Assembly (NCBI RefSeq): GCF_010119615.1
Contig: NZ_QOVG01000008.1
Span: 1 to 64,000, forward strand
Origin: Pseudoxanthomonas gei
GTDB lineage: Bacteria > Pseudomonadota > Gammaproteobacteria > Xanthomonadales > Xanthomonadaceae
Direction: 5' to 3'
Length of the DNA stretch: 64,000 bases
Shown here: positions 1 through 64,000 of the stretch, piece after piece
Position numbering within the stretch: the stretch's first letter is position 1
Layout: the number at the start of each line of letters is the position of its first letter
Made by a program: the position numbers and the translations under genes
The notes under the pieces: model-generated
The model's input: only the letters and a program-made list of their open reading frames with translations
What the model was told of the DNA's origin: nothing
The model's database searches: none

Positions 1-395
1 AGCTGCTGGACCAGGGCCAGGCAGGCGACAACGCCGGTCTGCTGCTGCGCGGCACCAAGCGTGACGACGTCGAGCGCGGCCAGGTGCTGTGCAAGCCGGG
101 TTCGATCAAGCCGCACACCGAGTTCGAAGCTGAAGTCTACGTGCTGTCCAAGGACGAGGGTGGCCGTCACACGCCGTTCTTCAAGGGTTACCGTCCGCAG
201 TTCTACTTCCGCACCACCGACATCACCGGCGCCGTTGAGCTGCCCGAGGGTGTGGAGATGGTGATGCCGGGCGACAACGTGAAGATGGTGGTGTCGCTGA
301 TCAACCCGGTGGCGATGGACGAAGGCCTGCGTTTTGCAATCCGCGAAGGCGGCCGCACCGTTGGCGCCGGCGTGGTGGCCAAGATCATCAAGTAA
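1..395 (+). CDS. tuf: Elongation factor Tu, C-terminal part (5' truncated by window edge)
   Basis: About 130 C-terminal residues of EF-Tu are visible, covering barrel domains II-III and ending in the typical VVAKIIK. The GTPase domain (roughly the first 265 residues of a 396-residue protein) lies outside the window. EF-Tu brings aminoacyl-tRNA to the ribosome as a GTP complex. Conserved stretches include [18 protein letters not shown] and [18 protein letters not shown]. Its position just before rpsJ fits the end of a str operon (rpsL-rpsG-fusA-tuf), as in Xanthomonadaceae. A hairpin follows the stop codon, so it is probably terminated separately from the S10 operon. Confidence 0.97.
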
Positions 396-404
396 CGCCC
401 TGAC

Positions 405-429
405 CCCTGCGCGCAAGCGCAGGGCTTTG
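405..429 (+). terminator. Probable terminator after tuf
   Basis: A perfect 8-bp stem, CCCTGCGC/GCGCAGGG, with a GCAA loop starts 10 nt after the tuf stop and is followed by CTTTGT. The U-run is short, so termination may be partial. Confidence 0.6.
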
Positions 430-435
430 TCAGGT

Positions 436-465
436 CGTCATCCCCGCGAAGGCGGGGATCCAGCG
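436..465. repeat. REP-like palindrome (CCCCGCGAAGGCGGGG type)
   Basis: A short imperfect palindrome of the 'cgtcat-cccgcgaa-gcggg-atccag' type, common in proteobacterial intergenic DNA. A related copy lies at 42691-42720 in front of pheS. No protein is encoded here. Confidence 0.55.
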
Positions 466-716
466 TTGACCCTGGGCTGGGCCAAGCTGGAAGTGTCATG
501 CCCTCAAGCGGAACTCCAGAAAGCCCGCTCGAGTGGTAGCAAAGATGATCAAGTAAGTGTATTATTCGCGGCCGGCTTGAAGCCGGACGCAGTTTGCAGT
601 ATCCGCCAGCGCCTCCTGGGAGGTCGCCGGCTACCGCGAAAAGAGGTGCAGGAAGCGCCTCGTGTTCGCCAGACAAGGAAATGTCGCGTGAAAAGCCAAA
701 TTTGGCAGCCCCTCTA

Positions 717-745
717 TTGACGGGGCAGTTCACGCGTCTTATACT
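717..745 (+). promoter_or_regulatory. sigma70 promoter of the S10 operon
   Basis: The -35 box TTGACG (717-722) and the -10 box TATACT (740-745) are separated by exactly 17 nt, predicting transcription start near 752. This is the best promoter match in the 520-nt gap between tuf and rpsJ, and no other gene lies in that gap. Confidence 0.75.
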
Positions 746-752
746 TTTCTGT

Positions 753-787
753 CTGGGCGGTCCGGTTTACCGGTCCGCCCAGCTTTT
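753..787 (+). promoter_or_regulatory. Terminator-like leader hairpin, S10 operon
   Basis: CTGGGCGG-T-CCGG, a TTTA loop, then CCGG-T-CCGCCCAG form a 12-bp stem with one T/T mismatch, followed by CTTTT. It begins within a few nucleotides of the predicted start site, so it lies at the 5' end of the leader (about 165 nt) before rpsJ. The E. coli S10 operon is attenuated in its leader by L4; whether this hairpin plays a similar role is inference. Confidence 0.5.
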
Positions 788-915
788 CAGGACGAATCCC
801 CACAAGCCGGTCGCAAGTTTCAGCAGCGCATGGCGGGGAATAATCAGCAAGATCAACCAGGGGCAGGCATCCCAGAGGCCGCGCCCGTCGCTCTTTTAAC
901 GAAGGAACCTCCGTC

Positions 916-1227
916 ATGGCGGAACAAAAAATCCGGATCCGGCTGAAAGCGTACGATCATCGTTTGATCGATCGCTCGGCTAGCGAGATCGTGGAAACGG
1001 CCAAGCGTACCGGCGCGCAAGTGCGCGGTCCGATCCCGCTGCCGACCAAGATCGAGCGCTTCACCATTCTTACCTCCCCGCACGTCGACAAGGACGCGCG
1101 TGACCAGTACGAGACCCGCACGCACAAGCGCGTGCTCGATATCGTCGATCCGAACGACAAGACCGTGGACGCGCTGATGAAGCTCGAGCTTGCGGCCGGC
1201 GTCGACGTCCAGATCAAGCTGACCTGA
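916..1227 (+). CDS. rpsJ: 30S ribosomal protein S10
   Basis: 103 residues, the standard length for S10 (NusE), a 30S head protein that also joins NusB and NusG in antitermination. It starts with [19 protein letters not shown] and carries the conserved [19 protein letters not shown] core. A GAAGGA ribosome site sits about 10 nt before the ATG. It is the first gene of the S10 operon and lies 10 nt before rplC. Confidence 0.98.
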
Positions 1228-1237
1228 GGCCACTGAC

Positions 1238-1891
1238 ATGACCGCGAAGAAATATTCGTTGGGCCTGGTCGGCCGCAAGGCTGGCATGACCCGGGTGTTC
1301 ACGGAAGATGGCAAGTCCATCCCGGTCACCCTGATCGAGGCAACCCCGAACCGCATCACTCAACTCAAGACCCCTGAAACCGACGGCTACAGCGCCGTGC
1401 AGGTTGTGGTGGGTACCCGTCGTGCCGCGCTCATCAACAAGCCGGCAGCTGGTCACCTGGCCAAGGCCAAGGTGGAAGGCGGCCGTGGTTTGTGGGAATT
1501 GCGCGTCGAAGACGACAAGCTGGGTGATTTCGCCGTAGGTGGCGAAATCAAGGCCGACATTTTTGAGGTTGGCCAGAAGGTCGACGTGCAGGGTGTGACC
1601 AAGGGCAAGGGCTTCCAGGGCACCATCAAGCGCTATAACTTCACCATGGGCGACGCCACGCACGGCAACTCGCTGTCGCATCGTCAGCCGGGTTCGCTCG
1701 GCCAGCGCCAGACGCCGGGTCGCGTTTTTCCGGGCAAGAAGATGGCCGGCCACATGGGTGCCGTGAACCAGAGCACGCAGAATCTGGAAATCGTGAAAGT
1801 TGATGTCGAACGTGGGCTGATCGCCGTTAGTGGCGCGGTTCCGGGCGCGCCGGGTGGCGACGTGATCGTACGTCCGTCGAGCAAGGGATAA
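1238..1891 (+). CDS. rplC: 50S ribosomal protein L3
   Basis: 217 residues. L3 is an early assembly protein of the large subunit whose central loop reaches the peptidyl transferase region. The conserved [17 protein letters not shown] and [19 protein letters not shown] segments are present, the latter holding the glutamine methylated by PrmB in related bacteria. It stands between rpsJ and rplD with very short gaps, as in the standard S10 operon. Confidence 0.98.
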
Positions 1892-1903
1892 GGGAGAAGC
1901 ATG

Positions 1904-2509
1904 ATGGAACTTGCCATCACAGGCAGCGCCAGCAAATTGTCGGTTTCCGACGAAGTGTTCGGCCGCGAATTCAGTGAAGACCTGGTCCACCAGGTTGTGG
2001 TCGCGTACCGCAATGCGGGTCGCGCCGGTACCAAGGCGCAGAAGACGCGCTCGGAAGTCAACGGCACCACCAAGAAGTCCAAGAAGCAGAAGGGTGGCGG
2101 TGCACGTCACGGCGCCCTGACCGCTCCTATCTTCGTCGGCGGTGGCGTGACCTTCGCGGCCAAGCCCCGCAGCTTCGAGCAGAAGGTCAACCGCAAGATG
2201 TATCGCGCGGCCATGAAGGCCATCCTGTCCGAGCTCAATCGCCAGGGTCGTTTGATGGTGGTCGATTCGTTTGACGTGGATTCGGCCAAGACCACCGGTC
2301 TGATCGCCAAGCTCAAGGGCCTGGAAGTGGGTCGTCGTCCTCTGATCGTCACCGAAGAGGCCTCCGAGCATCTTTACCTTTCGGCGCGCAACCTTCCCTA
2401 CGTGGAAGTCCGCGATGTCCAGGGTCTGGACCCGGCCTCGCTGGTCGGTGCCGACACCGTCGTAATCACCGCTGATGCGGTCAAGAAGATCGAGGAGTGG
2501 CTGGCATGA
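1904..2509 (+). CDS. rplD: 50S ribosomal protein L4
   Basis: 201 residues. L4 lines the exit tunnel and in E. coli also represses its own operon. Two ATG codons lie in tandem (1901 and 1904). The second is preferred because the product then begins MELAITGS, as other L4 proteins begin MEL, and because GGGAG is then 7 nt upstream instead of 4. The glycine- and lysine-rich tunnel loop ([21 protein letters not shown]) is intact. The stop overlaps the rplW start (ATGA), which suggests coupled translation. Confidence 0.95.
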
Positions 2510-2820
2510 GCACGACCGCTAAAATCACCAACGAAAAGATCTTCAGCGTGCTGCGTGCTCCCCGGGTTTCCGAGAAGACCGCACGCCTGCAGGAGCTCTC
2601 CAACCAGTACGTCTTTGAGATTTCGAGCACCGCAACCAAGGCTGACGTGAAGGCCGCGGTCGAGCAGTTGTTCGATGTCAAGGTGGAAGGCGTCAGCGTG
2701 TTGAACGTGAAGGGCAAGAACAAGTCCTTCCGCAATCGCACTGGCAGCCGTGGCAGCTGGCGCAAGGCGTACGTTCGCCTCGCCGACGGCCAGGCCATCG
2801 ACGTAACCGCCAAGGCCTGA
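2506..2820 (+). CDS. rplW: 50S ribosomal protein L23
   Basis: 104 residues. L23 lies at the tunnel exit and binds trigger factor and SRP. The start at 2506 ([19 protein letters not shown]) is chosen over an in-frame codon at 2497 because it matches family length and sits in an ATGA overlap with rplD. The conserved TEKT-like segment reads SEKT, and the VNVKGK-like loop reads [16 protein letters not shown]. Confidence 0.96.
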
Positions 2821-2830
2821 GGAATATCCC

Positions 2831-3658
2831 ATGCCATTAATGAAATTCAAGCCCACTTCGCCCGGCCGCCGTTCGGCAGTCCGCGTAGTGACGCCGGACC
2901 TGCACAAGGGCGCGCCGCATGCTCCGTTGCTCGAGCCGCAGAGCAAGAGCGGTGGTCGTAACCACCACGGCCGCATCACCACCCGTCATATCGGTGGTGG
3001 CCACAAGCAGCATTACCGCATCATCGACTTCAAGCGGGACAAGGTGGGTATTCCGGCGCGCGTCGAGCGCATCGAATACGACCCCAACCGTACCGCCCAC
3101 ATCGCGCTGCTTTGCTATGTCGACGGCGAACGCCGTTACATCATCGCGCCGAAGGGCCTGAAGGCTGGCGACCAGGTCATCGCGGGCAGTGATGCCCCGA
3201 TCCGCGCCGGCAACACGCTTCCGCTTCGCAACATTCCGGTCGGCACCACGATTCACGCCATCGAGATGAAGCCGGGCAAGGGCGCGCAGATTGCGCGTGC
3301 CGCAGGAGCAGGCGTCCAGCTGGTCGCTCGCGAGCAGGGTTTTGCCACGCTGCGCCTTCGCTCCGGCGAAATGCGCAAGGTGCAGATCGAGTGCTGCGCG
3401 ACCATCGGCGAAGTCGGCAACAGCGAGCACAGCCTCGAGAAGCTGGGCAAGGCCGGTGCCAAGCGTTGGCGCGGCATTAAGCCGACCGTTCGCGGCGCGG
3501 CCATGAACCCGGTCGATCATCCGCACGGTGGTGGTGAGGCCAAGGCAGGCCAGGGCAACCCGCATCCGGTCACGCCGTGGGGCGTGCCGACCAAGGGTTA
3601 CAAGACGCGCCATAACAAGCGCACCCAGCAATTCATCGTCCGCGATCGTAGGGGCTAA
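2831..3658 (+). CDS. rplB: 50S ribosomal protein L2
   Basis: 275 residues, the typical length. L2 is needed for subunit joining and peptidyl transferase activity. The C-terminal [18 protein letters not shown] segment with the functional histidine and the [19 protein letters not shown] segment are both present. It follows rplW by 10 nt and precedes rpsS by 6 nt. Confidence 0.98.
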
Positions 3659-3664
3659 TCGACC

Positions 3665-3943
3665 ATGGCACGTTCACTCAAGAAGGGCCCGTTCGTCGAC
3701 CACCACCTCATCAAGAAGGTGGAGGCCGCGGGTGGCAGCAAGCGTCCGATCAAGACCTGGTCGCGTCGTTCGATGATCCTGCCGGAAATGGTGGGTTTCA
3801 CTATCGCCGTGCATAACGGCAAGAACCATATTCCGGTGCTGGTCAACGAGAATATGGTCGGCCACAAACTTGGCGAATTCGCCGTCACCCGGACCTTCAA
3901 GGGCCACGGTGGCGACAAGAAAGCCGCGCCGGGCAAGCGTTAA
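3665..3943 (+). CDS. rpsS: 30S ribosomal protein S19
   Basis: 92 residues. S19 is a head protein of the 30S subunit that contacts S13 and the A-site region. The start [19 protein letters not shown] is nearly universal, and the middle contains [20 protein letters not shown]. The end KAAPGKR is followed by an AAGGAG that serves rplV. Confidence 0.98.
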
Positions 3944-3953
3944 GGAGATGACA

Positions 3954-4289
3954 ATGGAAGCCAAAGCCATCCTGCGCACCGCGCGCATCTCCGCACAGAA
4001 AGCCCGCCTGGTCGCAGACCAGGTGCGTGGCCTGTCCGCCGAACGCGCCGTCAACCTGCTGAAGTTCTCGGACAAGAAAGCAGCGCAGATGATCAAGAAA
4101 GTGGTTGAGTCGGCGATTGCAAATGCCGAGAACAACCAGGGCGCAGACGTCGACGAATTGAAAATCGTGACCATCATGGTCGACGAGGGTCCGTCGCTGA
4201 AGCGTTTCATGGCCAGGGCCAAGGGCCGCGGCACCCGTATCCTCAAGCGCACCAGCCACATCACTGTGGTTGTGGGCGCAGGCAAGTAA
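3954..4289 (+). CDS. rplV: 50S ribosomal protein L22
   Basis: 111 residues. L22 spans the large subunit and its beta hairpin lines the exit tunnel. The start at 3954 ([19 protein letters not shown]) is chosen because AAGGAG at 3943-3948 is correctly spaced and because a longer in-frame reading from 3870 would run through rpsS. The hairpin region [19 protein letters not shown] is intact. Confidence 0.96.
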
Positions 4290-4307
4290 AGGCGGAAGGA
4301 AAAAACG

Positions 4308-5027
4308 ATGGGTCATAAAGTACATCCGATCGGGTTCCGCCTGGGCATCGCCAAGGACTGGAACTCCAAGTGGTTCGCCAAGAAGGGGCTGTTCGCCAGC
4401 TACCTGGCTGCCGACCTCAAGGTTCGCGAAATGCTGCGCAAGAAGCTGGCAGCGGCAGGCATCTCCAAGATCCTGATCGAGCGTCCCAACAACACCGCAC
4501 GCGTGACCATCCACACCGCCCGCCCGGGCGTGGTGATTGGCAAGCGCGGTGAGGACATCGAGAAGCTGCGCAAGGAAGTAAGCGACCTGATGGGCGTCCC
4601 GGCGCACATCAACGTCACCGAAGTTCGCAAGCCGGAACTGGACGCGCAGCTGGTAGCCGAGTCGGTTGCCCAGCAGCTTGAGCGCCGCATCATGTTCCGT
4701 CGCGCGATGAAGCGTGCGGTTGGAAACGCGATGCGCCTTGGCGCCCTGGGCATCAAGGTCAACGTAGGTGGCCGTTTGAACGGTGCGGAAATCGCGCGTT
4801 CGGAGTGGTACCGCGAGGGTCGCGTGCCGCTGCATACGCTGCGCGCCGACATCGACTACGGTTTTGCCGAGGCGAAGACCACCTACGGCATCATCGGAAT
4901 CAAGGTGTGGGTTTACAAGGGTGAAGTGTTCGACTTCTCCCAGATCGGCCAGGAAAAGCAGGACGAAGCGCGCCCCGAGCGCAGCGAACGTCCGTCGCGT
5001 CCGGCCCGTGACCGTGACGCGAGGTAA
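4308..5027 (+). CDS. rpsC: 30S ribosomal protein S3
   Basis: 239 residues. S3 lies at the mRNA entry site and, with S4, helps unwind mRNA. An N-terminal segment ([14 protein letters not shown]) is followed by a KH domain with the [17 protein letters not shown] loop and a C-terminal S3 domain. The tail after about residue 210 is charged and lineage-variable ([18 protein letters not shown]). It precedes rplP by 6 nt. Confidence 0.98.
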
Positions 5028-5033
5028 TCGGCC

Positions 5034-5447
5034 ATGTTGCAACCAAAACGTACCAAGTACCGCAAGCAGCACAAGGGTCGCAATGACGGCCTGAGCTGGA
5101 GCGCCAACCTTGTCAGCTTCGGCGAATACGGCCTGAAGGCTACCAAGCACGGCCAGCTCACCGCGCGCCAGATCGAGGCTGCACGTCGTTCCATCAGCCG
5201 TTACGTCAAGCGTGGCGGCAAGATGTGGATCCGCGTGTTCCCGGACAAGCCGATCACCAAGAAGCCCATCGAGGTCCGCATGGGCTCCGGCAAGGGAAAC
5301 GTGGAATACTGGGTCGCGCAGATCCAGCCTGGCCGCATGATTTATGAAATCGAAGGCGTCACCGAGGAAATCGCGCGCGAGGCCTTCCGCCTGGCCGCGG
5401 CCAAGCTGTCCGTGACCACCACATTCGTTACCCGGACGGTGCGCTAA
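5034..5447 (+). CDS. rplP: 50S ribosomal protein L16
   Basis: 137 residues, standard length. L16 helps position A-site tRNA in the large subunit. It opens with [16 protein letters not shown] and carries the conserved [18 protein letters not shown] and [14 protein letters not shown] segments. Its stop shares a base with the rpmC start (TAATG), so translation is probably coupled. Confidence 0.98.
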
Positions 5448-5644
5448 TGGAACTCAAACAACTCCGTGAGAAGTCGGCCGACCAGCTGGCCGAACACCTG
5501 ACCGACCTGCGCAAGGAGCAGTTTTCGCTGCGCATGCAGCAGGTCACCGGCCAGCTGCCCAAGACGCATGAAACGCGTCGGGTCCGTCGCGAGATCGCTC
5601 GCGTCAAGACCCTGCTTGGCCAGCCGCAACCGAGCAAGAAGTAA
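5447..5644 (+). CDS. rpmC: 50S ribosomal protein L29
   Basis: 65 residues. L29 is a small coiled-coil protein near the tunnel exit, next to L23. The sequence [20 protein letters not shown] and the [10 protein letters not shown] segment with [14 protein letters not shown] are typical. It overlaps the rplP stop by one base. Confidence 0.97.
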
Positions 5645-5655
5645 GGACTGCCGTG

Positions 5656-5937
5656 ATGAGCGAGAACAACGAGAACACGTCCGACAAGAGCGGGCAACGT
5701 ACGGTCGAAGGCCGTGTCGTGAGCAACAAGATGGACAAGACCGTCACCGTACTGGTGGAGCGTCAGGTCAAGCATGCGCTGTACGGCAAGTACATCCGTC
5801 GTTCCAGCAAGCTGCATGCCCATGATGCGGACAACAGCTGCAACGAAGGCGACGTGGTGCGCGTGGTGGAAATCGCGCCGCTGTCCAAGACCAAGAACTG
5901 GCGCGTGGTGGAAATCATCACCCGTGCGGCCGTCTAA
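5656..5937 (+). CDS. rpsQ: 30S ribosomal protein S17
   Basis: 93 residues, with an N-terminal extension rich in Asn, Ser and Glu before the OB-fold (about residues 16-90). S17 is a primary 16S rRNA binder. The [12 protein letters not shown] and [10 protein letters not shown] motifs are intact. A GTG at 5653 precedes the ATG at 5656 in frame; the ATG is preferred because it lies 8 nt from the AAGGA. It is the last gene of the S10 set. Confidence 0.95.
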
Positions 5938-5953
5938 CAAGGAAACCTGAATC

Positions 5954-6322
5954 ATGATCCAGATGCAGAGCTACCTTGACGCGGCCGACAACTCCGGCGC
6001 CAAGGAACTGATGTGTATCAAAGTGCTGGGCGGCTCCAAGCGCCGTTACGCGCACATTGGCGACATCATCAAAGTCACCGTCAAGGACGCGATCCCGCGT
6101 GGCAAGGTCAAGAAGGGCGAAGTCTACGACGCCGTCGTGGTCCGTACCCGCAAGGGTGTGCGCCGTCCGGATGGTTCGCTGATCCGCTTCGACGGCAATG
6201 CCGCCGTGCTGCTCAACAACAAGCAGGAGCCTATCGGTACGCGCATCTTCGGGCCAGTAACCCGCGAGCTGCGTTCCGAGAAGTTCATGAAGATCGTATC
6301 GCTCGCGCCTGAAGTGCTCTGA
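5954..6322 (+). CDS. rplN: 50S ribosomal protein L14
   Basis: 122 residues. L14 lies at the subunit interface. The start [29 protein letters not shown] is close to universal, and the end [19 protein letters not shown] is typical. It follows rpsQ by 16 nt with no promoter or terminator visible, so S10 and spc genes are probably co-transcribed here. Confidence 0.98.
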
Positions 6323-6337
6323 GCCGAGGACATAACT

Positions 6338-6652
6338 ATGAACCGTATCAAGAAGGGCGACCAGGTGGTCGTCATCGCCGGCAAGGACAAGGGCAAGCGT
6401 GGTGACGTGGTACGTGTGGATGGCGATCGCGTGATCGTTTCCAACGTCAACATCATCAAACGCCACACCAAGCCGAATCCGCAGGCGGGTGTTGCCGGCG
6501 GCGTGGTCGAGCGTGAAGCCTCGATGCACATCTCCAATATCGCGCTGTTCAACCCGGCTTCCGGCAAGGGCGAGCGTATCGGTTTCAAGGTGCTGGAGGA
6601 TGGACGCAAATTGCGTGTGTTCCGCTCCAGCGGTGAGGCGTTGGACGCCTAA
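6338..6652 (+). CDS. rplX: 50S ribosomal protein L24
   Basis: 104 residues. L24 is an assembly initiator with a KOW fold. The KOW segment [18 protein letters not shown] is at residues 5-22, followed by the [19 protein letters not shown] segment that contacts rRNA. It sits 15 nt after rplN and 11 nt before rplE. Confidence 0.98.
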
Positions 6653-6663
6653 GGAATGAAGTC

Positions 6664-7206
6664 ATGACTACCCGTCTCGAAAAGTTCTACAAGGAACAGG
6701 TTGTTCCCAGCCTGACCGAGAAATTCGGCTATTCCAATCCCATGGAAGTGCCGAAGATCACCAAGATCACCATCAACATGGGCGTCGGCGAAGCCGCGAC
6801 CAACAAGAAGATCCTGGAAAACGCCGTTGCCGACCTGGCCAAGATCACCGGCCAGCGCCCGATCACGACCAAGTCGCGCGTTTCGGTGGCTTCGTTCAAG
6901 ATCCGCGACGGCTGGCCGATCGGCTGCAAGGTCACCCTGCGCCGCCGGAAGATGTACGAGTTCTTTGATCGCCTGGTCAACGTGTCGCTGCCGCGCGTGC
7001 GCGACTTCCGTGGCGTCTCGGCCCGTTCTTTCGACGGCCGTGGCAACTACAATATGGGCGTGAAGGAGCAGATCATCTTCCCGGAAATCGACTACGACCA
7101 GGTAGACGCGCTTCGCGGCATGGATATCGCCATCACCACCACGGCCAAGACCGACGCTGAAGCAAAGGCGCTGCTCGAGGCTTTCAAATTCCCGTTCCGC
7201 AACTGA
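6664..7206 (+). CDS. rplE: 50S ribosomal protein L5
   Basis: 180 residues. L5 binds 5S rRNA and contacts P-site tRNA and S13. It contains the conserved [11 protein letters not shown], the [19 protein letters not shown] stretch, and [17 protein letters not shown] near the C-terminus. It lies in the standard spc order before rpsN. Confidence 0.98.
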
Positions 7207-7225
7207 TTCGCAAGGAAACCTGAGC

Positions 7226-7531
7226 ATGGCAAAGACCTCAATGGTTAACCGCGACATCAAGCGGGCCAAACTGGCAAAGAAGTACGCCGTCAAGCGTGAT
7301 GCACTGAAGAAGACCATCTCCAGCGCCAGCGCCTCGTACGAAGAGCGCATGGAAGCAGTGATCAAGCTGCAGAAGCTGCCGCGCGATTCCTCGCCCAGCC
7401 GCGAACGCAACCGCTGCGCCCTGTCGGGCCGCTCGCGTGGCGTCTACAGCAAGTTCGGCCTGGGCCGCAACATGCTGCGCAAGGCGACCATGAACGGCGA
7501 CGTTCCCGGCCTGCGCAAGGCCAGCTGGTAA
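7226..7531 (+). CDS. rpsN: 30S ribosomal protein S14
   Basis: 101 residues, the long zinc-free type without a CXXC pair. S14 is a head protein near S10 and S19. It begins [20 protein letters not shown] and ends with the conserved [25 protein letters not shown]. The 84-nt gap before rpsH has no recognisable feature. Confidence 0.98.
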
Positions 7532-7615
7532 TCACACCTGCTGGCGGCAACAAGTTCCTCCAACCAAAGATTTTCGCGAAAGCGGATATCGGTGCTACTC
7601 AAAGGGTAATACGCA

Positions 7616-8011
7616 ATGAGCATGACTGATCCCATCGCCGACATGCTGGTCCGCATCAAGAATGCGGCCGCTGTAGGCAAGCCGACGGTAAAGATGCCGT
7701 CCTCCAACATCAAGGTCGCCATCGCCGGCGTCCTGCAGGCAGAAGGCTACATCGCCGGGTCGCGCATCAATACCGTCGACAACAAGCCGCAGCTCGAGAT
7801 CGAGCTGAAGTACTTCGAAGGCAAGCCGGTGATCGAGCGTCTTACGCGCGTGTCCCGTTCGGGCCTGCGCAAGTACAGCGGCAAGGCGGATCTTCCCAAG
7901 GTGCTGGACGGCCTGGGCGTCGCCATCATTTCCACCTCCAAGGGCATCATGACCGACTCGCAGGCGCGCCAGCAGGGCGTCGGCGGTGAAGTCCTGTGCT
8001 TCGTGGCTTAA
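7616..8011 (+). CDS. rpsH: 30S ribosomal protein S8
   Basis: 131 residues. S8 is a primary binder of the 16S central domain and in E. coli represses the spc operon by binding mRNA near rplE. It starts [17 protein letters not shown] and ends with the RNA-binding [27 protein letters not shown] lies about 12 nt upstream. Confidence 0.98.
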
Positions 8012-8023
8012 GGGAGTAACCGT

Positions 8024-8551
8024 ATGTCCCGTGTAGCCAAACTGCCGATCACCCTTCCCAAGGGCGTCGAGTTCAACAACCAGACCGACAATCTCAGCGT
8101 CAAGGGCCCGAAGGGCACGTTGACCCTGGTGAAGCCCGCCGGCGTCGACATCAAGGTCGAAGACGGTGCGCTGAACCTGTCGCCCGCGACTCCTGCGCAC
8201 GACGCCATCACCGGAACCATCCGCGCGATCCTGGCCAACATGGTCAAGGGCGTGTCCGACGGCTTCGAGCGCAAGCTCGAGCTGGTGGGCGTGGGTTACC
8301 GCGCCGCGATGGCCGGCAAGGACCTGAACCTGTCGCTGGGCTTTTCGCACCCGGTGCTGTTCAAGACCCCTGAAGGCATCACCATCTCCACCCCGACCCA
8401 GACCGAAATCCTGGTGCAGGGTTCGGACAAGCAGCGCGTCGGTGAAGTGGCCGCCAAGATTCGCGGTTTCCGTCCGCCGGAGCCCTACAAGGGCAAGGGC
8501 GTGAAGTACTCCGACGAAATCATCATTCGCAAGGAAGCCAAGAAGGCGTAA
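8024..8551 (+). CDS. rplF: 50S ribosomal protein L6
   Basis: 175 residues. L6 lies near the factor-binding site. It has two repeated folds; the second contains [25 protein letters not shown] and the end has [17 protein letters not shown], which are typical. It follows rpsH by 12 nt. Confidence 0.98.
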
Positions 8552-8595
8552 CGCGGGCTTTTCCGTATACGTCAGGCTTCCCAAGGATCAAGATA

Positions 8596-8952
8596 ATGAG
8601 CATCAAGAACACCGCCCGTCTTCGCCGCGCCAAGAGCACCCGCGCCCACATCCGTGTGCTCGGCGTGCCGCGTCTGTCGGTGCTGCGCACCGGCCAGCAC
8701 CTGTACGCGCAGCTGTTCAGCGCCGACGGCTCCAAGGTCATCGCTGCGGCCAATACGCTGCAGGCCGACGTCAAGGAAGGCTTGAAGAACGGCAAGAACA
8801 GCGACGCCGCCGCCCGCGTGGGCAAGGTCATCGCCGAACGCGCCGTGGCTGCTGGCATCGAAAAGATCGCCTTCGATCGTTCTGGCTACCGCTACCACGG
8901 TCGCATCAAGGCCCTGGCCGAAGCGGCACGCGAAGCCGGCCTGAAGTTCTGA
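8596..8952 (+). CDS. rplR: 50S ribosomal protein L18
   Basis: 118 residues. L18 delivers 5S rRNA to the large subunit. The basic N-terminus ([20 protein letters not shown]) and the C-terminal [26 protein letters not shown] are diagnostic. It is followed by a 151-nt gap, long for this operon, that contains a GC hairpin. Confidence 0.98.
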
Positions 8953-8956
8953 TTGA

Positions 8957-8980
8957 AACGCGGGGGTTCGCCCCCACGTT
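8957..8980 (+). promoter_or_regulatory. GC hairpin between rplR and rpsE
   Basis: A GGGGG-TTCG-CCCCC stem-loop starts a few bases after the rplR stop and is followed by CGTTTG. The T-run is too short for a clear terminator. Transcription must continue into rpsE, so it may act as an attenuator or an RNA end stabiliser. Confidence 0.35.
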
Positions 8981-9103
8981 TGCACCGCCGGCACGGTTGG
9001 CTGCCGGACGTACCGCGACTTCTGTTCGCGCCTGCGTTCCACCGCAACATCCCACAACTATAAGCGGCAAAGCCGTAATCACTTAATCCTCAAGGAATCT
9101 GAA

Positions 9104-9652
9104 ATGGCTGAAGAACAACGTGCACCGCGGGGTCGTGATCGCGACCGCAACCGCGAAGAGAAAGTAGACGACGGCATGATCGAGAAGCTGGTCGCGGTCA
9201 ACCGCGTCAGCAAGACGGTCAAGGGTGGTCGCCAGTTCACCTTCACCGCGTTGACGGTGGTGGGTGATGGCAACGGCAAGATCGGTTTCGGTTACGGCAA
9301 GGCGCGCGAAGTGCCGGTCGCGATCCAGAAGTCGATGGAATATGCGCGCAAGGGCATGCTCAACGTCGACCTGAACAACGGCACCTTGTGGCACCCGGTC
9401 AAGGCCGGCCACGGCGCGGCGCGCGTGTACATGCAGCCCGCCTCGGAAGGTACTGGCGTGATCGCCGGCGGCGCCATGCGCGCCGTGCTGGAAGCGGTCG
9501 GCGTCAAGAACGTGCTGGCCAAGGCCGTTGGTTCGCGCAACCCGATCAACCTGGTGCGCGCAACGCTGAAGGGCCTGGGCGACATGCAGTCGCCGACCCG
9601 CATCGCGGCCAAGCGCGGCAAGAAAATCGAGGAACTCAATTATGGCAAGTGA
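9104..9652 (+). CDS. rpsE: 30S ribosomal protein S5
   Basis: 182 residues. S5 helps set translational accuracy together with S4 and helps unwind mRNA. A charged lineage-specific N-terminus ([18 protein letters not shown]) is followed by the double-stranded RNA-binding segment with [20 protein letters not shown] and [19 protein letters not shown]. Its 3' end overlaps rpmD by 11 nt. Confidence 0.98.
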
Positions 9653-9839
9653 GTCCAATACGACCGGTACGGTCAAGGTCCGCCTGGTGCGTGGCCTGCG
9701 TGGTTCCCAGGGTATCCACCGCTTGTCGGTGAAGGCTCTGGGCCTGAACAAGATCAACGACGTGCGTGAACTGAAGGACAGCCCGCAAGTGCGCGGCCTG
9801 ATCAACAAGGTTCATTATCTCGTCCGCGTCGAGGAGTAA
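9642..9839 (+). CDS. rpmD: 50S ribosomal protein L30
   Basis: 65 residues. It contains [23 protein letters not shown], here interrupted by no gap, and ends [13 protein letters not shown], both typical of bacterial L30. It starts inside the 3' end of rpsE, so translation is probably coupled, and precedes rplO by 5 nt. Confidence 0.97.
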
Positions 9840-9844
9840 TCGAT

Positions 9845-10282
9845 ATGCGTCTCAACACACTCAAGCCCGGCGAAGGCGCCCGTACCAACCGCAAGCGCGT
9901 TGGCCGTGGCATTGGTTCCGGCCTGGGCAAGACCTGCGGCCGCGGCCACAAGGGTTCTTTTGCGCGTTCGGGCAAGGGCAAGATCAAGGCAAAGTTCGAA
10001 GGCGGCCAGATGCCGCTGATCAAGCGTCTGCCGAAGGTTGGTTTCCGCTCCAAGCTGAAGCTTGATTGCGCCGAGGTCATGTCCTACCAGCTGGACAAAC
10101 TGGAAGCGGGCGAGATCGATTTTGCCGCATTGCAGGCCGCCAAGCTGGTTCCGACCAGCGCCAAGCGCGCCAAGATCGTCAATAAGGGCGAGCTGTCCAA
10201 GAAGTTCGTGCTGAAGGGCATCGCTGCGACGGCCGGCGCCAAGGCAGCGATTGAAGCTGCCGGCGGCAGCGTCCAGGAGTAA
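9845..10282 (+). CDS. rplO: 50S ribosomal protein L15
   Basis: 145 residues. L15 is a late assembly protein. The glycine- and arginine-rich start ([20 protein letters not shown] followed by [16 protein letters not shown]) and the [15 protein letters not shown] motif identify it. It precedes secY by 7 nt. Confidence 0.98.
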
Positions 10283-10289
10283 TTGAAGC

Positions 10290-11642
10290 ATGGCGCAGGG
10301 CAACGCAGGCGGCGTAGGCGGGTTGGGCAAGTTCACCGAACTGCGCCAGCGGCTGCTGTTCGTGGTCGGTGCGCTGATCGTCTACCGCATTGGCTGTTTC
10401 ATTCCGGTTCCCGGCGTGAATCCCGATGCGATGCTGGCGATGATGGAAGCGCAGGGTGGCGGCATCGTGGACATGTTCAACATGTTCTCGGGCGGCGCCC
10501 TGCATCGCTTCAGTCTGTTCGCGCTCAACGTGATGCCGTACATCTCCGCATCCATCGTGTTCCAGCTGGCCGTGCATATCTTCCCGTCGCTCAAGGCGAT
10601 GCAGAAGGAAGGCGAATCCGGACGGCGCAAGATCACCCAGTACTCGCGCATGGGCGCGGTGTTGCTGGCGGTGGTGCAGGGCGGCAGTATCGCCGTAGCC
10701 CTGCAGAACCAGGTCGCTCCGGGCGGCATGCCGGTTGTCTACAACCCGGGCATGGGTTTTGTATTGACAGCGGTCGTGGCCTTGACCGCGGGAACCATAT
10801 TCCTGATGTGGGTGGGTGAGCAGGTCACTGAGCGCGGTGTCGGCAACGGCGTTTCGCTGATCATTTTCGCGGGCATCGTGGCCGGCTTGCCGGTTGCAGT
10901 GATCAATACGATCGAAGGCTTCCGCAACGGCACCATCAGTGCCATTGCGCTGATCCTCATCGCCGTAACCGTGGCCGCCTTCACCTACTTCGTTGTGTTC
11001 GTTGAACGCGGGCAACGGCGGATCACGGTCAACTACGCGCGTCGCCAGGGTGGCCGCAACGCGTACATGAACCAGACTTCGTTCCTTCCGCTCAAGCTCA
11101 ATATGGCAGGCGTGATCCCGCCGATCTTTGCTTCCAGCATCCTGGCTTTCCCCGCCACGCTGGCGCTCTGGTCCGGGCAGTCCACTTCCACCGTGTGGCT
11201 GCAGCGCATCTCCCAGGCGCTGGCGCCGGGCGAGCCGCTGCACATGATCGTGTTCGCCGCAATGATCATCGGGTTTGCCTTCTTCTACACGGCGCTGGTG
11301 TTCAATTCGCAGGAAACAGCCGACAACCTCAAGAAGTCTGGCGCGCTTATCCCGGGTATACGCCCTGGCAAGGCTACGGCGGATTACGTGGACGCTGTCC
11401 TGACCCGTCTGACCGCGGTTGGATCGCTGTATCTGGTAGCGGTGTGTCTGCTGCCGGAGATCATGCGGACCCAGTTGGGTACGTCGTTCTACTTCGGCGG
11501 CACATCGCTGCTGATCGTGGTCGTCGTGGTAATGGACTTCATCGCGCAGGTCCAGGCGCACTTGATGTCGCACCAGTACGAAAGTCTGTTGAAAAAGGCT
11601 AATCTCAAAGGCGGCTCGCGCGGCGGTTTGGCGCGGGGCTGA
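10290..11642 (+). CDS. secY: Protein translocase subunit SecY
   Basis: 450 residues with about ten membrane segments. SecY is the channel of the SecYEG translocon in the inner membrane. Recognisable parts are [12 protein letters not shown] with the plug region after TM1, [14 protein letters not shown], the cytoplasmic [13 protein letters not shown] loop, and [20 protein letters not shown]. Its place after rplO is standard. No rpmJ follows, unlike in E. coli. Confidence 0.98.
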
Positions 11643-11998
11643 AGCAACACACACAGCGGTTCTGCATGGCGTAGGCCTGCAGCCAGCTACAACTTAGATG
11701 GGCGGCCTGTGCAGCGATCTCGTGCGCAGGTGAGAATCGACCAGTCCCTGCGCAAGAGTAGCGCGGGGCGGGGCGGGACGAAGAGGGCGAAAGCCGGAAG
11801 CGACCCGTACCAGGCAGGTTCCGGCGCCGGAGCATGGGCACACTCCCCATGCCGTGGTCCTTGCAAGCCTTGGCTTGCGGGGACTTCCCAGAAACCCGAG
11901 ATCTTGTTAAAATTCGTAGTTCACTCCGCCGGCTTGCACCGAACCCTGACGGGTTTGCCTGCAATCGGGCCATCAAACACAGTTTGGAGAATCGCGTC
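11643..11998. other. Gap between secY and rpsM
   Basis: 356 nt without a supported gene. rpmJ was looked for here and is absent. An AT-rich stretch near 11904-11915 (CTTGTTAAAATT) stands out and may mark a promoter for the alpha operon, but no convincing -35 box pairs with it. Confidence 0.4.
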
Positions 11999-12355
11999 AT
12001 GGCGCGTATTGCAGGTGTCAACCTGCCTGCCCAGAAGCACGTCTGGGTCGGGTTGCAGAGCATTTACGGCATCGGCCGTACCCGGTCGAAGAAGGTCTGC
12101 GAAACCGCGGGCGTAACTTCGACCACCAAGATCCGTGACCTGTCCGAGCCTGAAGTCGAGCGCCTGCGCGCCGAAATCGGCAAGTTCATCGTCGAAGGCG
12201 ACTTGCGTCGCGAAGTGGGTATGGCAATCAAGCGCCTGATGGACCTGGGTTGCTACCGCGGCTTGCGTCATCGCCGTGGCCTGCCGCTGCGTGGCCAGCG
12301 CACCCGCACCAATGCACGCACCCGCAAGGGTCCGCGCAAAGCCATCAAGAAGTAA
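11999..12355 (+). CDS. rpsM: 30S ribosomal protein S13
   Basis: 118 residues. S13 is a head protein that contacts L5 and P-site tRNA across the interface. The start at 11999 ([10 protein letters not shown]) is the family start; an in-frame codon at 11834 would add 55 unrelated residues and is rejected. GGAG lies about 10 nt upstream. The end [20 protein letters not shown] is typical. It is the first gene of the alpha operon. Confidence 0.97.
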
Positions 12356-12367
12356 GGGGCGCGAATC

Positions 12368-12760
12368 ATGGCCAAACCAGCAGCAGCAAAAGTGAAGAAG
12401 AAGATCAAGCGCGTCGTCACTGACGGCGTCGCCCACGTCCACGCTTCCTTCAACAACACCATCGTCACCATCACCGATCGCCAGGGCAATGCGCTGTCGT
12501 GGGCCACTTCGGGCGGCGCGGGTTTCCGCGGTTCCCGCAAGTCCACTCCGTTCGCCGCACAGGTCGCCGCCGAGAAGGCCGGCCGTGCCGCACTGGACTA
12601 CGGTCTGAAGTCGTTGGAAGTACGCATCAAGGGCCCAGGCCCGGGCCGCGAGTCGGCAGTGCGTTCACTCAACAACGTTGGTTACAAAATCACCAACATC
12701 ATCGACGTTACGCCTATCCCGCATAACGGTTGCCGCCCGCCCAAAAAGCGTCGCGTCTAA
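12368..12760 (+). CDS. rpsK: 30S ribosomal protein S11
   Basis: 130 residues. S11 lies on the 30S platform near the mRNA exit. It carries [41 protein letters not shown] and the C-terminal [17 protein letters not shown]. It lies 12 nt after rpsM. Confidence 0.98.
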
Positions 12761-12774
12761 GGAGCTGAAGAGAA

Positions 12775-13404
12775 ATGGCTCGTTATATTGGTCCTACCTG
12801 TAAGCTCGCCCGCCGCGAAGGCGCCGATCTTTCCCTCAAGAGCCCGGCGCGCGCGCTGGATTCCAAGTGCAAGCTGGAGCAGAAGCCCGGCCAGCACGGC
12901 GCCACTGCCCGCAAGGGCAAGCTGTCCGACTACGCCACCCAGCTGCGTGAAAAGCAGAAGGTCAAGCGTATCTACGGCCTGCTGGAGCGTCAGTTCCGCA
13001 ACTACTACAAGAAGGCCTCGACCAAGAAGGGCAACACCGGCGAGAACCTGCTGCAGTTGCTGGAAACCCGCTTGGACAACGTCGTCTACCGCATGGGCTT
13101 CGCCATCACCCGTCCTTCGGCCCGCCAGCTGGTTTCACATCGTGGCGTGCTGGTCAACGGCAAGTCGGTGAATCTGCCGTCTTACCAGATCAAGGCCGGC
13201 GATGCGATCGAGCTTTCCGAAAAGGCGCAGAAGCAGTTGCGCGTCCAGGAATCGCTGACCGTGTCCGCACAGATGGACCTCAGCCCCTCGTGGGTTGAAG
13301 TGGACTCGAAGAAGTTCAGCGGCGTGTTCAAGGCCGTGCCGGATCGCGCAGATCTGCCTGCCGACATCAACGAAGCGCTGATCGTCGAGTTGTACTCGAA
13401 GTAA
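12775..13404 (+). CDS. rpsD: 30S ribosomal protein S4
   Basis: 209 residues. S4 starts 30S assembly and in E. coli represses the alpha operon. It starts [19 protein letters not shown], with an S4 RNA-binding domain at about residues 97-160 ([20 protein letters not shown], then [18 protein letters not shown]). A perfect hairpin follows before rpoA. Confidence 0.98.
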
Positions 13405-13414
13405 TCCCATCACG

Positions 13415-13437
13415 AATCCCCGGATCAGCCGGGGATT
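13415..13437 (+). promoter_or_regulatory. Hairpin between rpsD and rpoA
   Basis: A perfect 9-bp stem AATCCCCGG/CCGGGGATT with a 5-nt loop lies in the 51-nt gap, without a T-run. It could mark an RNA processing site or tune rpoA expression relative to rpsD. Confidence 0.45.
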
Positions 13438-13455
13438 TGCAGGAGACCAAGCAAC

Positions 13456-14454
13456 ATGACGGTTACCACACAGCAGGTGCTGCGCCCCCGCGGCCCGCAA
13501 ATCGAACGCCTTGGCGACAATCGCGCCAAGGTCGTGATCGAGCCGCTGGAACGCGGCTACGGCCACACTCTGGGCAATGCGCTGCGTCGCGTGCTGCTCT
13601 CGTCCATCCCGGGCTTCGCCATCACGGAAGTCGAGATTGACGGCGTTCTGCACGAATACAGCACCATCGAAGGCCTGCAGGAAGACGTGCTTGAAGTCCT
13701 GTTGAACCTGAAAGACGTCGCCATCCGCATCCATACCGGCGACAGCTCCACGCTGACCCTCGCCAAGCAGGGTCCGGGCGTCGTCACTGCTGCCGATATC
13801 AAGACCGACCACAACGTCGAGATCCTCAACCCGGAGCTGGTCATCTGCAACCTGACCAAGGACACGGCGATCAACATGCGCCTGAAGATCGAGCGCGGTT
13901 TCGGCTACCAGCCGGCCGCCGCCCGTCGTCGTCCGGATGAAGAGACCCGCGCCATCGGCCGCCTGATGCTGGATGCATCGTTCTCGCCGGTCCGCCGCGT
14001 CGCCTATGCGGTGGAAGCCGCACGCGTCGAACAGCGTACCGACCTGGACAAGCTGGTCCTTGAAATCGAAACCAACGGCACCATCGATGCCGAGGAAGCG
14101 GTGCGCACCGCCGCCGACATCCTCAGCGACCAGTTGTCGGTGTTCGGTGATTTCACCCACCGTGACCGTGGTGCGCCGAAGCAGGCTGCCAGTGGCGTTG
14201 ACCCGGTGCTGCTGCGTCCGATCGACGACCTCGAGCTGACCGTGCGTTCGGCCAATTGCCTCAAGGCCGAGAGCATCTACTACATCGGCGACCTGATCCA
14301 GAAGACTGAAGTCGAGCTGCTGAAGACCCCGAACCTCGGCAAGAAGTCGTTGACCGAGATCAAGGAAGTCCTCGCGCAGCGCGGCCTCTCGCTGGGCATG
14401 AAGCTCGAGAACTGGCCGCCGGCCGGCGTCTCGCAGCACGGCATGCTGGGCTGA
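13456..14454 (+). CDS. rpoA: RNA polymerase alpha subunit
   Basis: 332 residues. The alpha dimer nucleates RNA polymerase assembly, and the C-terminal domain contacts UP elements and activators. The N-terminal domain shows [20 protein letters not shown] and the C-terminal domain shows [20 protein letters not shown] with [14 protein letters not shown], which contains the DNA-contacting residues. It lies in the standard alpha operon order. Confidence 0.98.
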
Positions 14455-14466
14455 TCAAGCAATAAC

Positions 14467-14490
14467 GGATCCCCGCAATTGCGGGGATCC
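14467..14490 (+). promoter_or_regulatory. Perfect 24-nt palindrome between rpoA and rplQ
   Basis: GGATCCCCGCAA reads as its own reverse complement across the centre at 14478/14479. It begins 12 nt after the rpoA stop, has no T-run, and lies in an unusually long 189-nt gap before rplQ. It is probably an RNA hairpin affecting processing or the rpoA/rplQ ratio. Confidence 0.45.
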
Positions 14491-14643
14491 GGTTGGAATC
14501 GCAACACAACGCCGACGCGCCCGAAGGTGCGCGGCGATGCCCGATCAGGACGAACGGGCTCGGGCCATCCGCAGTCCATGCAAGAACGCCATGAAGGCGA
14601 CAGCGAACCTCAACAGCATCAACATTAACCAGGAATCACACCC

Positions 14644-15024
14644 ATGCGCCACCAGAAAGCCGGCCGCAAGTTGAGCCGCACCAGCTCGCATCGCCAGGCG
14701 ATGTTCAGCAACATGGCCGCTTCGTTGATCAAGCACGGCCTGATCCGTACCACCCTGCCCAAGGCCAAGGAACTGCGCCGCGTCGCAGAGCCCTTGATCA
14801 CCCTTGGCAAGGTTGATGGCGTTGCAAACCGCCGCCTCGCTTTTTCACGCCTGCGCGACAAGGAAGCCGTCGGCACCTTGTTCACCACGCTGGGCCCGCG
14901 CTACCAGTCGCGTCCGGGTGGCTACCTGCGCATCCTCAAGTGCGGCTTCCGCGCTGGTGACAATGCGCCCATGGCCTACGTGGAGCTGCTGGATCGACCG
15001 GAAGCCGCTGCGCTCGCCGAGTAA
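14644..15024 (+). CDS. rplQ: 50S ribosomal protein L17
   Basis: 126 residues. L17 lies near the tunnel exit. The start [20 protein letters not shown] is diagnostic, and [20 protein letters not shown] with the end [11 protein letters not shown] is typical. It is the last gene of the alpha operon and is followed by a strong terminator. Confidence 0.98.
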
Positions 15025-15049
15025 TCCCAAGCGCAAAGCGTCATCACGA

Positions 15050-15078
15050 AACCCCGGCATCGCCGGGGTTTTGCTTTT
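15050..15078 (+). terminator. Terminator of the alpha operon
   Basis: AACCCCGGC, a 3-nt loop, then GCCGGGGTT followed by TTGCTTTT. This is a standard intrinsic terminator 25 nt after the rplQ stop. Confidence 0.85.
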
Positions 15079-15158
15079 GGGAACCGGCAAGGCGGATGCA
15101 TGGTCTGATGCCACCGGCGCGGCGATAATGCGCAGGCTCTTCCTGCACAGGCGATGAC

Positions 15159-15680
15159 ATGAATCCGTTTCTTTGGTCGTTCCGCATACAGTTCCTTGTG
15201 GGTTTCCTGGCGTGCATTGGTGTGGTGGCCTATGCCATCTGGACCCAGTTCCATGACGGATTGGAACCTTGCAACCTGTGCATATTCCAGCGGGTTTCGT
15301 TCGCCGTGCTGGGGCTCGTATTCCTTCTGGGAGCAGTTCATGCCCCGCGCGGCCAAGGCGGGCGCCGGGGCTACGCGATAGGGGCTTTCATCGCCGCGGT
15401 CATCGGCATCGTTATTGCCGCGCGCCATGTCTGGGTCCAGAGCCTGCCCGCTAACCTGGTTCCCAGCTGCGGACCGCCACTCGGATTCCTGCAGGACTCC
15501 GTGGGCGTACTGGGCATGATCAAGAAAGTACTCACCGCTTCAGGCAGCTGCGGTACCGTTGACTGGACGTTCCTGGGCCTGGCCATGCCCGCCTGGAGCC
15601 TGGTCTGTTTCATCGCCTTGGCGCTGTGGGCACTTTATGCCGGCTTTTCGGCCAGGAAAGGTTTCATAAGCAAGATTTGA
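15159..15680 (+). CDS. dsbB: Disulfide bond formation protein DsbB
   Basis: 173 residues. DsbB re-oxidises DsbA and passes electrons to quinone in the inner membrane. Four membrane segments are visible. The first cysteine pair is C38-X2-C41 (EPCNLCIFQR), and the second pair is C104 (PSCGPP) and C131 (SGSCGTVDW), so all four catalytic cysteines are present. A GATAAT box at 15122-15127 may be its -10. It probably stands alone between the ribosomal operon and the DAHP synthase gene. Confidence 0.93.
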   Translation: MNPFLWSFRIQFLVGFLACIGVVAYAIWTQFHDGLEPCNLCIFQRVSFAVLGLVFLLGAVHAPRGQGGRRGYAIGAFIAAVIGIVIAARHVWVQSLPANLVPSCGPPLGFLQDSVGVLGMIKKVLTASGSCGTVDWTFLGLAMPAWSLVCFIALALWALYAGFSARKGFISKI

Positions 15681-15729
15681 CGCGGCGCATCAATCTGGCA
15701 CCATGAAAGAACGCCAAGAGAAAAAACCG

Positions 15730-17124
15730 ATGAGCAGCACCGACCGAAATCTGCATGCAGTGAATCTTCCCGCCGACTGGACGCCTACCAGCTGGCGCGG
15801 CCGCACCGCCGTGCAGATGCCCACCTATCCGGACGCTGGCGCGTTGGAGTCGGCACTGGGAGAGTTGCGTCAGCTGCCCCCGCTGGTGACGTCGTGGGAA
15901 ATCTTCGCGCTCAAGAAGCAACTGGCCGAGGCCCAGGAAGGGAAGCGATTCCTCTTGCAGGGTGGCGACTGCGCGGAAAGCTTCAGTGATTGCGAGTCCG
16001 GCCTGATTTCCAACCGCCTCAAGGTGCTGCTGCAGATGAGCCTGGTGCTGGTGCATGGCCTGCGCCTGCCGGTGGTACGCGTGGGTCGCTTCGCGGGGCA
16101 GTACGCCAAGCCGCGGTCAACCGACACCGAAACGCGCGATGGGGTGACCTTGCCTAGTTACAGGGGTGACCTTGTGAACCAGCAGGAATTCACTGCCCAG
16201 GCGCGCATCCCGGACCCGCGCCGCATGATCAAGGCACACGCGCGCTCGGCGATGACCATGAATTTCGTGCGCGCGTTGATTGATGGCGGTTTCGCCGACC
16301 TGCACCATCCCGAGTACTGGAACCTCAACTGGGTGGGCTATTCGCCCAATGCCAATGAGTACCAGCAGATGGTGACCTCCATCGGAGACGCCGTGCGCTT
16401 CATGGAAACGCTCTCCGGGTCGGAGGTCCACAACCTCAACCGCATCGACTTCTATACCTCGCACGAAGCCTTGCTGCTGCCCTACGAGGAAGCGCTGACC
16501 CGTGAGGTGCCGCGCCAGTGGGGCTGGTTCAATCTCAGCACCCACTATCCGTGGATCGGCATGCGCACCGCGGCAGTGGATGGTGCGCACGTCGAATACC
16601 TGCGTGGCGTGCGCAATCCGATCGCCTTGAAGGTGGGTCCTTCGGTCAATCCCGACCAGTTGCTGCGCCTGATCGACATCCTCAATCCCGAGGACGAGCC
16701 TGGCCGCCTGACCTTCATTCATCGCATGGGCGCGACCCAGATCGCGGAGAAATTGCCGCCGCTGCTTGACGCAGTGCGCCGCGACGGCCGTCGCGTCCTG
16801 TGGGTGTGCGATCCCATGCACGGCAATACCGAAAGCACGTCGAATGGTTTCAAGACGCGCCGTTTCGACAATATCCGCGGCGAAGTGGAGCAGTCGTTCG
16901 ACCTGCATGCGGCGGCCGGTACCCGCCTGGGTGGCGTGCACCTGGAATTGACCGGGGAAGACGTCACCGAATGCACCGGTGGTGCGCGCGAGCTGACGGA
17001 CATCGATCTTGAGCGTGCGTATCGCTCAACCGTGGATCCTCGCCTCAACTACGAGCAGTCGCTGGAAATCGCGATGTCGATCGTCCGCAAGCAGAACCAG
17101 CTCGCCGCGCCTGCAGGACGCTAG
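15730..17124 (+). CDS. 3-deoxy-7-phosphoheptulonate synthase, class II
   Basis: 464 residues from the ATG at 15730; an in-frame ATG at 15703 would add nine residues and neither has a strong ribosome site. The enzyme joins PEP and erythrose 4-phosphate in the first step of the shikimate pathway. Class II (plant-type) signatures include FLLQGGDCAESF, VGRFAGQYAKPRS, NWVGYSPNANEY, SHEALLLPYEEALTR, and the metal-binding CDPMHGNT. It is unrelated in sequence to E. coli AroFGH. The next gene converges on it. Confidence 0.95.
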   Translation: MSSTDRNLHAVNLPADWTPTSWRGRTAVQMPTYPDAGALESALGELRQLPPLVTSWEIFALKKQLAEAQEGKRFLLQGGDCAESFSDCESGLISNRLKVLLQMSLVLVHGLRLPVVRVGRFAGQYAKPRSTDTETRDGVTLPSYRGDLVNQQEFTAQARIPDPRRMIKAHARSAMTMNFVRALIDGGFADLHHPEYWNLNWVGYSPNANEYQQMVTSIGDAVRFMETLSGSEVHNLNRIDFYTSHEALLLPYEEALTREVPRQWGWFNLSTHYPWIGMRTAAVDGAHVEYLRGVRNPIALKVGPSVNPDQLLRLIDILNPEDEPGRLTFIHRMGATQIAEKLPPLLDAVRRDGRRVLWVCDPMHGNTESTSNGFKTRRFDNIRGEVEQSFDLHAAAGTRLGGVHLELTGEDVTECTGGARELTDIDLERAYRSTVDPRLNYEQSLEIAMSIVRKQNQLAAPAGR

Positions 17125-17138
17125 GACGGGTCTTCCAA

Positions 17139-17187
17139 CAGGCGGGCGGCCCGGTGGTGCCGGCTCGTCGTAGTCGGGCCCCGCCTG
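17139..17187. terminator. Inverted repeat between convergent genes
   Basis: CAGGCGGGCGGCCCG pairs imperfectly with CGGGCCCCGCCTG across a 20-nt loop in the 70-nt gap between the convergent DAHP synthase and GGDEF-EAL genes. It may act as a shared terminator, although no U-run follows on either strand. Confidence 0.35.
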
Positions 17188-17194
17188 CTGGATC

Positions 17195-20100
17195 TCAGGA
17201 CCAATGCAGCTGCGCGGTGCTGGTTCTGTCGGGGATTTCCCACGTCTTGCCGCGGGCAAGCAGTCGCGCAAATTCCACCGCTGGTATCGCCGGACTGAAC
17301 AGGTGTCCCTGGAACGTATCGCAGCCGTTCGCAACCAGCCACTCCAGTTGCGCCTGGGTTTCGACGCCTTCGGCGACGGTGTGGCAGTCCAGCTGGCTTG
17401 CCAGCCCGATGATGGCTCGCGTGATGGCGGCCTGGCTGGGCTCGGTGACCTCACGCACGAATGACTGGTCGATCTTGAGCACGTTGAAACCGTAGTTGCC
17501 CAGGTAGCTCAGGCTGGAGAAGCCGGTGCCGAAGTCGTCGATGGCGATGCGCACGCCCATCGCCTTGAGCGCTCGCAGGGCATGGTCGGTGCGCTGGACG
17601 TCCTGCATGATCGTGGTCTCGGTGACCTCCAGCTCCAGGTATTCCGGCGCCATGCCGCTGTCTTCCAGCGCGGCGGTTACCGCCTCCACCAGCGTGCCGG
17701 TGTCGAAGTTGGCCGCTGCAATGTTCACTGACACCGGGATCGGCGGCAGCCCGGATTGCTGCCAGATGCGGTTCTGGCGGCAGGCGGCCTGGATCGCCCA
17801 GCGATCGATGTCGACGATGAGGTGGGTTTCCTCGGCGATCGGCAGGAATTCACCAGGCTGCATCAAACGATCGCCCTTCTGCCAGCGCATCAAGGCTTCA
17901 ACGCCCACGATGCGGCCGCTGATGCGATCGATCTGCGGCTGGTAGTGCAGCACCAGCTCACCCTTGCGCAGTCCTCGGCGCAGGCTGTTCTCGAGCTCTA
18001 TGCGCGCGTCCGCGTTACTGGCCAGTTCGCTGTTGTGGAAGCGGCTGGTATTGCGGCCGCTGCGCTTGGCCAGGTACATGGCCGCGTCGGCCCGCATCAT
18101 CAGTGTGGACGCGTCATAGCCATCATCCGGGAACAGGCTGATGCCTATGCTGAAGGCCTGGTGCAATTCATGCGAGGAGACCGTATACGGTTCCTCGCCG
18201 ATATTCAGCAAATGCTGCGCGACTTCCAGCACCCGCTCGCGCGATGACACCTTGTCCAGCAGCACTACGAACTCGTCGCCGCCGGTGCGATACACGCTGC
18301 CCTTGTCGCCCACGCTTCGCTGGATGCGCCGCGTTACCTGCTGCAGCAACTGGTCGCCGATGTGGTGGCCGAGCGCGTCGTTGACGTGCTTGAAGAGGTC
18401 GAGGTCGATGAACAGCACCGCCAGTCCGTCGCCACTTGAGCTGTCGGCATCGATCAGCTTGCCCAGCGAGTTGTTGAGCTGCAGGCGGTTGGGCAGACCG
18501 GTCAGGGCGTCATGGTGGGCCAGGTAGGCCATGCGCGAATTCAGCGCACGCGCTTCGGTGATATCACGCAGGACGATCACCGAACCGGCCGAGCTGGTGC
18601 CGCGGTCGCGGACTGGCGACAGCGATCTTTCCACCAGTATCGGCTTGCCGTCATGGCGCAGCAACTGCAGGTCTCCCGGCATGGCGGCCGTGTGCGCGCC
18701 TTCTTCCTGCGCGGCGCTTCCCACTACGTGCACGGGAAGTATCTCGGCGATGGGTTGCCCCAATGCGCTGTGCAGCATCCAGCCGCTGAGCGCTTCGGCT
18801 GCCGGATTCATGTAGGTGATGCGGTCGGCCGCATCCGTGGTGATGACGGCATCGCTGATCGAGGTCAGGGTGACCTCGGCGCGTTCATGCGCGTCATACA
18901 GGGCATTCTCGAGGTGCGCCTTCTCGGTCAGGTCGGTGGACATGACGAAAAACCCGCATACCTTGCCGTCCTCGTCGATGTCAGGTGTGTAATAGGAATG
19001 CAGGCGGCGCGGCCTGCCATCTGCGCCTGTGGCGACGCTCTCGAAATCGATGTCGCGGCCCGACATGACCGCATCGATGTATGGCTTGCGCAGGGAATAG
19101 GTCTTCTCCCCCAGCATTTCCTCGATGCGGATACCTTGACGATAGGGTTGCTGCCAAAGGTTGGCTTCGGCGCAGGCACGATTGAAGAACACCGTGGCCT
19201 CGTTGCGGTCGTACTGCGCAATCATGGCGGGCAGCTTGTCGGTGACCCGTTGCAGCTGGTCGCGCGCGGTTGCGAGTTCGCGCAAGGTGCGGTGCTGTTC
19301 GCTGTTGTCGTAGGCCATCAGGTACCAGCCAGCCACCCGCCGGTCTGCGTCAAGGTCGGGCAACAGGTAGACCTGCACCGGGCGCCGTGGCTGCCCGATC
19401 CGCGCTTCCCAACTCACTCGTTCGCCATTGGCGGACTTGGCCATTGCGCCCTGCAGCGATTCCAGGAATTCGGGGTTGTCGGCATGCACGTCGGCAACGC
19501 GGCGCTCACTCCAGCCAAGGGAAGGTTGTTCGAACCAGTCCCGGCTGGCGCGGTTGACGAATCCGTAGCACTGGTCGTGGTCGATGTAGGCAATGAGAGT
19601 GGGCAGGTGGTCGGCCACTGCATTGAGCAGCGCGCGGCTGCGCCGGTCGGCGCGTGCGAGGGTGACCAGCAGGACGAACACGACCAGGCCCAGCGCGATG
19701 CCTGCGGAGGCGAGGACCAGGATGGAGGTGATCGCAGGGATAGCCACGTTGCGCGGCGCGGAACTGATCCGCAATTTCCAGTCGCCACCGAAGAACTGCA
19801 ACGTGCGCTGCTGGTTGAACGCCGGTTCCATGTCCGCGCCATAGCGGTCCCGCAGCCCGGTGCGCTGGTAGACGATGCCGGTGGCTGGGTCCGTTGATTG
19901 CAGCTGGAGATCCAGCTGGTGGTTTTCCACGCCGGCTATCGCCTCCTGGATCATGCGGTCCCAGCCGAAGCCGGCCGAGGTAAATCCCTGCAGCGACGGC
20001 CTGGTCGGCGATTGTGCGTTTGCGCCGGCGTTGCGCTGGTGCGGCAGATCCACCGCGTAGACCGGTGCATACAGCAGGAAACCACTGAAAGCGCCACCCA

Positions 20101-20731
20101 CCGCCGGATTGCCAAAGGTAACGCGACGTGCGGCGGACAGTTCACCGCTGTCGCGCGCCGCCTTCAGTGCGGCGCGCCGCACCGGTTCGGCCGAGATATC
20201 GGTGCCGAGCAACTGGCGCATTTGCGGTATGTCGGGATAGAGCAGGTCGACGATGAAATGTTCGCCTGACCGGGTACGTGGATGGACATCGAAAGCGGGA
20301 CCATGCTGGGCGCGCTGTGCCAGCACGTAGCCTGGCAGGTCTGCGTCGCCGACCCGGCGGGCGAACCCCAATGTCTGCACGCCCGGATGGCGTTGGGGCA
20401 GCTGCAGTTTTGTCACGTAGGCAGTGAAGCCCGCCTGGTCCAGCTGCGGCCTGGCCTCCAGCATGCCCGCAGAGGCGCGGACTATGTCTTCGTAGGCATG
20501 GATGCGCGTGAGTATCGCGGCGGCCACCGCCTCCGAGCGTGCATTGAATTGTGCTTCCGCCGTGCGCCTGGCCTGAAGCCAGGACACATAGCCGAACCAG
20601 ACAGAGAGCAGGATAGCCAGCGCGAGGACCAGCCACGCCAGCGAATCCAGCCGACGCAAACGCAGCATGGCCGTCGAACGCGACCCGCTGAGTGCTCTCA
20701 GTTCCGATGCACGATCTGCATCTACATCCAT
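17195..20731 (-). CDS. Membrane c-di-GMP enzyme, CHASE-PAS-GGDEF-EAL
   Basis: 1178 residues. It starts with a membrane helix (about 29-50), then a periplasmic CHASE-type sensor (about 60-320), a second helix (333-358), three PAS-like modules (about 365-480, 490-605, 620-735), a GGDEF domain (735-900) and an EAL domain (910-1165). The cyclase motif RTGGDEF (815-821) is intact, and the phosphodiesterase motifs EALMRW (945-950), DDFGTGFSS (from 1065), KIDQSF and EGVET are all present, so both making and breaking c-di-GMP are possible. No canonical RxxD inhibitory site lies before GGDEF. An alternative start is M22. The ligand of the sensor is unknown. Confidence 0.93.
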   Translation of the reverse strand: MDVDADRASELRALSGSRSTAMLRLRRLDSLAWLVLALAILLSVWFGYVSWLQARRTAEAQFNARSEAVAAAILTRIHAYEDIVRASAGMLEARPQLDQAGFTAYVTKLQLPQRHPGVQTLGFARRVGDADLPGYVLAQRAQHGPAFDVHPRTRSGEHFIVDLLYPDIPQMRQLLGTDISAEPVRRAALKAARDSGELSAARRVTFGNPAVGGAFSGFLLYAPVYAVDLPHQRNAGANAQSPTRPSLQGFTSAGFGWDRMIQEAIAGVENHQLDLQLQSTDPATGIVYQRTGLRDRYGADMEPAFNQQRTLQFFGGDWKLRISSAPRNVAIPAITSILVLASAGIALGLVVFVLLVTLARADRRSRALLNAVADHLPTLIAYIDHDQCYGFVNRASRDWFEQPSLGWSERRVADVHADNPEFLESLQGAMAKSANGERVSWEARIGQPRRPVQVYLLPDLDADRRVAGWYLMAYDNSEQHRTLRELATARDQLQRVTDKLPAMIAQYDRNEATVFFNRACAEANLWQQPYRQGIRIEEMLGEKTYSLRKPYIDAVMSGRDIDFESVATGADGRPRRLHSYYTPDIDEDGKVCGFFVMSTDLTEKAHLENALYDAHERAEVTLTSISDAVITTDAADRITYMNPAAEALSGWMLHSALGQPIAEILPVHVVGSAAQEEGAHTAAMPGDLQLLRHDGKPILVERSLSPVRDRGTSSAGSVIVLRDITEARALNSRMAYLAHHDALTGLPNRLQLNNSLGKLIDADSSSGDGLAVLFIDLDLFKHVNDALGHHIGDQLLQQVTRRIQRSVGDKGSVYRTGGDEFVVLLDKVSSRERVLEVAQHLLNIGEEPYTVSSHELHQAFSIGISLFPDDGYDASTLMMRADAAMYLAKRSGRNTSRFHNSELASNADARIELENSLRRGLRKGELVLHYQPQIDRISGRIVGVEALMRWQKGDRLMQPGEFLPIAEETHLIVDIDRWAIQAACRQNRIWQQSGLPPIPVSVNIAAANFDTGTLVEAVTAALEDSGMAPEYLELEVTETTIMQDVQRTDHALRALKAMGVRIAIDDFGTGFSSLSYLGNYGFNVLKIDQSFVREVTEPSQAAITRAIIGLASQLDCHTVAEGVETQAQLEWLVANGCDTFQGHLFSPAIPAVEFARLLARGKTWEIPDRTSTAQLHWS

Positions 20732-20837
20732 TCAATCCGACCCTGCCATCGTGCCGCTGCCATCGTACGCCCGAACGGACGAAAGACGACACGCTTTTTC
20801 AATTGCCGCGAAGGATGCGCGAACATGCCGCCGACCA

Positions 20838-22460
20838 TTACCTGGCCGCACCAGGCGGCGAAGCCTTGGCAGGGACGTGCAGGGTAGGGCGGTATTCCGG
20901 CGGCTTGCGTGCACGGGTCAATTGCTCGTAGGCGTAGCCCAGTCCTATCAGCTTGGGTTCGCTCCATGCCGTGCCCATGAAGACGATGCCAAGCGGTAGT
21001 CCGTTGGAATTTCCCATCGGAATGGTCAGGCTGGGGTAACCGGCCACCGCGGCGGCGCCATAACCGGCGCCCGGGAAGTGGTCGCCGGTCAGCGGATCGC
21101 TGATCCACGCAGGACCGGTTGCCGGGGCGATCAGTGCATCCAGGCGCTGTCCTTTCAACGCGGCATCGATTCCCTCGGGCCCTGCAAGGCGGCTGGCCCG
21201 GGAGCGTGCGCTGATGTACTCGGGTTCATTCAGGCCGCCCTTCGCATTGGCCTGCTCGAACAGCTCCTGCCCGAAGAAGGGCATCTCGGACGTACGGTAT
21301 TGCGCGTTGTAGCCAATCAGCTGGGAAAGCGTCTTCAGCGGTGCATTGTGCTTTTGCAGGTAGCGCTCCAGCCCTGACTTGAACTCGTAGAGCAACAGCG
21401 TGGTCTCGTCGTCCGACCACTGTCCTTCAGTGGGGATTTCCGCGTCGACGACGGTGGCGCCCGCTTCGCGCATCGTGCGGATGGCGTCTTCGATTGCGGC
21501 GGCGGCGTCGGGGTGGATGACGAGCTTGCTGCGAATCACGCCGATGCGCGCGCCCTTGAGTGCGTTTGCATCCAGGTGCAGGTGGTAATCGAGGCTGGTG
21601 TTCCAGGCCGTCCTGGCGGTTGCCGGATCGGCATCGTCGCGCCCGGCCAGTACGCTCAGCAGGTAGGCCGCATCGGCCACGCTGCGGGTCATGGGTCCCG
21701 CGGTGTCCTGGCTGAAGGAGATGGGGATGATGCCTTCCCGGCTGACCAGTCCGACCGTGGGCTTGAGCCCTACCAGTCCATTGACCGCGGCCGGGCAGAT
21801 GATGCTGCCGTCGGTTTCCGTGCCGATCGCGGCCGCGGCCAGGTTGGCCGATGCGGCGACCGCGCTGCCGGAACTGGAGCCACAGGGATTGCGGTCAAGC
21901 ACATACGGATTCCGGGTCAGCCCGCCACGCCCGCTCCAGCCCGAGAGCGAACGCGTCGACCGGAAATTGGCCCATTCGCTGAGATTGGTCTTGCCCAGGA
22001 TCACCGCCCCCGCCTGGCGCAGCCGACGTACCAGGAAGGCATCGGTGGATGGCCTGAAATCCTTGAGTGCCAGCGAGCCGCCGGAATTGACCATCGGCGT
22101 GGCGCCGATGTTGTCCTTGAGCAAAATCGGAATGCCGTGCAGCGGGCCGCGTACCGAATTGGTCTTGCGTTCCACATCCCGCAGGGCGGCTTCCTTCAGC
22201 GCATCGGGATTGATCTCGATCACCGCATTGAGTTTAGGCCCCGCTTTGTCCAGGGCCGCGATGCGGTCCAGGTAGGCCTGTGTCAGCGTACGGCTGTCCA
22301 GCTCGCCGGCTTGCATGCGCTGCTGCAGGTCGGTGATGTCCAGTTCGGCGTAGGTGAAATCGGTGGGTTCAACGGGCTGCGCGCCGGTCGCGTCCGGGCC
22401 GGTGGAATCACAGCCGCAAAATGCCAGCAGAAGGGCAAGCAATACCGGGGTGCGCCACAT
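20838..22460 (-). CDS. Amidase-signature lipoprotein, peptide amidase (Pam)-like
   Basis: 540 residues. The N-terminus (LLALLLAFCGCDS) is a short signal with cysteines at 15 and 17, suggesting an envelope lipoprotein. The amidase-signature triad is visible: K115 (ILLKDN), cis-Ser near 195 (CGSSSGS) and nucleophile S219 (GTETDGS). From memory, the sequence resembles the peptide amidase of Stenotrophomonas maltophilia, which removes C-terminal amides from peptides, including GIPILLKDN and GLKPTVGLVSREGIIPISFS. Substrate assignment is inference from the family. It lies 68 nt after a DUF2127 gene and upstream of the GGDEF-EAL gene on the same strand. Confidence 0.9.
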   Translation of the reverse strand: MWRTPVLLALLLAFCGCDSTGPDATGAQPVEPTDFTYAELDITDLQQRMQAGELDSRTLTQAYLDRIAALDKAGPKLNAVIEINPDALKEAALRDVERKTNSVRGPLHGIPILLKDNIGATPMVNSGGSLALKDFRPSTDAFLVRRLRQAGAVILGKTNLSEWANFRSTRSLSGWSGRGGLTRNPYVLDRNPCGSSSGSAVAASANLAAAAIGTETDGSIICPAAVNGLVGLKPTVGLVSREGIIPISFSQDTAGPMTRSVADAAYLLSVLAGRDDADPATARTAWNTSLDYHLHLDANALKGARIGVIRSKLVIHPDAAAAIEDAIRTMREAGATVVDAEIPTEGQWSDDETTLLLYEFKSGLERYLQKHNAPLKTLSQLIGYNAQYRTSEMPFFGQELFEQANAKGGLNEPEYISARSRASRLAGPEGIDAALKGQRLDALIAPATGPAWISDPLTGDHFPGAGYGAAAVAGYPSLTIPMGNSNGLPLGIVFMGTAWSEPKLIGLGYAYEQLTRARKPPEYRPTLHVPAKASPPGAAR

Positions 22461-22528
22461 CGGTTCGGATCCTGCAGGGTGTGCGCAGGCAGGCTACCCA
22501 GCATCGGGGATGCGTGCAATTGCGAAGA

Positions 22529-22996
22529 TCAGGCGCGGCGCTTGACCAGGTCGCGCGCCAGCACTGCCACCACGATCAGATTGAGCACCAGCACGGCCCA
22601 GGTGTGCCAACCGTCATGGTGGTAGATGGCGTAAGCATCCAGTGGCAGGTAAGCAGCGGTGCCCACGCAACCCAGCCAGGACGCCCATGCGCGAGCGCGC
22701 CACAAGCCCCAGCCTTCGACCAGGCGCCAGACCGCATACAGCGACACCACGGCAACCGCCAGGTGCACGGCACCCGGATTGATCGCATCAAGCAGCGAGG
22801 GCAGGGTGCCGTGGGCCGGATCCAGGTTGAACCGGCTGATGAGGCTGGTGATCAGGTTGCGCAATGGTTGCGGCCCCAGCACTTCCAGGCTGGCCGCCGC
22901 AATCAGCGCCAGCAAGCCCTTGAGGCCCTCGAAGAGGGCCAGGACATGCAAACCCGGGTGCGCGCGCGGCGCCGGGTTGTAGGACGCGCCCGTCAC
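22529..22996 (-). CDS. DUF2127 family membrane protein
   Basis: 155 residues with about four membrane segments. The N-terminal HVLALFEGLKGLLALIAA and the C-terminal half with LYAVWRLVEGWGLWRARAWA and ASWLGCVGTAAYLPLDAY match the DUF2127 pattern as I know it. The function is unknown. It lies only 11 nt downstream of typA on the same strand, so it is probably co-transcribed with it. Confidence 0.8.
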   Translation of the reverse strand: MTGASYNPAPRAHPGLHVLALFEGLKGLLALIAAASLEVLGPQPLRNLITSLISRFNLDPAHGTLPSLLDAINPGAVHLAVAVVSLYAVWRLVEGWGLWRARAWASWLGCVGTAAYLPLDAYAIYHHDGWHTWAVLVLNLIVVAVLARDLVKRRA

Positions 22997-23007
22997 TGCA
23001 ACGGAGA

Positions 23008-24837
23008 TCAGGCCGCGCGGGAGGCGCGCTTGCGGTCGCTTTCGTTGAGGAACTTCTTGCGCAGGCGGATTTCCTTCGGGGTGACTTCCACCAGCTCGTC
23101 GTCCTCGATGAAATCCAGCGCCTGTTCCAGCGTGTACTTGATCGCGGGGGTCAGCTTGATGGCGTCGTCCTTGCCCGAAGCGCGCATGTTGGTCAGCGGC
23201 TTGGTCTTGATGGCGTTGACGGTCAGGTCGTTGTCCTTGGAATGGATGCCGATCAACTGGCCTTCGTAGACGTTGTCGCCCTCGGCGGCAAACAGCTTGC
23301 CGCGTTCTTCCAGCGGCCCAAGCGAGTAGGCCGGGGTGGCGCCCGGCGCATTGGCGATCATCACGCCGTTCTGGCGCTTGGCGATGGCGCCCTGTTCCTT
23401 GGGACCGTAATGGTCGAACACGTGGAACAGCAGGCCCGAGCCCTGGGTCAGGGTGCGGAATTCATTCTGGAAGCCGATCAGGCCGCGGGCCGGGATCATG
23501 TAGTCCAGGCGCACGCGCCCCTTGCCGTCCGATTCCATGTTCTTGAGCGCGCCCTTGCGCACGCCCAGCTTCTCCATGACCCCGCCCTGGTGCACTTCCT
23601 CGATATCGACGACCAGTTGTTCGACCGGTTCCATCTGCTGCCCGTCGATTTCCTTGATGATGACTTCCGGGCGCGACACGGCCAGTTCGAAGCCTTCGCG
23701 GCGCATGTTCTCGATCAGTACCGACAGGTGCAGCTCACCGCGGCCGGAGACCAGGAACTTGTCGGGGTCGGAACCTTCCTCGACCTTCAGGGCCACGTTG
23801 TGCAGGGTCTCGCGCTCCAGGCGCTCGCGGATCTGCCGGCTGGTGATGAACTTGCCGCCGCTGTGTTCCTTGCTGCCCGCGAACGGCGAGTTGTTGACCT
23901 GGAAGGTCATGCTGATGGTCGGCTCGTCGACGGTCAGCGCCGGCAGCGCCTCGGGAGTGTCCAGCGCACAGAGGGTGTCGGAGATGCTGAGGTCGGCCAC
24001 GCCGGAAATGGCGACGATGTCGCCGGCTTCGGCTTCTTCCACTTCAACGCGCTCCAGCCCCAGGAAACCCAGGACCTGCAGGACCTTGCCCTGGCGCTTC
24101 TTGCCGTGACGGTCGATCACGCTGACTGGCATGTTGGTGCGCACCTTGCCGCGCTGGATGCGGCCCACGCCGATCAGCCCGACGAAATTGTTGTAGTCCA
24201 GCTGGCTGATGCGCATCTGGAAGGGACCTTCGCGGTCCACGTCGGGTGGCGACACGTGCTTCATGATCGCTTCGTAAAGCGGGGTCATGTCGCCTTCGCG
24301 CGCCGAGTCTTCCAGGCTGGCGTAGCCGTGCAGGGCCGAGGCATAGACGATCGGGAAATCGAGCTGCTCATTGGTGGCGCCGAGCTTGTCGAACAGGTCG
24401 AACACCTGGTCGATCACCCAGTCCGGGCGCGCGCCGGGGCGGTCGATCTTGTTGACCACCACGATCGGCTTGAAGCCCATCGCAAAGGCCTTCTGGGTCA
24501 CGAATCGGGTCTGCGGCATCGGGCCATCCATCGCATCGACCAGGATCAGTACCGAGTCGACCATCGACAGCACGCGCTCGACTTCGCCGCCGAAGTCGGC
24601 GTGGCCCGGGGTGTCGACGATGTTGATGCGGTTGCCATTCCAGTTGATGGCGGTGTTCTTGGACAGGATCGTGATGCCACGTTCCTTTTCCTGGTCGTTG
24701 CTATCCATCATCCGCTCGGTGGTGACCGTGCGTTCGTTGAACGTGCCCGACTGCTTGAGCAGGCAGTCCACGAGGGTGGTCTTGCCGTGGTCGACGTGGG
24801 CGACGATGGCGATATTGCGCAGATTCTGGATAGACAT
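23008..24837 (-). CDS. typA: Ribosome-associated GTPase TypA/BipA
   Basis: 609 residues, the standard length. BipA is a translational GTPase that acts on 50S assembly and stress adaptation, and is structurally related to EF-G. G1 is AHVDHGKTT (13-21), followed by [23 protein letters not shown] and [13 protein letters not shown]. The end carries the BipA-specific C-terminal domain ([20 protein letters not shown]). A TATAAT box lies about 50 nt upstream. It is divergent from the cyclophilin gene. Confidence 0.97.
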
Positions 24838-24885
24838 GTAGAAAGGCGCGATTTGAACCGCGCTCGGCCGGGAAGGAAGCCGAGT

Positions 24886-24891
24886 ATTATA
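24886..24891 (-). promoter_or_regulatory. Probable -10 box of typA
   Basis: TATAAT on the minus strand within CCGTTATAATACTCGG, about 50 nt before the typA start. No good -35 box lies 17 nt upstream, so this is a partial match. Confidence 0.4.
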
Positions 24892-24961
24892 ACGGGTTAA
24901 ACCTGTGCATTGACTCAGTGGCGTGGCCGAAATGCCCGTCCGGGCGGGCCGATGGCACCCA

Positions 24962-24990
24962 GGGGCGGTTTAATCGGCGAAAACCGCCCC
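24962..24990. promoter_or_regulatory. Perfect hairpin in the typA-ppiB divergent region
   Basis: GGGGCGGTTT and AAACCGCCCC form a perfect 10-bp stem around 9 nt, in the 211-nt gap between divergent typA and the cyclophilin gene. It may be an operator or an RNA hairpin in the cyclophilin leader. Confidence 0.35.
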
Positions 24991-25048
24991 AATCCAATGC
25001 ATTCGCTGAACAACACCCTCGTTCCCCAACCCTTCCACGGAGTCTCCC

Positions 25049-25543
25049 ATGTCCCTGACCGCCACTTTTGACACCGCCCGCGGCCCCATCAAGGTCGAGC
25101 TGTACCCCGACAAGGCCCCGCTTACGGTGGCCAATTTCGTCAATCTGGCCCAGCGCGGCTTCTATGACGGCCTCAATTTCCACCGTGTCATCCCCGACTT
25201 CATGATCCAGGGTGGCTGCCCCGAAGGCTCCGGTCGCGGCGGCCCGGGCTACCGTTTCGCCGACGAGACCAACAACGGCGTGCGCCACGAGCGCGGCGTG
25301 CTGTCCATGGCCAATGCGGGCCCCAACACCAACGGCAGCCAGTTCTTCATCACCCACGTGGCCACCCCTCACCTGGACGGCAGGCATACCGTGTTCGGCA
25401 AGGTCCTCGAAGGCCTGGACGTGGTCGACAGCGTCAAAGGTGGCGACCTCATCAACTCGGTGAAGATCGAAGGCGATGCCGCGGCAGTGCTGGCGGCCAA
25501 GGCCGACCAGGTCGCGGAGTGGAACCGTCACCTGAGTGCCTGA
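25049..25543 (+). CDS. ppiB: Cytoplasmic peptidyl-prolyl isomerase (cyclophilin B type)
   Basis: 164 residues, no signal peptide. It catalyses cis-trans isomerisation of prolyl bonds. Conserved active-site parts are [18 protein letters not shown], with the catalytic Arg in [12 protein letters not shown], and [19 protein letters not shown] lies just before the ATG. A hairpin follows the stop. Confidence 0.95.
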
Positions 25544-25551
25544 TCCAGGTC

Positions 25552-25580
25552 GCTCCCCCTGATCGTCGACCAGGGGGAGC
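25552..25580 (+). terminator. Hairpin after ppiB
   Basis: GCTCCCCCTG and CAGGGGGAGC form a perfect 10-bp stem 8 nt after the stop. There is no T-run, so termination efficiency is uncertain. Confidence 0.5.
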
Positions 25581-25685
25581 CGGCTCAGCGCCTCTGGGCG
25601 CCATGATAAAATCGGCGTCGCGCCGCGGCGCCCGTTCCATCCCGCGTTCCCACTCCCGCGTTTCCTCACCCCACGAGGTCAAGTA

Positions 25686-26885
25686 ATGCTCAAGTTAGCC
25701 GGGCGCATGGGTCGCGCCAAACCCAGCGCGATCATGGCAGTCGCCGAGAAGGCCAAGAAGCTCAAGGCCACGGGTCGCGACGTCATCAGTTTTTCCATCG
25801 GCGTTCCGAACTTCCTGCCGGGTGAGCACGTCTACCAGGCCGCCCGTGACGCGCTGGCCAAGGATTCGGGTCAGTACGGTTCCAACCGTGGTGCCGACGC
25901 CCTGCTGGATGCCTTCCTCAAGCACATGGAACAGCTGGGCCTGACCGGCTACACCCGTGCCAACCTGTCCACCGGCATCGGCGCCAAGCACGTGCTCTAC
26001 AACCTGGCCGAAGTGCTGCTGGATGAGGGCGACACCATCGCCTTCCCGGCCCCGTACTGGACTTCGTATGTCGACATCGCCGAGATCGTCAACGCCCGGA
26101 TCCTGGAACTGCCGTGCCCGGCCAGCCAGGACTACAAGCTCACGGTAGAGCAGCTCGATGCCGCACTGGCCACCAGGCCCAAGGTGTTCCTGTTCAACAA
26201 TCCTTCCAACCCGACCGGCATGGTCTACACGAAGGATGAAGTCATCGCCCTGGCCGAGGTGCTGGTGAAGTATCCGGACACCTGGATCATCACCGACGAC
26301 ATCTACAACCGCATGCTGTTCGACGGGCTGGAGTACTACAACTTCGTGCAGGCGCGGCCTGAATTGCGCGAGCGCACCGTGTTCGTCGACTCGCTGTCCA
26401 AGACCTACGGCATGCCGGGTTGGCGCGTGGGTTTCATGGCCGGCCCGGAATCGGTTGCCCAGGCAGTGACCACGCTCAATTCCAACCACATCACCAACAT
26501 CCCCGAAGTCACGACTGCCGCCGCAATCGCCGCCTTGTCGGGTCCCCAGGATGTCACCGAAGCCAAGAACCTGGAATTCCAGGGCAAGCGCGACCAGGTC
26601 ATGGCCGCGCTGGCCGCCATTCCCGGCGTGGTCTGTCCGCGTCCGCAAGGTGCGTTCTATGTGTTCCCGGACATCAGTTGCGCCTTCGGCAAATCGCACA
26701 ACGGCGCCGTCATAAACAACGACATCGATTTCTGCAGCGCGTTGCTGGAAGCCAAGGGCGTGGCCTGCGTGCCGGGTTCTGCTTTTGGTGAGCCGCGTGC
26801 GCTGCGCATCAGCTATACCTGCCCGACGCCACAACTGGCGCCTGGCATGCAGCGGATCCAGGAATTCTTCGCCGAGCTCGTTTGA
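25686..26885 (+). CDS. Class I aminotransferase (aspartate aminotransferase type)
   Basis: 399 residues. It transfers amino groups with pyridoxal phosphate, most likely between aspartate/glutamate and oxo acids. The PLP lysine is K239 (SLSKTYGMPGWRVG), the NNPSNPTG loop is at 171-178, and the C-terminal substrate-carboxylate arginine lies in ALRISYTC. The family includes AspB-like enzymes of thermophilic type. The upstream leader is pyrimidine-rich. Exact substrate range cannot be read from sequence. Confidence 0.9.
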   Translation: MLKLAGRMGRAKPSAIMAVAEKAKKLKATGRDVISFSIGVPNFLPGEHVYQAARDALAKDSGQYGSNRGADALLDAFLKHMEQLGLTGYTRANLSTGIGAKHVLYNLAEVLLDEGDTIAFPAPYWTSYVDIAEIVNARILELPCPASQDYKLTVEQLDAALATRPKVFLFNNPSNPTGMVYTKDEVIALAEVLVKYPDTWIITDDIYNRMLFDGLEYYNFVQARPELRERTVFVDSLSKTYGMPGWRVGFMAGPESVAQAVTTLNSNHITNIPEVTTAAAIAALSGPQDVTEAKNLEFQGKRDQVMAALAAIPGVVCPRPQGAFYVFPDISCAFGKSHNGAVINNDIDFCSALLEAKGVACVPGSAFGEPRALRISYTCPTPQLAPGMQRIQEFFAELV

Positions 26886-26898
26886 GCCCGCATTGCGC

Positions 26899-27264
26899 AT
26901 GAACGTTCGCAACCTGCTGCTGATGCTTTTGTTGGGAGGCGCTGTCTGGGCTGCGATGTCATGGTGGCAGGGCAGGGAAGTCACGCTGCAAGCGGATGAT
27001 CCTCGCCTGCTCACCGGCGACAAGGGCATCGTCATGCTGGCGGCAGAATGGTGCGGTTATTGCCGCCAGCAGCGGAAGGACTTCGAACTGGCCGGGGTGC
27101 TTTACCGCGTCCTCGACGTGGACACCGAGGAAGGAAGCCGCGCCGCCAGCGCACTCGGCACCCGCGGCGTGCCCGTGACGGTGGTTGGACAGCAGGTCAT
27201 CGAGGGCTATGACACTGCTTTGCTGCATCGGAACCTGCTGCCGCTGGGTTACCGCGTTTACTGA
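26899..27264 (+). CDS. Membrane-anchored glutaredoxin/thioredoxin-fold protein
   Basis: 121 residues starting at 26899; an earlier in-frame codon at 26785 lies inside the aminotransferase gene and is rejected. A single N-terminal hydrophobic segment (about 4-23) is followed by a small redox domain with WCGYC at 51-55 and a cis-proline segment GVPVTVVG. The order suggests a periplasm-facing thiol-disulfide protein. It begins 13 nt after the aminotransferase stop. Confidence 0.8.
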   Translation: MNVRNLLLMLLLGGAVWAAMSWWQGREVTLQADDPRLLTGDKGIVMLAAEWCGYCRQQRKDFELAGVLYRVLDVDTEEGSRAASALGTRGVPVTVVGQQVIEGYDTALLHRNLLPLGYRVY

Positions 27265-27348
27265 TCACCACGATTGCCGCCCCACGTTTCCACGACACGA
27301 TCCCATCCCGCGTTCTTACCCCACGTTCCACCTTGTAGAGGACTAGTC

Positions 27349-28335
27349 ATGAAGAATCCCGTTCGAGTCGCCGTCACCGGTGCCGCTGGCCAGATCGGCT
27401 ACGCGCTGCTGTTCCGTATTGCCTCCGGCGAAATGCTGGGCAAGGACCAGCCGGTGATCCTGCAGTTGCTGGAACTGCCGATCGACAAGGCCCAGGCCGC
27501 GCTGAAGGGCGTGATGATGGAGCTTGAAGACTGCGCGTTCCCGCTGCTGGCCGGCATGGTCGGCACCGATGACCCGGAAGTCGCGTTCAAGGACGTCGAC
27601 GTTGCCCTGCTGGTCGGCGCGCGTCCGCGCGGCCCGGGCATGGAGCGCAAGGACCTGCTGCTGGAGAACGCCAAGATCTTCACTGCGCAGGGCGCCGCAT
27701 TGAACAAGGTCGCTTCGCGCAACGTGAAGGTGCTGGTGGTCGGCAACCCGGCCAACACCAACGCCTATATCGCCATGAAGTCCGCGCCCGACCTGCCGGC
27801 GAAGAATTTCACCGCCATGCTGCGGCTGGACCACAATCGCGCGCTGTCGCAACTGGCCAACAAGGCCGGCGTGGCGGTAGGTGACATTGAAAACCTGATC
27901 GTGTGGGGCAACCACAGCCCGACCATGTATCCGGATTACCGCTTCGCCACAGTCAGCGGTGCTTCGTTGAAGGACAAGATCAACGACGCGGCCTGGAACA
28001 GCGATGCGTTCATCCCGCAGGTCGGCAAGCGCGGGGCTGCGATCATCGAAGCGCGCGGGCTGTCCTCGGCCGCCTCTGCGGCCAACGCCGCCATCGACCA
28101 CATCCACGACTGGATGCTGGGCAGCAACGGCAAGTGGGTGACCATGGGCGTGCCGTCGGATGGCAGCTACGGCATTCCGGAAGGGGTGATGTACGGCGTG
28201 CCGGTGATCACCGCCAATGGCGAATACACCCGCGTGGAAGGCCTGGAAGTCGACGCATTCAGCCGCGCGGCCATGGACAAGACCCTGGCCGAGCTGGAAG
28301 AAGAGCGCGCCGGCGTGGCGCATCTGCTGGGCTGA
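27349..28335 (+). CDS. mdh: Malate dehydrogenase
   Basis: 328 residues from ATG 27349; the longer in-frame reading from 27274 is leader. It interconverts malate and oxaloacetate in the TCA cycle. The NAD site is [16 protein letters not shown] (9-24), followed by [18 protein letters not shown] and the catalytic-histidine region [11 protein letters not shown]. The length and motifs fit the MDH type 2 group. GAGGA lies 9 nt upstream, and a strong terminator follows. Confidence 0.97.
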
Positions 28336-28357
28336 TCGCCGCGATCAGCTGCAGGAC

Positions 28358-28388
28358 AAAAACGCCGGGCTTGCCCGGCGTTTTTCGT
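28358..28388 (+). terminator. Terminator of mdh
   Basis: AAAAACGCCGGGC, a 2-nt loop and GCCCGGCGTTTTT. This is a strong intrinsic terminator, symmetric enough to work on both strands. Confidence 0.9.
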
Positions 28389-28543
28389 TGCAGGCGCTGG
28401 CCCGAGATGCCCTGTAGCAACGGTTTTTTTAACGCTGCCCGACCGGAATCGCGACCTCCTTTTCACTCGTCCTGCGCCGACATGACGATAGGCGAGGGGG
28501 CCGGACTGCATCGGGATGAAGACCCTTGGAAATGGGGGTTGTT

Positions 28544-28639
28544 GTAGGAGCGACGCAAGTCGCGAAGCCGGGAAATCATTGGCCCCCGACCCTGTAGGCG
28601 ATCATGCGCCGCGTGCTTCGCGACTTGCGTCGCTCCTAC
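28544..28639. repeat. Facing pair of GTAG-type REP sequences
   Basis: Two 25-nt arms (28544-28568 and 28615-28639) are perfect reverse complements: the left begins GTAGGAGCGACGCAAGTCGC and the right ends GACTTGCGTCGCTCCTAC. They enclose 46 nt. Each arm is itself a palindrome around GCGAC-GCAA-GTCGC. The GTAG head is typical of REPs spread by RAYT transposases. The same arms recur at 48957-49440. The surrounding 28386-28800 holds no gene. Confidence 0.9.
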
Positions 28640-28800
28640 AGGTCCTGGGCCAGCACATTCGCCCCGCAGGTATCGCTACGCCCATTCCAATCGTCCGCCC
28701 GGCCCTGCGTGGCCTTGTGATGCAGATGCGACCAATGTCGGAAGGCCTCGTCTCGCCGCGAGGACTATGCTGCGCGAAGTATCGCGTCCGGGAGTGCAGC

Positions 28801-30702
28801 ATGGGCTACGAAGAAACCTATCGCCGTTCAATCGAGGAGCCGGAGGCATTCTGGGCCGAGGAAGCCAAGGTCATTCACTGGCATGTGCCGCCACAGCAGA
28901 TCCTCGATTATTCCAATCCGCCGTTCCGCAAGTGGTTCGTCGGCGGCCAGACCAACCTCTGCTACAACGCCGTGGACCGCCATCTGGCCGAGCGCGGCGA
29001 ACAGCTTGCGCTGGTCGCCATTTCCACCGAAACCAACCTCACCCGAGAGATCACCTACGCGCAGCTGTATCGCGAGGTCAATGCGTTCGCGGCCATCCTT
29101 AAAAAGCTGGATGTCGGCCGCGGCGATCGCGTGGTCATCTACATGCCCAACATGGCCGAGGCCGTATTTGCCATGCTGGCGTGCGCGCGCATCGGCGCAG
29201 TGCATTCGGTGGTGTTTGGCGGGTTTGCCGCGCACAACCTGGCGCTGCGCATCGACGATGCCACGCCCAAGCTGCTGATTGCCGCCGACGCCGGAATGCG
29301 CGGCGGCAAGGTGCTGCCCTATAAAGCATTGGTGGACCAGGCCTGCGAGGCATCGGCAACGCCTCCGCAGAAAGTATTGATCGTCTCGCGCGGCCTGCAC
29401 CCGGCCTTGCCCAGGGTCGAAGGTCGCGACGTCGACTACGCTGCGCTCCGGGCCGAAGTCGGCGATGCCGAGGTGCCGGTCGAGTGGCTGGAGTCCAACG
29501 AGCCCAGCTACCTGCTCTACACCTCCGGCACCACCGGCAAGCCCAAGGGCGTGCAGCGCGACGTCGGCGGCTATGCCGTCGCGCTGGCATTGTCGATGCG
29601 GACCGTGTTCGATGTGGCGCCGGGACAGGTCATGTTCTCCACCTCCGACGTGGGCTGGGCGGTGGGGCATTCCTACAACGTGTACGGTCCGTTGATCGGT
29701 GGCTGCACCACCCTGTTGTACGAAGGGCTGCCGCTCAATCCGGATGCCGGCATCTGGTGGTCGCTGTGCGAAAAATACGGCGTGCGCACCATGTTCTCCT
29801 CGCCGACCGCGATCCGCGTTTTGAAGAAGCATGATGTCTCCTTCATCCGCGACCACGACCTGTCGAAGTTGCAGTACCTGTTCCTGGCTGGCGAGCCGCT
29901 GGACGAAACCACCGCGCACTGGATCCACGATGCGCTGGGTAAGCCGGTCATCGACAACTACTGGCAGACCGAGACCGGCTGGCCTGCGATCACCCTGCTG
30001 CCAGGGCTGGAGATGAAACCGGTGAAGTTCGGATCGCCCGGCTTTCCCAACCTCGGCTATCGCATGAAGGTGATCAACGAGAGCGATGGCACTGAAACCG
30101 CGCCGAACCAGAAGGGAGTGCTGGTGTTCCAGCCGCCCCTGCCGCCCGGCTGCATGACCACCATCTGGAACGACGATGCCCGTTTCATCGGCAGTTATTT
30201 CAGCCATTTCAAGGAGCTTCTTTACAGCTCGCTGGACTGGGCGATACGCGACGAGGACGGTTATACCTTCATCCTTGGGCGCACCGACGATGTCATCAAC
30301 GTAGCCGGCCATCGCCTGGGCACGCGTGAGATAGAGGAGTCGGTTTCTTCCTTCAGCGCCGTGGCCGAGGCAGCCGTAATTGGCGTGCATGACGAACTCA
30401 AAGGCCAGGTGCCGGTCGTGTTCGCCACGCTGCGCCACCACAGCGATGAGCCGCTGGAGCGGGTAGCGGCTGCCCGCGGCATGCGCCGGGCGGTGGAGGA
30501 CAGCCTGGGCGCCGTGGCCCGACCGGCCCGGGTCTATATCGTCAATGCCCTGCCGAAGACGCGTTCGGGCAAGTTGCTGCGACGCTCGTTGCAGGCGCTG
30601 GCGCAGGGCTCGGATCCTGGTGACATGTCCACCCTGGACGATCCCAACGCGCTGGAGGAAATCCGGAAGGCGCTGCTGCGCGGCCCTGAAGTCGGCAGCT
30701 GA
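28801..30702 (+). CDS. prpE: Propionate--CoA ligase
   Basis: 633 residues from ATG 28801, with GGGAG 6 nt upstream; an in-frame reading from 28516 runs through repeats and is rejected. It activates propionate to propionyl-CoA through an acyl-adenylate. The AMP-binding loop YTSGTTGKPKGVQRD, the GRTDDVINVAGHRLGTREIE hinge and the C-terminal TRSGKLLRR, whose lysine is regulated by acetylation in homologues, are present. The start (YRRSIEEPEAFWAEEA) resembles Salmonella PrpE rather than Acs, and the adjacent prp genes support propionate as substrate. Confidence 0.94.
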   Translation: MGYEETYRRSIEEPEAFWAEEAKVIHWHVPPQQILDYSNPPFRKWFVGGQTNLCYNAVDRHLAERGEQLALVAISTETNLTREITYAQLYREVNAFAAILKKLDVGRGDRVVIYMPNMAEAVFAMLACARIGAVHSVVFGGFAAHNLALRIDDATPKLLIAADAGMRGGKVLPYKALVDQACEASATPPQKVLIVSRGLHPALPRVEGRDVDYAALRAEVGDAEVPVEWLESNEPSYLLYTSGTTGKPKGVQRDVGGYAVALALSMRTVFDVAPGQVMFSTSDVGWAVGHSYNVYGPLIGGCTTLLYEGLPLNPDAGIWWSLCEKYGVRTMFSSPTAIRVLKKHDVSFIRDHDLSKLQYLFLAGEPLDETTAHWIHDALGKPVIDNYWQTETGWPAITLLPGLEMKPVKFGSPGFPNLGYRMKVINESDGTETAPNQKGVLVFQPPLPPGCMTTIWNDDARFIGSYFSHFKELLYSSLDWAIRDEDGYTFILGRTDDVINVAGHRLGTREIEESVSSFSAVAEAAVIGVHDELKGQVPVVFATLRHHSDEPLERVAAARGMRRAVEDSLGAVARPARVYIVNALPKTRSGKLLRRSLQALAQGSDPGDMSTLDDPNALEEIRKALLRGPEVGS

Positions 30703-30711
30703 GCGCGCCCT

Positions 30712-31944
30712 TCATTCCGGCGCCGCCGGGGCAATGCCGGTGTAGCTGGCGCGCGGCCTGATCAGCCGGCCCTGGGCCTGCTGTTCCAGCGCGTGGGCCA
30801 GCCAGCCGGCCACGCGTCCGGCCGCGAACATCACCAGCGCCGGCGTGGCGGGCAGGGCATTGGCGTGGCAGATGGCAGCCAGCATGAAGTCGATGTTGGG
30901 GCGCTGGCCGCTGACCTCCTCGGCGGCGGCGATGATGGATTCCAGCGCGTCCATCACCGGCGTGCCCGCATTGGCCGCACGCAGCCTGGCCAGGATCTCG
31001 GTGGCGCGCGGGTCGCCGTGCGGATACAGCACGTGGCCGAAACCCGGCAGGTCGTCGCCACGTTGCCAGCGGGTGGAAATGAATTCACGGATGGAGGCCA
31101 CTTCGCGCGCGTCGGCGATCAGGGCGTGGGTACGCGCGGTGGCACCGCCGTGTCGCGGGCCGGAAAGCGCGGCCAGCCCGCTGCAGACCGTGGCATGCAG
31201 GTGGGCGCCGGTGGACGCCACCACACGTGCTGCGAATGCCGACACGTTCAATTCGTGGTCGGCGCACACCACCAGCGCGGCGCGCACCAGTTCGGCGAAG
31301 GCTTCGTCGCCAGGTTTCCAGCACTGGGCAAGCTGGCGGTGCACCGGACCGGTCGAAGGCGGTTGGGCCACCAGCAGCGCGGCGTTGTGGCGCAGCAGGG
31401 TGGCGGCAATCTCATGCCGCACGCGCGGCGCCGAATTGAAGGAGTGGCGCACTTCGAGGGCCAGCAACGGAATCGCCGACATCGTTCTTTCCAGCGGCGG
31501 CAAGCTGGCGACACAGGCGATCCCGGCCACCGTGGCTGGCCACTGCGCGTCGATGGAAACCGCGAAGGGATCATGTTCGCCACAGTCCCACAGCAGCCGG
31601 GCCACGTCCTCCAGGGTCGCACCCTCGTGCACGGCGGCGATCGCCGAGCGGCCGCGGTAGTAGGGACCATCGGGTCGGATCAGCGAGATCTGCGTTTCCA
31701 GCACGGGCAGGCCACGATCAAGGCTCTGGGCCGCGCCGCGTGCCGCGCCGCGCCCCGCCTGCTTGCGCTGGGCCAGCCGCTCCACGTCCTGCCGCGGATA
31801 CAGTCGGCTGCGGTGGTCCGGCCCCGGTCGGGATTCCAGCAGGCCGCGGCTGACGTACGCATACAGGGTGGCTTGGCTGATGCCCAGAAGCGAACAGGTT
31901 TCGCGGGCGGACAGCAGGTCGGGGCGGGCGGCATCAGCGAGCAT
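30712..31944 (-). CDS. Helix-turn-helix/citrate synthase fusion, candidate prp regulator
   Basis: 410 residues from 31944; an earlier in-frame start would add 61 non-conserved residues. Residues 10-55 form a MerR/excisionase-type helix-turn-helix (SARETCSLLGISQATLYAYV), and about 85-395 form a citrate synthase domain. All three catalytic positions are kept: H265 (GPRHGG), H304 (GFGHVLY) and D352 (NIDF). It may bind propionyl-CoA or methylcitrate and control transcription, or be an active synthase with a DNA-binding domain. It is divergent from prpB, converges on prpE, and has palindromic sites just upstream. Confidence 0.85.
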   Translation of the reverse strand: MLADAARPDLLSARETCSLLGISQATLYAYVSRGLLESRPGPDHRSRLYPRQDVERLAQRKQAGRGAARGAAQSLDRGLPVLETQISLIRPDGPYYRGRSAIAAVHEGATLEDVARLLWDCGEHDPFAVSIDAQWPATVAGIACVASLPPLERTMSAIPLLALEVRHSFNSAPRVRHEIAATLLRHNAALLVAQPPSTGPVHRQLAQCWKPGDEAFAELVRAALVVCADHELNVSAFAARVVASTGAHLHATVCSGLAALSGPRHGGATARTHALIADAREVASIREFISTRWQRGDDLPGFGHVLYPHGDPRATEILARLRAANAGTPVMDALESIIAAAEEVSGQRPNIDFMLAAICHANALPATPALVMFAAGRVAGWLAHALEQQAQGRLIRPRASYTGIAPAAPE

Positions 31945-31953
31945 GGCAACACA

Positions 31954-31981
31954 TTGATTGACTTGATCAAGATTGATCAAT
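31954..31981. promoter_or_regulatory. Tandem TTGATCAA palindromes, candidate operator
   Basis: TTGATCAA occurs at 31963-31970 and 31973-31980, exactly 10 bp apart, and a further TTGAT half-site lies at 31954-31958. They begin 10 nt before the start of the HTH/citrate synthase gene, in the 149-nt region it shares with prpB. The helical spacing suggests cooperative binding of a dimeric regulator. Confidence 0.6.
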
Positions 31982-32093
31982 ACTCGATTTGGTGCCAGAT
32001 TTGCAACCCGTCGAGGGGCGTACCATTCGCCCACCTCAGCCGTCCGGCTCGTCGCCGTGACGGCTACGCGACCCCAAACAGGAGTCCTGCCGC

Positions 32094-32999
32094 ATGAGCC
32101 ACCCATCCGCTGGCGCCCCCGCTTCACCCGGCGCGAAGTTCCGCGCCGCGCTGGCCGCCGAATCCCCGCTGCAGGTGATCGGCGCCATCAATGCCAACCA
32201 CGCCCTGCTGGCCAAGCGCGCCGGCTATCGCGCCATCTATCTGTCCGGTGGCGGCGTGGCCGCTGGCTCGCTGGGCCTGCCGGACCTGGGCATCAATACC
32301 CTTGAAGACGTGCTGATCGACGTGCGCCGCATCACCGACGTCTGCGACCTGCCGTTGCTGGTCGACATCGACACCGGCTTCGGCCCCAGCGCCTTCAATA
32401 TCGAGCGCACGGTGAAGTCGCTGATCAAGGCCGGTGCCGCGGCCTGCCATATCGAGGACCAGGTTGGAGCCAAGCGTTGCGGCCATCGGCCCGGCAAGGA
32501 AATAGTCACTGCGTCCGAGATGGTGGACCGGGTCAAGGCGGCCGCCGATGCGAAGACCGATGCGCAGTTTTTCCTGATCGCCCGCACCGACGCCATCCAG
32601 GTCGATGGCGTGGATGCGGCCATCGAGCGCGCCATCGCCTGCGTGGAAGCCGGCGCCGACGGCATCTTCGCCGAAGCCGCCTACGATCTTCCCACCTACC
32701 AGCGTTTCGTCGATGCGGTGAAGGTGCCGGTGCTGGCCAACATCACCGAGTTCGGCAAGACGCCGCTGTTCACCCGCGACGAGCTGGCCTCGGTCGGCGT
32801 GGCCATCCAGCTGTACCCGCTGTCGGCGTTCCGCGCCATGAACAAGGCCGCCGAAGCGGTGTACACCGCGATCCGTCGCGATGGCCACCAGCAGAACGTG
32901 GTCGGCAGCATGCAGACGCGCGAGGAGCTCTACGAGCGCATCAGTTACCACGACTTCGAGCAGAAGCTCGATGCCCTGTTCGCCAGGAAGCAAGGCTGA
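32094..32999 (+). CDS. prpB: 2-methylisocitrate lyase
   Basis: 301 residues. It splits 2-methylisocitrate into pyruvate and succinate, the last step of the methylcitrate cycle. The active-site loop KRCGHRPGK is at 127-135 with catalytic C129, and metal-binding residues lie in VDIDTGFG (90-97). GGAG lies 9-12 nt upstream of the ATG. It is the first gene of the prpB-DUF1003-prpC-acnD-prpF series. Confidence 0.96.
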
Positions 33000-33028
33000 T
33001 TGCAGGCAGTGCGCAACGGAGTTCCCTC

Positions 33029-33601
33029 ATGACAGCCACGTCCAGGAAACATCCCGACCGCCGCGAAACCGCGCGCCGCCTGCTGCAGGTCGAGGTGGAG
33101 AAACTGCCGGCCCATGAGCGCGAGATCGTCGAGCGCTTCATCGCCCAGCGCCATGTGTCGCGCAACATCGTGCAGGAGTACGAGCGCGGCGTTGGTCTCG
33201 GTGAACGCGTCGCCGACAAGGTCGCCCAGGTCGGCGGCAGCTGGGCTTTCATCATCACCTTCCTGCTGTGCCTGGTGGCGTGGATGGTCATCAACACCTT
33301 CGTGCTGGCCAAGGGTGCGTTCGATCCCTATCCCTACATCCTGCTGAACCTGTGCCTGTCCTGCGTGGCCGCGATCCAGGCGCCGATCATCATGATGAGC
33401 CAGAACCGGCAGGGGGTCATCGACCGCCTGCGTGCGCACAACGACTACGAGGTGAACGTCAAGGCCGAGCTGGAAATCATGCAGGTCCACGAAAAGCTCA
33501 ACGACCTGCGCGAGAGCGACTGGTCCACGCTGGTGGAGTTGCAGAACCAGCAGATAGAACTGCTGCGGCAGCTGCTGCAGCGCAATCAGAATCCAGACTG
33601 A
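33029..33601 (+). CDS. DUF1003 family membrane protein within the prp operon
   Basis: 190 residues from ATG 33029. A charged cytoplasmic N-terminus (1-70) is followed by two membrane segments (about 72-93 and 104-125) and a helical C-terminal tail. VGGSWAFIITFLLCLVAWM, PYPYILLNLCLSCVAAIQAP and IIMMSQNR are typical of DUF1003. The molecular function is unknown. It lies 29 nt after prpB and 42 nt before prpC, which suggests co-expression with propionate genes. Confidence 0.85.
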   Translation: MTATSRKHPDRRETARRLLQVEVEKLPAHEREIVERFIAQRHVSRNIVQEYERGVGLGERVADKVAQVGGSWAFIITFLLCLVAWMVINTFVLAKGAFDPYPYILLNLCLSCVAAIQAPIIMMSQNRQGVIDRLRAHNDYEVNVKAELEIMQVHEKLNDLRESDWSTLVELQNQQIELLRQLLQRNQNPD

Positions 33602-33643
33602 CGGCATGCCCGTCCTTCCATTTGAGAAAAGCGAGTACATCCA

Positions 33644-34792
33644 ATGACCGAAGCCGCCGTTCCCTTCAAGCCCAAGAAATCCGTCGTCCTGTCAGGCACC
33701 GCCGCCGGCAACACCGCCCTGTGCACCGTGGGCCGCAGCGGCAACGACCTGCACTACCGCGGCTACGACATCCTGGATATCGCCCGCACTTCCGAGTTCG
33801 AGGAAATCGCCCACCTGCTGGTCCACGGCAAGCTGCCGAATCGCGCCGAACTTGCCGCCTACAAGACCAAGCTGAAATCACTGCGCGGCGTTCCCGCGGC
33901 AGTCAAGGTGGCGCTGGAGCAACTGCCGGCTTCGGCACACCCCATGGACGTGATGCGCACCGGCGTGTCGGTGCTTGGCTGCGTATTGCCGGAAAAGGAC
34001 GACCACAACCATCCCGGCGCGCGTGACATCGCCGACAAGCTGATGGCATCGCTCGGCCCCATGCTGCTGTACTGGTACCACTGGAGCCACAACGGCAAGT
34101 GCATCGACACCGACTCGGACGAAGACAGCATCGGTGGCCATTTCCTGCATCTGCTGCATGGCGCGAAGCCGCGCGAGTCGTGGGTCAAGGCGATGCATAC
34201 CTCGCTGATCCTGTACGCCGAGCACGAGTTCAACGCCTCGACCTTCGCGTGCCGGGTCATCGCCGGCACCGGCAGCGACCTGCACAGCTGCATCACCGGT
34301 GGCATCGGCGCGCTGCGCGGCCCCAAGCACGGCGGCGCCAACGAGGTCGCCTTCGAAGTGCAGAAGCGCTATGAAACGCCTGACCAAGCCGAGGCCGACA
34401 TCAAGGCCCGCGTCGAGCGCAAGGAAGTCGTCATCGGCTTCGGCCATCCGGTCTACACCACCGGAGACCCGCGCAACCAGGTGATCAAGGATGTGGCGCG
34501 CGAGCTGTCGGACGAGCAGGGCAACCGCAAGATGTACGACATCGCCGAGCGCCTGGAGACGGTGATGTGGGACATCAAGAAGATGTTCCCGAACCTGGAC
34601 TGGTTCAGTGCGGTCAGCTACCACATGATGGGCGTGCCGACGGCGATGTTCACGCCGCTGTTCGTGATCGCCCGCACCAGTGGCTGGAGCGCCCACGTGA
34701 TCGAACAGCGCATCGACGGCAAGATCATCCGTCCCAGTGCCAACTACACCGGCCCGGAAGACCTGGCCTTCGTGCCGATCGACCAGCGCTAG
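33644..34792 (+). CDS. prpC: 2-methylcitrate synthase
   Basis: 382 residues. It condenses propionyl-CoA with oxaloacetate. The citrate synthase triad is H229 (GPKHGG), H268 (GFGHPVY) and D319 (NLDWFS). The short length, lack of the N-terminal domain of GltA, and the prp context identify it as the methylcitrate enzyme; some activity with acetyl-CoA is usual for the family. It lies 82 nt before acnD. Confidence 0.96.
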
Positions 34793-34874
34793 CGGCGGTG
34801 TGCAGGCGGAGCGCCGCTTCGCCTGCACCTGCGTAACACCCATGCGACAGTAGGAATCCACCGGATCGCCCGCC

Positions 34875-37469
34875 ATGAATACCCAGTACCGCAAGACCCT
34901 CCCCGGCACCTCGCTGGATTATTTCGACGCGCGCGAAGGGGTGGATGCCATCAGCCCGGGCGCCTACGACACGCTGCCCTACAGTTCGCGCGTGCTGGCC
35001 GAAAATCTGGTGCGACGTTGCGACCCGGGCACTTTGAATGCGTCGCTGCGGCAATTGATCGAGCGCAAGTCGGATTTGGATTTCCCGTGGTTTCCGGCGC
35101 GCGTGGTCTGCCACGACATACTCGGCCAGACCGCGCTGGTGGACCTTGCAGGCTTGCGTGATGCGATCGCCGAACAAGGCGGTGATCCGGCCCAGGTCAA
35201 CCCGGTGGTGCCGGTACAGCTGATCGTCGACCATTCGCTGGCGGTGGAATGCGGTGGCTACGACCCGGCGGCGTTCGAGAAGAACCGCGCCATCGAGGAT
35301 CGCCGCAACGAGGACCGTTTCCACTTCATCGAATGGACCCGGCAGGCGTTCAAGAACATGGAGGTGATCCCGCCGGGCAACGGGATCATGCACCAGATCA
35401 ACCTGGAGAAGATGTCGCCGGTCGTGCAGGTGCGCGAAGGCGTTGCCTTCCCCGATACCTGCGTGGGCACCGACAGCCACACCCCGCACGTAGACGCGCT
35501 GGGCGTGATTGCGATCGGCGTGGGCGGGCTGGAGGCGGAGAACGTGATGCTGGGCCGCGCCTCGTGGATGCGCACGCCGCAGATCGTCGGCGTCCAGCTG
35601 ACGGGCCGGCCGCAGCCCGGCATCACCGCCACCGACGTGGTGCTGGCGCTGACCGAGTTCCTGCGCAAGTCCAAGGTCGTGGGCGCGTGGCTGGAATTCC
35701 ATGGTGAAGGCGCTTCGGCCCTCACCGTGGGCGACCGCGCCACCATCTCCAACATGGCGCCGGAATACGGCGCCACCGCCGCGATGTTCTCCATCGACTC
35801 GCAGACCATCGATTACCTGCGCCTGACTGGTCGCGACGAGGAACAGATCAGGCTGGTGGAGTCGTATGCCCGCCACACCGGGCTCTGGTCCGACAGCCTG
35901 GGCGGCGTGCAGTACGACCGCGACCTGCGCTTCGACCTGTCCGCCGTGGTGCGCAACATGGCCGGGCCGTCCAACCCGCATGCGCGCGTGGCCACTGCCG
36001 ACCTGGCGGCGCGTGGCATCGCCGGTGTCTGGGAGGAAGTGCCGGGCCTGATGCCCGACGGCGCGGTGATCATCGCCGCGATCACCAGCTGCACCAACAC
36101 CAGCAATCCGCGCAACGTGATCTCCGCAGCGTTGCTGGCGCGCAATGCGAACCAGCTGGGCCTTGCACGCAAGCCGTGGGTGAAGACCTCGCTGGCGCCG
36201 GGTTCCAAGGCGGTATCGCTGTACCTGGAAGAAAGCGGGCTGATGCCCGAGCTGGAGGCGCTTGGCTTTGGCGTGGTCGGCTTCGCCTGCACCACCTGCA
36301 ACGGCATGTCCGGCGCGCTGGACCCGGTGATCCAGCAGGAGATCATCGACCGCGACCTGTACGCCACCGCCGTGCTGTCGGGCAATCGCAATTTCGACGG
36401 CCGCATCCATCCCTACGCCAGGCAGGCCTTCCTGGCCTCGCCGGCCTTGGTGGTGGCCTATGCCATTGCCGGCACCATCCGCTTCGACATCGAGAAGGAC
36501 GTGCTGGGCGTGGTCGACGGCAGGGAAATCCGCCTGAAGGATGTCTGGCCCAGCGACGAGGAGATCGACGCCGTGGTCAAGGCTTCGGTGAAGCCCGAGC
36601 AGTTCCGCAGTGTCTACAACCCGATGTTCGCGGTGCGCGTGGAGCATGGACCGAGAGTCGAACCGCTATACGATTGGCGCCCGCAAAGCACCTATATCCG
36701 CCGTCCACCGTATTGGGAAGGTGCGCTTGCGGGCGCGCGCACACTGCAGGGCCTGCGTCCGTTGGCAGTGCTGCCGGACAACATCACTACCGACCATCTT
36801 TCGCCCTCGAACGCGATCATGCTCAACAGCGCGGCAGGCGAATACCTGGCGAAGATGGGCCTGCCTGAAGAGGACTTCAATTCCTACGCCACCCATCGCG
36901 GCGACCACCTCACCGCGCAGCGCGCCACCTTCGCCAACCCGAAGCTGTTCAACGAGATGGTGCGCAACCCGGACGGCGGCGTGAAGCAGGGCTCGCTGGC
37001 GCGCCTGGAGCCGGAAGGCAAGGTCGTGCGCATGTGGGAAGCGATCGAAACCTACATGGATCGCAAGCAGCCGCTGATCATCATCGCCGGTGCGGATTAC
37101 GGCCAGGGTTCATCGCGCGACTGGGCGGCCAAGGGCGTGCGCCTGGCTGGCGTGGAAGCCATCGCAGCCGAAGGCTTCGAGCGCATCCACCGCACCAACC
37201 TGGTCGGCATGGGCGTGCTGCCGCTGGAGTTCAAGCCGGGGACCACGCGCATCACGCTGGGTATCGATGGGACGGAGACGTTCGACGTCATCGGCGAGCG
37301 TACCCCGGGCGCCGAGCTGACCCTGGTGATCCATCGCCGGTCGGGCGAGCGGGTCGAGGTGCCGGTGACGTGCAGGCTGGACAGCGATGAAGAGGTTTCG
37401 ATCTACGAGGCGGGTGGGGTGCTGCAGAGGTTTGCGCAGGATTTCCTGGAGTCATCGAAAGTCGCGTGA
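34875..37469 (+). CDS. acnD: Fe/S-dependent 2-methylcitrate dehydratase
   Basis: 864 residues. AcnD dehydrates 2-methylcitrate and works together with PrpF. It is an aconitase family protein with 4Fe-4S ligands at C406 (SCTNTSNP), C472 and C475 (ACTTCNG), and the swivelling C-terminal domain carries DYGQGSSRDWAAKGVRLAGV. The pairing with prpF downstream distinguishes it from a housekeeping aconitase. This gene pair replaces prpD. Confidence 0.96.
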   Translation: MNTQYRKTLPGTSLDYFDAREGVDAISPGAYDTLPYSSRVLAENLVRRCDPGTLNASLRQLIERKSDLDFPWFPARVVCHDILGQTALVDLAGLRDAIAEQGGDPAQVNPVVPVQLIVDHSLAVECGGYDPAAFEKNRAIEDRRNEDRFHFIEWTRQAFKNMEVIPPGNGIMHQINLEKMSPVVQVREGVAFPDTCVGTDSHTPHVDALGVIAIGVGGLEAENVMLGRASWMRTPQIVGVQLTGRPQPGITATDVVLALTEFLRKSKVVGAWLEFHGEGASALTVGDRATISNMAPEYGATAAMFSIDSQTIDYLRLTGRDEEQIRLVESYARHTGLWSDSLGGVQYDRDLRFDLSAVVRNMAGPSNPHARVATADLAARGIAGVWEEVPGLMPDGAVIIAAITSCTNTSNPRNVISAALLARNANQLGLARKPWVKTSLAPGSKAVSLYLEESGLMPELEALGFGVVGFACTTCNGMSGALDPVIQQEIIDRDLYATAVLSGNRNFDGRIHPYARQAFLASPALVVAYAIAGTIRFDIEKDVLGVVDGREIRLKDVWPSDEEIDAVVKASVKPEQFRSVYNPMFAVRVEHGPRVEPLYDWRPQSTYIRRPPYWEGALAGARTLQGLRPLAVLPDNITTDHLSPSNAIMLNSAAGEYLAKMGLPEEDFNSYATHRGDHLTAQRATFANPKLFNEMVRNPDGGVKQGSLARLEPEGKVVRMWEAIETYMDRKQPLIIIAGADYGQGSSRDWAAKGVRLAGVEAIAAEGFERIHRTNLVGMGVLPLEFKPGTTRITLGIDGTETFDVIGERTPGAELTLVIHRRSGERVEVPVTCRLDSDEEVSIYEAGGVLQRFAQDFLESSKVA

Positions 37470-37512
37470 AGTAGGGAATAGCAAAGGGAACAGCCGGGGA
37501 TTAATGCTGTTG

Positions 37513-37620
37513 CCTCCCCCTTTGAAAAAGGGGGATTGAGGGGGATTTGCTCTTGCCGTTGCTATTTGCCCGAAGCAGGATCAAGGGCAAATCCTCCGTA
37601 GCCTCCTTTTCCAAAGAGGA
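37513..37620. repeat. Long imperfect inverted repeat between acnD and prpF
   Basis: The left arm (37513-37550, CCTCCCCCTTTGAAAAAGGG onwards) and the right arm (37587-37620, GCAAATCCTCCGTAGCCTCC onwards) are imperfect reverse complements around 36 nt. The left arm also contains its own CCCCCTTT/AAAGGGGG-like hairpin. It looks like a decayed mobile intergenic repeat and fills much of the 213-nt gap. Confidence 0.55.
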
Positions 37621-37682
37621 CACGTCAAAAGCCTGGACTTCCCCGCTTAGCGCTTCCGATACTCAATATCAGGAAAATATTC

Positions 37683-38876
37683 ATGACCCATATTCCCCAG
37701 ATCTGCATCCCCGCCACCTACATGCGCGGAGGCACCAGCAAGGGCGTCTTTTTTCGCCTGGAAGACCTGCCGTTCGCCGCCCAGCTGCCCGGCGCCGCAC
37801 GCGACGCATTGCTGCTGCGGGTCATCGGTTCGCCCGATCCCTACGGCAAGCACACCGACGGCATGGGCGGCGCGACCTCGAGCACCAGCAAGGTCGTCAT
37901 CATTTCGAAAAGCACGCAGCCGGAACACGACGTCGATTATTTGTACGGGCAGGTTCCCATCAACGACAGCTTCATCGACTGGAGCGGCAACTGCGGCAAC
38001 CTGTCTTCAGCCGTCGGTCCGTTCGCAATCGCCAATGGCCTGGTCGACCCGGCGCGCATTCCGCATGACGGCCTCTGCACAGTGCGCATCTGGCAGGTCA
38101 ACATTGCCAAGACCATCATTGCCCATGTGCAGGTCGCCAATGGCGAAGTGCAGGAAACCGGCGACTTCGAGCTGGACGGCGTGACCTTTCCGGCGGCCGA
38201 AATACAGCTGGAGTTCCTGGACCCTGCCGATGAAGGCGACGGCGAGGGCGGTGGCGCCATGTTCCCGACCGGCAACCTGGTCGACACGCTGGAAGTGCCG
38301 GGGATCGGGTCTTTCAAGGCCACCCTGATCAATGCCGGCGTGCCGACCATTTTCGTGGACGCTGCGGCGCTGGGTTATGACGGCACCGAATTGCAGGCCG
38401 CCATCAACGAAGACAAGGCCGCACTGGCCAGGCTGGAGGCGATCCGTGCCCACGGCGCCGTGCGCATGGGCCTGGTCGCCGAGGCCTCCCAGGCAGCGGC
38501 GCGTCCGCTGACGCCCAAGGTCGCGTTCGTCGCATCCGCAAAGGATTACGTTTCTTCCAGCGGCAAGTCTGTGCGGGCGTCTGACATCGACCTGCTGGCC
38601 CGTGCCATGTCCATGGGCAAGCTGCACCACGCCATGATGGGGACCGCCTCGGTGGCGATCGCCGCCGCGGCGGCCGTGCCGGGCACCCTGGTCAATGCCG
38701 CAGCGGGCGGTGGCACCCGCGAAGTGGTCGTGTTCGGCCATCCTTCGGGCACCCTGCGGGTGGGGGCCGAAGCGATGCAGGCCGACGGCCAGTGGGCGGT
38801 GCGCAAGGCGATCATGAGCCGCAGCGCCCGCGTCCTGATGGAAGGCGCGGTGCGGGTGCCGGGCGACTCGTTCTGA
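37683..38876 (+). CDS. prpF: 2-methylaconitate isomerase PrpF
   Basis: 397 residues. PrpF isomerises the 2-methylaconitate made by AcnD so that aconitase can rehydrate it. It has the two-lobed diaminopimelate-epimerase-like fold. Conserved parts include IPATYMRGGTSKGVFFRLED with the catalytic lysine region, DGMGGATSSTSKVVI, GNCGNLSSAVGPFAI and AAAVPGTLVNAAAGGG. It is the last gene of the prp series. Confidence 0.95.
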   Translation: MTHIPQICIPATYMRGGTSKGVFFRLEDLPFAAQLPGAARDALLLRVIGSPDPYGKHTDGMGGATSSTSKVVIISKSTQPEHDVDYLYGQVPINDSFIDWSGNCGNLSSAVGPFAIANGLVDPARIPHDGLCTVRIWQVNIAKTIIAHVQVANGEVQETGDFELDGVTFPAAEIQLEFLDPADEGDGEGGGAMFPTGNLVDTLEVPGIGSFKATLINAGVPTIFVDAAALGYDGTELQAAINEDKAALARLEAIRAHGAVRMGLVAEASQAAARPLTPKVAFVASAKDYVSSSGKSVRASDIDLLARAMSMGKLHHAMMGTASVAIAAAAAVPGTLVNAAAGGGTREVVVFGHPSGTLRVGAEAMQADGQWAVRKAIMSRSARVLMEGAVRVPGDSF

Positions 38877-39023
38877 CAGATCCTCGCGGCGGACTGGCAT
38901 TTCGCCGCCTTGCGGGAGCCGGTCGACGCAGGACAGCCCGGCCTGATTCCATTAACATGCGTCCGGGCCGATCCGGCGCCCGACAGCCCCAGGTGGCCTG
39001 CCAACGCGGGCCGAGCGTGCGAC

Positions 39024-39050
39024 ATGAGCACTACCATCTCCCACCGCTGA
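39024..39050 (+). CDS. Possible thrS leader peptide (MSTTISHR)
   Basis: An 8-codon reading frame, ATG AGC ACT ACC ATC TCC CAC CGC TGA, lies 30 nt before a terminator-like hairpin and 71 nt before thrS. It has two adjacent Thr codons. The ribosome site is weak (GAG about 9 nt upstream). It may be a leader peptide for attenuation by charged tRNA-Thr, or chance. Confidence 0.3.
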
Positions 39051-39079
39051 TTTCCCGCCGCCACTTCGTACCCTGGTCG

Positions 39080-39101
39080 AAGGCGCGTGGCGCCTTTTTT
39101 G
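39080..39101 (+). terminator. Terminator-like hairpin just before thrS
   Basis: AAGGCGC-GTG-GCGCCTT followed by TTTT and then GCTTTCT, ending 20 nt before the thrS start. Lying in the leader rather than after a gene, it is a candidate attenuator of the thrS-infC-rpmI-rplT cluster, though it could also be a terminator for read-through from prpF. Confidence 0.6.
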
Positions 39102-39120
39102 CTTTCTACGGTTACCCAAA

Positions 39121-41022
39121 ATGATCACGATCACGCTCCCCGACGGCAGCCGCCGCGAATTCGAAAACCCCGTCACGGTCATGGAAGTGGCCCAGTCCAT
39201 CGGCGCCGGCCTGGCCAAGGCCACCGTGGCCGGCGCGGTCGACGGCAAGCTGGTCGACGCCAGTGACCGCATCGAGCACGACGCCAGCCTGCGCATCATC
39301 ACGCCCAAGGACGAGGAGGGCCTGGAGATCATCCGCCACTCCAGCGCGCACCTGGTCGGCCATGCGGTGAAGCAGCTGTTCCCGGAAGCCAAGATGGTGA
39401 TCGGCCCGGTCATCGCCGAAGGCTTCTATTACGACATCTGGAACGAGCGCCCGTTCACGCCAGAGGACCTGGCCGCGATCGAGCAGCGCATGCAGGAACT
39501 CATCGCCCAGGATTACGACGTCATCAAGAAGGTGACGCCGCGCGCCGAAGTGATCGAGACATTCAAGTCGCGTGGCGAGGAATACAAACTGCGCCTGATC
39601 GAGGACATGCCTGACGAAACGGCCATGGGCCTGTACTACCACCAGGAATACGTGGACATGTGCCGCGGCCCGCACGTGCCCAATACGCGCTTCCTGAAGG
39701 CGTTCAAGCTGACCCGCATTTCCGGTGCCTACTGGCGTGGCGATGCCAAGAACGAGCAGCTGCAGCGCATCTACGGCACGGCCTGGGCCGACAAGAAGCA
39801 GCTCGAGGCCTACATCACCCGCATCGAGGAAGCCGACAAGCGCGACCACCGCAAGATCGCCAAGCAGCAGGAATTGTTCCACCTGCAGGAAGAAGCCCCG
39901 GGCCTGGTGTTCTGGCACCCCAAGGGCTGGGCCATCTGGCAGGTGGTCGAGCAGTACATGCGCAAGGTCTACCGCGACACCGGCTATGGCGAAGTGCGCT
40001 GCCCGCAGATCCTGGACGTGTCGCTGTGGCAGAAGTCCGGCCACTGGGACAACTACCAGGACAACATGTTCTTCACCGAATCGGAGAAGCGCACCTATGC
40101 GCTGAAGCCGATGAACTGCCCCGGCCATGTGCAGGTGTTCAATCAGGGGCTGCACAGCTACCGCGACCTGCCGATCCGTTACGGCGAATTCGGTGCCTGC
40201 CATCGCAACGAACCCTCCGGCGCGCTGCACGGCATCCTGCGCGTGCGTGGCTTCACCCAGGACGACGGTCATATCTTCTGCACCGAGGACCAGATCGAAT
40301 CCGAAGTCACGGCCTTCCACCAGCAGGCGCTGGCGGTGTACCAGGCGTTCGGGTTCCAGGACATCCAGATCAAGATCGCCTTGCGCCCGGAAGCGCGCCT
40401 GGGCGACGACGCCACCTGGGACAAGGCCGAAGGCGCGCTGCGCTCGGCGCTGGCGGTATGCGGCGTGGAATGGCAGGAGCTGCCGGGCGAGGGCGCCTTC
40501 TACGGTCCCAAGATCGAATACCACCTCAAGGACGCCATCGGCCGGACCTGGCAGCTGGGCACCATGCAGGTCGATTTCATGATGCCCGAGCGCCTGGGGG
40601 CCGAGTACGTGGACGAGAATTCCGCGCGCAAGCACCCCGTTATGCTGCACCGGGCCATCGTCGGCTCGATGGAGCGCTTCATCGGCATCCTGATCGAGCA
40701 CCATGCTGGTGCGTTCCCGGCCTGGCTGGCCCCCCGCCAGGCGGTGGTCATGAACATCACCGACGCCCAGGCCGATTACGTGGCCGAAGTCCAGAAAACC
40801 CTTGCAAATCAAGGCTTCCGGGTCGTTTCTGATTTGCGCAACGAGAAGATCGGCTATAAGATCCGCGAGCACACGCTGCAGCGCGTGCCCTACCTGCTCG
40901 TGGTCGGGGACCGCGAGAAGGAAAATGGGGCGATCGCCGTGCGCACGCGCTCGGGCGAAGATTTAGGCACAATGAGCATCGCTGCCTTTGCCGAGCGCCT
41001 CCGCGCCGAGCAGGCCGCATAA
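39121..41022 (+). CDS. thrS: Threonine--tRNA ligase
   Basis: 633 residues. It charges tRNA-Thr and edits Ser-tRNA. Domains are TGS (1-60, [19 protein letters not shown]), the editing domain with [11 protein letters not shown], and a class II catalytic core with [10 protein letters not shown], where the Cys binds zinc, motif 2 near [14 protein letters not shown] and the anticodon domain after residue 530. It heads the conserved thrS-infC-rpmI-rplT order. Confidence 0.97.
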
Positions 41023-41080
41023 GAAATGTCCCGGCCTCCGCGGAGGCCGGCATGGATGGTTTCCCTGGGAGATTGCAACA

Positions 41081-41605
41081 ATCAGTACCCCCGATAACAA
41101 GCAAAACCGCAAGAACGGCGAGATCCGCGTACCCAACGTGCGCGTGATCGGTGCGGATGGCGAAATGGTGGGCGTGCTGTCGCGCGACGCCGCGATCGCA
41201 CTGGCCGAAGAGTCCGGCATGGACCTGGTCGAGATCCAGCCGCAGGCTGATCCGCCCGTCTGCCGCATCATGGACTTCGGCAAGTTCAAGTTCGAAGCCC
41301 AGAAAAAGGCCAACGCCGCCAAGAAGAAGCAGAAGCAGGTCGAGATCAAGGAGCTCAAGTTCCGTCCGGTCACCGACGAGGGCGACTACCAGATCAAGAT
41401 GCGCAACATCCGCCGCTTCCTGGAAGAAGGCGACAAGGTCAAGATCAACATCCGCTTTCGTGGCCGCGAAATGAGCCACCAGGAGCTGGGCCGTGAAATG
41501 GCCACGCGCATCGAGACGGAGCTTGGCGACGAGATCGTCATCGAATCGCGCCCGCGCCTTGAAGGCCGGCAGATGGTGATGATGATCGCGCCCAAGAAGA
41601 AATAA
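41081..41605 (+). CDS. infC: Translation initiation factor IF-3 with AUC start codon
   Basis: 174 residues if translation starts at the ATC at 41081, giving (M)STPDNKQNRKNGEIRVPNV. No ATG, GTG or TTG lies at the right place, and GGGAG at 41067-41071 is correctly spaced from this codon. E. coli infC uses AUU, which lets IF-3 repress its own translation; the same logic is inferred here. Domain 1 has VEIQPQADPPVCRIMDFGKF, and domain 2 has FRPVTDEGDYQIKMRNIRRF and the end EGRQMVMMIAPKKK. Confidence 0.93.
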   Translation: MSTPDNKQNRKNGEIRVPNVRVIGADGEMVGVLSRDAAIALAEESGMDLVEIQPQADPPVCRIMDFGKFKFEAQKKANAAKKKQKQVEIKELKFRPVTDEGDYQIKMRNIRRFLEEGDKVKINIRFRGREMSHQELGREMATRIETELGDEIVIESRPRLEGRQMVMMIAPKKK

Positions 41606-41766
41606 GGGCCGGGAAGTCGCGCCTTCGGCGCTGCCAAGGGGGAGTCGGCCGCGATGCGGCCTGTGAAGAGAGGCTTGCTTTCCTTCCCCATTTGCAGGCG
41701 GCGCGAGCCGCCGACTTTGCAGCCCGCAACGCGGGCGACTTCACCCACACCCGCCAAAAGATTGAT

Positions 41767-41795
41767 TTGCAAGGAAAAGCCGTCGCGGGCATAAT
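41767..41795 (+). promoter_or_regulatory. Promoter before rpmI-rplT
   Basis: TTGCAA (41767-41772), 17 nt, then CATAAT (41790-41795) in the 379-nt gap between infC and rpmI. The remaining leader (about 180 nt) could hold a regulatory RNA fold, since L20 controls this operon in other bacteria; no specific fold was worked out. Confidence 0.5.
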
Positions 41796-41984
41796 ACGCG
41801 GCCCGGTCATACGGGCGGTCGCCTGCAGGGTTTGGGGCAACCATAGGACCTGTCGTTTATTCCAAGTGGATTCAACGACTTACAAGCCGACATCGGGCAT
41901 GGATGGAAAGCGTGGCCGCTTCATGACGAAGCATTGAAGGCTGCCGCCCGGGTCAGTTACAAAAAACCAACAAGGATCACCGCA

Positions 41985-42182
41985 ATGCCCAAGATCAAGA
42001 CCCACCGGGCGGCGGCCAAGCGTTTCCGGAAGACCGCTTCCGGCAAATACAAGGCTGGCCACGCCAACAAGAGCCACATCCTCACCAAGAAGTCGACCAA
42101 GCGTAAGCGCGGCCTTCGTGCGACGAACATCATTCGTGCCGAAGACTCCAAGCGTCTGGATCGTATGCTTCCGTATCTCTGA
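41985..42182 (+). CDS. rpmI: 50S ribosomal protein L35
   Basis: 65 residues from ATG 41985, with AAGGA 8 nt upstream; a longer in-frame start at 41934 is rejected. The start [20 protein letters not shown] and the [15 protein letters not shown] segment are typical. It is followed after 10 nt by rplT, its usual partner. Confidence 0.97.
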
Positions 42183-42192
42183 GGACTGAACA

Positions 42193-42552
42193 ATGGCACG
42201 AGTAAAACGTGGTGTAACGGCGCGCCGCCGTCACAAGAAAATCCTGAAGCTTGCCAAGGGCTACTACAACGCCCGCCGCAAGGTCTTCCGCGTAGCCAAC
42301 CAGGCCGTCATCAAGGCTGGCCAGTACGCGTATATCGGCCGCAAGCAGAAGAAGCGCAACTTCCGTTCGCTGTGGATCACCCGCATCAACGCGGCTGCCC
42401 GCATGAATGGCCTGAGCTACAGCCGTTTCATGAACGGCATGCTGAAGGCCGGTATCACCCTGGACCGCAAGGTGCTGGCTGACATCGCCGTGCATGACTC
42501 GGTGGGTTTTGCTGCCCTGGCTGAGAAAGCCAAGAGCGCACTCGCGGCGTAA
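42193..42552 (+). CDS. rplT: 50S ribosomal protein L20
   Basis: 119 residues. L20 is an early assembly protein and a translational repressor of its operon in E. coli. The start [38 protein letters not shown] and the [12 protein letters not shown]-like [12 protein letters not shown] are conserved. A terminator follows 52 nt after the stop. Confidence 0.98.
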
Positions 42553-42604
42553 GCTGGCGATCTCCACCGTAAAGGCAACACTGGCAATCCATCGCCGAAC
42601 ACGT

Positions 42605-42639
42605 GGGGAAGGGCGCAAGTCCTTCCCCATTGTTTTTTT
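42605..42639 (+). terminator. Terminator after rplT
   Basis: GGGGAAGG, an 8-nt loop, CCTTCCCC, then ATTGTTTTTTT. It is a strong intrinsic terminator separating rplT from pheS, or a leader terminator for pheST if transcripts run through. Confidence 0.8.
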
Positions 42640-42690
42640 AGCGGCTTGCCGTCCCTGCGGCTACCGGCATCCAGTGGTTGCTTTTTTGCT

Positions 42691-42784
42691 CGTCATTCCC
42701 GCGAAGGCGGGGACCCAGCGTCTTTCGCGACGACCCGAAAGCAAAGTCACTGGATTCCTGTCTTGGCGGGATGGCGATCCAGTG
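42691..42784. repeat. REP-like palindromes before pheS
   Basis: CGTCATTCCCGCGAAGGCGG (42691 onwards) is followed by a second imperfect inverted element, CACTGGATT at 42748-42756 pairing with GATCCAGTG at 42776-42784. The first resembles the element at 436-465. It lies in the 251-nt gap between rplT and pheS. Confidence 0.5.
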
Positions 42785-42785
42785 A

Positions 42786-43814
<1,029 letters not shown>

Positions 43815-43920
43815 AGGCGGGGAAGGGTAAATCGAGAGTGGCCAAGGAAAGCGTGAGCAGGAATTCTTCGGTCGCCAGCACCCTTCGCCCTTTTCCCCTT
43901 TCCATTTGTGGCTCCAAACC

Positions 43921-46308
43921 ATGAAATTCTCCGAAAACTGGCTGCGCAGCCACGTACCCATCCAGGCTTCGCGTGACGAGCTTGCCGCGACCCTGACCGC
44001 CATTGGCCTGGAGGTCGAGGAAGTCACCCCGCTGGGCGAATCGCTGGCGGGCGTGGTGGTGGCGCGCATCGTTGAATGCGCCAGGCACCCCGAGGCCGAC
44101 CGGCTGCAGGTCTGCCAGGTGGATGCGGGGCAGGGCGAGTTGCTGCAGATCGTCTGCGGAGCGCCGAACGCGCGACCGGGACTGGTGGCTCCGCTGGCCA
44201 CGCTGGGGACGGTCGTCGGTGAACTCACCATCAAGGCGGCCAAGCTGCGTGGTGTCGATTCCAATGGCATGTTGTGTTCGGCCAGGGAGCTGGGAATCGA
44301 TGCCGATGCTTCGGGCCTGCTGGAACTGCCCGATGATGCGCCGGTCGGTGCCCCCATTGCCGAATACCTCTCGCTGCCCGACGCCAGCATCGAGATCAAG
44401 CTCACGCCCAACCGCGCCGACTGCTTCAGCGTGCGTGGCATCGCCTTCGACGTGGCTGCCGCCTGCGGCAGCGAAGTGGTCGCATTCGACGCCACCCCGA
44501 TGCCGGCGCTCAACGACAGCGTGCTGGCGATCGAGCTGCAGGCCGGCGCTGAGGTGCCGCGTTTCGTCGGACGCGTGATCGAAGGTGTGAACGCGGCCGT
44601 GGCCACGCCGGTGTGGATGGCCGAACGACTGCGTCGCAGTGGCGTCCGGCCGATCAGTTTCCTGGTCGACGTTACCCAGTACGTGATGCTTGAGCTGGGG
44701 CAACCGATGCACGCCTTCGACCGCGACACGCTGGTGGGTCCCATCGTGGTGCGTCATGCGCGCAGCGGTGAACAGACCAGGCTGCTTGATGGCCGCACGG
44801 TGTCGCTGGACGAGGATTTCCTGGTCGTGGCCGACAGCCAGGGTGGCAACGCGGCACGCGCGGTCGCGCTGGGCGGCATCATGGGCGGGCATGACACCCG
44901 CGTCACCGAGGCCACGCGCAACGTCTTCCTGGAAGCCGCGCACTGGATTCCCGCCGCCATCATCGGCCGCGGACGCAAGCTCGGCCTGCATACCGATGCA
45001 GGGCATCGCTTCGAGCGCGGCGTCGACCCGCAATTGCCACGCCAGGCCGTTGAAGTGGCCACGCGGCTCATCGTGGAACTGGCCGGTGGTTCGCCCGGTC
45101 CGGTGGTGGAAGCCGTGTTGCCGGAACACTTGCCTGCCCCGACCCGCATCAGCTTGCGTCGCGCCCGCATCGCGCGCCTGCTCGGCATCGAGATCGCCGA
45201 TGCCGATGTCGAACGCATCCTGCGCGCCCTGGGCATGCAGGTGGAAGCGAACGCCGACGGTTGGCAGGTCGTTTCGCCGAGCCGCCGTTTCGACATCGCC
45301 ATCGAAGAAGACCTGATCGAGGAACTCGCGCGCATCCACGGCTACGACCGCATTCCCACCACGCTGCCCGGTGGCGCCACGCGTGTCGCCGCGCCCACCG
45401 AAACCCAGGTCGAGGCGGCCAGCGTGCGCCGGCACATGGCGGCGCGCGATTACCTGGAGACGGTGAACTACGCCTTCGTCGATCAGGCCTTGCTTGCGCA
45501 GTGGGGCGCGACCGAACGGGCCGTGCCGCTGGCCAACCCGCTCAGTGCCGAACTGGGGGTCATGCGCACCCGCCTGTTGCCTGGCCTGGTCTCGGCGCTG
45601 CAGCGCAATGTCGCCCGCCAGGCGACGCGGGTACGCCTGTTCGAGCTGGGCAACGTGTTCGCCGGTACCGCCGATGCAGCGCCGGCCGAAACCCAGCGCA
45701 TAGCGGTGGCAATCCAGGGCGACGCGGCACGCGAGCAATGGGATGGGAAATCACGCAAGGCCGATTTCCATGACCTCAAGGGTGACCTTGAAAGCCTGGC
45801 CGCGGCCGCGGGCGCACGGCTCGACTACCGTGCCTCGTCACAACCGTTCGGGCATCCCGGGCGTTCTGCCGATGTCTTCCGCGACGGACAGTGCATTGGC
45901 TGGATCGGCCAGTTGCATCCGCGCCTGCAACGCGCGCTGGACCTGGATGACGAGGTCATCGCCCTGGAGGTCGACCTGGCGCCGCTGTCAGCGCGTGCGC
46001 TACCCAGGGCGGCCGAGCTTTCGCGCTTTCCGTCCGTCCGTCGGGATCTTGCGTTCGTCGTCGCCGAAGAAGTCAGTTGGGCGGCTGTTTCAGAGACCGT
46101 CCGTGAAGCCACGGGCCCGCTTTTCAGGGACCTGGTGCTGTTCGACCGCTATGTCGGCGCGGGGGTCGAATCTGGTCAAAAGAGCTTGGCTATGGGCTTG
46201 ATTTTGCAGGACAACTCACGCACTCTGACCGACCGCGATGTGGAAGAGGTGGTGACCGGGGTGGTTGCTGCCATGGGCCGAGATCATGGCGCCAGGATCC
46301 GCGGTTGA
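43921..46308 (+). CDS. pheT: Phenylalanine--tRNA ligase beta subunit
   Basis: 795 residues from ATG 43921 ([14 protein letters not shown]). Domains in order are the tRNA-binding EMAP-like domain (about 40-150), the B3/B4 editing region (about 210-380), B5 (about 400-470), the catalytic-like core and the C-terminal anticodon-binding FDX-ACB domain (about 700-795, [20 protein letters not shown]). It pairs with pheS. A GTG in frame at 43906 is less likely. Confidence 0.97.
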
Positions 46309-46327
46309 AGGGCAAGGGGAATATTGC

Positions 46328-46630
46328 ATGGCACTGACGAAAGCGGAGATGTCCGAACGCCTGTTCGACGAAGTCGGGCTGAACAAGCGCGAGGCGAAGG
46401 AATTCGTCGATGCCTATTTCGATGTGCTGCGCGAGGCCCTGGAGCAGGGCCGCCAGGTCAAGCTTTCCGGTTTCGGCAATTTCGACCTGCGCCGCAAGAG
46501 TCAGCGTCCCGGCCGCAATCCCAAGACCGGTGAAGAGATTCCGATCTCCGCACGCACCGTGGTGACCTTCCGCCCGGGCCAGAAACTGAAGGAACGCGTG
46601 GAAGCCTATTCGGGAGCGGCACATGCTTGA
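46328..46630 (+). CDS. ihfA: Integration host factor alpha subunit
   Basis: 100 residues from ATG 46328. IHF bends DNA at specific sites. The start [20 protein letters not shown], the beta-arm segment [20 protein letters not shown] with the intercalating proline and the end [11 protein letters not shown] are typical. It lies behind pheT in the usual pheST-ihfA order and overlaps the next gene by 8 nt. Confidence 0.97.
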
Positions 46631-46979
46631 CCCGGGAAGCAACCGCGAACTGCCGCCTATCCCGGCCAAGCGTTATTTCACCATTGGTGAAGTCAGCGAG
46701 CTCTGCGACGTCAAGCCGCACGTGCTGCGCTACTGGGAAACCGAGTTCCCCAGCCTGGAGCCGGTCAAGCGCCGCGGCAACCGCCGCTACTACCAGCGCC
46801 ACGACGTGCTGATGGTGCGCCAGATCCGCGGCCTGCTGTACGAACAGGGCTACACCATCGGCGGGGCGCGCCTGCGCCTGGAAGGCGAGGGTGCCAAGCA
46901 GGAATCGGCGCTCAGCAACCAGATCGTCAAGCAGGTCCGCATGGAGCTGGAAGAAATCCTGCAGTTGCTGCGCCGCTGA
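46623..46979 (+). CDS. MerR family transcriptional regulator
   Basis: 118 residues. The N-terminal winged helix-turn-helix (about 18-85, [20 protein letters not shown] followed by [19 protein letters not shown]) is clear, and a short coiled coil follows. There is no cysteine-rich metal-binding tail. The gene regularly follows ihfA in gammaproteobacteria and its target is unknown. It overlaps the ihfA end by 8 nt. Confidence 0.9.
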
Positions 46980-47014
46980 GTCATTCCAAGCGACAGTCAT
47001 CCACCCAATGCGGC

Positions 47015-47020
47015 TATAAT
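47015..47020 (+). promoter_or_regulatory. -10 box of the tRNA-Pro gene
   Basis: A perfect TATAAT followed by a GC-rich discriminator, 38 nt before the tRNA. The -35 region 17 nt upstream (GACAGT) is weak. Confidence 0.55.
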
Positions 47021-47057
47021 TGCCGCCCCGCCGCCAAGGCGGGGATTCGCATCAGTT

Positions 47058-47134
47058 CGGGGCGTAGCGCAGCCTGGTAGCGCATCTGCCTGGGGGGCAG
47101 AGGGTCGTCGGTTCAAATCCGGCCGTCCCGACCA
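47058..47134 (+). tRNA. tRNA-Pro(GGG)
   Basis: 77 nt with encoded CCA. The acceptor arms are CGGGGCG/CGTCCCG with one G-U pair. The D-arm GCGCAGCCTGGTAGCGC matches other proline tRNAs. The anticodon stem TCTGC/GCAGA encloses the loop CTGGGGG, giving anticodon GGG. The T-arm carries GGTTCAAATCC. A terminator follows 19 nt downstream. Confidence 0.97.
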
Positions 47135-47153
47135 ATGTGAAGCAACACGGAAG

Positions 47154-47180
47154 ACCCGCATCCCGCATGCGGGTTTTTTA
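47154..47180 (+). terminator. Terminator after tRNA-Pro
   Basis: ACCCGCA, a 7-nt loop, TGCGGGT and a run of T. It is an intrinsic terminator placed as expected for a single tRNA unit. Confidence 0.85.
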
Positions 47181-47234
47181 TTGGGCGTGTTTTTTCGTTG
47201 GGCGAAGCGTCGGCGGTGCACTAGGATGGGGTCC

Positions 47235-47705
47235 ATGCATCCACGCGCACTGGAACTGATCCGCACCCTGGAGCTGGCCCCGCATCCGGAAGGCGGCCAT
47301 TACCGGCGTGTCTACGAATCCACCAAGCAGGTGGAGGTGAACGGCGTGCTGCGGCCCTCCATCACCTCGATCCAGTTCCTGCTCACCGAAGGCGCATCCA
47401 GTCGTTGGCACCGCGTGGATGCCGTCGAAGTCTGGGACTGGCAGGAAGGCAGCCCGATCGAACTGCTGATGTACGACCCCGGTGGCGGCACCCTCAGCCA
47501 CGTGCAGCTGGATACCTCGGCGCGCGGTGGACAGCTGGTGCAGGTGGTGCCCGCCGGCATCTGGCAGAGCGCACGCTCGCATGGGGAATACTCGCTGGCG
47601 AACTGCTCGGTGTCGCCGGGCTTCGTGTGGAGTGGCCTGGAAATACTCGACCACGCCAGCGCCACCGCCAGTGGGCTGCGCGCCGCCGGCGGCCTCACGG
47701 GCTGA
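47235..47705 (+). CDS. Cupin superfamily DUF985 protein
   Basis: 156 residues from ATG 47235 with AGGA 8 nt upstream; a start at 47226 is possible. The DUF985/Cupin_5 pattern is clear: PHPEGGHYRRVYES, TSIQFLLTEGASSRWHRVDA with the likely metal-binding His, EVWDWQEGSPIEL and a C-terminal CSVSPGFVWSGLEIL. The function is unknown, perhaps sugar epimerase-like. It stands alone between the tRNA and the TraB/GumN gene. Confidence 0.88.
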   Translation: MHPRALELIRTLELAPHPEGGHYRRVYESTKQVEVNGVLRPSITSIQFLLTEGASSRWHRVDAVEVWDWQEGSPIELLMYDPGGGTLSHVQLDTSARGGQLVQVVPAGIWQSARSHGEYSLANCSVSPGFVWSGLEILDHASATASGLRAAGGLTG

Positions 47706-47813
47706 CCGCGCCTTCTGTCATATGTGCAATGCCGCGCGCCAGTGTCAAAAGCGGCGGGCGGATCGGGAGGCAAGCCGTTAAGCTTCCGCACTTCCCAATC
47801 GGAAGGTAGCCGC

Positions 47814-48848
47814 ATGCGTTCCCCCCTCATCGTATTGCTGGCCAGCTGCCTGCTGCTGGCCGCCCCGTTGCGCGCCACGCCCGCCATGCCTGCCGTGCCT
47901 GTCGCGGCGCAGGAGCCCGTCGACAGCGAAGGCGTCCGCAACATGGAGACGGTGGTGGTGACCGGAACCCAGCCGGGCCCCGGCCTGTGGAAGGTGTCCC
48001 GCGATGGCCACAGCCTGTGGGTGCTGGGCACCCTCTCGCCCCTGCCCAGCGGCATCGACTGGAAGGCCGACGAGGTCAACGCGATACTCGAGCAGGCCGG
48101 CCAGGTACTGGGCCCGCCGGGCGTGGTGGTCGGGTCGGACATCGGCATATTCAGGGGGCTGATGCTGGTGCCCTCGGCGATGAAGGCGGCGAAGAATCCG
48201 GATGGAAAGACCCTGAAGGACGTATTGCCGGCCGATCTGTATGCACGTTGGCTCGCGCTGAAACCCACGTATTTCGGCCATGACAAGGGCATCGAGAAGA
48301 AGCGTCCGGTGCTGGTCGCCAGCGAGCTCTACACGCGGGCCAACCGCAAGGCCGGGCTGGGCCAGAAGCCGGTGATCACGCCGGTGATCGATGCGGTATT
48401 GAAACGCCGCAATATGGAACTCACGCCCACCGCGCTGAAGATCAACATCGACGATCCCAAGGCCGCGATCAAGGAGTTCGCCCGCGAAGGCGTGGATGAC
48501 CTGGAATGTTTCCGGCTTGCCCTGGACCGGGTCGAAAACGACCTTCCGGTCATGGTCGACCGCGCCAACGCCTGGTCGGTAGGCGACCTGGAGGCCCTGC
48601 GCTCGCTGCCTTCGGAAAAGCAGGCGGGCGCCTGCATGTCGGCGATGACGGGCGGCGAGTTCGCCAGGAAGCGCGGCATGGGCGACATCGAAGCGCGCAT
48701 CAGGAACCACTGGCTGCAGGTCGTCGAAAAGGCGCTGCAGGAAAACACGGTGAGCTTCGCCAGCATGCCGATTGCCGAGCTGCAGAAACCCGACGGTTAC
48801 CTGTCCTACCTGCAGGCCAGGGGCTACCTGGTCGAAGCGCCGCTGTAA
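47814..48848 (+). CDS. TraB/GumN family secreted protein
   Basis: 344 residues from ATG 47814, with GGAAGG 7 nt upstream. A signal peptide (about 1-22, ending LRATPA) leads to a TraB/GumN domain that begins GLWKVSRDGHSLWVLGTLSP; in this family a GxxH-like segment has been proposed as part of a metal-dependent hydrolase site, which I did not confirm. The C-terminal part contains RNHWLQVVEKAL. It has no close partner gene. Confidence 0.85.
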   Translation: MRSPLIVLLASCLLLAAPLRATPAMPAVPVAAQEPVDSEGVRNMETVVVTGTQPGPGLWKVSRDGHSLWVLGTLSPLPSGIDWKADEVNAILEQAGQVLGPPGVVVGSDIGIFRGLMLVPSAMKAAKNPDGKTLKDVLPADLYARWLALKPTYFGHDKGIEKKRPVLVASELYTRANRKAGLGQKPVITPVIDAVLKRRNMELTPTALKINIDDPKAAIKEFAREGVDDLECFRLALDRVENDLPVMVDRANAWSVGDLEALRSLPSEKQAGACMSAMTGGEFARKRGMGDIEARIRNHWLQVVEKALQENTVSFASMPIAELQKPDGYLSYLQARGYLVEAPL

Positions 48849-48956
48849 TCCGCTCGGACATAGGGCCGAGCCCGCCGGCTGCCACCGGGTCAGGGACAAC
48901 GGTCAGCCAGAGTGGGCGCCGATGTGCCGCGGTGCGAAAACACCGGCTTGGCGTTT

Positions 48957-49440
48957 GTAGGAAGCGACGCAAGTCGCGAAGCACGCAGCGCCTGATTGCT
49001 CATAGGACGTGGGCCCAGGGTTTCCTGGCTTCGCGACTTGCGTCGCTCCTACAGGGAGCGGCTGCCTGTTGGTGGGAGGATCCGGGCACGCCCGGACCTG
49101 CACCAGGCGAATGCGCGTCGACTCCGCGCTGCGATGGCGCGGGCCTGGCTTTTGTAGGAGCGACGCAAGTCGCGAAGCACGCAGCGCCTGATTGCTCATA
49201 GGACGTGGGCCCAGGGTTTCCTGGCTTCGCGACTTGCGTCGCTCCTACAAAGGCTTGCTGGGTCGCAGGGAGCATCGGGCAAGCCCGGAGCTGCAACAAG
49301 GAATGACCGTCAATAGCTGCGATGCGAATGCGGGGCCTGGCGTTTGTAGGAGCGACGCGAGTCCCGAAGCAAACAGCGCCTGATTGCTCATAGGACGTGG
49401 GCCCAGGGTTTCCTGGCTTCGCGACTTGCGTCGCTCCTAC
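48957..49440. repeat. Triple compound GTAG-REP array
   Basis: Three units (48957-49052, 49154-49248, 49346-49440), each with a forward arm starting GTAGGAGCGACGCAAGTCGC or a near variant and a reverse arm ending GACTTGCGTCGCTCCTAC. All three share almost the same roughly 45-nt central segment (CAGCGCCTGATTGCTCATAG and CCCAGGGTTTCCTGG). The units repeat at 197 and 192 bp. The between-unit DNA is also related but diverged. Arm 1 of unit 1 has one extra A, and arm 1 of unit 3 has two substitutions. There is no gene in 48849-49496. Confidence 0.92.
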
Positions 49441-49496
49441 AACAAGGCCGCTGGCGGCGCGGCGAATCCAGTGGCTGCGTGGATCCGCGTCGGCTG

Positions 49497-51407
49497 CTAG
49501 CCGGCGACACTTACCGGTGCGTCGCTGATCGCCACTTGCGGCCAGCGCGCCAGCACCGCGGCACGAATGCCTGCTGCATCGATGCCGGCTTCGGCCAGCA
49601 ATTGTTCGCGGCTGGCGTGGTGCTGGAACTCGTCGGGCAGGCCCAGGTGCAGGCAGGGCAGCAGCACCTGCTCGGCGTTCAGCAGTTCGGCCACGCCTGA
49701 ACCGGCGCCGCCCATCACCACGTTGTCCTCGATGGTGACGAAGCCCTCGTGGGTCCGCGCCAGTTCCAGGATCAGGGTGCGGTCCAGCGGCTTGACGAAG
49801 CGCATGTTGACCACGGTCAGGCCCAGCTCCTGGCCGATCTTTTCGGCCGCCGGCACCGTCGCTCCAAAGGCGAGCAAGGCAATGCGCGCACCACGCAGGC
49901 GCAACTCGGCCTTGCCGATCGGCAGCGTGGCCAATGAAGTCTCCAGCGCGACGCCCGGACCGGCGCCGCGCGGGTAGCGCACCGCAGCCGGGCCGGCGTG
50001 CTGGAAGCCGGTGCTGAGCATCTTGCGGCACTCCTCCTCGTCGGCTGGCGCCATCACCACCAGGTGCGGCACGCAGCGCAGGTAGCTCAGGTCCAGGTTG
50101 CCGGCATGGGTGGCGCCATCGGGCCCGACCACGCCGCCACGGTCGATGGCGAACAGCACGTCCAGCTTCTGGATGGCCACGTCATGCACCAGCTGGTCGT
50201 AGCCGCGTTGCAGGAAGGTGGAATAGATCGCCACCACCGGTTTGGCGCCTTCGCATGCCATGCCGGCGGCCAGGGTCACCGCGTGCTGCTCGGCAATGGC
50301 CACGTCGAAATAGCGGGCCGGGTATTCCTTGCTGAAGCGCACCAGTCCCGAGCCCTCGCGCATGGCCGGGGTAATGGCCAGCAGTTTCGGGTCGGCCGCG
50401 GCCATGTCGCACAGCCAGTCGCCGAACACGTCGGTGTAGGTCGGTTTTTTCGCACCGGTCTTGCTGATCAAGCCCTTCTCGGGGTCGAACGGCACCACCG
50501 CGTGGTAGCCGATCTGGTCGCCTTCGGCCAGCTCGTAGCCCTTGCCCTTGGTGGTGATGATGTGCAGCAGCTGAGGGCCCTTCAGGGTCTTCAGGGTCTT
50601 CAGCGCGCCGACCAGCGCCGGCACGTTGTGGCCATCGATGGGGCCGGTGTAGTGGAAGCCCATTTCCTCGAACAGGGTGGAGGGCACGAACATGCCCTTC
50701 CAGTGTTCTTCCCAGCGGCGCATGAAACGCGCTGGCGGCTTGCGCTTGTCGCCGAGCAGCTTCTTGCCACTCTCGCGCAAGGCATTCAGCGTGCGGCTGC
50801 CGCTCACCCTTCCGAGCATCTTGGTCAGGCCGCCGACGTTCTCGGAAATCGACATCTGGTTGTCGTTCAACACCACCAGCAGGTTGGGTTCGGGATCCTC
50901 CATGCCGCCGGCATGGTTGAGCGCCTCGAAGGCCATGCCCGCGGTCATGGCGCCATCGCCGATCACCGCCACCACCCTGCGCTCGTTGCCGGCCTGCGCA
51001 TTGGCGATGGCCATGCCCAGCGCCGCGGAGATGGAAGTGGAGGAATGGCCTACCCCGAAGGTGTCGTATTCGCTCTCCTCGCGCTTGGGGAACGGCGCCA
51101 CGCCATCGGCCTGCTTGACCGTGTGGATCTGGTCACGGCGGCCGGTAAGGATCTTGTGCGGGTAGGTCTGGTGGCCCACGTCCCAGACCAGGCGATCATC
51201 GGGCGTGTTGTAGAGGTAATGCAGGGCCACGGTCAGTTCGATCACGCCCAGGCCGGCGCCGAAGTGGCCGCCGCTCTTGCCCACGGATTCGATCAGGTAG
51301 CCGCGTAACTCGTCGGCGATCGCGGTCAGTTCGGATTCCTCGAACTGGCGCAGGTCGGACGGGATGTTGATGCGGGAAAGGCGCGGGTAGCGGGTGGGGT
51401 CGATCAT
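49497..51407 (-). CDS. dxs: 1-deoxy-D-xylulose-5-phosphate synthase
   Basis: 636 residues from ATG 51407 ([13 protein letters not shown]); seven earlier in-frame residues are unlikely. It makes DXP from pyruvate and glyceraldehyde 3-phosphate with thiamine diphosphate, the first step of the MEP isoprenoid pathway. [38 protein letters not shown], the TPP motif [18 protein letters not shown] and [14 protein letters not shown] are conserved. The repeat arrays lie on both sides. Confidence 0.97.
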
Positions 51408-51477
51408 CCGCGCTATTTTCCTCCGCATTCAGGAGGCGGGCAAGCGATGGAGGGTGAAGATGAAGGTGAATGGCGGG

Positions 51478-51666
51478 GGGTGAATGGCGAAGGGTGAATG
51501 GCAAAGGGAATAGTCAAGAGTGAATAGTGAAGAGGGAAGAGGAGCAGGGGCCTGTTCGCGCCTGGCGATTCACCCTTTTCTATTCACTATTTACCCGTCG
51601 CCATTCACCCTTCGCTATTCACCCTTCACCCTTCACCCTTCACCCTTCACCCTTCACCCTTCACCC
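51478..51666. repeat. Inverted GGGTGAA/TTCACCC heptamer array upstream of dxs
   Basis: Seven perfect tandem TTCACCC copies occupy 51618-51666. A 24-nt segment at 51478-51501 (GGGTGAATGGCGAAGGGTGA onwards) is the reverse complement of 51601-51624 with one mismatch, and other GTGAATAG/CTATTCAC pairs lie between, so the region can fold into one large hairpin. The array reaches into the 3' end of the HNH gene, whose stop codon (51647-51649) and last residues (VKGEG) are made of repeat units. Confidence 0.9.
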
Positions 51667-52306
51667 TTGACCGCTTCGGCAGATGCGCCTTCAGGAAGGC
51701 CATCTGGTCGGCCAGGATGTTGCGGTTGGACAGGATCAGGTGTTCGATCCAGCTGGGCCGGTAGGGCACGGCCAGCAACGGCATGTTCGCCTGTTGCGGG
51801 GTGCGGTTGGCCTTGCGCGAATTGCAGTGGAAACAGGCGGTGACCACGTTTTCCCAGCTGTCGCGGCCGCCCTTGGACAGCGGCAGCACGTGGTCGCGGG
51901 TCAGGCTGGGCCGCGAGTACTCATGCCCGCAATACAGGCACAGTTGCGCATCGCGTGCGAACAACGCGGTGTTGGTCAGCGTGGGCGTCGGCGACAGCGC
52001 CTGCGCACGCGCATGGCCGCGCGAGGCGACGATGGGATGCAGTTCGATGATGCTCTGTTCGCCGGTCATGCGGCAGGTGCCGCCATGCACGCGCAGGCAG
52101 GGATCGCCGAGCGTCCACGCCACCGCGTCGCGCGCGTACAGGCAGGTGGCGTCCTGCCAGTTGATCCAGTCCAGCACCCGGCCGTAGGCGTCCAGCGAAA
52201 GCAGGCGCACGGTGGCCGAACGGGAGGAGGGATGCAGTGCGAAGTCGACCGGCACCACGTGGCTGCCGGGCTGTTCCATCTGAAGCTGAGCTGGGTCTGC
52301 TTCCAT
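51647..52306 (-). CDS. HNH endonuclease family protein
   Basis: 219 residues from 52306; starts at 52357 and 52279 are also possible, and a TATAAC box at 52317-52322 argues against the longest one. The N-terminal half (HPSSRSATVRLLSLDAYGRV) precedes an HNH domain with a CLYCG zinc pair, RDHVLPLSKGGRDSWENVV and CFHCNSRKANRTP. The C-terminal WIEHLILSNRNILADQMAFL is conserved in Xanthomonadaceae homologues as I recall them. The role is unknown. The last residues come from the repeat array. Confidence 0.85.
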   Translation of the reverse strand: MEADPAQLQMEQPGSHVVPVDFALHPSSRSATVRLLSLDAYGRVLDWINWQDATCLYARDAVAWTLGDPCLRVHGGTCRMTGEQSIIELHPIVASRGHARAQALSPTPTLTNTALFARDAQLCLYCGHEYSRPSLTRDHVLPLSKGGRDSWENVVTACFHCNSRKANRTPQQANMPLLAVPYRPSWIEHLILSNRNILADQMAFLKAHLPKRSRVKGEG

Positions 52307-52390
52307 GGAGAAGCAGGTTATACCCAAATGTTGAAGATTTGTGTACCAGGCCGGCAACGGCAGGCGCGGGCAGGCCCGCGCCTGGGTGGG

Positions 52391-54181
52391 TCAGGCGCTG
52401 AAGCGTTCGGCGTCCATGGCCATCAGCGGCGCGGCGCCCGATTCGATCGCCGCGGCATGGGCCAGGGTGCGCGGCAGCACGCGTGCGAAATAGAAGCGCG
52501 CGGTTTCCAGCTTGGACAGCTTGAACGACTCGGGGTGCGACGAGGCATTGGCCGCGGCCACGCTGCGCGCCCACCAGTAGGCCAGCGCGACGTAGCCGGA
52601 ATAGAACAGGTAGTCGGTGCTGGCCGCGCCGATTTCCTCGGCATCGCCGGCCGCGCGCTGCAGGATGCCGCGGGTCAGCGCTTCCCATTCGCTGGCCTTC
52701 TGGCGCAGCGGCACGATGAATTCGGCCAGTGCCGCATCGCCTTCGTTGGCCTTTGCAAAGGCTTCGATCTGGCCCAGGAAGATCCGCAGGCCCGCCGCCT
52801 TGCTGGCCGCGGTCTTGCGACCCATCAGGTCCAGCGACTGGATGCCGGTGGTGCCTTCGTACAAGGTGGTGATGCGCGCATCGCGGGCCAGCTGTTCCAT
52901 GCCGTGCTCGTGGATGTAGCCATGGCCGCCGAAGCATTGCAGCGCGTTGTAGGTGTTCTCGATGCCCCATTCGGTCTGGCAGCCCTTGGAAATGGGCGTC
53001 AGGAAGCTGACCAGCACGTCGGCCGCTTCGCGCTCGGCCGGGTCCTCGGCGTGGTGTGCCACGTCGATCAGGGTGCCGGCGTGCAGGGCCAGCAGACGGC
53101 TGCCTTCGACCAGCGACTTCACCGTCAGCAGCATGCGCCGCACGTCGGGGTGGACGATGATCGGATCAGCGGGTTTTTCCGGGAATTTTGGCCCGCTCAG
53201 CGAGCGCGTCTGCAGCCGGTCCAGCGAGTAGCGCACCGCGTTCTGGTAGGCGCGTTCGGACAGGCCCACGCCCTGCAGGCCAACGCCCAGGCGCGCGGTG
53301 TTCATCATGGTAAACATGCCCTGCAGGCCCTTGTGCGGCTGGCCGACCAGGTAGCCTTCGGCGCCGTCGAAATTCATCACGCAGGTGACCGAACCCTTGA
53401 TGCCCATCTTGTGTTCGATGGAACCGCAACGCACCGCATTGCGTTCACCCACGCTGCCATCGCGCGCGACCTTGAACTTGGGGGTCACGAACAGGGAAAT
53501 GCCCTTCGCTCCAGGGGGCGCATCCGGCAACTTGGCCAGTACCAGGTGCACGATGTTGTCGGTCAGGTCGTGCTCGCCGGCGGTGATGAAGATCTTGGTG
53601 CCGGTGATGGAATAGCTGCCATCGGCATTGGGTTCGGCGCGCGTCTTCAGCAGGCCCAGGTCGGTGCCGCAATGCGGTTCGGTCAGGCACATGGTGCCGG
53701 TCCAGCGGCCGTCGACGATGGGCTTGAGGAACGCCTCGCGCTGCCAGTCCTCGCCATGCTGCTTGAGCGCTTCCACCGCGCCATGCGAGAGCAGCGGAAA
53801 GTTGCCCCAGGCCAGGTTGGCGGCGTTGATCATTTCGTTGAGCGGCACGCCGATGGTGTGCGGCAGGCCCTGGCCGCCGAATTCCGGCGCGGCGGTCAGC
53901 CCGGTCCAGCCGCCTTCCTGGAACTGCTGGTAGGCCTGCTTGAAACCGGGCGGGGTGGTGACCTCGCCGGTGGCCTTGTCCAGGCTGCACCCGATCTCGT
54001 CGCCGACACTGTTCAACGGGGCCAGCACGGTCTCGGTGAAACGCGCGGCTTCATCCAGCACCGCATCGACCAGTTCGCGGCTGGCCTCGGTGTAGCCCAG
54101 TTTCGCGAACAGCGCGTCGGCGCCCAGCACGTCGTACAGGGCGAAGCGGATATCGGTCAGCGGTGCTTTGTAGGTCGTCAT
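52391..54181 (-). CDS. Acyl-CoA dehydrogenase with extended C-terminus
   Basis: 596 residues from ATG 54181 (MTTYKAPLTDIRFALYDVLG). It oxidises acyl-CoA to 2-enoyl-CoA with FAD. An N-terminal extension, N-terminal domain (about 80-155), middle domain (MCLTEPHCGTDLGLLKT, ITGTKIFITAGEHDL) and C-terminal domain (CFGGHGYIHEHGMEQLARDA) are followed by about 130 residues typical of the long FadE/DmdC-like group. The chain length preference is unknown. Longer readings upstream overlap the LEA gene and are rejected. Confidence 0.92.
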   Translation of the reverse strand: MTTYKAPLTDIRFALYDVLGADALFAKLGYTEASRELVDAVLDEAARFTETVLAPLNSVGDEIGCSLDKATGEVTTPPGFKQAYQQFQEGGWTGLTAAPEFGGQGLPHTIGVPLNEMINAANLAWGNFPLLSHGAVEALKQHGEDWQREAFLKPIVDGRWTGTMCLTEPHCGTDLGLLKTRAEPNADGSYSITGTKIFITAGEHDLTDNIVHLVLAKLPDAPPGAKGISLFVTPKFKVARDGSVGERNAVRCGSIEHKMGIKGSVTCVMNFDGAEGYLVGQPHKGLQGMFTMMNTARLGVGLQGVGLSERAYQNAVRYSLDRLQTRSLSGPKFPEKPADPIIVHPDVRRMLLTVKSLVEGSRLLALHAGTLIDVAHHAEDPAEREAADVLVSFLTPISKGCQTEWGIENTYNALQCFGGHGYIHEHGMEQLARDARITTLYEGTTGIQSLDLMGRKTAASKAAGLRIFLGQIEAFAKANEGDAALAEFIVPLRQKASEWEALTRGILQRAAGDAEEIGAASTDYLFYSGYVALAYWWARSVAAANASSHPESFKLSKLETARFYFARVLPRTLAHAAAIESGAAPLMAMDAERFSA

Positions 54182-54234
54182 GGATCGTCGGACTCTCGGG
54201 AATTCTTTCGGGAATGAGGGGAGGGGGCGTTGGC

Positions 54235-54711
54235 TCAGCGCAGCACGCCGTCCAGGCCGGGCACGGGGTTGAGGGTGTTCTTGACATCGATGTCGAAGGA
54301 GCGCGATTTGCCTTCCTCCGGGGTGGCCTGCAGCTTGCCCTTCAGCGCATAGGCCAGCGGCCGGCGCCCGGCCAGCGAATCGGCGATCTGCATGCGCGCC
54401 GCGGGCGTGGGCTTGAACGGCAGGCTGACCACGTCGGCCGATTCGGGCCCTACGGAAATCTGCGGCGCGCCCTTCAGGCTGCCGGCGGCCTGGTCGGCCA
54501 CCGTCAGGGCCAGGTCGGCGCTGTCGAAGCGCATGGGGATGCTGCTGTAGTTCTGCAGGCGCAGCTCGACCGACCAGCTGCCATCGGCATTCACGGTCAA
54601 CTGCTGGATGCTGGCCGCGGGCGGGGACACCCGTCGCACCGGTCCGCCCGCACAGGCCGCCAGCAAGGCGGAGAAAAGCAACAGCGACGCCAGATGCCAA
54701 CCACGTTTCAT
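54235..54711 (-). CDS. LEA type 2 family lipoprotein
   Basis: 158 residues from ATG 54711. A lipoprotein signal ends in the lipobox LLAAC (about C20). The mature part, with LTVNADGSWSVELRLQNYSS and IPMRFDSADLALTVAD, fits the LEA type 2 / WHy beta-sandwich seen in envelope lipoproteins; this family call rests on pattern recognition. The position suggests an operon with the downstream acyl-CoA dehydrogenase gene, 53 nt away. Confidence 0.7.
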   Translation of the reverse strand: MKRGWHLASLLLFSALLAACAGGPVRRVSPPAASIQQLTVNADGSWSVELRLQNYSSIPMRFDSADLALTVADQAAGSLKGAPQISVGPESADVVSLPFKPTPAARMQIADSLAGRRPLAYALKGKLQATPEEGKSRSFDIDVKNTLNPVPGLDGVLR

Positions 54712-54767
54712 GCCGATTCCTTCTCGCCTGCGATGGCCAAGGATACTACGGCGTATGGGATGAACTT

Positions 54768-55304
54768 CTAGCGCAGCGGGGCGGCCATGATCAGGGGCTC
54801 CAGTTCGTAGCCCATGGCGGTGGCGCGGGCCTTGATCTGTTCGAACAGGGCCCGGTCCATCGCCGGCTCCCGCGACAGGATCCACAGGTACCTGCGGTCG
54901 GGCTCGCCCACCACGGCCCAGGTGTAGCCGGGGTCCAGGTCGATCACCCAGTAGTCGGCCCACAGGAACGGCACCCAGGCCAGCCAGTCCGGGGTGAAAC
55001 GCACTTCCAGGCGCCCCGGGTGTCCGGGCACGGGCCGGGCGATGCCGTCGGCGACCTTCATCTCGCCCGCGGTCGTACGGCAGGCATTGCGCACGCCGAT
55101 CTGGTTGTCGTCGCGCAAGGTGTAGGCGGCGGTGATGTCGCCGGCGCACTTGGCCTGGAAGGAGAAGGGCAGGTGGGCGATCTCATGCCACTGGCCGGCG
55201 TAACGCGACATGTCCAGTTGCGGCACGGAGGTGACGGGGTTGGCGGCGTGCGCGCAGGGGGCCAGCGACAGCAGCAGCAAGAGCGGGACCAACAAGCGGT
55301 GCAT
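54768..55304 (-). CDS. Bacterial lipocalin (Blc type), secreted
   Basis: 178 residues. A signal peptide (about 1-20, ending CAHA) is followed by the lipocalin G-x-W motif YAGQWHEIAHLP (35-46), the middle strand GRLEVRFTPDWLAWVPF and the Blc-like DYWVIDLDPGYTWAVVGEPD then RRYLWILSREP. Unlike E. coli Blc there is no clear lipobox, so it may be soluble in the periplasm. Lipocalins of this group bind fatty acids or lysophospholipids. Confidence 0.9.
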   Translation of the reverse strand: MHRLLVPLLLLLSLAPCAHAANPVTSVPQLDMSRYAGQWHEIAHLPFSFQAKCAGDITAAYTLRDDNQIGVRNACRTTAGEMKVADGIARPVPGHPGRLEVRFTPDWLAWVPFLWADYWVIDLDPGYTWAVVGEPDRRYLWILSREPAMDRALFEQIKARATAMGYELEPLIMAAPLR

Positions 55305-55421
55305 GACTGCGTCTCCAAAGCCGGAGCCGCAGCTTATGGGGCGCCGGGGCGGGATGTGTGAAGCGGTTGTTGGGGGTGCTGGGCCATAAAGCAGGGAATG
55401 GAACGAGCCCCAGGAGAAGAA

Positions 55422-55656
55422 CCCTTCCCCGTTGACGGGGGAAGAGCCTGCCCCCGCGAAGGCGGGGGTGCCCCGAAGGGGCGGATGGGGGGCGCTCTAC
55501 GCGGGACAACCCAGACACGAGCCTCCCCCCACCCCACAGCATCCGCGCAAGCCCGGACCAAACGAAGCACGCGTCCAACCAGATAGCGCGTCCCCCTTCG
55601 ACGGGGAAGAGCCTGCGCCCCGCGAAGGCGTGGGTGCCATGGAGGGGCAGATGGCG
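55422..55656. repeat. Two imperfect direct repeats
   Basis: Segments at 55422-55490 and 55592-55656 share GACGGGGGAAGAGCCTGC-like, CCCGCGAAGGCG and GGGTGCC...GGGGC(G/A)GATG blocks in the same order. No gene is supported in 55305-56038 apart from repeats. Confidence 0.6.
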
Positions 55657-55689
55657 GCTCACCCCAGCTCACCGTCGGCTGAGAATGGC

Positions 55690-55962
55690 TTCGGGAAGGG
55701 TCCGCGACCCTTCCGGAACAGTCGCCGACCCTTATGGAAGGCTCCGCCACCGTTCGCGAAGGCCTTCGCACCCTTCCATAAGGGGCGGCGAGCCTTGTAG
55801 AAGGCTCGGGACCCATTCCCAAAGGCTCCGCGACCCTTCCGGAATAGCCACCCAGCCATCGCGAAGCCTCCGCGACCCTTCGCGAATACCCGCCGACCCT
55901 GATGGAGGGGGTGCGCACCCCTTGCGAAAGACCTGGCGGGTATCCGGGAATACCCGTCGCCC
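55690..55962. repeat. 21-bp minisatellite, 13 units in exact phase
   Basis: Thirteen consecutive 21-bp units with no phase slip. A rough consensus is TTCCGGAAGGCTCCGCGACCC. Units begin at 55690, 55711, 55732, 55753, 55774, 55795, 55816, 55837, 55858, 55879, 55900, 55921 and 55942. Most start with a short palindrome such as TTCCGGAA or TTCGCGAA, while the rest varies. Because 21 is a multiple of three, long frames stay open on both strands, which is not evidence of coding. Confidence 0.93.
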
Positions 55963-56038
55963 CTTTTCCGTCCGGCCAAACGGAACAAGCCGCCCGCAGG
56001 CGGCTTGTGTGCAACTGCTGCCAGACGGGATTCCGTGG

Positions 56039-56503
56039 TCAGGTACCGGCAGCCGGACGCCGGCGGGTCTTGGCCCAGCGCGCGCCGATCTGCCGGCGCA
56101 GTTCCTCCAGTCCGTGCGCGGCGCCGGACAGCTTGAGCTGGCCGTAGCCATCCAGGGACACATCCATGATGTCGTTGCCCAGGGCGGCGGCGGTGTCCTC
56201 GGCCCTGGAACACAGGCGAGTCATGCGTTCCAGCACGGGGCGCAGGCGGTCCAGTGCCAGCAGGTCGGCCTCGGCGCCGGCCACGTCCAGGCTGGGCGGC
56301 ACGATCTGCGGGTTGTCACCCAGTACGCGGATGGTCTGGCGGCAGAACACTTCGCTCTGGTCGCCCATCCACAGCAGCTTGCGGCGTTCGGCAGGTTCCA
56401 GCGACAGCAGCCCCGGCAGGGCGGCCTCCACTTGCGCCAGCCCGGCCAGGGCGGCGGCCTGCTGTTCGATGGTGATATCGAGGGAGATCAAATTGATACT
56501 CAC
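56039..56503 (-). CDS. Conserved hypothetical protein
   Basis: 154 residues from a GTG at 56503, chosen because AAGGAG lies 8 nt upstream; a GTG at 56509 would leave only 2 nt. The product (MSINLISLDITIEQQAAALA at the start) looks helical and soluble, with no signal or membrane segment. I do not recognise the family. It is separated from neighbours by the minisatellite on one side and a 555-nt empty region on the other. Confidence 0.6.
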   Translation of the reverse strand: MSINLISLDITIEQQAAALAGLAQVEAALPGLLSLEPAERRKLLWMGDQSEVFCRQTIRVLGDNPQIVPPSLDVAGAEADLLALDRLRPVLERMTRLCSRAEDTAAALGNDIMDVSLDGYGQLKLSGAAHGLEELRRQIGARWAKTRRRPAAGT

Positions 56504-57058
56504 GGGCACTACTCCTTATGCATTCCATGTGGTGGTCAGGCCCGGCGAATCCGGGCCGGCGATGCCAGCCGTCATTGGGCGGGCAAGAGGAATGTGGCAG
56601 GGCAGGCCGGAGCGCGATAGTCGGCGGAGTCCGCGTTGTTTTGTAGGGAAAGTCTGACGGGGGAGGGGCGAACCCGGGTCTTGCCGGGATTTCTGCCGGT
56701 CGGGTTCCAATATGAATTCCGCCGGGACGATAGAGGTCGAGCGCACCGCATCCAGCCTTTGCAGGAGTTGCGCAAGCCGCGACCGATAAAAGATGCCGTG
56801 CCGCAGCTCGCGGTGGTAAGCAATGTTGGCTCCGGCACGAACCGGGCAGCAGTGATCTGTTGAAGTAGATATGACGCCAATAATGTGCCGGTATGAATTA
56901 CCGCCTCGCCTTTGCGGTATTTGCGAGACAGATGCACACACCAGGTCTTCGACTTGGGGTGTCAAGCTGTTGCTCGATCGCAGGAATTGTTCTGATTGAC
57001 CGGCATCTGATTGCGGTGTGAATATCTGCTACATCCCATTTTTTGGGTTCTATATAGA
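56504..57058. other. Gap before the cassette array
   Basis: About 555 nt with no supported gene. It was searched on both strands for integron integrase motifs, because intI would normally lie here; none were seen. GC falls towards the array from about 56880 onward. Confidence 0.5.
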
Positions 57059-57065
57059 GTTAGGC
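57059..57065 (+). other. Left recombination core site of the cassette array
   Basis: GTTAGGC fits the GTTRRRY core and lies 15 nt before the first cassette gene. It is the expected junction between the first cassette and whatever attI or attC once stood upstream. Confidence 0.6.
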
Positions 57066-57079
57066 TTATGGGGAAAGTA

Positions 57080-57655
57080 ATGCGCATCTCAGTATTGGCA
57101 ACTGCAGCTTTTGCACTTTCATCGGGTGCCTTCGCCGCCGAGCCACCCCAGCAAGAGACGTTTACCGCACTCTTTGCTACTACCTGCATGCAGCACTTCT
57201 ACGCTCCGGAAAAATTGAGAGCCAATATGACCTCCCAGAGCGCGCCCGTACTTCAAGGAGAGCAGTCTCAATTCTTCCTTGGGGGCTCCCCTGGCACTGC
57301 CTGGTCCATTCGCCTTCCTGACGGAATGTACGTAGTTAGCTGGCGGGATGATGGCGTTTGTACTGTATTCGCCCAGCATGCCCCAGTCGCAGAAGTCCAA
57401 TCCAACTTCGCTGCCCTAGTCGCGTCCGCCCCGGAGCCCCTGATTGCCAGCCCTAGAGCGACCGGAGGACCTAACACTGACGCGCTCAAAACTTCGTCGT
57501 ACGCTTGGCATCGCTCCGAGGAAGAGACAGAGTTACTCTTCACTCTCACGACCTCAAGCGAGGCCACTGCAGCCGTTCAAGCCATGGCTTCAATGGCAGT
57601 GGCCAATAAGCCTAACAATTCGTTCAAGGCGAAGCCGCTTCGCGGCTCGCCTTAA
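57080..57655 (+). CDS. Cassette 1: secreted hypothetical protein ending in attC
   Basis: 191 residues from ATG 57080, with GGGGA about 7 nt upstream; ATG 57068 is also possible. A signal peptide (about 1-20, ending AFAAE) suggests the periplasm. The rest is not recognised. The last residues (NNSFKAKPLRGSP) are encoded by attC1 itself, a feature common in cassette proteins, so the native C-terminus has probably been replaced or extended. Confidence 0.75.
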   Translation: MRISVLATAAFALSSGAFAAEPPQQETFTALFATTCMQHFYAPEKLRANMTSQSAPVLQGEQSQFFLGGSPGTAWSIRLPDGMYVVSWRDDGVCTVFAQHAPVAEVQSNFAALVASAPEPLIASPRATGGPNTDALKTSSYAWHRSEEETELLFTLTTSSEATAAVQAMASMAVANKPNNSFKAKPLRGSP

Positions 57656-57669
57656 CTCAGGCGTTAGGT
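57610..57669 (+). other. attC site 1
   Basis: 60 nt. It starts GCCTAAC (57610-57616) and ends GTTAGGT (57663-57669). The inner part TTCAAGGCGA...TCGCCTTAA forms an imperfect palindrome with unpaired bases, as needed for single-strand recombination. The stop of cassette gene 1 lies inside it. Confidence 0.9.
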
Positions 57670-57683
57670 GCGTAGGGGATTTC

Positions 57684-58454
57684 ATGCAGTACCGAAAGAC
57701 AAAAGCACACGAAACTCACAAGCTGCAAGTTCAGCAGGCTTTCGACTTTGCAGTGACCGTTTGCCACGCAATGCCGCTTTTACAAGCGCATCTACAAGAA
57801 GTCGCCGCTGGCACGGCAAGCCTAAGCGCCCCGCACTATTTCTCACCAAATAATTCGCCAACCGCTTTAACAGCCAGCATCACGACCTTTGAAGAACGGC
57901 TCTCATCGTATTTGCTGCTAAGTCTATTTAGCTTCTACGAAGCCTTCGTAAAGGCAGCAATCCAAGAGATGTTCGATTTTCATGGTGGAGCAGAAGTCTT
58001 TATTGAGCTTGCACAGCGCCGCGAGAAAGCGCGCGTCAACACTGCACCAAGCCAAAGGGTGCAAGCAGCGCTGGACAAGATGAGAGTTTATAAGAAGGGA
58101 AAGGAAGAGAGGTATCAAAAGCACTCCGTTGTCCTTGAAGATGAAAAATACAGATTCCCGACAGAAATTCTGTCGTTTTACGGTGTTCGTATGCTGGTTG
58201 ATCGCCACAAGAATCTAAAGGCACATGCTATTCCGGACATCATCGAACACGGACTGCTAATTCCGCTTTCGGACAACGAGAAGCGTGAATTCAATCGAAT
58301 TCGCGAACAACGCAATAAAATCGCTCACGGGAAAAATTCCAGTCTCGATCTTCGCGCTGTAAGCGTTGCAAACGACCACTTTCGAGAAATGACATTCCGG
58401 ATCAATACCCGTCTTGTGCAGAACTTTTTTGTTATTGAGCGGTACGCATCGTAG
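57684..58454 (+). CDS. Cassette 2: HEPN-motif protein
   Basis: 256 residues from ATG 57684 with AGGGGA about 6 nt upstream. It is largely helical. The C-terminal REQRNKIAHG (207-216) carries the R-x4-H motif (R210, H215) of HEPN ribonuclease domains, in the RN..AHG form seen in RiboL-PSP-type HEPN proteins. HEPN proteins often act as RNA-cutting toxins or in phage defence, so this may be a toxin or defence gene. No antitoxin gene is visible beside it. An in-frame reading from 57444 is rejected. Confidence 0.78.
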   Translation: MQYRKTKAHETHKLQVQQAFDFAVTVCHAMPLLQAHLQEVAAGTASLSAPHYFSPNNSPTALTASITTFEERLSSYLLLSLFSFYEAFVKAAIQEMFDFHGGAEVFIELAQRREKARVNTAPSQRVQAALDKMRVYKKGKEERYQKHSVVLEDEKYRFPTEILSFYGVRMLVDRHKNLKAHAIPDIIEHGLLIPLSDNEKREFNRIREQRNKIAHGKNSSLDLRAVSVANDHFREMTFRINTRLVQNFFVIERYAS

Positions 58455-58461
58455 AAGGCGC

Positions 58462-58568
58462 ACCTAACAATTCGTTCAAGCCGAGACCGATTCGCGGCTC
58501 GGCTTAAATGGTGACGTGTAACATCACGCCGTGCCGCGCAGCGGCCCGGCTTAACTCAGGCGTTAGGT
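58462..58568 (+). other. attC site 2
   Basis: 107 nt from ACCTAAC (58462-58468) to GTTAGGT (58562-58568). The outer arms match attC1 and attC3 closely. The middle holds a second CGGCTTAA copy (near 58499-58507), so it may be a composite of two ends. Confidence 0.88.
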
Positions 58569-58574
58569 CTATCC

Positions 58575-59042
58575 ATGTGCCTCATGCAAATTGTAGAAAT
58601 CTCCAAAGCGCTATTGACGCCGCTGATCGCTATTGTGGCGACGTACGTCGCTTGGCAGCAATGGAAGACGAACCAACAAAAATTAGTCTTAGATCGCTAC
58701 GATCGACGCCTAAAAGTGTATGAGGAAGTGCGCAAGATCCTCAGTATTATTGTTCGAGACGCAAAGGCTAGCTACGAAGATCTACTTGCTTTCCGCACAT
58801 CAGTCTCAGAAGCAGATTTCCTTTTTGGGCCCTAAATTCCTTCGTACATTGATGAGATATACAAGCGCGGAGTCCAGCTTCAGTACTGGTCAAAGGAATA
58901 CCGGGATTTCACGCAGGTGCCGCCTGAAGGCTATGACCATCAGAAGGTCTGTGATGGTATGCACTCTGAACTCGCGTGGCTCAGCGAACAGTTTGAGCCT
59001 GCCAAACAGAAATTCAGAAAGTACCTAGATATCAGCAAATAG
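58575..59042 (+). pseudogene. Cassette 3: membrane-anchored protein broken by one stop codon
   Basis: The frame from ATG 58575 is open for 86 codons, meets TAA at 58833-58835, and then continues in the same frame without other stops to TAG at 59040-59042. The two parts join sensibly as FGP-stop-IPSYIDEIYKRGVQLQYW. A GAA-to-TAA change would explain it. The intact product would have about 155 residues, with one membrane segment (LLTPLIAIVATYVAWQQW) and a coiled-coil region. Such proteins are widespread hypotheticals. The final stop touches attC3. Confidence 0.8.
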
Positions 59043-59150
59043 ACCTAACAATTCGTTCAAGCCGAGACCGTTTCGCGGCCACGGCGCCGCAAGGTACATT
59101 GTCACTTCGCCGCGGCCGCAAACCGGTCCGGCTTAACTCAGGCGTTAGGC
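59043..59150 (+). other. attC site 3
   Basis: 108 nt from ACCTAAC (59043-59049) to GTTAGGC (59144-59150). The outer arms TTCGTTCAAGCCGAGACCG and CGGCTTAACTCAGGC pair imperfectly. It is the last attC in the window. Confidence 0.88.
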
Positions 59151-59228
59151 CGCACGACGACCGACACCGTACGCCCGCCCGTGTCAACGATGCTTTGGAG
59201 TGCACTCACCCACCCGCGGAGAAATGTC

Positions 59229-60191
59229 ATGGCTAAGTACCGGCACGCGTTGCCTCAGATGAGTGGCGACTTCTTCTTGGCGGATGGTGGAATCGAGACG
59301 ACCTTGATCTTTCTCGAGGGCATGGACCTCCCTTTCTTCGCAGCCTTTCACTTGTTCCGGACGCAGCAGGGGGAGGAGGCACTTAGGAAGTACTTTCGTA
59401 CTTACGCAGAGTTGGCGCAGAAGCACCGGTCCGGCTTGGTGCTTGAGACCGCAACTTGGCGGGCCAGCGCGGATTGGGGCAGCAAGCTTGGATATACCGC
59501 TGACGAACTCGCCGAGGTCAATCGGCGGAGCGTCGCCATGCTCGAAGACATACGCGCCGATTACCAGGCCGCAGATGTCCCGGTCGTCATCAGCGGATGC
59601 ATTGGTCCACGCGGTGACGGTTATGTGCCTGCCGCGTTGATGTCAGTGACGCAGGCTGAGGACTACCACAGCCTGCAAGTCCAGACCTTTGCGGGAACCG
59701 CTGTCGATCTGGTCACGGCCATCACGATGAACTACGTGGAAGAAGCCGTAGGCTTGGCCCGTGCGGCCAAAAACGTGCAGATGCCAGTCGTCATCTCGCT
59801 GACTGTCGAGACTGACGGAAGGCTTCCGACTGGCCAGCCCCTCGGCGAGGCGATCAAGCAGATTGACGCGGCCACAGGCGACTATCCTTCCTACTTCATG
59901 ATCAATTGCGCGCACCCAAGCCACTTCAGCGCCGTCGTCGATCGAGACCAACCTTGGAAAGATCGCATTCACGGCCTTCGCGCAAATGCTTCCAAACTGA
60001 GCCATGCTGAATTGAACGAAGCACTTGAGCTCGATGCTGGCGACCCCGAGGCGCTTGGACGGGACTACGCTATGTTGAAAGGCCGCCATTTGAAGTGCCT
60101 GAACGTATTCGGTGGGTGCTGCGGTACGGATCATCGTCACGTCGACCAGATGGCCTTGCATTGTCTGCCGCTATTCGGCAGTGCGGCCTGA
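59229..60191 (+). CDS. Homocysteine S-methyltransferase family protein
   Basis: 320 residues from ATG 59229 with GGAG 8 nt upstream. The zinc ligands C227 (INCAHP) and C297/C298 (GGCCGTD) are present, and the DGGIETTL start is typical. It probably transfers a methyl group from S-methylmethionine or a related donor to homocysteine. It follows attC3 by 78 nt, but no attC lies behind it, so whether it entered as a cassette is open. Its GC content is below that of the core genes. Confidence 0.88.
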   Translation: MAKYRHALPQMSGDFFLADGGIETTLIFLEGMDLPFFAAFHLFRTQQGEEALRKYFRTYAELAQKHRSGLVLETATWRASADWGSKLGYTADELAEVNRRSVAMLEDIRADYQAADVPVVISGCIGPRGDGYVPAALMSVTQAEDYHSLQVQTFAGTAVDLVTAITMNYVEEAVGLARAAKNVQMPVVISLTVETDGRLPTGQPLGEAIKQIDAATGDYPSYFMINCAHPSHFSAVVDRDQPWKDRIHGLRANASKLSHAELNEALELDAGDPEALGRDYAMLKGRHLKCLNVFGGCCGTDHRHVDQMALHCLPLFGSAA

Positions 60192-60540
60192 CCCTTCGCT
60201 ACACCTGACTGGCAACGGCTGGCTACGCTCGCTCCCCACCATGACTTCCGGGGATCGCGGCGCGCATTCCCCGGATGAGAAGATGGCGCCGCGGCTGCCG
60301 CGCGCGCAGACAAGGCAGACGCGCCGGTGAGGTCGTTGTTTGAACCCATCGGCTCACCAGCAAGCACACCCGTAGTTGCATGTCGCAGCGCCCAGTCTTC
60401 GGAAGGGGTGCGTGCCCGCGTTGCCCCTGCTGTATCCCCGTAGAGCGCAATCCTGCAAGGCCCCGTAGGGCGCCATCCCACAAGTACCTTGCGGGATGGC
60501 CCCTACAGAGCCACGCAAGCCAGTCTGCTCCGACCTTCGC
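60192..60540. other. Gap after the methyltransferase gene
   Basis: 349 nt without a supported gene. It holds one GTAG-headed hairpin (60465-60506). No attC-type core was found. Confidence 0.4.
60465..60506. repeat. GTAG-headed hairpin (REP-like)
   Basis: GTAGGGCGCCATCCCACAAG and CTTGCGGGATGGCCCCTAC pair with few mismatches around 3 nt. The GTAG head suggests a second REP subfamily, different in stem sequence from the copies at 28.5 and 49 kb. Confidence 0.6.
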
Positions 60541-61326
60541 TCAATGGTGTTCAAACCCCGGGCTCGCGCCGTGGGCCATCGCTTCAAAATGCTTGAGCGC
60601 CTGGGCCGCGTCGTCAAAAGCTCCCCAGACCCTTTTGGCCAGGCTCCCGCCTACGCTGCAGCGACGCACCCCCAGGGCTGCCAAGGCGGGTATGTTTTCA
60701 TCGTAGTTGTGGACAACGACATTGACCGGTTTGGGCGCGACCGCCTGGACAAGCTCGGCGATCACGCCGTGATCCAGAAGGAGAGGCACGAACAGACAAT
60801 CCGCGCCGGCGTCGGCATAAGCGACCGCACGGGAGATGCTTGCTTCGGCAGACATCCCCGGAATCCTGAAGTTCTCGTTGCGACCCACCAGCATGATGTT
60901 GGGGTTGAACGCATCGATCGCCGCGCGCGCGGCACGAATGCGGTCGATGGCAAGTTCCGTCTCATACATCGCCGTGCCGGACCAGTCCTCGATCGATACA
61001 GCGGCTACGCCGGTCTGGACCGCCAGCCCTAAATTTACTGCCACGTCCTCGGCGGCGTCCGCAAAACCGTTCTCGAAGTCGGCGTTGACGGGCAGGGATA
61101 CCGACTCCACCAGCATTCGCAGATGATCCAGCACTTCATGCAGACCGAGTTCACCATCCTGCTTGCCAGCCGCCCATGCCGCACCGGCGCTGGTGGACGC
61201 GATCGCGCTGAAGCCTGCCTCGGCCAGCCGAACTGCACTGCCGCGGTCCCAGGCATTGGGAAGGAGAAAGAATCCGGACCGGTGCAACTGGCGGAAACGC
61301 TCTGTTTTGTCAAAAGGATCTGGCAT
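60541..61326 (-). CDS. Isocitrate lyase/PEP mutase superfamily protein
   Basis: 261 residues from ATG 61326. The fold signature begins LLPNAWDRGSAVRLAEAGF, with STSAGAAWA and the metal-binding NADFENGF (81-88), then VSIED. The KKCGH loop of true isocitrate or methylisocitrate lyases is missing, so it is not a second PrpB. The substrate is unknown; members act on phosphonates or oxo acids. Confidence 0.85.
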   Translation of the reverse strand: MPDPFDKTERFRQLHRSGFFLLPNAWDRGSAVRLAEAGFSAIASTSAGAAWAAGKQDGELGLHEVLDHLRMLVESVSLPVNADFENGFADAAEDVAVNLGLAVQTGVAAVSIEDWSGTAMYETELAIDRIRAARAAIDAFNPNIMLVGRNENFRIPGMSAEASISRAVAYADAGADCLFVPLLLDHGVIAELVQAVAPKPVNVVVHNYDENIPALAALGVRRCSVGGSLAKRVWGAFDDAAQALKHFEAMAHGASPGFEHH

Positions 61327-61465
61327 AGGACCTGGAGGATGCGTGGGCGTAATCGCGTTCACTGCAGTGGCCCGGGAAAGCAAGGGGAAGAGATCAGGAA
61401 TCAGGCTAGCGAAGTACGTTGGCAGGGACAACGCTTCTGGACGCGGGAGTGGAATTTGGCGCGCT

Positions 61466-62548
61466 TTATTCCCAGGTGCGCTGCCCGCTGCAATCGCTGA
61501 TGCTGAAATGGGTGCGTGCGTTCTTGGCGCGATACATGGCTTCGTCCGCGCAACGCACCAGCGTCTCCGTCGAGTAGTCCGGACCTGTCTGGAAGGCAAT
61601 GCCAACGCTGGGAAGGCAACGCAGGGTCAGTGCGCCCCATGGTGTTCCCGCATGGGAGGCGTCGATGATTTTTCCGGCTACCGCCGTCACGTCGCGTTCC
61701 ACATCCTGGAAACCCTCCAGCAGGATGGCGAACTCGTCCCCGGACAGGCGTGCGACGAAGTCGGTGGTACGTACGCAATCGCGAAGCTGGACCGAGAACG
61801 TCTGCAGCACGCGGTCGCCCGCGGCATGTCCATGGCTGTCGTTGACTTCCTTGAACTCGTTGAGGTCCATGTACACCACCGCCAGGGGCGTCCCGGCGCG
61901 GCGTGCGCGAGCGATGCCACGGGCAAGCTCTTCCAGCCAGGCCGTCCGGTTCGGAAGGGAGGTCAGCTCGTCGCGCAATGCCCTGCGTTCCATGTCGGCA
62001 GCAAGTTCGGCGCTGTGGTCGCTCTCGGCCTGCCGGGCGATCACCCCGCCGATGAACAGCGCAAACAGCGACAGCGCGTATTCGTCGATCCGGTCGAACG
62101 CATCGGCGCTGGACGAGACCGCCTTGAGCACGCCGATTGCATCGGACCCGCGAAACAGCGGCACCACCAGCATCGAGCGAGCCGAAATTTTCCTGCAGGC
62201 CGCCGCATCCACGCGCGGATCATCGGCGGTGTCCCGCGAGTACATGATCTGCTTGCGGGCAACGCACAGGCCCGACAGGCTGCTCGCGGCATCCAGCCGC
62301 AGGCCCAGATAGGCGGAGACCGTGCCGGCCACGGCGCGGTACTCGAGCTGCGCACCATCGGCGACTTCCAGGACCGAGCCTTGGGCCCGCGTCAGGTGCA
62401 TTACCTGCTGGACCGTTTCACGCATCAGCTCCGGGGTCGTGGCGGGCGAAGAACTCACCTGCCCCAGCGCAGTCACGATCTCCAGCAACCTGTCCCGCTC
62501 GGCCGTGATCGCTTCGAAACTACCGGCTTCACTCGAATTGCGCGTCAT
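61466..62548 (-). CDS. Diguanylate cyclase with N-terminal GAF domain
   Basis: 360 residues, no membrane segment. A GAF-like domain (about 20-170) precedes a GGDEF domain (about 185-350). The signature is SGDEF (269-273), an accepted variant of GGDEF, and the inhibitory-site motif RTTD (260-263) lies the usual five residues upstream, so product inhibition is likely. It probably makes c-di-GMP in response to a small ligand. It is a second c-di-GMP enzyme beside the 17-20 kb gene. Confidence 0.92.
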   Translation of the reverse strand: MTRNSSEAGSFEAITAERDRLLEIVTALGQVSSSPATTPELMRETVQQVMHLTRAQGSVLEVADGAQLEYRAVAGTVSAYLGLRLDAASSLSGLCVARKQIMYSRDTADDPRVDAAACRKISARSMLVVPLFRGSDAIGVLKAVSSSADAFDRIDEYALSLFALFIGGVIARQAESDHSAELAADMERRALRDELTSLPNRTAWLEELARGIARARRAGTPLAVVYMDLNEFKEVNDSHGHAAGDRVLQTFSVQLRDCVRTTDFVARLSGDEFAILLEGFQDVERDVTAVAGKIIDASHAGTPWGALTLRCLPSVGIAFQTGPDYSTETLVRCADEAMYRAKNARTHFSISDCSGQRTWE

Positions 62549-62820
62549 GTCGACCCATCTGGAACCACTCCACCAAGTCTAGGCCAGAACCAATATCGCA
62601 ACCTGAGCGATGCCCGCGCCGCCAGACGGTAGCCCGAGGATCGGGCAGGGCGACGGCTTCAAATGCGACAACAGCGCAGTGGGCAGGGGTGCACGCGCGA
62701 AGTGGAATCAGGCCCCGCCCGGATGCGTGCCCGCCGGCGCCTGCTGCTGGGCAAGCGACGGCGTGGTAAAGCAGACCCGTGCAGGTTGCAGGCCCAGGTC
62801 AGTAGCCGTGCCCACAAAGC

Positions 62821-62851
62821 AAAAAGGCCTGCGCGGTTGGCGCAAGCCTTT
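62821..62851. terminator. Terminator beside the tRNA-Phe fragment
   Basis: On the minus strand AGGCTTGCGC, a 5-nt loop, GCGCAGGCCT and TTTTGC form a terminator-like hairpin. It lies just downstream of the CCA end of the tRNA fragment and is probably the original tRNA-Phe terminator. Confidence 0.65.
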
Positions 62852-62879
62852 GTATTTGCAACGTCTAAGCCACCGAAAA

Positions 62880-62924
62880 TGGTGGCCGGGGAGGGAATCG
62901 AACCCCCGACACAGGGATTTTCAA
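62880..62924 (-). other. tRNA-Phe 3' fragment, attachment-site remnant
   Basis: 45 nt equal to the 3' part of a tRNA-Phe gene: anticodon loop TTGAAAA with GAA, 3' stem strand TCCCT, variable loop GTGTC, T-arm GGGGGTTCGATTCCCTC and acceptor end CCCGGCCACCA. The 5' half is missing, as the bases before the loop do not pair. This is the pattern of an integrase attachment-site duplicate. The orientation places foreign DNA at higher coordinates. Confidence 0.75.
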
Positions 62925-62981
62925 GGCCAACCTGCTGCTTCGAAAAATTCTTTATTTACAGCCGCTTACGGGGCTTGCCAT
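62918..62981. repeat. att-like direct repeat, copy 1
   Basis: It starts with TTTTCAAG, the tRNA-Phe anticodon-loop core, and ends with CAGCCGCTTACGGGGCTTGC plus CAT. The second copy is exactly 728 bp downstream with the same internal spacing. Confidence 0.65.
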
Positions 62982-63214
62982 CCTCGCCTACCTCAGTTCA
63001 GTTGACTGACATTGCCATCTGGTTCACGACACAACTTGATCTTCGATAAAGGGCGTTGTATCTATATCTGCAACCGACCTTTACCCAGGCGGCCAGCCTT
63101 GTCCTAAGCGTTACCCGCAGCAAGGCATGTACCGGTGAGTTACTGCTCAACGGGTTCCTGTCCTTTCCTTTTACAGGGGAAAGGCCTCTTGGAATTCGCG
63201 TTGAGGAACTACCG

Positions 63215-63598
63215 ATGAGCAAGACTCTGGCTCAAATTCGAGCCCAAGCTTACGAGGCCCAATCTGGCCGCTGCTACTACTGCAATCTGCCCATGTTCTT
63301 GGAGAGCGTGCTTCAATTCGCCGTGAGCCACAGAGTATCTGTGGGACTCGCCTTAAAGCTTAGCTGTACTGCCGAACATCTTGTCGCGAAATGCGAAGGC
63401 GGGACAGATGACGCAAGCAACATAGCGGCTGCCTGTTATTTTTGTAATACCAAACGCCACGCACGCCAAGTGCCCCTACGGGTGAACGAGCATCGACACC
63501 TGGTCCGGAATCGGCTCAATGAGGGGCGGTGGCATGCCCGCGAAGTCCTAGCGGTGGCAGAGCTAGTCAAGTTGTCGGCACGCAAACAGTATCGATAG
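63215..63598 (+). CDS. HNH endonuclease domain protein
   Basis: 127 residues from ATG 63215 with GAGGA 7 nt upstream; an in-frame reading from 63056 is rejected. The HNH core reads CYYCNLPM, then AEHLVAKCEGGTDDASNIAA and CYFCNTKRH, with two zinc-type Cys pairs. It probably cuts DNA; the role in the island is unknown. It lies between two att-like repeats and has lower GC than core genes. Confidence 0.83.
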   Translation: MSKTLAQIRAQAYEAQSGRCYYCNLPMFLESVLQFAVSHRVSVGLALKLSCTAEHLVAKCEGGTDDASNIAAACYFCNTKRHARQVPLRVNEHRHLVRNRLNEGRWHAREVLAVAELVKLSARKQYR

Positions 63599-63645
63599 TG
63601 GTAAGCGGTCGATTGGGAAAGGAGGGCGCGTTGCAGCAGCTGGGC

Positions 63646-63709
63646 TTTTCAAGACCAGGCTAAAATCAATATTTAATAACTAAAATCAGCCACTTACGGC
63701 GCTTGCCAT
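63646..63709. repeat. att-like direct repeat, copy 2
   Basis: TTTTCAAG at 63646-63653 and CAGCCACTTACGGCGCTTGC plus CAT at 63687-63709 match copy 1 at the ends (8/8 and 21/23), with a diverged AT-rich middle of equal length. It lacks the rest of the tRNA sequence. Confidence 0.65.
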
Positions 63710-63810
63710 TGATCTTCCAGCTTTGAAGAGCATTTCGTTGATAGGCTCCAGCGAAACAATGGAACTGAGGCGATTCCGAATTGAGTCGCCTTCCGCTCTA
63801 GGGGGTAAAA

Positions 63811-64000
63811 ATGGTGCCAGAAAATCCAATCGAAACTGAGCCTTTATTGACCCCAGAGGAAATCAAGGACGCCGTCTTTAAGCGCCTAGAAAAGTACGCT
63901 GGTCTCTCACTCTTAGAGCGATTCGCCATGTTTATGGGTGTCGCCCAAATGTTGGAACTCAGCCTCAAGAATCTCCTGCACAGAAGATATCAATTTGAAC
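63811..64000 (+). CDS. Hypothetical protein, 3' truncated by window edge
   Basis: 63 codons are open from ATG 63811 to the window end, beginning MVPENPIETEPLLTPEEIKD. AGGGGG lies about 6 nt upstream. The visible part is amphipathic and acidic, with SLLERFAMFMGVAQMLELSL. The family is not recognised. It is probably part of the island that starts at the tRNA-Phe fragment. Confidence 0.55.
   Translation, partial: MVPENPIETEPLLTPEEIKDAVFKRLEKYAGLSLLERFAMFMGVAQMLELSLKNLLHRRYQFE

Follow-up and report, generated by a model that had tools for sequence, protein, structure and literature searches.

Control of the prp genes has been ascribed, in the cited parts of the literature, to PrpR, to GntR-type proteins or to the mycobacterial PrpR (PMC6765138, PMC9765439). 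A paper from 2022 states in its introduction, with reference to a comparative study of 2012, that PrpR controls prp in all analyzed Xanthomonadales (PMC9765439). PrpR is the AAA+ σ54 activator of prp recognized by model TIGR02329. In Pseudomonas aeruginosa, the same source describes the GntR-family prp regulator PA0797 as a repressor that 2-methylcitrate is believed to release, with a predicted 12-nt palindrome, ATTGTCGACAAT (PMC9765439). The mycobacterial PrpR is reported to control the methylcitrate cycle by binding CoA or short acyl-CoA (PMC6765138).

The present analysis concerns a stretch of 64,000 nucleotides from Pseudoxanthomonas gei, hereafter the window, in which the gene for an HTH–citrate synthase fusion, HTH-CS, lies among the prp genes. 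As a putative prp operon regulator, HTH-CS would share the job of PrpR; however, it matches no AAA+ activator model, TIGR02329 being absent among its profile matches, and the two were never found in one genome (0/149). Where PA0797 carries an FCD sensor domain, HTH-CS carries a citrate synthase domain, and its predicted operator is another one; the mycobacterial PrpR is an activator of different structure with a 4Fe4S cluster. The MerR family and BldC, which binds direct repeats according to the cited part of the report on it (PMC5859096), have the same HTH_17/MerR_1 head, but in HTH-CS a citrate synthase body replaces the classical MerR effector domain and, if the promoter proposed below is right, the operator overlaps a −35 box followed by a 17-bp spacer rather than lying within a long spacer as for MerR. 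The PRK12350 citrate synthases (NF009005), unlike HTH-CS, have no HTH. MocR/GabR and BirA also combine a DNA-binding head with an enzyme fold that serves as sensor, the fold being that of an aminotransferase or a biotin ligase. By analogy, HTH-CS would work like an enzyme-derived one-component regulator, of a kind known for other enzyme folds, here with citrate synthase as the sensor. A literature search with partial journal coverage gave, among the matches listed, no description of an HTH–citrate synthase regulator.

The fusion protein and its genomic setting

The features of the locus are as follows.

28795 to 30702, plus strand: prpE, propionate–CoA ligase, convergent with HTH-CS (TIGR02316, above cut-off)
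30712 to 31944, minus strand: HTH-CS, HTH–citrate synthase fusion, 410 aa (Pfam HTH_17 plus Citrate_synt; orthologs align from about the same position)
31762 to 31917, minus strand: DNA-binding domain of HTH-CS, residues 10 to 61 (Pfam HTH_17, E 1e-8)
30751 to 31716, minus strand: citrate synthase domain of HTH-CS, residues 77 to 398, with H265, H304 and D352 kept (Pfam and AlphaFold model)
32094 to 32999, plus strand: prpB, methylisocitrate lyase, the divergent putative target (TIGR02317, above cut-off)
33032 to 33601: DUF1003 gene between prpB and prpC, start not fixed
33644 to 34792, plus strand: prpC, 2-methylcitrate synthase (NF009006, above cut-off)
34875 to 37469, plus strand: acnD, 2-methylisocitrate dehydratase (TIGR02333, above cut-off)
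37683 to 38876, plus strand: prpF, 2-methylaconitate isomerase (TIGR02334, above cut-off)

An earlier note on this DNA had described a DNA-binding domain joined to a citrate synthase domain that keeps all three catalytic residues, encoded divergently from prpB, and each part of this description was borne out: the two Pfam domains share one reading frame, for which we chose the ATG at 31944 as start, the catalytic residues are H265, H304 and D352, and the divergent neighbor is a prpB that passes TIGR02317. No Rfam match to a structured RNA was obtained within 28300–39200. Upstream of prpE lies a perfect 26-nt inverted repeat, TGTAGGAGCGACGCAAGTCGCGAAGC (28543–28568 and 28615–28640), which we take to resemble REP-type elements.

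The head of HTH-CS is of MerR type. HTH_17 scores 35.8 bits against a cut-off of 27 and MerR_1 24.0 against 21.6, with the older MerR model below its cut-off (17.5 versus 28.2) and the GntR HTH (PF00392) unmatched in the Pfam search. Citrate_synt (PF00285) is covered from position 3 to 357 of 357 (E 3.4e-64) and is matched by 40 of 40 members of alignment A2. Every NCBIfam synthase model stayed below its cut-off (best 163.1 bits versus 332), the top-scoring one being NF009005. Compared with 25 distant relatives, the recognition segment, which we place near residues 22–34, has a mean identity of 72.6%, and residues 77–212, the first part of the synthase domain, one of 29.3%; the rest of that domain is better conserved (47% versus 29%). 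A conserved recognition segment with a divergent start of the synthase domain would be expected of a protein in which the sensor changes but DNA recognition is preserved. In a tree of 62 chosen rows, 58 fusions split from four outgroup synthases (support 99) and the 18 prp-linked fusions group with an acnD-linked one, L073 (support 100); this tree was made by a quick method with SH-aLRT support only, and many of its deeper forks are unsettled and long branches are flagged. Three distant matches (L142, L144 and L118, from genomes G553, G769 and G556) have one stop codon inside the matched stretch.

Judged from the AlphaFold model (mean pLDDT 83.4), the citrate synthase fold of HTH-CS is complete. 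Its closest structural match is PrpC of P. aeruginosa (6s6f; Z 32.3, rmsd 2.9, 322 aligned residues), and nearly all of the best 50 matches listed (Z 29.9–32.3) are titled citrate or methylcitrate synthase, where matches within 1 Z of each other count as tied and a shared fold alone is no demonstration of function; the Foldseek/VIA rows come from one list looked at twice. After six duplicate loci had been left out, 83 of 86 fusions retained the H/H/D trio, and 80 retained every one of the seven pocket residues checked. The second catalytic His is missing in L103 (perhaps misaligned) and L104, one Arg is missing in L112, L118 is without the trio, and Gln replaces the oxaloacetate His in L172 and L175. 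A rule by which catalysis is lost wherever the partner gene is unrelated to citrate synthase was rejected, as none appeared among the fusions checked. The kept pocket fits the binding of oxaloacetate-like acids and perhaps acyl-CoA, and an active enzyme would fit equally. Since its residues are retained even beside a 2-hydroxyacid dehydrogenase neighbor, the ligand is not readable from the neighboring gene.

The earlier note had seen no PrpR- or GntR-type regulator. For PrpR this extends to the whole genome, where nothing exceeded the TIGR02329 cut-off (best 299.2 bits versus 499.2, on another contig); GntR domains (PF00392) do occur, but their three matches all lie on other contigs. Among 149 genomes of the family, PrpR was above cut-off in 16 and HTH-CS present in 31, with no overlap against about 3 genomes expected by independent draw, which is weak support because of shared ancestry; within one genus, g29, HTH-CS is found in one genome and PrpR in four. 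The absence of another regulator says little, because 102 of the 149 genomes have neither protein and another arrangement must therefore be common. At 9 of 15 prpB loci from family genomes without HTH-CS (L121–L135), prpB is preceded by a prpE of the same orientation, an arrangement that differs from that of the window.

The DNA element between HTH-CS and prpB

Two overlapping elements occupy the region between the divergent genes.

31954 to 31977, minus strand: conserved predicted operator, ATCAATCTTGAT-N7-ATCAA, with three half-sites (family pattern search and matrix scans)
31963 to 31980 (31963–31970 and 31973–31980): tandem TTGATCAA, 10 bp apart, overlapping the predicted operator

The tandem is the element to which the earlier note had pointed, and both copies are where it placed them, at 31963 and 31973. 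The octamer alone is weak evidence, because its three copies in the window (0.62 expected) are also reached by 5 of 100 shuffles; moreover, both octamers together are retained in just 2 of 30 family loci, and the tandem was rejected as the operator. The idea that palindromes are conserved in orthologous loci thus failed for the tandem and held strongly for a somewhat different unit, ATCAA-N2-TTGAT-N7-ATCAA. Its core, ATCAATCTTGAT, stands before HTH-CS with prpB as divergent neighbor in 30 of 30 family loci (the window and 29 others). In whole genomes of the family, the complete unit occurs in exactly one copy in each of 31 of 149 and in none of the other 118, and comparison of two lists showed these 31 to be the same that hold HTH-CS at E ≤ 1e-40; the reversed control pattern was found in 0/149. 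Genera of mixed content are concordant, with site and HTH-CS together in 3/5 genomes of g28, 1/5 of g29 and 1/5 of g45 and neither in the remaining ones. Since prpB is above cut-off in 146 of the 149 genomes, the operator goes with the HTH-CS gene and not with prpB. At 54 family loci without HTH-CS, a negative control from which L049 and L055 were left out since both hold the site, the best matrix score was at most 1.9.

A search of the 149 genomes with the exact pattern gave no second site that would point to a wider regulon, and prpE was rejected as a target because the operator was not found before it. In one genome (G087), a duplication of the promoter region between prpB and HTH-CS provides each gene with a copy of the site, the second being one base off the exact pattern. 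Two loci from genomes of the window's genus (L007 and L010) have a prpB of another lineage (63–64% identity) and retain the operator; this looks like gene replacement in place.

Sites and partner genes outside the family

HTH-CS proteins from outside the order share 33–45% identity. At the class level, 4 of 369 genomes had a match at E 1e-45, and a phylum search at the less strict threshold of E ≤ 1e-36 gave 34 of 299; 29 loci lay outside the order, and all 29 were examined. A matrix built from the 30 family sites only was scanned over each whole locus of 8–13 kb, and in 27 of the 29 loci its single best place fell 0–27 bp before the first HTH-CS profile column, scoring 15.5 upward versus at most 5.4 for the second place. 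The scan found no site in the other two, L104 and L118, the latter having lost both site and active-site residues.

Plasmids carry the fusion as well. Eighteen plasmid loci were examined, from at least 30 listed among 55 matching records, and in 14 of them the best place fell no more than about 70 bp before HTH-CS, scoring 8.5 to 32.0. Weak sites are those of L169 (8.5), whose half-sites are one base too close together, and L172 (12.9); the highest background place scored 10.9 (L179). The site of L180 is on the other strand, and L184, which is truncated at the record start, has no site that we could see. In three Burkholderia/Paraburkholderia loci (L167, L176 and L182), an apparent operon, SDR–MFS–VOC–HTH-CS, ends with HTH-CS, and two inverted sites stand at the operon head, in a divergent promoter region beside a D-glycerate dehydrogenase gene. 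Because these sites are 2.7–2.9 kb upstream of HTH-CS, the element was rejected as a translation or leader feature of the HTH-CS gene. The consensus over 44 distant sites, a table from which L104, L118 and L184 had been left out beforehand, is RTCAATMTTGAT-N7-ATCAAY, and TTGAT-N7-ATCAA is exact in 41 of them.

The partner genes change. prpB is the partner within the family, and also at the loci checked in Solimonas, Sinimarinibacterium, Panacagrimonas and Dyella (2/3), and in G512 the partner appears to be acnD. A stand-alone citrate synthase takes this place in 16 of the first 20 loci outside the order, and the three such synthases tested were all of the PRK12350 kind. Other loci have a family III CoA transferase, an HMGL-like protein or a 2-hydroxyacid dehydrogenase accompanied by a transporter, and a DUF2332 protein occurs in a single locus. 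Most partners act in small organic-acid metabolism. Neighboring synthases (L099–L117) have Glu at the position of the catalytic Asp of HTH-CS and PrpC in 16 of 16 cases. One regulator and one operator with changing targets resemble a transcription factor family. Plasmid records, where annotated, name the HTH-CS genes citrate synthase or citrate synthase family protein, and such regulators therefore seem hidden among enzymes.

The proposed switch and its alternatives

Collectively, these data make it likely that HTH-CS is a DNA-binding regulator with a citrate synthase sensor that acts at the predicted site. It is probably an autoregulated local transcription factor, and probably a repressor. 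The suggestion of the earlier note that an enzyme-like sensor regulates prp gains support, as the operator is conserved with HTH-CS in family, distant and plasmid loci. As a one-component transcription factor, HTH-CS would bind ATCAA-N2-TTGAT-N7-ATCAA between its own gene and prpB through the HTH head, and the citrate synthase body would serve as a dimerizing metabolite sensor. The operator would cover both the −35 box of prpB and the stretch just before the HTH-CS start codon, so that the bound protein should repress both genes. During propionate use, either 2-methylcitrate or the pair of propionyl-CoA and oxaloacetate would occupy the sensor pocket, which is built for oxaloacetate and a short acyl-CoA; the ligand-filled domain would then close and the operon be released.

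The sign of this control is read from the geometry of a proposed promoter.

31973 to 32001, plus strand: proposed prpB promoter, −35 TTGATC (31973–31978), 17-bp spacer, extended −10 TGC-CAGATT (31996–32001)

Its −35 box is partly inside the predicted operator, which spans about −54 to −31. All 30 family loci have TTGATC at the operator edge on the prpB strand; the hexamer that follows it after 17 bp is CAGATT (19), CACATT (8) or GAGATT (2) in 29 of the 30, and CACATT in the thirtieth when a longer stretch is read. A strict consensus promoter scan reported no promoter. Because the operator overlaps the −35 box and sits close to the HTH-CS start, we lean toward repression, with modest confidence. 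It is unlikely, but conceivable, that the same local DNA-binding regulator is instead an activator, which would bind over a weak −35 box and immediately upstream of it and recruit RNA polymerase when liganded, in the manner of a class II activator or a MerR-like protein. The site is centered near −36.5 (ATCAA-N2-TTGAT) or −46 (TTGAT-N7-ATCAA) of the proposed promoter, the −10 is poor, and Salmonella PrpR is described, in the cited part of its source, as coactivated by 2-methylcitrate (PMC9765439), all of which would suit activation; yet the −35 box itself is inside the operator, the spacer is a normal 17 bp, and the position of the site directly before the HTH-CS start suggests autorepression.

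Of either sign, control might also be exerted by a bifunctional protein, a working (methyl)citrate synthase that regulates its own operon as well. Retention of the catalytic residues in 83 of 86 fusions and the structural match to PrpC of P. aeruginosa are in keeping with such a protein, but we think it doubtful, as the same genome has a PrpC above cut-off and a further citrate synthase match (contig C22), conservation of the synthase domain is low over its first part (29% versus 47% for the rest), and HTH-CS of the window is below every NCBIfam synthase cut-off. That another factor binds the conserved DNA and HTH-CS is merely a co-regulated enzyme is very improbable, for although binding of HTH-CS to the site is a prediction, the site is in 31 of 31 HTH-CS genomes and 0 of 118 others, though prpB is in 146 of 149, and accompanies HTH-CS across different partner genes.

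With a DNA-binding regulator as the preferred reading, HTH-CS very probably represents an unrecognized family of gene switches whose sensor is a metabolic enzyme, because the fusion adjoins propionate genes and the DNA site is kept with its relatives across distant bacteria. The cited view that prp is under PrpR in all analyzed Xanthomonadales stands against the family studied here, in which HTH-CS is at prpB in 31 of 149 genomes and PrpR is present in 16. Given a predicted operator, a local target and a kept pocket, the sensor, its ligand and the sign are accessible to direct tests, and HTH-CS could yield a biosensor for acyl-CoA or oxaloacetate. More speculatively, and only as a tentative extension, HTH-CS may be a widespread unnamed family, found in several proteobacterial classes and a Deinococcus relative, whose catalytically live fold measures acyl-CoA and keto acid by closing over or condensing them, and whose single ancient operator has been reused by different organic-acid operons. 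If this is true, then the enzyme family that makes the signal would also read it.
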